This document shows positions 1 through 12,094 of a stretch of 12,094 nucleotides of DNA, in pieces. The DNA is taken from the NCBI GenBank assembly GCA_003022745.1, contig PXSU01000119.1, positions 1 through 12,094 of the forward strand, read 5' to 3'. The notes under the pieces were generated by a model. The model worked only from the letters and a program-made list of their open reading frames with translations, did not search any database and was not told the DNA's origin. Origin of the DNA: Halobacteriales archaeon SW_9_67_25. Its GTDB lineage: Archaea > Halobacteriota > Halobacteria > Halobacteriales > Haloarculaceae. A program made the position numbers and the translations under genes. Numbering within the stretch: position 1 is the first letter of the stretch; every line of letters begins with the position of its first letter.

Positions 1-10
1 TAACGGAACT

Positions 11-16
11 TTAAAG
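11..16 (+). promoter_or_regulatory. TATA-like box of the small membrane protein gene
   Basis: TTTAAA stands 29-34 bases before the ATG at 45, the usual distance for a haloarchaeal TATA box with a very short 5' leader. No Shine-Dalgarno sequence is clear before the ATG. The assignment rests on motif and spacing only. Confidence 0.6.
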
Positions 17-44
17 ACTGCGTCAGAGCGAGTTCGGTACAAGG

Positions 45-335
45 ATGCTCGCGCCGTTACAGCTCGTCGACAGTTTCCTGCTCAACTACAACGTCGGCGA
101 CGCCCTGCTCGTCGCCTTCGCGCTGGGGTTTCTGGCGACGCTGCCGCTGAAGTCCTGGCGGGCGATCACGCTGCACATCCTCGGTTTCGGTCTCCTGTTC
201 CTGGTGGTACCCGCACAGATGCTCGCTGTCAGCACGAGTGGAGCGCACTTCCTCGCGAGCGCGCTCCAGTACAAGCTACTCGGACTGGGCCTGCTCGTCG
301 TTGCCCCGGTGCTGTACACGACCGGGAACAGGTAG
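45..335 (+). CDS. small three-helix membrane protein, haloarchaeal hypothetical
   Basis: This 96-residue protein is mostly hydrophobic. I see three likely membrane segments at about residues 19-34, 41-61 and 77-92, with short charged turns (LKSWR near 35-39, and the TTGNR tail). There are no catalytic motifs or conserved cysteines, and I do not recognise a named family. The ATG at 45 is preferred because a TATA-like TTTAAA lies about 30 bases upstream. It converges on the NAD kinase gene with only three bases between the two stop codons. A membrane location is inferred from composition; the function is unknown. The coding pattern (GC-rich third positions, sensible hydrophobic periodicity) supports a real gene over a shadow frame. 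Confidence 0.75.
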   Translation: MLAPLQLVDSFLLNYNVGDALLVAFALGFLATLPLKSWRAITLHILGFGLLFLVVPAQMLAVSTSGAHFLASALQYKLLGLGLLVVAPVLYTTGNR

Positions 336-338
336 GAG

Positions 339-1202
339 CTACGAGTCGAGTTTGTCCAGGGCGGCGAAGAAATCCAGTTGCGGGCCAGCGAGATTGACCG
401 GCGTCTCGGCTGTCGCGAGGCTGACCTCCGCCGGCGGGGTGACCGACTGCTGGATGCGGCCGTCGCTGATTGCGATGGCCCGGTCCGCGTTCTCGACGCG
501 GACGGATACCGTTGCGTCGGTATCGACCACAAGCGGCGGCATCACCGCCTCGGCACACATCTCGGTGACGAGGAGGCCATCGACACCGGGATGAACGAGC
601 GGCCCGCCCTCGCTGAGGTTGTAGGCCGTGCTCCCGGTTGTCGTGGCCACGAGGACGCCGTCGGCGTGCCCGTCGGTGTACACCGAGCCGTCGACCCGGA
701 CCGCGACGTCGAGGCCGCGGCCGTGGCCCCGCTGTGGCCCCTGGACGACTACCTCGTTGAGCGCGGGCGGGAGCCCCCAGCCGTCGCCCTCGGCGCACAG
801 CCGGTGCATCGGCCGGACGCTGGCGCTACCGGTCTCGCGGATGTCGTCGACTTCCGTGCGGACGGCCTCGACTGCCCGTCCGGGCGGGACGGCGTTCAGG
901 AATCCCACCTCGCCGAGGTTGACGCCCATGATCGGGGTCGAACCGATCCCGCGTGCGGCAAAGAGAAAGGTCCCGTCCCCCCCGACGCTGACCGCCAGGT
1001 CACACCCCGAGAGGTCCTCGACGTCAATCCCCTGTGGCGTCTCCGAGGCGGCGTCGTCCGGCCAGGCGCCCGCCTCGAAGGCCTCGCGGGTCGTCCGGTC
1101 GATGGCCACCGTCACGCCCGCGGACTGGAGGTCGTCCGCGATGGCACAGGCCAGGGAGACGGCCCTGTGGTTGTCCCGCTGTGCGACGAGCCCGACCCTC
1201 AT
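339..1202 (-). CDS. nadK: NAD kinase (ATP-NAD kinase family)
   Basis: Predicted NAD kinase, 287 aa, which phosphorylates NAD (in some archaea also NADH) to make NADP(H) in the cytoplasm. The family's diagnostic GGDGT is at residues 74-78, followed by FLFAARG. The NE of ALNEVVV is at 149-150, and TTTGSTAY, the nucleotide-binding loop, is at 187-194 followed by LSEGGPLV. Length is normal for archaeal enzymes. The start is the ATG at 1202, which gives the expected N-terminal beta strand (RVGLVAQRD). It overlaps the stop of the upstream uspA-type gene as ATGA (4 bases), so the two are almost certainly cotranscribed and translationally coupled. I see no promoter of its own. The longer open frame running upstream is a shadow inside the UspA gene. 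Confidence 0.95.
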   Translation of the reverse strand: MRVGLVAQRDNHRAVSLACAIADDLQSAGVTVAIDRTTREAFEAGAWPDDAASETPQGIDVEDLSGCDLAVSVGGDGTFLFAARGIGSTPIMGVNLGEVGFLNAVPPGRAVEAVRTEVDDIRETGSASVRPMHRLCAEGDGWGLPPALNEVVVQGPQRGHGRGLDVAVRVDGSVYTDGHADGVLVATTTGSTAYNLSEGGPLVHPGVDGLLVTEMCAEAVMPPLVVDTDATVSVRVENADRAIAISDGRIQQSVTPPAEVSLATAETPVNLAGPQLDFFAALDKLDS

Positions 1203-1633
1203 CGGACGACCGTGACGGGAACCGGCGAGCGCCGGACGATGGTCTCTGCGACACTCCCCAGCAGGACGCGCGAGACGCCCTCGCGGCCGTGGCTGCCCAT
1301 CACGACGTGGTCGACGTTCACGCCCTCGTCCTCGGCGATGGAGACGATACACCGGGCCGGCTTGCCGGTCTCGATGACCCGCTCGGTGTCGACCCCGTGC
1401 TCGATTGCTCTGGCCTCGATCTCGTCGAGGTGCTCCTCGGCGCGGTCCTGCTGGCGGTCGTACCACTCCTCCGAGGCTGCCGGAAGTGCTCTCTGGGCCG
1501 TGTAGCCCGCCTCGGCCGGATTGATGACGTGCAGCAGGACCATCGTGGCGTCGGGAAACTCCTCGAAGACGAACTCGCAGGCGTGGTCGGACGGCTCGGA
1601 GCCGTCGACTGGAACGAGGACACGCTCTACCAT
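1199..1633 (-). CDS. UspA-type universal stress protein, single domain
   Basis: A single-domain universal stress protein of 144 aa, the normal size for the family. Residues 1-11 (VERVLVPVDGS) form the first strand and phosphate-facing loop. The ATP-binding signature G-x2-G-x9-G-S is present: GSHG at 113-116 and GS at 126-127, followed by VAETIVRRSPVPVTVVR, the typical C-terminal strand. It is therefore expected to be of the ATP-binding type, probably dimeric and cytoplasmic. The ATG at 1633 gives exactly the family N terminus. It is the first gene of a two-gene operon with NAD kinase, whose ATG overlaps its TGA. The intergenic space to the divergent SppA gene is 211 bases; only a weak TATA candidate is visible upstream (around 1657-1664), so its promoter is uncertain. 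Confidence 0.95.
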   Translation of the reverse strand: MVERVLVPVDGSEPSDHACEFVFEEFPDATMVLLHVINPAEAGYTAQRALPAASEEWYDRQQDRAEEHLDEIEARAIEHGVDTERVIETGKPARCIVSIAEDEGVNVDHVVMGSHGREGVSRVLLGSVAETIVRRSPVPVTVVR

Positions 1634-1773
1634 GCCCGGAGATGGGACGGCAGGGACCGTCAACGTTCGGGTCCTCGCAGCGACCGCTGGAAGGAGTTGC
1701 CGTGTCGACCGCGTCGCGTCCTGCGGTCGGTCCGGTACTGACCCGGGGCGGTCACTATCGGGCGAAGCGGGAG

Positions 1774-1805
1774 TGGCCACGTTCCTCGTCGGTGTCCCGT
1801 GGCCA
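1774..1805. repeat. 8-bp inverted repeat upstream of the SppA-type gene
   Basis: TGGCCACG at 1774-1781 and its exact complement CGTGGCCA at 1798-1805 are separated by 16 bases, immediately upstream of the TATA-like box at 1816-1821. It could be an operator for the divergent uspA/sppA region. At this GC content an 8-bp match is not strong, so it is a candidate only. Confidence 0.3.
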
Positions 1806-1815
1806 GGACAGGGCA

Positions 1816-1821
1816 CTTTAG
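1816..1821 (+). promoter_or_regulatory. TATA-like box of the SppA-type gene
   Basis: CTTTAG is centred about 27 bases before the ATG at 1845, matching haloarchaeal leaderless promoter geometry. It supports the choice of 1845 as the start. The promoter appears intact although the gene behind it is broken. Confidence 0.55.
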
Positions 1822-1844
1822 TCGCCGGTGTCCCAGGGGACGGT

Positions 1845-2803
1845 ATGCGCGTACTGGATACACTCGCCAGGGCAGTCGTCTTCCTCGCAGTCGTGGCTGT
1901 CGTCGCCGTCGCCGGCTGGTTCGCGTTCGTCGCGTATCCGACCTCGATGACCGACATCGTGGGCGTGTTGCTGGTCGGTGTGCTGGTCCTCGCCGGGGCA
2001 AGAGTTGCCGGCAACGCCGCCGTGTCGCTGGCCCCCGGGTACAACGTCGCGGAGGTAGCCGTCGAGGGGCCGATCACCCGCGACGGCGGGGGCGGGCCGC
2101 TCGCGAACGCCCCGGTCGGGGCCGCCGCCGAGGAGATCGTCGAACAGATCGAGCGCGCCGACGGGAACCGCGGCGTCGAGGCGCTACTCCTCCGCCTGAA
2201 CACGCCCGGCGGGGAGATCGTCCCGAGCCAGGATATCCGGCTAGCTGCCGAGCGCTTCGAGGGGCCGACAGTCGCCTACGCGACGGACGTCTGTGCCAGC
2301 GGGGGCTACGAGATCGCCGCCGGCTGTGACGAACTCTGGGCCCGCGAGGGTTCCATCGTCGGCTCCATCGGCGTCGTCGGCTCGCGGGTCAACCTCGCGG
2401 ACCTGGCCGACCGGCTCGGCGTCTCCTACGAGCAGTTCACCGCCGGCGAGTACAAGGACGCCGGCACGAGTATCTCCAGGGCATCGTCGACGACTACTAC
2501 GACCAGTTCGTCGCCGACGTCGTCGAGGGCCGGGACCTCGATGCCGAGACGATCCGGGACACCGAGGCCCGCGTCTACCTGGGCGAACAGGCCCTGGAGG
2601 TGGGGCTGGTCGACGAACTCGGCACCCGCGAGGACGTGACCGACCGCATCGAGAGCGAACTCGGAGAGGAGGTCGCAGTCGAGGAGTTCGAACCCGACCA
2701 GGGACTGGCCGGCCGCCTCCAGGGCGGTGCCGGTCGGGTCGCCTACGCGTTCGGGGCCGGTCTGGCGAGCGTCGTCGTCGACGACGAGTTCTCGGTTCGC
2801 TGA
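1845..2803 (+). pseudogene. sppA: SppA/SohB-type S49 signal peptide peptidase, disrupted by a deletion/frameshift near 2468
   Basis: Family S49 membrane serine proteases degrade cleaved signal peptides. The first frame starts at ATG 1845 and has two membrane segments (about residues 9-30 and 36-56), the S49 core strand (NVAEVAVEGPI, 67-77), RLNTPGGE (117-124) and the nucleophile motif ASGGY with Ser152. The catalytic lysine region GEYKDAGT (201-208, Lys204) is also present. Immediately after it the frame changes: at codon T208 (2466-2468) the protein should continue with roughly ten residues, but the matching sequence resumes in another frame at 2468 (EYLQGIVDDYYDQFV), running on through RVYLGEQALEVGLVDELG to the stop at 2801-2803. 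The span is 959 bases, one short of a multiple of three, consistent with loss of about 31 bases. The unbroken first frame would instead end at 2639 with a nonsense tail. The TGA directly abuts the convergent prenyltransferase stop. Either a genuine recent pseudogene or an assembly error; the promoter and both halves look otherwise well preserved. Confidence 0.85.
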
Positions 2804-3658
2804 CTACGCCAGCGGCCGGAACCACACCGCCGCCACGAGCACCGCGAGAAAGAGGTACGACCCGCGGATGAGCAACATTGTCGCGGTCTCGGGGTCGGCC
2901 CGCCAGGCCACCGCGGCGACGGCGCCGAAGGCCACGGCAGCCAGCCCTGCAGCCGGCGGTATCCCTGGCAGCGCAAGCGCGAGTGCGACCACGGCGACCA
3001 TCCCTCCGATCATCAACCCGAAGGCCGTGAGCCGGGCGCGTGTCGGGCCGAGGACGACCGCTACCGTGCGCTTGTCGATCGAGCTGTCGTAGTCGTAGTC
3101 CTGTGCGTCGTCGATGACCTTGATGCCCGAGAGGATGGTGACGAACACGGCCGCCAGTGCCAGGACGGTCGGGCCGAGCGTCGTCGCCTGGACGTAGTAG
3201 CCCCCGAGGAGCGCGAACCCGATGCCGAGGGGATAGCCGGCGGTCGCGCCGACGGGGTTCGTATCGAGCTGGGGCGCGTGGTTGACGGCGATGAGCCAGC
3301 CGGGCAGGGTCAGGAGTCCGGCCCAGACATCCACGAGGGCGACGATGGCCCCGAGACAGATGAAAAAGGCCATTGATGCTCCGGCGAGGGCGAGCCAACA
3401 ACCGCGCGCAGTGAGTGGGTGGTCGTCGTCCTCCGCGCGGACGTGGAAGTCGACGTAGCCGTCAGTGACGTGCGCCGTGTAGAGGGCGAAGAAGGCGGCC
3501 GCCGCGTGCAGGACGGCCAGCCCCGTCGAGGGAAGGCCACCGAGGACGGCACCGAACCAGGACGTCGCGAGAGGCGGGAGCATGAAGACGGGGTGGACCT
3601 GCGAGGCCAGCGCCCGGACAGCCCCCACGGGTCCCGGGTCGTGACGGGCGACTGCCAT
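2804..3658 (-). CDS. UbiA-family membrane prenyltransferase
   Basis: An integral-membrane prenyltransferase of the UbiA superfamily, 284 aa, which transfers a polyprenyl group from its diphosphate to an acceptor in the membrane. The first aspartate-rich, Mg-diphosphate-binding motif appears as DGYVDFHVRAEDDDHPLT (residues 66-83), and the second as DDAQDYDYDSSIDKRT (183-198), followed by VAVVLG as is usual in the family. About seven to eight hydrophobic helices surround these loops. Its substrate cannot be read from sequence: haloarchaeal members make archaeal lipids, menaquinone or bacterioruberin carotenoids. I see no neighbour that decides it; the amine-oxidase-like gene at 6500 is too far away to count. 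ATG 3658 is supported by an A-run TATA box 26-31 bases upstream. It ends one base after the SppA stop, convergent. Confidence 0.9.
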   Translation of the reverse strand: MAVARHDPGPVGAVRALASQVHPVFMLPPLATSWFGAVLGGLPSTGLAVLHAAAAFFALYTAHVTDGYVDFHVRAEDDDHPLTARGCWLALAGASMAFFICLGAIVALVDVWAGLLTLPGWLIAVNHAPQLDTNPVGATAGYPLGIGFALLGGYYVQATTLGPTVLALAAVFVTILSGIKVIDDAQDYDYDSSIDKRTVAVVLGPTRARLTAFGLMIGGMVAVVALALALPGIPPAAGLAAVAFGAVAAVAWRADPETATMLLIRGSYLFLAVLVAAVWFRPLA

Positions 3659-3683
3659 GCAAACTAACTCGACGGGCGAGGAG

Positions 3684-3689
3684 AAAAAA
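3684..3689 (-). promoter_or_regulatory. TATA-like box of the UbiA-family gene; possible T-tract terminator of the gene upstream
   Basis: On the minus strand this is a run of six T, 26-31 bases before the ATG at 3658, the expected place for a TATA box. Together with a second T tract at 3697-3700 it also lies just after the stop of the minus-strand gene ending at 3728, so it could serve as an archaeal poly-U terminator for that gene too. Confidence 0.6.
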
Positions 3690-3727
3690 GCGGGGGAAAA
3701 CGGTTTGGCCCCGTAGCGACCGCGGGG

Positions 3728-4123
3728 TCACTGCCAGCGCGACTGGTCGAAGACGACCGCCGAGACCCGCGAGGCGAGGTCGCGGGCCTGGCTCTCGGTG
3801 GCGGCGTGGAGGTCACCGGATATCGGGCCGGTTTCACCGCCCACGCCCTCGGACTCGGACTCGGAGACAGGGTCGGTCCGGGGCCCGGCCACGCTGGCGG
3901 TCGGATAGGAGCGCCACTCGCGGACCCGACGGCGCAGTGTCGCCAGCGCGTCGGGAGCGAGTTCCGTCCCGAGGTGGCCGAGGTCGTACCGGACGATGAA
4001 CCCACGGCGGGCGTTCCGGACCGCGATCACGGGCTGGCCGCGCTCGGCCCACTCGGCCCAGAGGACGCGCCACTCCTCGCACGTGTCGTAGACCGGGACG
4101 TGGTGGGGCGAGAGCTGGTCCAT
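3728..4123 (-). CDS. hypothetical protein, 131 aa, unrecognised
   Basis: A soluble protein of 131 aa that I do not recognise. Residues 1-78 look like a compact alpha/beta domain: TCEEWRVLWAEWAERGQPVIAVRNARRGF at 14-42 reads as an amphipathic helix followed by a strand, then a basic helix LRRRVREW at 63-70. A low-complexity acidic linker follows (VSESESEG, about 86-93), where the DNA holds three tandem copies of CTCGGA at 3848-3865. A C-terminal helix (about 107-126) ends in DQSRWQ. There are no signal peptide, membrane segments or metal motifs. ATG 4123 is supported by a TATA-like CCTATAGG 22-29 bases upstream. It reads toward the UbiA-family gene, 69 bases away, but that gene has its own promoter. 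Confidence 0.75.
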   Translation of the reverse strand: MDQLSPHHVPVYDTCEEWRVLWAEWAERGQPVIAVRNARRGFIVRYDLGHLGTELAPDALATLRRRVREWRSYPTASVAGPRTDPVSESESEGVGGETGPISGDLHAATESQARDLASRVSAVVFDQSRWQ

Positions 4124-4144
4124 ACCCGGCGTAGTGGCCGGGAA

Positions 4145-4153
4145 CCTATAGGG
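4145..4153 (-). promoter_or_regulatory. TATA-like box of the 131-aa protein gene
   Basis: The minus strand reads CCCTATAGG, centred about 26 bases before the ATG at 4123. It fits a short-leader haloarchaeal promoter and supports that start. Confidence 0.55.
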
Positions 4154-4278
4154 ATATCGTAGCCGGCCGGCAGCCGGTCGGTCCCCGCCCGGTCGCGGTA
4201 TCGCCACGCGCAAACGAGAGAGCGAGGACAGCCGCCGGGAGCGGGACCTGTCGGACCCGGCGGTCGAACGGCGCCCGG

Positions 4279-4452
4279 ATGGTCGTCGTCGCCAAGTCAG
4301 AGGAGTTTCCGGCCGAACGGATCGAATCACTCCCGATAGAGGGGAGCGTCGCCGGCCAGACCTACCGGACGGGCGAGACCTGTATCGTCGACGACGCGTC
4401 CACGCACCCGGTGGCCAATCCACAGGGGCCCTACGAGAGCGGCCGGTCCGGG
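4279..4452 (+). pseudogene. remnant of a GAF-domain sensor/regulator gene
   Basis: A 58-residue stretch (from MVVVAKSEEF at 4279 to YESGRSG ending at 4452) reads as the middle of a GAF domain of the kind found in haloarchaeal histidine kinases and bacterio-opsin-activator-type regulators. It has a basic/acidic strand, then IEGSVAGQTYRTGETCIVDD (residues 20-39), where the G-x-AG-x-TYRTGE-x-x-VDD pattern is characteristic, then NPQGPYESG (47-55). The expected continuation (a strand like S-V-P-L-G followed by GVFQ) is missing: homology stops at about 4452, 14 bases before the 3' end of the aminotransferase gene. The start is missing too, because codons before 4279 do not resemble a GAF N-terminal half. 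A neighbouring frame at about 4203-4278 encodes a charged RKRESED/RRERDL-like helix that might be its linker, frameshifted. No promoter or output domain is present. The family assignment is from motif recall. Confidence 0.65.
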
Positions 4453-4466
4453 CGTCCACCCAGCGG

Positions 4467-5588
4467 TCACCGTACTGCCGCGGTCGCCGCGTCCATGGCT
4501 TCGAGTGCCTCTTTCAGCGTCTCGATGTCGACGGCATAGGAGATGCGCGCGTAGCCGGCTCCGGCGTCGCCGAAGGCCTCCCCGGGGACGACGACGACGC
4601 CGCGGTCGATGACCTCGTCAACCCATCCTTCGGGAACCTCGGGCATCGCGTAGAACGCGCCCTCCGGCGTGGGACACCGGAGACCGATGTCGGCGAGGCC
4701 ATCCAGCAGCACGTCCCGGCGCTGCTCGAACGCGGCGACCATCTCCTCGACGGCGTCCTGGGGACCGGACAGCGCCGCCTCCGCGGCGTACTGTGAGGGG
4801 GCCGCCGCGCAGGCCTGGGCGTACTGGTGGACCCGCAACATCCGCTCGATCCGCTCGTGGCTCGCTGTCACCCACCCGAGCCGCCAGCCCGTCATCGAGT
4901 AGGTCTTCGAGCAGGCGCCGACGACGGCCACGTTGTCGCTCTCTGCGAACTCCGCGGGCGAGCGGTACTCGCCCTCGAATACGATGTGCTCGTAGACCTC
5001 GTCGCTGAGACAGAGCACGTCGTGCTCGTCCGCGATGCGTGCGAACTCGCGCATGTCCTCGACGGACTGGACTGCGCCGGTGGGATTCGCGGGGCTGTTG
5101 ACGACGAAGGCCGCCGTCTCGCCGGTGAGGGCCGCCTCGACGGCCGCCGGGTCCAGGGTGAGGTCGTCCCGGAGCGCGACGGGACAGGGCTGCCCGCCCG
5201 CCAGGCGGGTCAGCGCGTCGTAGGAGACGAACCCGGGGTCCGGGATGAGGACCTGCTGACCGATGTCAACGTGGGCCTCCAGCGCGATGTGCAGCGCCTC
5301 GCTGCCCCCCGCGGTGGCGATGACGTTCTCGGGGTCGATATCGAGGTCGCTGTCGCGGGCGTACTTTTCCGCGATGGCCTCCCGCAGCGACCGGGTGCCC
5401 TTGTTGGAGGTGTAGGCGTCGGCCTTCCCCCCGGCGATTGCCTCGCGGGCGGCCTCGCGGGCGTGTTCGGGGGTCGGGAAGTCCGGCTGTCCCAGCCCGA
5501 GGTTGATGGCGTCCTCGCCGGCCGCCTCGAACACTTCGCGGATGCCGCTTATCGATACCTGCTCGACGCGCGCGGAGAACCCGGTCAT
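4467..5588 (-). CDS. PLP-dependent class I/II aminotransferase (aspartate-aminotransferase family)
   Basis: A fold-type I aminotransferase of 373 aa, cytoplasmic, moving an amino group from an amino acid to a 2-oxo acid. Landmarks in order: LGLGQPDFPTP (30-40), the substrate entry region; YTSNKGTRSLREAI (59-72); GGSEALH (94-100), the phosphate-side loop; NSPANPTG (164-171) with the cofactor Asn168; SDEVYE (195-200) with Asp196 and Tyr199; SKTYSMTGWRLGW (227-239) with the PLP lysine Lys228; and YARISYA (346-352) with the carboxylate-binding Arg348. All key residues are present, so it should be active. The exact donor (aspartate, alanine or aromatic) cannot be fixed from sequence. ATG 5588 is supported by a TATA-like GAATTATC about 28 bases upstream. 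It is divergent from the metallophosphoesterase gene across an 80-bp palindrome. Confidence 0.95.
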   Translation of the reverse strand: MTGFSARVEQVSISGIREVFEAAGEDAINLGLGQPDFPTPEHAREAAREAIAGGKADAYTSNKGTRSLREAIAEKYARDSDLDIDPENVIATAGGSEALHIALEAHVDIGQQVLIPDPGFVSYDALTRLAGGQPCPVALRDDLTLDPAAVEAALTGETAAFVVNSPANPTGAVQSVEDMREFARIADEHDVLCLSDEVYEHIVFEGEYRSPAEFAESDNVAVVGACSKTYSMTGWRLGWVTASHERIERMLRVHQYAQACAAAPSQYAAEAALSGPQDAVEEMVAAFEQRRDVLLDGLADIGLRCPTPEGAFYAMPEVPEGWVDEVIDRGVVVVPGEAFGDAGAGYARISYAVDIETLKEALEAMDAATAAVR

Positions 5589-5612
5589 ACCACTTCCCGC
5601 GGCCCGCGGCCC

Positions 5613-5620
5613 GATAATTC
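5613..5620 (-). promoter_or_regulatory. TATA-like box of the aminotransferase gene
   Basis: The minus strand reads GAATTATC, centred 28 bases before the ATG at 5588. The edge of the 80-bp palindrome begins only three bases further upstream, so a protein bound there would touch the BRE/TATA region. Confidence 0.6.
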
Positions 5621-5623
5621 TTG

Positions 5624-5703
5624 ATACTGCCGGCTGTAACGACGTGAAGATATTCGACCCCCCGTGGGGTCGAAATTGCTCACGGGCCTACAGCCGGCAG
5701 TAT
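5624..5703. repeat. 80-bp imperfect palindrome between two divergent promoters
   Basis: Two 38-base arms surround a CCGT loop at 5662-5665. The outer 15 bases are a perfect inverted repeat: ATACTGCCGGCTGTA at 5624-5638 and TACAGCCGGCAGTAT at 5689-5703. The inner 9 bases pair perfectly too (TTCGACCCC at 5653-5661 with GGGGTCGAA at 5666-5674), and CGTGA/TCACG pair in the middle; eight positions mismatch. The element fills the space between the TATA-like boxes of the aminotransferase (5613-5620) and the metallophosphoesterase (5727-5732). It could be a multi-site operator, a cruciform or RNA hairpin, or a very short MITE-like element with 15-bp ends. I see no clear target-site duplication in the flanks. 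Confidence 0.85.
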
Positions 5704-5726
5704 GAGGTCTCCCTGCCGACGGCAGA

Positions 5727-5732
5727 CCTTTG
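5727..5732 (+). promoter_or_regulatory. TATA-like box of the metallophosphoesterase gene
   Basis: CCTTTG is centred 27 bases before the GTG at 5757. It is weak by sequence, but its spacing supports GTG 5757 as the start, with the upstream TTG at 5730 falling inside the box itself. Confidence 0.4.
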
Positions 5733-5756
5733 CCCGTCCCTCCCCGAGTCAGCGAC

Positions 5757-6461
5757 GTGTCCACTGGTCCGGCCCCCGACACACTCGAGGGCGTGACAGT
5801 CGCCGAGCGCGCGCTCGTGGTCGAGGAGACGCTGGTCGTTACAGACCTGCACGTCGGCCGGGGGCCGTCCTCGAACGTGACCCTCCCTGTCGGTGACGGC
5901 TCGGAGATGGTCGAGCGCTTCGAGTCGCTGCTGACGAGGTACGACCCGGCGGAGGCAGTCGTCGCGGGCGACCTGCTGCACTCGTTTCGGACCGTCCCGC
6001 GGACGGTCGAGCGCGTCGTTGACGGGTTCGCAGCCGCCGCACGCGATGCGGGTGCGCGACTCGTCGTCACGCCCGGCAACCACGACACGATGCTCGACTC
6101 GGTGTGGTCGGGACCGACCGTCGAGTCCCATCGGATCGGCGAAACCGTCGTCTGTCACGGCCACGTGGAACCGGACCGGACCGCCGAGCGATACGTGGTC
6201 GGCCACGACCACCCGACCATCACCATCGAGGGCCAGCGCCGGCCCTGTCTGCTCGCGGGCGACGGCGTCTACCGCGGCGCGGACGTCGTGATGGTCCCGG
6301 CGTTCAACCGCCTGCTGCGGGGCGTCGAGGTCAACCACATGACAGCGGACGAGTTCATGTCGCCGCTGGTGACCGACGCCGACGCGTTCGCGCCCATCGT
6401 CCTCGACGGCGACGAACCGCTCGTGTTCCCGCCGCTGGGGGAATTTCGCCACCGGCTGTGA
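5757..6461 (+). CDS. calcineurin-like metallophosphoesterase
   Basis: A dimetal phosphoesterase of 234 aa. All metal-site motifs of the calcineurin-like superfamily are in order (numbering from the GTG at 5757): TDLHVG (D30, H32), GDLLH (D72), GNHD (N108, H109, D110), CHGH (H134, H136) and GHDHP (H150, H152). This compact single-domain form, with the two late GH motifs close together, is the type often annotated as an ICC/YfcE-like or DNA-ligase-associated phosphoesterase in archaea. No ligase or helicase partner is next to it here, so the substrate is open. Start choice: GTG 5757 has a TATA-like box at -27. TTG 5730 would add nine residues and GTG 5793 would remove twelve; neither affects the catalytic core. 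It converges on the FAD oxidoreductase gene, 38 bases away. Confidence 0.88.
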   Translation: MSTGPAPDTLEGVTVAERALVVEETLVVTDLHVGRGPSSNVTLPVGDGSEMVERFESLLTRYDPAEAVVAGDLLHSFRTVPRTVERVVDGFAAAARDAGARLVVTPGNHDTMLDSVWSGPTVESHRIGETVVCHGHVEPDRTAERYVVGHDHPTITIEGQRRPCLLAGDGVYRGADVVMVPAFNRLLRGVEVNHMTADEFMSPLVTDADAFAPIVLDGDEPLVFPPLGEFRHRL

Positions 6462-6499
6462 CGCCGGGCAACAGGGGCCTTCAGGTGGGCTGTCCGGAC

Positions 6500-7783
6500 C
6501 TACCGTCCGTCGCTCCCGTCGACGGTCAGCGCCGCATGGCGCCCGCTCGCCATCGCGCCCTGGATCGAGGACCACTGCGTGTAATCGCCAGCGAGGTACA
6601 CCGGACCATCGGGCGCGTCGACGGCGGGCAGTCGGTCACGGAACCCCGGCGGCTGGTCGAACTGCGCGAACTCGACCCGGTCGGTCGCCAGGAGTTCGAG
6701 GCCGGCAAACTGGTTCTCGGGGAACCACGACGCCAGCGCCTCGCGAACCTCCGCGGCGAGGGCGTCGTCGTCGGCGTCCTGCTGGCCGAGGAAGGTCGCG
6801 CTGAGCAACTGCCGGCCGTCCGGGGCGTACTCGGGTGCGGCGGCCGAGACGGGCGCGACCTGGTTTGGGCGGTCGTCAGCGGCGTTCAACAGGATGCGCG
6901 CGCCGCTTTGCAACTCCTGGGTGGCGGGCACCGCGAGGTGCTGGGTGACACAGCTCCGGGCATCCGTCGGAATCGTGTCGACGCCCGTCAGTGCCCGGGC
7001 AGTGGGAGGATCGGTCGCCACGACCGCCGCATCTGCTGCCACCGTCTCGCCTGGCGTCTCGACGACGACGCCTGCGTCCGTCCCGTCGGCGCCCTCGGGT
7101 TCCACCGCCTCGACTGGTCTGTCTGTGACTACCTCGACCCCCACCGCCCGGGCCTGCGTCCCGAGCTGGGCTGGGATAGCGCCCATCCCCCGGGCGGGCA
7201 CCGCCGTCTCGCCGGCAGCGAGCATCTTGAACGTGTACTCGAAGACCGCCTGAGAGGTCGACAGCGAGCGGTCCAGCGTGATGCCCCCGTAGAAGGGCGC
7301 AGCGAAGTTCTCGACGAACTGCCGGGAAAAGCCCCGCCCGCGCAGGTACGCCTCGATGTTCGTGTCCCCGCCAGACAGGATAACGTCGGGCGATTTCCGG
7401 GCGAGATCACGCCTGAGCGCCAGGACTCGCAGTTTGTCTCGCAGGGTAACTTCGTGGTTGAAAAGCGTCGCCGTCACGGCCGCCGGGTCCCGGAGCGGGT
7501 CCGACAGCGTCGACCGCTCGCCCGGGCGACACAGCGTCGCGCCGGGCGGGAAGGTCCGCAGGTCGAGCGCGTCGAGATCGAGTTCCCGCCGGACCGCGGG
7601 GTAGGCCGTGAACAGGACTTGGAACCCACGGTCGAGCGTGAATCCCTCGACCTGGCGGCTCCGCACGCGCCCGCCGACCGTCTCGCGGCGCTCGAACAGC
7701 GTCACGTCCGCCCCGCGGTCGGACAGCGTCCGGGCCGCGACGAGACCGGCCAGACCGCCACCGACGACCACTACCTCGGTCAT
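6500..7783 (-). CDS. FAD-dependent amine-oxidase/phytoene-desaturase-like oxidoreductase
   Basis: A 427-aa flavoprotein of the amine oxidase / protoporphyrinogen oxidase / carotenoid desaturase superfamily. The N-terminal dinucleotide fold is clear: VVVVGGGLAGLVAARTLSDRG (residues 4-24) and the E of LFERRETVGGRVRS (29-42), which binds the ribose and continues into the second GG-R motif. The C-terminal FAD motif is VYLAGDYTQWSSIQGAMASGRHAA (395-418). The FQVLFTAYP segment (54-62) resembles the subset close to plant and cyanobacterial desaturase-like proteins. The natural substrate is unknown; a carotenoid or amine role is only a family inference. ATG 7783 starts right at the Rossmann strand and has a TATA-like box about 28 bases upstream, so the nine extra upstream codons available in frame are not used. 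No membrane segments. Confidence 0.9.
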   Translation of the reverse strand: MTEVVVVGGGLAGLVAARTLSDRGADVTLFERRETVGGRVRSRQVEGFTLDRGFQVLFTAYPAVRRELDLDALDLRTFPPGATLCRPGERSTLSDPLRDPAAVTATLFNHEVTLRDKLRVLALRRDLARKSPDVILSGGDTNIEAYLRGRGFSRQFVENFAAPFYGGITLDRSLSTSQAVFEYTFKMLAAGETAVPARGMGAIPAQLGTQARAVGVEVVTDRPVEAVEPEGADGTDAGVVVETPGETVAADAAVVATDPPTARALTGVDTIPTDARSCVTQHLAVPATQELQSGARILLNAADDRPNQVAPVSAAAPEYAPDGRQLLSATFLGQQDADDDALAAEVREALASWFPENQFAGLELLATDRVEFAQFDQPPGFRDRLPAVDAPDGPVYLAGDYTQWSSIQGAMASGRHAALTVDGSDGR

Positions 7784-7806
7784 GTGCCCGCCTGCGAGGC
7801 CCACGA

Positions 7807-7815
7807 CCAAAACGG
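7807..7815 (-). promoter_or_regulatory. TATA-like box of the FAD oxidoreductase gene
   Basis: The minus strand reads CCGTTTTGG, with the T run about 26-29 bases before the ATG at 7783. It separates this gene from the zinc-ribbon protein gene upstream (75-bp gap) and supports independent transcription. Confidence 0.5.
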
Positions 7816-7858
7816 CTGTGAGACCGGGCCCGCAGTTGTGTCCACGCCCGACCGGCAG

Positions 7859-8521
7859 CTACCGGGGGCCGCCGTCCGCGGCCGGGACGAACCTGGAGGC
7901 GATCCAGCCGATGGCTGCCGCGACCGCCGCGGGAACGGCAACGAACACGAGCAAGGCAAGAAAGGTACTGCCCCGTTCGCCCAGTCCACCCTCGATGTCC
8001 ATGAGCGGGCTGAACGCGATCAGGGGCACGACCAGCAACACGAGGGCAGTCGCGTAGCCACCCTTGGCTATCGCGCCCTGAACGGTCCGGCGACGGGCGA
8101 GATAGACCGTCGAGCCCAGCCACGCACACAGCCCGAACAGCAGTGCCCACGGGCTACCGGTCAGGGCCAGGAGAACGGTCGCCCCCACCACGCCGACGAC
8201 CAGCCCGGTGCCAATCCCGACGACCGCCGTGAGGGTGTCGTCAACCACGCCGTCCGGATCCAGTAGCTGTTCGGTGCCGGTGGCTCCCGCTCCGGGACTG
8301 CCCCCGGCATCTGAAGGGTCGGTCCCGGCGCGGTCCGACGGGCCGGTCCCGGCGCGGTCCGACGGGCCAGTCTCGGTGCTGTCCCACGCGCCGTCTTGGT
8401 CGTCGTCGGCTGCTGCCCGCTCCTCGCTGAGATCCGCCGAGCAGTGCATACAGTAGGTGGCGGTCTGCCCGATGGGCTCGCCACACTCCGGACAGTGCGG
8501 GTCCTCCGGGTCGATACTCAT
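7859..8521 (-). CDS. zinc-ribbon membrane protein, haloarchaeal hypothetical
   Basis: A 220-aa protein with an N-terminal zinc ribbon (CPEC at residues 10-13 and CMHC at 24-27, a CxxC-x10-CxxC arrangement). A low-complexity acidic linker follows (about 35-90), containing two identical GPSDRAGT octapeptides (52-67) flanked by degenerate copies. Four probable membrane helices come next at about 98-118, 120-142, 156-173 and 184-208. The zinc ribbon would face the cytoplasm if the first helix inserts conventionally. Proteins of this plan are common in haloarchaea with no known function; I infer membrane location and zinc binding only. ATG 8521 directly precedes the ribbon. There is no TATA-like box at the standard -27 position; direct repeats of ACAGTTACT at 8585-8604 lie about 65-85 bases upstream. 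It is followed, same strand, by the FAD oxidoreductase gene, which appears to have its own promoter. Confidence 0.82.
   Translation of the reverse strand: MSIDPEDPHCPECGEPIGQTATYCMHCSADLSEERAAADDDQDGAWDSTETGPSDRAGTGPSDRAGTDPSDAGGSPGAGATGTEQLLDPDGVVDDTLTAVVGIGTGLVVGVVGATVLLALTGSPWALLFGLCAWLGSTVYLARRRTVQGAIAKGGYATALVLLVVPLIAFSPLMDIEGGLGERGSTFLALLVFVAVPAAVAAAIGWIASRFVPAADGGPR
8321..8368. repeat. two perfect 24-bp tandem repeats inside the zinc-ribbon protein gene
   Basis: Unit 8321-8344 is repeated exactly at 8345-8368. Each unit encodes the octapeptide GPSDRAGT in the linker, so gain or loss of copies keeps the frame. The flanks encode degenerate octapeptides in the same register (GAWDSTET before, DPSDAGGS after). 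Confidence 0.9.
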
Positions 8522-8584
8522 CGCACCGCCCCGCTGGTCGGTCTCGGCAGTGTCATTACGTCCCGTTTCAGGTTCTTACTCGGA

Positions 8585-8606
8585 ACAGTTACTTTACAGT
8601 TACTGT
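8585..8606. promoter_or_regulatory. tandem ACAGTTACT sites, possible operator
   Basis: ACAGTTACT occurs at 8585-8593 and again at 8596-8604, a period of 11 bases (about one helical turn). The second copy extends to a perfect palindrome, ACAGT-T-ACTGT (8596-8606). A further TTACT stands at 8576-8580. The AT-rich island lies between the zinc-ribbon gene start (8521) and the histidine kinase stop (8646), so the zinc-ribbon gene is the only gene it could control. Function is inferred from pattern. Confidence 0.45.
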
Positions 8607-8645
8607 GGGAACGGCCGGACCGGCGGGGCGCACAGCGGCCCCCAC

Positions 8646-9710
8646 TCACGTGGTGGATTCGACACCGCGGAATTCGAAGCGGGCGCCGCCCGCGTCGCCC
8701 TCGGTCAGCCGGACCGACCAGCCGTGGGCCTCGACGGTCTCCCTGACGATATTGAGCCCGAAGCCCGTCCCCTCCGTCCGGGTCGAGTAGCCCGCCTCGA
8801 AGACGTGCTCGCGCTCGTCGGGGGGAATGCCGGGACCGTCGTCCGAGACGTAGAACCCACCGTCGTCCAGTTCACCCACCCTGACGGTCACGTCGGCCCC
8901 GCCATGCTCGACGGCGTCGTCGGGCCCTGCCCGACTGCTCGTGGAACCGTGCTCGACGGCGTTCCGGATCAGATTCTCCAGCAGTTGCTGGAGGCGACTG
9001 CGGTCGGCCAGCACCGTGCGGTCGGCGTCGACCTCCAAGGTCGCCCCGGCCGTCTCGACGGTCTCCCAGCAGTCCTCGACGGCCGCGGCCAGATCGACCG
9101 GGCGCGTGTCGGTCGCGCGGTCACCCTGGCGGGCAAGGGTGAGCACATCGTCGATCAGCGACTCCATGCGCCCGAGAGCACGGTCGACAGCCGCGAGGTG
9201 GTCGTCGTCGCGGCCCTCCCGTGCGAGTTCGAGTCGCCCCATTGCGACGTTGAGCGGGTTCTTCAGGTCGTGGCTCACCACCGAGGCGAACCCGTCGAGG
9301 CGCTCGTTCTGGCGCTCCAGGTCCCGCGCCCGCTGTTTCTCGCCGGTGACCTCCCGCTGTGTCCCGACGTAGTTGGTCACGGTCCCACTCTCGTCGCGCA
9401 CCGGGGCGATGGAGACCCGGCTCCAGAACAGTTCGCCGTCCGCGCGGTAGTTGCGGAGGTCGACCTGGACCGGTCGGTCCGCGTCGATTGCACGGCGCAT
9501 CTCCCTGACGGGTGCCTCCGCGGTGGCCGGGCCCTGCAGGAACCGGCAGTTCCGGCCGAGTACCTCCTCACGGTCGTAGCCGGTCAGTTCCAGGAACGCC
9601 CGGTTCACGTCGACTATGGGATTGTCTTCGCGGTCTGGATCGGTTATCACGACCCCGATGGGCGCCTCCTGCAGTGCCCGGGATCGAACCGACGGAGGCG
9701 GGTCGGCCAT
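8646..9710 (-). CDS. LOV/PAS-domain sensor histidine kinase
   Basis: A cytoplasmic two-component sensor kinase of 354 aa with no membrane segments. Residues 10-125 form a PAS domain of the LOV type: GRNCRFLQG (52-60) carries the photoreactive Cys55, Arg56 and Gln59 of the GxNCRFLQ flavin signature; LRNYRADGELFW (85-96) carries the first FMN-binding Asn87; and GTQREVT (116-122) supplies Gln118. The second expected Asn (FWN) is Ser97. The kinase part follows: H box VVSHDLKNPLN (144-154) with His147, N box LLENLIRNAVEHG (243-255) with Asn250, G1 DDGPGIP (290-296) and G2 GTGFGLN (314-320). It likely senses blue light or redox through flavin and autophosphorylates. No receiver or response-regulator gene is nearby, so its partner is elsewhere. 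The start is ATG 9710, with a TATA-like T run at -27. It is divergent from the threonine-synthase-like gene across 161 bases. Confidence 0.93.
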   Translation of the reverse strand: MADPPPSVRSRALQEAPIGVVITDPDREDNPIVDVNRAFLELTGYDREEVLGRNCRFLQGPATAEAPVREMRRAIDADRPVQVDLRNYRADGELFWSRVSIAPVRDESGTVTNYVGTQREVTGEKQRARDLERQNERLDGFASVVSHDLKNPLNVAMGRLELAREGRDDDHLAAVDRALGRMESLIDDVLTLARQGDRATDTRPVDLAAAVEDCWETVETAGATLEVDADRTVLADRSRLQQLLENLIRNAVEHGSTSSRAGPDDAVEHGGADVTVRVGELDDGGFYVSDDGPGIPPDEREHVFEAGYSTRTEGTGFGLNIVRETVEAHGWSVRLTEGDAGGARFEFRGVESTT

Positions 9711-9733
9711 ACGCCCTGTACAACACTCGCGGT

Positions 9734-9739
9734 GAAAAC
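9734..9739 (-). promoter_or_regulatory. TATA-like box of the LOV histidine kinase gene
   Basis: The minus strand reads GTTTTC, centred about 27 bases before the ATG at 9710, which supports that start and a leaderless transcript. Confidence 0.5.
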
Positions 9740-9791
9740 TGTTCTGTCCGCTGTCAACACCACTCCGACGGTCGACCCAGCGTAGAAACCT

Positions 9792-9815
9792 CCCGTCTGC
9801 CCCGTGGTAGACGGG
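9792..9815. promoter_or_regulatory. inverted repeat upstream of the threonine-synthase-like gene
   Basis: CCCGTCTGCC (9792-9801) and GGTAGACGGG (9806-9815) can pair over ten positions with one G-T wobble, around a CCGT loop. It sits about 25-50 bases upstream of the TATA-like box at 9841, the position of an operator or activator site. It is also within reach of the divergent kinase promoter (9734-9739). Confidence 0.4.
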
Positions 9816-9839
9816 GACGACAAGGCGGGAAATCCGTCC

Positions 9840-9846
9840 CTATTAG
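9840..9846 (+). promoter_or_regulatory. TATA-like box of the threonine-synthase-like gene
   Basis: CTATTAG is centred about 29 bases before the ATG at 9872, consistent with a leaderless or near-leaderless transcript and with that start. Confidence 0.55.
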
Positions 9847-9871
9847 TCGCCAGCGTCCCTCAGCAGTGGGT

Positions 9872-11053
9872 ATGGAGACCTCCGAGCGGTTCGTGTCGTT
9901 GCGGTGTCTCGACTGCGGCGGGAAGCAGTCCCCCGAACCGGGTGGCCGGTGTCCCGACTGTGGCGGTCCCCTGGACCCCTCCTACGACGTCGACCCGTCG
10001 GCGGTGACCCGCGAGGGCCTCGCTGCCGGCGGGGACGGTCTCGCCGCATTCGCTCCTGTCCTCCCGTTTCCGGGCGAGACCCTGGTCACCGCCGGCGAGG
10101 GGAACACGCCGCTGGTCGAGCTGCCGTCACTTGCCGAAGAACTCGGCGTCCGGGCGGTCTACGTCAAAGACGAGGGACACAACACCACCGGCGCGTTCGT
10201 CGACCGCGGGATGGCACTGGCGGTGACGGCGGCCCGCGAGGCCGGCGCCGGGACCATGGCGCTCCCGTCGATGGGCAACGGCGGCCAGGCCGCGGCCGCC
10301 TACGCCGCCCGGGCCGGGCTGGACTGCCAGGCGTTCGTCCCGTCCCGCGTCCCGTTCGTCAACAAGGCGATGGTGAACGTCCACGGCGGGGACATGTCGG
10401 TCGTCGAGGGGCGCTACACCGACGCCGCCGACGCGTTCGCGGACGCGGTGGCCGGCGAGGACTGGCACTCCGTGGCCCCCTTCGAATCGCCGTACCGCCA
10501 CGAAGGCGCGAAGACGCTCGCCTACGAGATCGCCGCGGGACTGGACTGGACTGCCCCCGACGCCATCGTCCACCCCACGGGCCACGGGACCGGTCTCGTC
10601 GGCCTCCGGAAGGGGGGTGCCGACCTCGTCGACTGGGGGCTGGTCGAGACGGCACCACGGCTGTGCGCTGCCCAGCCGGCAGGGTGTGCACCCATCGCGG
10701 AGGCGTGGACCGAGGGGGCGGACGTGCCCGAACCCCCCGAGCACCCGGACACCGTCTGCGGGCCGCTGGAGATCCCCGACCCGGCCGGTGGAGCGTACGC
10801 GCTCGACGCCCTGGCAGCGACGGACGGGGCCGCCGTCGCGACCGGCGACGAGGCCATCCTCGACGGGGCTGTCACCGTCGCCGAGGGCGGCCTGACGATG
10901 GGTGCGACGGGCGGCACTGCCGTGGCCGGGGCCCGCGTCCTCGCCGACAGGGGCGCGTTCGATTCCGACGACGTCGTGGTGCTGGTCAACAGCGTCACCG
11001 GCAACAAGGAGGCCGACCTGCTCCGGAGTCACCTGATGAGTAAGGGGATCTGA
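9872..11053 (+). CDS. threonine-synthase-family PLP protein lacking the catalytic lysine
   Basis: A 393-aa fold-type II PLP protein of the threonine synthase family, which normally turns O-phosphohomoserine into threonine. An N-terminal zinc ribbon (CLDC at 12-15, CPDC at 27-30) is typical of haloarchaeal members. Then come EGNTPLVELPSLAEELG (76-92), YVKDEGHNTTGAFVDRGMA (97-115), SMGNGGQAAAAYAARAGL (133-150), the glycine-rich phosphate loop HPTGHGTGLVGL (234-245) and SVTG (374-377), whose Thr would face the cofactor nitrogen. The motif normally reads KDEG-x-NPTGSFK-DRG, with the lysine forming the PLP Schiff base; here that position is Val110 (codon GTC, 10199-10201). AAG to GTC needs three changes, so a single base error cannot explain it. 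The rest is intact, without stops. It may be a clade-specific pseudoenzyme or a diverged enzyme. Genuine threonine synthase is presumably encoded elsewhere. ATG 9872 has a TATA-like box at -29. Confidence 0.88.
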   Translation: METSERFVSLRCLDCGGKQSPEPGGRCPDCGGPLDPSYDVDPSAVTREGLAAGGDGLAAFAPVLPFPGETLVTAGEGNTPLVELPSLAEELGVRAVYVKDEGHNTTGAFVDRGMALAVTAAREAGAGTMALPSMGNGGQAAAAYAARAGLDCQAFVPSRVPFVNKAMVNVHGGDMSVVEGRYTDAADAFADAVAGEDWHSVAPFESPYRHEGAKTLAYEIAAGLDWTAPDAIVHPTGHGTGLVGLRKGGADLVDWGLVETAPRLCAAQPAGCAPIAEAWTEGADVPEPPEHPDTVCGPLEIPDPAGGAYALDALAATDGAAVATGDEAILDGAVTVAEGGLTMGATGGTAVAGARVLADRGAFDSDDVVVLVNSVTGNKEADLLRSHLMSKGI

Positions 11054-11057
11054 TACC

Positions 11058-11072
11058 CACGGCTACGCCGTG
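11058..11072. terminator. stem-loop between convergent genes
   Basis: CACGGC-TAC-GCCGTG forms a 6-bp stem with a 3-base loop, five bases after the stop of the threonine-synthase-like gene and 31 bases before the opposing stop. There is no T run, so it is not a classic archaeal terminator; a role in ending either transcript is only possible. Confidence 0.3.
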
Positions 11073-11103
11073 AGCACTGTCGATTACGCGGAGTTGACTC
11101 CAG

Positions 11104-11724
11104 TTACTCTGCGTGTTCCTTCGCGGTGACGTAGGCCTCGCGGACCCGGCGGAAGGCATCCTCGTCGCCACCCTGGTCGGGGTGGACTTCCTTGACCCGC
11201 CGGCGGTAGGCCCGCCTGACCTCCTCGATGGACGCGCCGGCAGGGACACCGAGTTCGGCGAAGGCGTCGCGCGCGGGGGGGACCTCGCTCCCGGCGACGG
11301 TCCCGAGGTCGGGCGTCTCGAAGGGGAGGCGCTCGACCAGCACCGACCCTGGCATCTCGTGTTCGGCCAGCAGCGGTTCGACCCCGGAGCCCTCGATGCG
11401 GTAGTAGACGCGCGGGTCGAACGTGATGGCGACGTCCCGTTCCGGGAGGAAGAAGGCGACGTCCTGGCCCGCGAGACGGTGGTTCTCGGCGTACGGTTCG
11501 CCGATGGCCTCCAGACAGGCACGGAACTCCCGGCGGCGCCGGGACTCGCCGCTCCCGCGAGCAGACTGGTCGCCACGCTGGCGGCGCCCGTCCCGCTGCC
11601 CGCCACCGGGGAGCAGCCGCTGGGCACCGAGAAAGAGGAGTGTCACCAGCAGGCTCCCGCCCAGGCCGAGCAGGACGCCGCCGACCAGCCACGACGGCAG
11701 CCCCGCAACTCCCTCGTGGAGCAC
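11104..11724 (-). CDS. membrane-anchored protein with a C-terminal J domain
   Basis: A 206-aa protein with one N-terminal membrane segment (about residues 11-34), a basic arginine/glycine-rich linker (about 40-66), an unrecognised central domain (about 67-145), and a C-terminal J domain. The J domain (about 150-206) reads DAFAELGVPAGASIEEVRRAYRR, then VKEVHPDQGGDEDAFRRVREAYVTAKEHAE, with the HPD triad at 181-183 that stimulates the ATPase of Hsp70/DnaK. There is no glycine/phenylalanine region or zinc finger, so it is a J-domain protein, not a full DnaJ. It probably recruits DnaK to the membrane, with the basic linker on the cytoplasmic side. The start is GTG 11724, supported by a TATA-like box at about -27; I see no better ATG. 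The gap to the deacetylase-family gene upstream on the same strand is 45 bases. Confidence 0.87.
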   Translation of the reverse strand: MLHEGVAGLPSWLVGGVLLGLGGSLLVTLLFLGAQRLLPGGGQRDGRRQRGDQSARGSGESRRRREFRACLEAIGEPYAENHRLAGQDVAFFLPERDVAITFDPRVYYRIEGSGVEPLLAEHEMPGSVLVERLPFETPDLGTVAGSEVPPARDAFAELGVPAGASIEEVRRAYRRRVKEVHPDQGGDEDAFRRVREAYVTAKEHAE

Positions 11725-11747
11725 GTCCCCAGTTGGACACCGACCGG

Positions 11748-11755
11748 TAAGAATC
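11748..11755 (-). promoter_or_regulatory. TATA-like box of the J-domain protein gene
   Basis: The minus strand reads GATTCTTA, centred about 27 bases before the GTG at 11724. It supports the GTG start and transcription independent of the deacetylase-family gene. Confidence 0.5.
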
Positions 11756-11769
11756 TCTCGCCCGCGGGG

Positions 11770-12094
11770 CTACGGGACGCCCTCGATTCCGAGCCCCCGG
11801 ACCGATTCGAGGACGGTCGCTGCGGCGTCGCTCACCTCGCCCTCGTCGTGTGTGGGCTGGTAGCCGTCGAAGACCTCGTTGACCATCCGGACGCTCTCGG
11901 AAAGCGTATCCAGCCCGTACCCCCCCTCGAGGACGAACCCGAGCGCGGCGTCGCAGTCGTCGGCGATGGTCCGCACCCGCTCGGTCAGCAGGCCGTACCC
12001 CTCCGTGGAGACGCGCATCCGCGAAATGGGGTCGTGTTCGTGGGCGTCGAACCCCGCACTCACCAGCATGAGGTCGGGGTCGAACGCCGCCAGC
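11770..12094 (-). CDS. histone deacetylase-family (HDAC/acetylpolyamine amidohydrolase) protein, C-terminal part
   Basis: The last 107 codons of a gene that begins beyond the right edge of the window (5' end missing). The residues shown start LAAFDPDLMLVSAGFDAHEHDP; SAGFDAHEHDP contains one of the zinc-binding aspartates (the D of FDAH) of the arginase/deacetylase fold, and VLEGGYGLDTL carries the catalytic tyrosine of the EGGY motif. The TEGYGLLTERVRTIADD stretch between them is the usual family helix. The family removes acetyl groups from lysines of proteins or from polyamines; in archaea the target is usually unknown and is not shown here. Catalytic histidines and the other zinc ligands lie outside the window. 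It ends 45 bases upstream of the J-domain gene, same strand. Confidence 0.92.
   Translation of the reverse strand, partial: LAAFDPDLMLVSAGFDAHEHDPISRMRVSTEGYGLLTERVRTIADDCDAALGFVLEGGYGLDTLSESVRMVNEVFDGYQPTHDEGEVSDAAATVLESVRGLGIEGVP

Follow-up and report, generated by a model that had tools for sequence, protein, structure and literature searches.

Lysine-less threonine synthase-like proteins of haloarchaea as probable pseudoenzymes

Pseudoenzymes usually arise once, by duplication, and several dead relatives of enzymes connected with pyridoxal phosphate (PLP) have been kept as regulatory subunits (SPTLC1/LCB1, PDX1.2 and the antizyme inhibitor of ODC). The plant tryptophan synthase beta-like protein (TSB-like) belongs, like threonine synthase, to proteins of fold-type II. 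In the part of the source available to us, it is described as a pseudoenzyme that activates TSA, and this is the nearest precedent that we found for the protein considered here (PMC12727527). The literature searched, in which few subscription journals were covered, yielded no account of a family of haloarchaeal threonine synthases that lacks the lysine. A survey of open issues in the annotation of Haloferax, in the portion accessible, contains neither homoserine, thrC nor pyridoxal, and has 'threonine' twice, in references only (PMC8305020). Two further candidate sources were set aside from the portions seen: one has 'pseudoenzyme' only in the title of a reference (PMC8576121), and the other names thrC only within a gene fusion (PMC11237513).

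A threonine synthase fold with valine at the Schiff-base position

The window (the whole stretch of DNA that was analysed, 12,094 nucleotides) is part of a bin that is 57.5% complete and comprises 178 contigs; those of its relatives that bear a name are haloarchaea, and loci, genomes, genera and families carry the prefixes L, G, g and f. Its features are collected in Table 1. The initial annotation had drawn attention to an open frame of 393 codons with valine at the site of the catalytic lysine, and this is borne out both by the translation, in which residues 99–113 read K99-DEGHNTTGAFV110-DRG113, and by alignment, in which V110 falls without offset on the K of NPTGSFKDRG in three solved threonine synthases (2zsj, 2d1f, 6cgq). 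As the motif aligns without gaps, an offset lysine nearby is ruled out. The zinc ribbon is also kept, as had been proposed, with all four of its cysteines in place; the four are intact in 151 of 180 lysine-less rows of the alignment, and in 106 of 109 lysine-bearing rows. The same annotation had the phosphate loop and the pyridine-contacting threonine unchanged, and here it needs correcting: the window protein reads PTGHGTG where intact lysine-bearing orthologues (for example L017) read PTGGGVG, and has Ser374 where these have Thr.

Table 1. Features of the window that bear on the threonine synthase-like gene
Feature	Position	Strand	Basis or remark
ThrC-like protein without Schiff-base lysine, 393 aa (P0001)	9872..11053	+	frame translation, profiles, model, fold matches
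Degenerate PLP motif KDEGHNTTGAFVDRG, residues 99–113	10166..10210	+	translation and alignment with relatives
Codon 110, GTC (Val), site of Schiff-base lysine	10199..10201	+	
Zinc-ribbon cysteines C12, C15, C27, C30	9905..9961	+	translation
Altered phosphate loop PTGHGTGL, residues 235–242	10574..10597	+	His238 where intact orthologues have Gly
Ser374 at pyridine-N1 threonine position	10991..10993	+	alignment
Loop PSMGNGGQ, residues 132–139, includes Asn136	10265..10288	+	alignment columns
Arg209, aligned with substrate-phosphate arginine of ThrC	10496..10498	+	alignment
Constrained stretch, residues 157–181 (R159, K165, A166, M167, N169, G173, V177, R181)	10340..10414	+	
Residues 292–304 (P292, D293, G297, E300, P304 in 180/180 lysine-less rows)	10745..10783	+	
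C-terminal constrained segment (D382, R385, L388, G392)	11015..11047	+	alignment columns
Flavin amine oxidase-like gene (PF01593), divergent neighbour	6500..7810	-	marks ancestral locus in many relatives

By profile and fold the protein belongs to the wider family. It matches Pfam PALP (PF00291) with 207.5 bits against a cutoff of 35; its AlphaFold model, built with an alignment of relatives, has a mean pLDDT of 96.9; and the first 21 rows of a Foldseek search of the PDB are all threonine synthases, with a query-normalised TM of 0.91 to 2c2b_A. Its best NCBIfam match is to NF006050 (threonine synthase, PRK08197 type), over residues 7–386, and at 293.1 bits this falls under the curated cutoff of 303, just as the match to TIGR00260 (133 bits) falls under 167.1. 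These cutoffs do not track the lysine, because lysine-bearing L017 passes NF006050 (386.3 bits) and fails TIGR00260 (165.7 bits), whereas L173, with Asn for the catalytic lysine, passes NF006050 with 372.8 bits. Threonine synthase (EC 4.2.3.1) is recognized by the Schiff-base lysine in NPTGSFKDRG, where the window protein has Val110; on the other hand, two marks of a pseudoenzyme, a catalytic residue lost from the homologue of an enzyme and purifying selection on the gene, were found.

Repeated change at residue 110 within one order

Homologues were obtained from 304 of 308 loci, and 297 distinct proteins were aligned (a sample made by similarity and by choice, so that counts are not prevalences). 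Position 110 is other than Lys in 182 of them, with 15 different replacements, and no internal stop was reported: besides Lys (115) there are Ala (63), Thr (43), Leu (35), Val (16), Arg (7), Asp (4), Gly (3), two each of Phe, Ser and Ile, and one each of Glu, Gln, Asn, His and Tyr. Six of the 115 lysine rows lie outside the family, namely a canonical ThrC (L003) and a paralogue (L002), both from the window's own genome, and four paralogues of NPTN type. The loss is common to relatives of the window protein, the nearest of which (L008, 77% identity, same genus code) has Arg, followed by L038 and L009 with Leu and Phe, and by L010 and L011 with Val. Two things had been named that would overturn the annotation, an offset lysine and a loss in only one sequence; alignments were checked for both, and neither holds.

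The fragmentary state of the bin might raise the suspicion of a sequencing or assembly artefact. Against this, the change from AAG to GTC takes three base substitutions, and the same site has lost its lysine, in favour of various residues, in many other genomes, including four that consist of a single contig (G004, G013, G029 and G031), so that artefact or chance is very unlikely, to the point of being negligible. With these relatives, loss of the lysine across the family no longer depends on the window.

How often the state of residue 110 has changed was estimated from a quick IQ-TREE analysis of 294 rows, from which the active-site columns were left out so that convergent decay could not group rows. 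At least 10 changes between lysine and non-lysine are needed (at least four on an earlier, smaller tree of 133 rows), or 20 if lysine was never regained, falling to 16 once weak branches are collapsed; these counts cannot separate loss from regain, and parts of the backbone have weak support (33 for the largest of the lysine-less groups). With only strongly supported (starred) branches, nine independent pairs differ in lysine state. Recent losses are nested within genera: L173 has Asn beside L172 with Lys (g27), L184 has Thr beside L183 with Lys (g26), L245 has Arg beside L233 with Lys (g73), L191 has Thr among g26, and Ala or Thr occurs in g22 beside L027. Both members of the pairs L172/L173, L183/L184 and L233/L245 have the same divergent amine-oxidase gene. 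The placing of L012, which has the complete active-site signature, among Ala-bearing g4 relatives suggests that lysine was retained there while separate losses took place around it.

Two other genera show unusual combinations. In g12 (L109, L120, L127) Lys110 is present together with degraded phosphate loops (PQEGTDG, PLDGTAG, PLEGTEG) and Asp in place of Asn136; the lysine may have been regained by drift in a probably dead pocket, or the decay may be late, two histories that are inseparable here. In g28 (L150, L152, L156, L289, L290) the lysine is kept, in the motif TSKDRG, and Gly238 is already Thr or Ala; these rows are surrounded by sisters in which residue 110 is Thr, Arg or Ala.

The gene is nearly ubiquitous in the order. 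Matches at E <= 1e-70, some of which may be to paralogues, occur in 375 of 392 sampled Halobacteriales genomes (339 of the 344 good ones), and of 125 genomes in one family 124 contain a match, with exactly one in the case of 118. In a phylum-wide sample of 294 genomes, queried with lysine-bearing L017, the matches listed from outside the order are about 33–41% identical. Where the upstream flank extends for at least 1.4 kb, the divergent flavin amine-oxidase gene lies directly upstream of the lysine-less gene at 91 of 139 loci and of the lysine-bearing gene at 38 of 96, making the two genes direct neighbours in 129 of 235. In the window they are about 2 kb apart, with genes for a PAS histidine kinase and a zinc-ribbon protein (7859–9710) in between. 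The arrangement is not universal (in f7 none of the 15 loci without the lysine and 5 of the 16 with it show it, and in f17 none of seven). In f4 the neighbour is present at 9 of 11 lysine-less copies and at none of 18 lysine-bearing copies; since the latter are at another locus while the former keep the neighbour, some genera of f4 have a separate lysine-bearing paralogue. Genomes of this family with two copies include G306 (L249 and L250) and G434 (L219 and L254), and in the two-copy genera the lysine-bearing paralogue is accompanied by a copy with Leu, Val or Ile110, mostly at the ancestral locus.

No pathway emerges from the neighbouring genes (amine oxidase, DnaJ, LysE, metallophosphoesterase), which we take as conserved order only. 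A gene for a LysE-type translocator often follows the ThrC-like gene, in one set of loci at 23 of 86; examples are L105, L120, L123 and L339, on the last of which the Pfam match was confirmed. The LysE family includes amino-acid exporters, and the ThrC-like gene could be linked to the export of threonine or homoserine.

Is threonine synthase activity provided elsewhere in these genomes? A separate canonical ThrC was found in all 88 good genomes and in 114 of the 116 relatives overall, the genome of the window being counted on a partial match; its lysine was confirmed in L003, L340, L344 and six others. Haloferax volcanii offers some indirect evidence: in the part of the source available, a transposon mutant in HVO_2969 (thrC3), a single mutant, fails to grow on single amino acids and is restored by Gly+Ser+Thr (PMC4300041). 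The adjacent number, HVO_2970, is OxsR, a TrmB-family protein with Cys24, again from a source available in part (PMC9426492). In two genomes that appear to be Haloferax, a 125-aa protein that would fit OxsR (its residue 24 is a cysteine if translation begins at the second Met) adjoins the lysine-bearing 436-aa ThrC (L340, L344), and no OxsR-like protein is in the ORF lists around the lysine-less copy. The map position had led to a suspicion that HVO_2969 was the lysine-less gene, which this order of neighbours rules out as far as the two sources go. We infer that HVO_2969 is the canonical ThrC, and hence that the lysine-less copy, which such relatives of laboratory models do carry, did not replace it in H. 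volcanii. The lysine-less gene of H. volcanii would be the orthologue with Leu for Lys that adjoins the amine-oxidase gene.

Decay of the cofactor site and constraint elsewhere

The initial annotation had only the catalytic residue lost from an otherwise maintained protein. This picture fits some recent losses, but over the full set of lysine-less rows it is the entire PLP pocket that decays. Ten columns were taken to contact PLP, on the basis of threonine synthase structures and the literature on ThrC, and were picked after column tables had been inspected; they show 280 changes in lysine-less and 14 in lysine-bearing rows, compared with 10491 and 4192 in all other columns (Fisher p 5e-25), and 239 versus 14 if column 110 is left out. 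Gly238 of the phosphate loop is kept in only 12 of 180 lysine-less rows (104 of 109 lysine-bearing), Thr374 in 94 (109 of 109), and Asn136, which we take to be the contact of PLP O3', in 121 (106 of 109). A change at 238 or 241 need not alone abolish phosphate binding, because the canonical ThrC L003 has Asn at both. In the nine independent pairs, Gly238 was lost in the same direction as the lysine in about 5.4 and never in the opposite one (median sign-test p 0.0625, short of 0.05), the figures for Gly241 and Thr374 being 0.5 and 2.8. In L173, a recent loss, nearly all the remaining PLP-site residues are intact, and to judge from these it is possible that this protein still binds PLP.

Might another lysine, such as Lys99 or Lys165, or one from a partner protein, form the Schiff base? 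In favour of the suggestion (made for both in the annotation), all 180 lysine-less rows have Lys165 and 173 have Lys99, but the two are just as conserved in lysine-bearing orthologues and occur in canonical ThrC L003. Nor has lysine become common at any new position: the only columns where it reaches 60% among the lysine-less rows are 99, 165, 214 and 379, and these are lysine in lysine-bearing rows too. Together with the tendency of Gly238 to disappear along with Lys110, this leaves such an enzyme only a slender chance.

An enzyme that works with no Schiff-base lysine at all, its cleft binding PMP, PLP as external aldimine or no PLP, and other residues carrying out acid–base chemistry, is unlikely, though less remote. 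PLP-fold enzymes of the ColD type, with His for Lys, use PMP; the fold of the window protein is predicted to be intact; and Thr106, Asp111, Arg112, Gly135 and Arg209 (the last presumably in the position of the arginine for substrate phosphate in ThrC) are nearly invariant in the 180 lysine-less rows. What tells against it is the wide variation of residue 110, which in lysine-less rows has changed 41 times (the median column 25 times; it ranks 105th of 393), never in lysine-bearing rows, and which has no single replacement; in addition, many rows depart from the intact phosphate loop and from Thr374, and no new conserved polar residue of the pocket was noticed in the alignment columns. Asp111 and Arg112, which adjoin this variable residue, show no change in lysine-less and lysine-bearing rows alike.

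The protein as a whole is under purifying selection. Estimated by the Nei–Gojobori method for pairs of 75–98.5% identity with dS of 0.2–1.5 (pairs that overlap phylogenetically), the median dN/dS of 457 lysine-less pairs was 0.192; it was 0.234 among 1292 lysine-bearing pairs and 0.203 among 294 mixed ones. If the gene were decaying under relaxed selection after becoming redundant, and had been caught at different stages, one might point to the degrading PLP site, to the ratio of 0.342 between the window protein and L008, which is less constrained than the median, and to L142; yet the lysine-less median is not above the lysine-bearing one, the 297 proteins have no reported internal stop, the gene is widely retained, and many columns are unchanged in 180 lysine-less rows. 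For the clade as a whole we reject decay on the ratios and the unchanged columns, and even in a wider sense it seems highly improbable. L142 itself, from the complete, single-contig genome G007, does look degenerate: a very divergent short copy of 358 aa, on an end branch of 1.85, with several otherwise conserved residues changed, it is possibly a gene in decay.

Sixteen positions (Thr106, Asp111, Arg112, Gly135, Arg159, Lys165, Met167, Asn169, Arg209, Pro292, Asp293, Gly297, Glu300, Asp326, Asp382 and Arg385) are kept in no fewer than 176 of the 180 lysine-less rows and in every one of the 70 lysine-bearing rows that share their clade, N169, P292, D293, G297, E300 and R385 being kept in 179–180 of the lysine-less rows and Arg209 in 176. 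Most of the 43 lysine rows outside the clade (they comprise 28 rows of f4, the four of NPTN type and a small number of possible true orthologues misplaced by a weak root) differ at N169, P292, G297 and E300; D293 is kept in 19 of them and R385 in 38, and the other listed residues are mostly kept. Constraint that is common to lysine-bearing and lysine-less orthologues, and partly absent elsewhere, would fit a lysine-independent function older than the losses.

A proposed role and comparison with known systems

We consider that the window protein is probably a pseudoenzyme, with a full-length threonine synthase fold, orthologous to a lysine-bearing PLP protein and deprived of Schiff-base catalysis. 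The original proposal of a pseudoenzyme thus stands in respect of a lysine lost from a maintained protein, and lost in relatives too, but not in respect of an otherwise intact PLP site. The selected role would be non-catalytic, and already present in the lysine-bearing orthologues. By elimination of the other possibilities, the protein might act as a regulatory or scaffold subunit, most likely binding a metabolite in what is left of the cleft, a partner protein through residues 157–181, 292–304 and 382–392, or both; catalysis would have become redundant first, after which the lysine was repeatedly lost.

More tentatively, and with rather less than even confidence, we suggest that a core protein of haloarchaea gained a second, lysine-independent function (metabolite sensing or control of a partner) while still a PLP enzyme, and that this function keeps the gene while the lysine is repeatedly discarded and the site drifts, perhaps back to lysine in g12. 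Counting strongly supported branches only, at least nine independent changes are concerned, and regains could be among them. If this is true, the haloarchaea provide a natural replicate experiment on the passage from enzyme to regulator. In one archaeal order, and in one mostly single-copy gene, the catalytic residue has been lost repeatedly while sister lineages still bear the lysine, so that the sequence in which lysine, phosphate loop and pyridine contact changed is readable and testable. Some haloarchaeal proteins that are 'threonine synthases' by profile cannot be ordinary ones (L173 reaches 373 bits, the cutoff being 303), and a conserved haloarchaeal function awaits discovery.

How, then, does the protein compare with described systems? 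With ThrC of the PRK08197 type (NF006050) it has the fold, the zinc ribbon and the PALP domain in common; it differs in the missing Schiff-base lysine, in the altered phosphate loop and pyridine contact, and in the presence of a separate canonical ThrC in its genome. The lysine-bearing haloarchaeal orthologues (L017, L172, L183) have the same amine-oxidase neighbour and the same constrained residues, with 55–57% identity to the window protein, but retain FKDRG, GGGVG and Thr374, and are probably catalytic. SPTLC1/LCB1, PDX1.2 and the ODC antizyme inhibitor have other folds and known partners, and we know of no repeated inactivation across one order for any of them. The plant TSB-like protein, in the part of its description available, is likewise a non-catalytic paralogue of a PLP enzyme, which allosterically activates its partner, but it belongs to a different family, arose by change of two key residues and has a known partner, TSA (PMC12727527).
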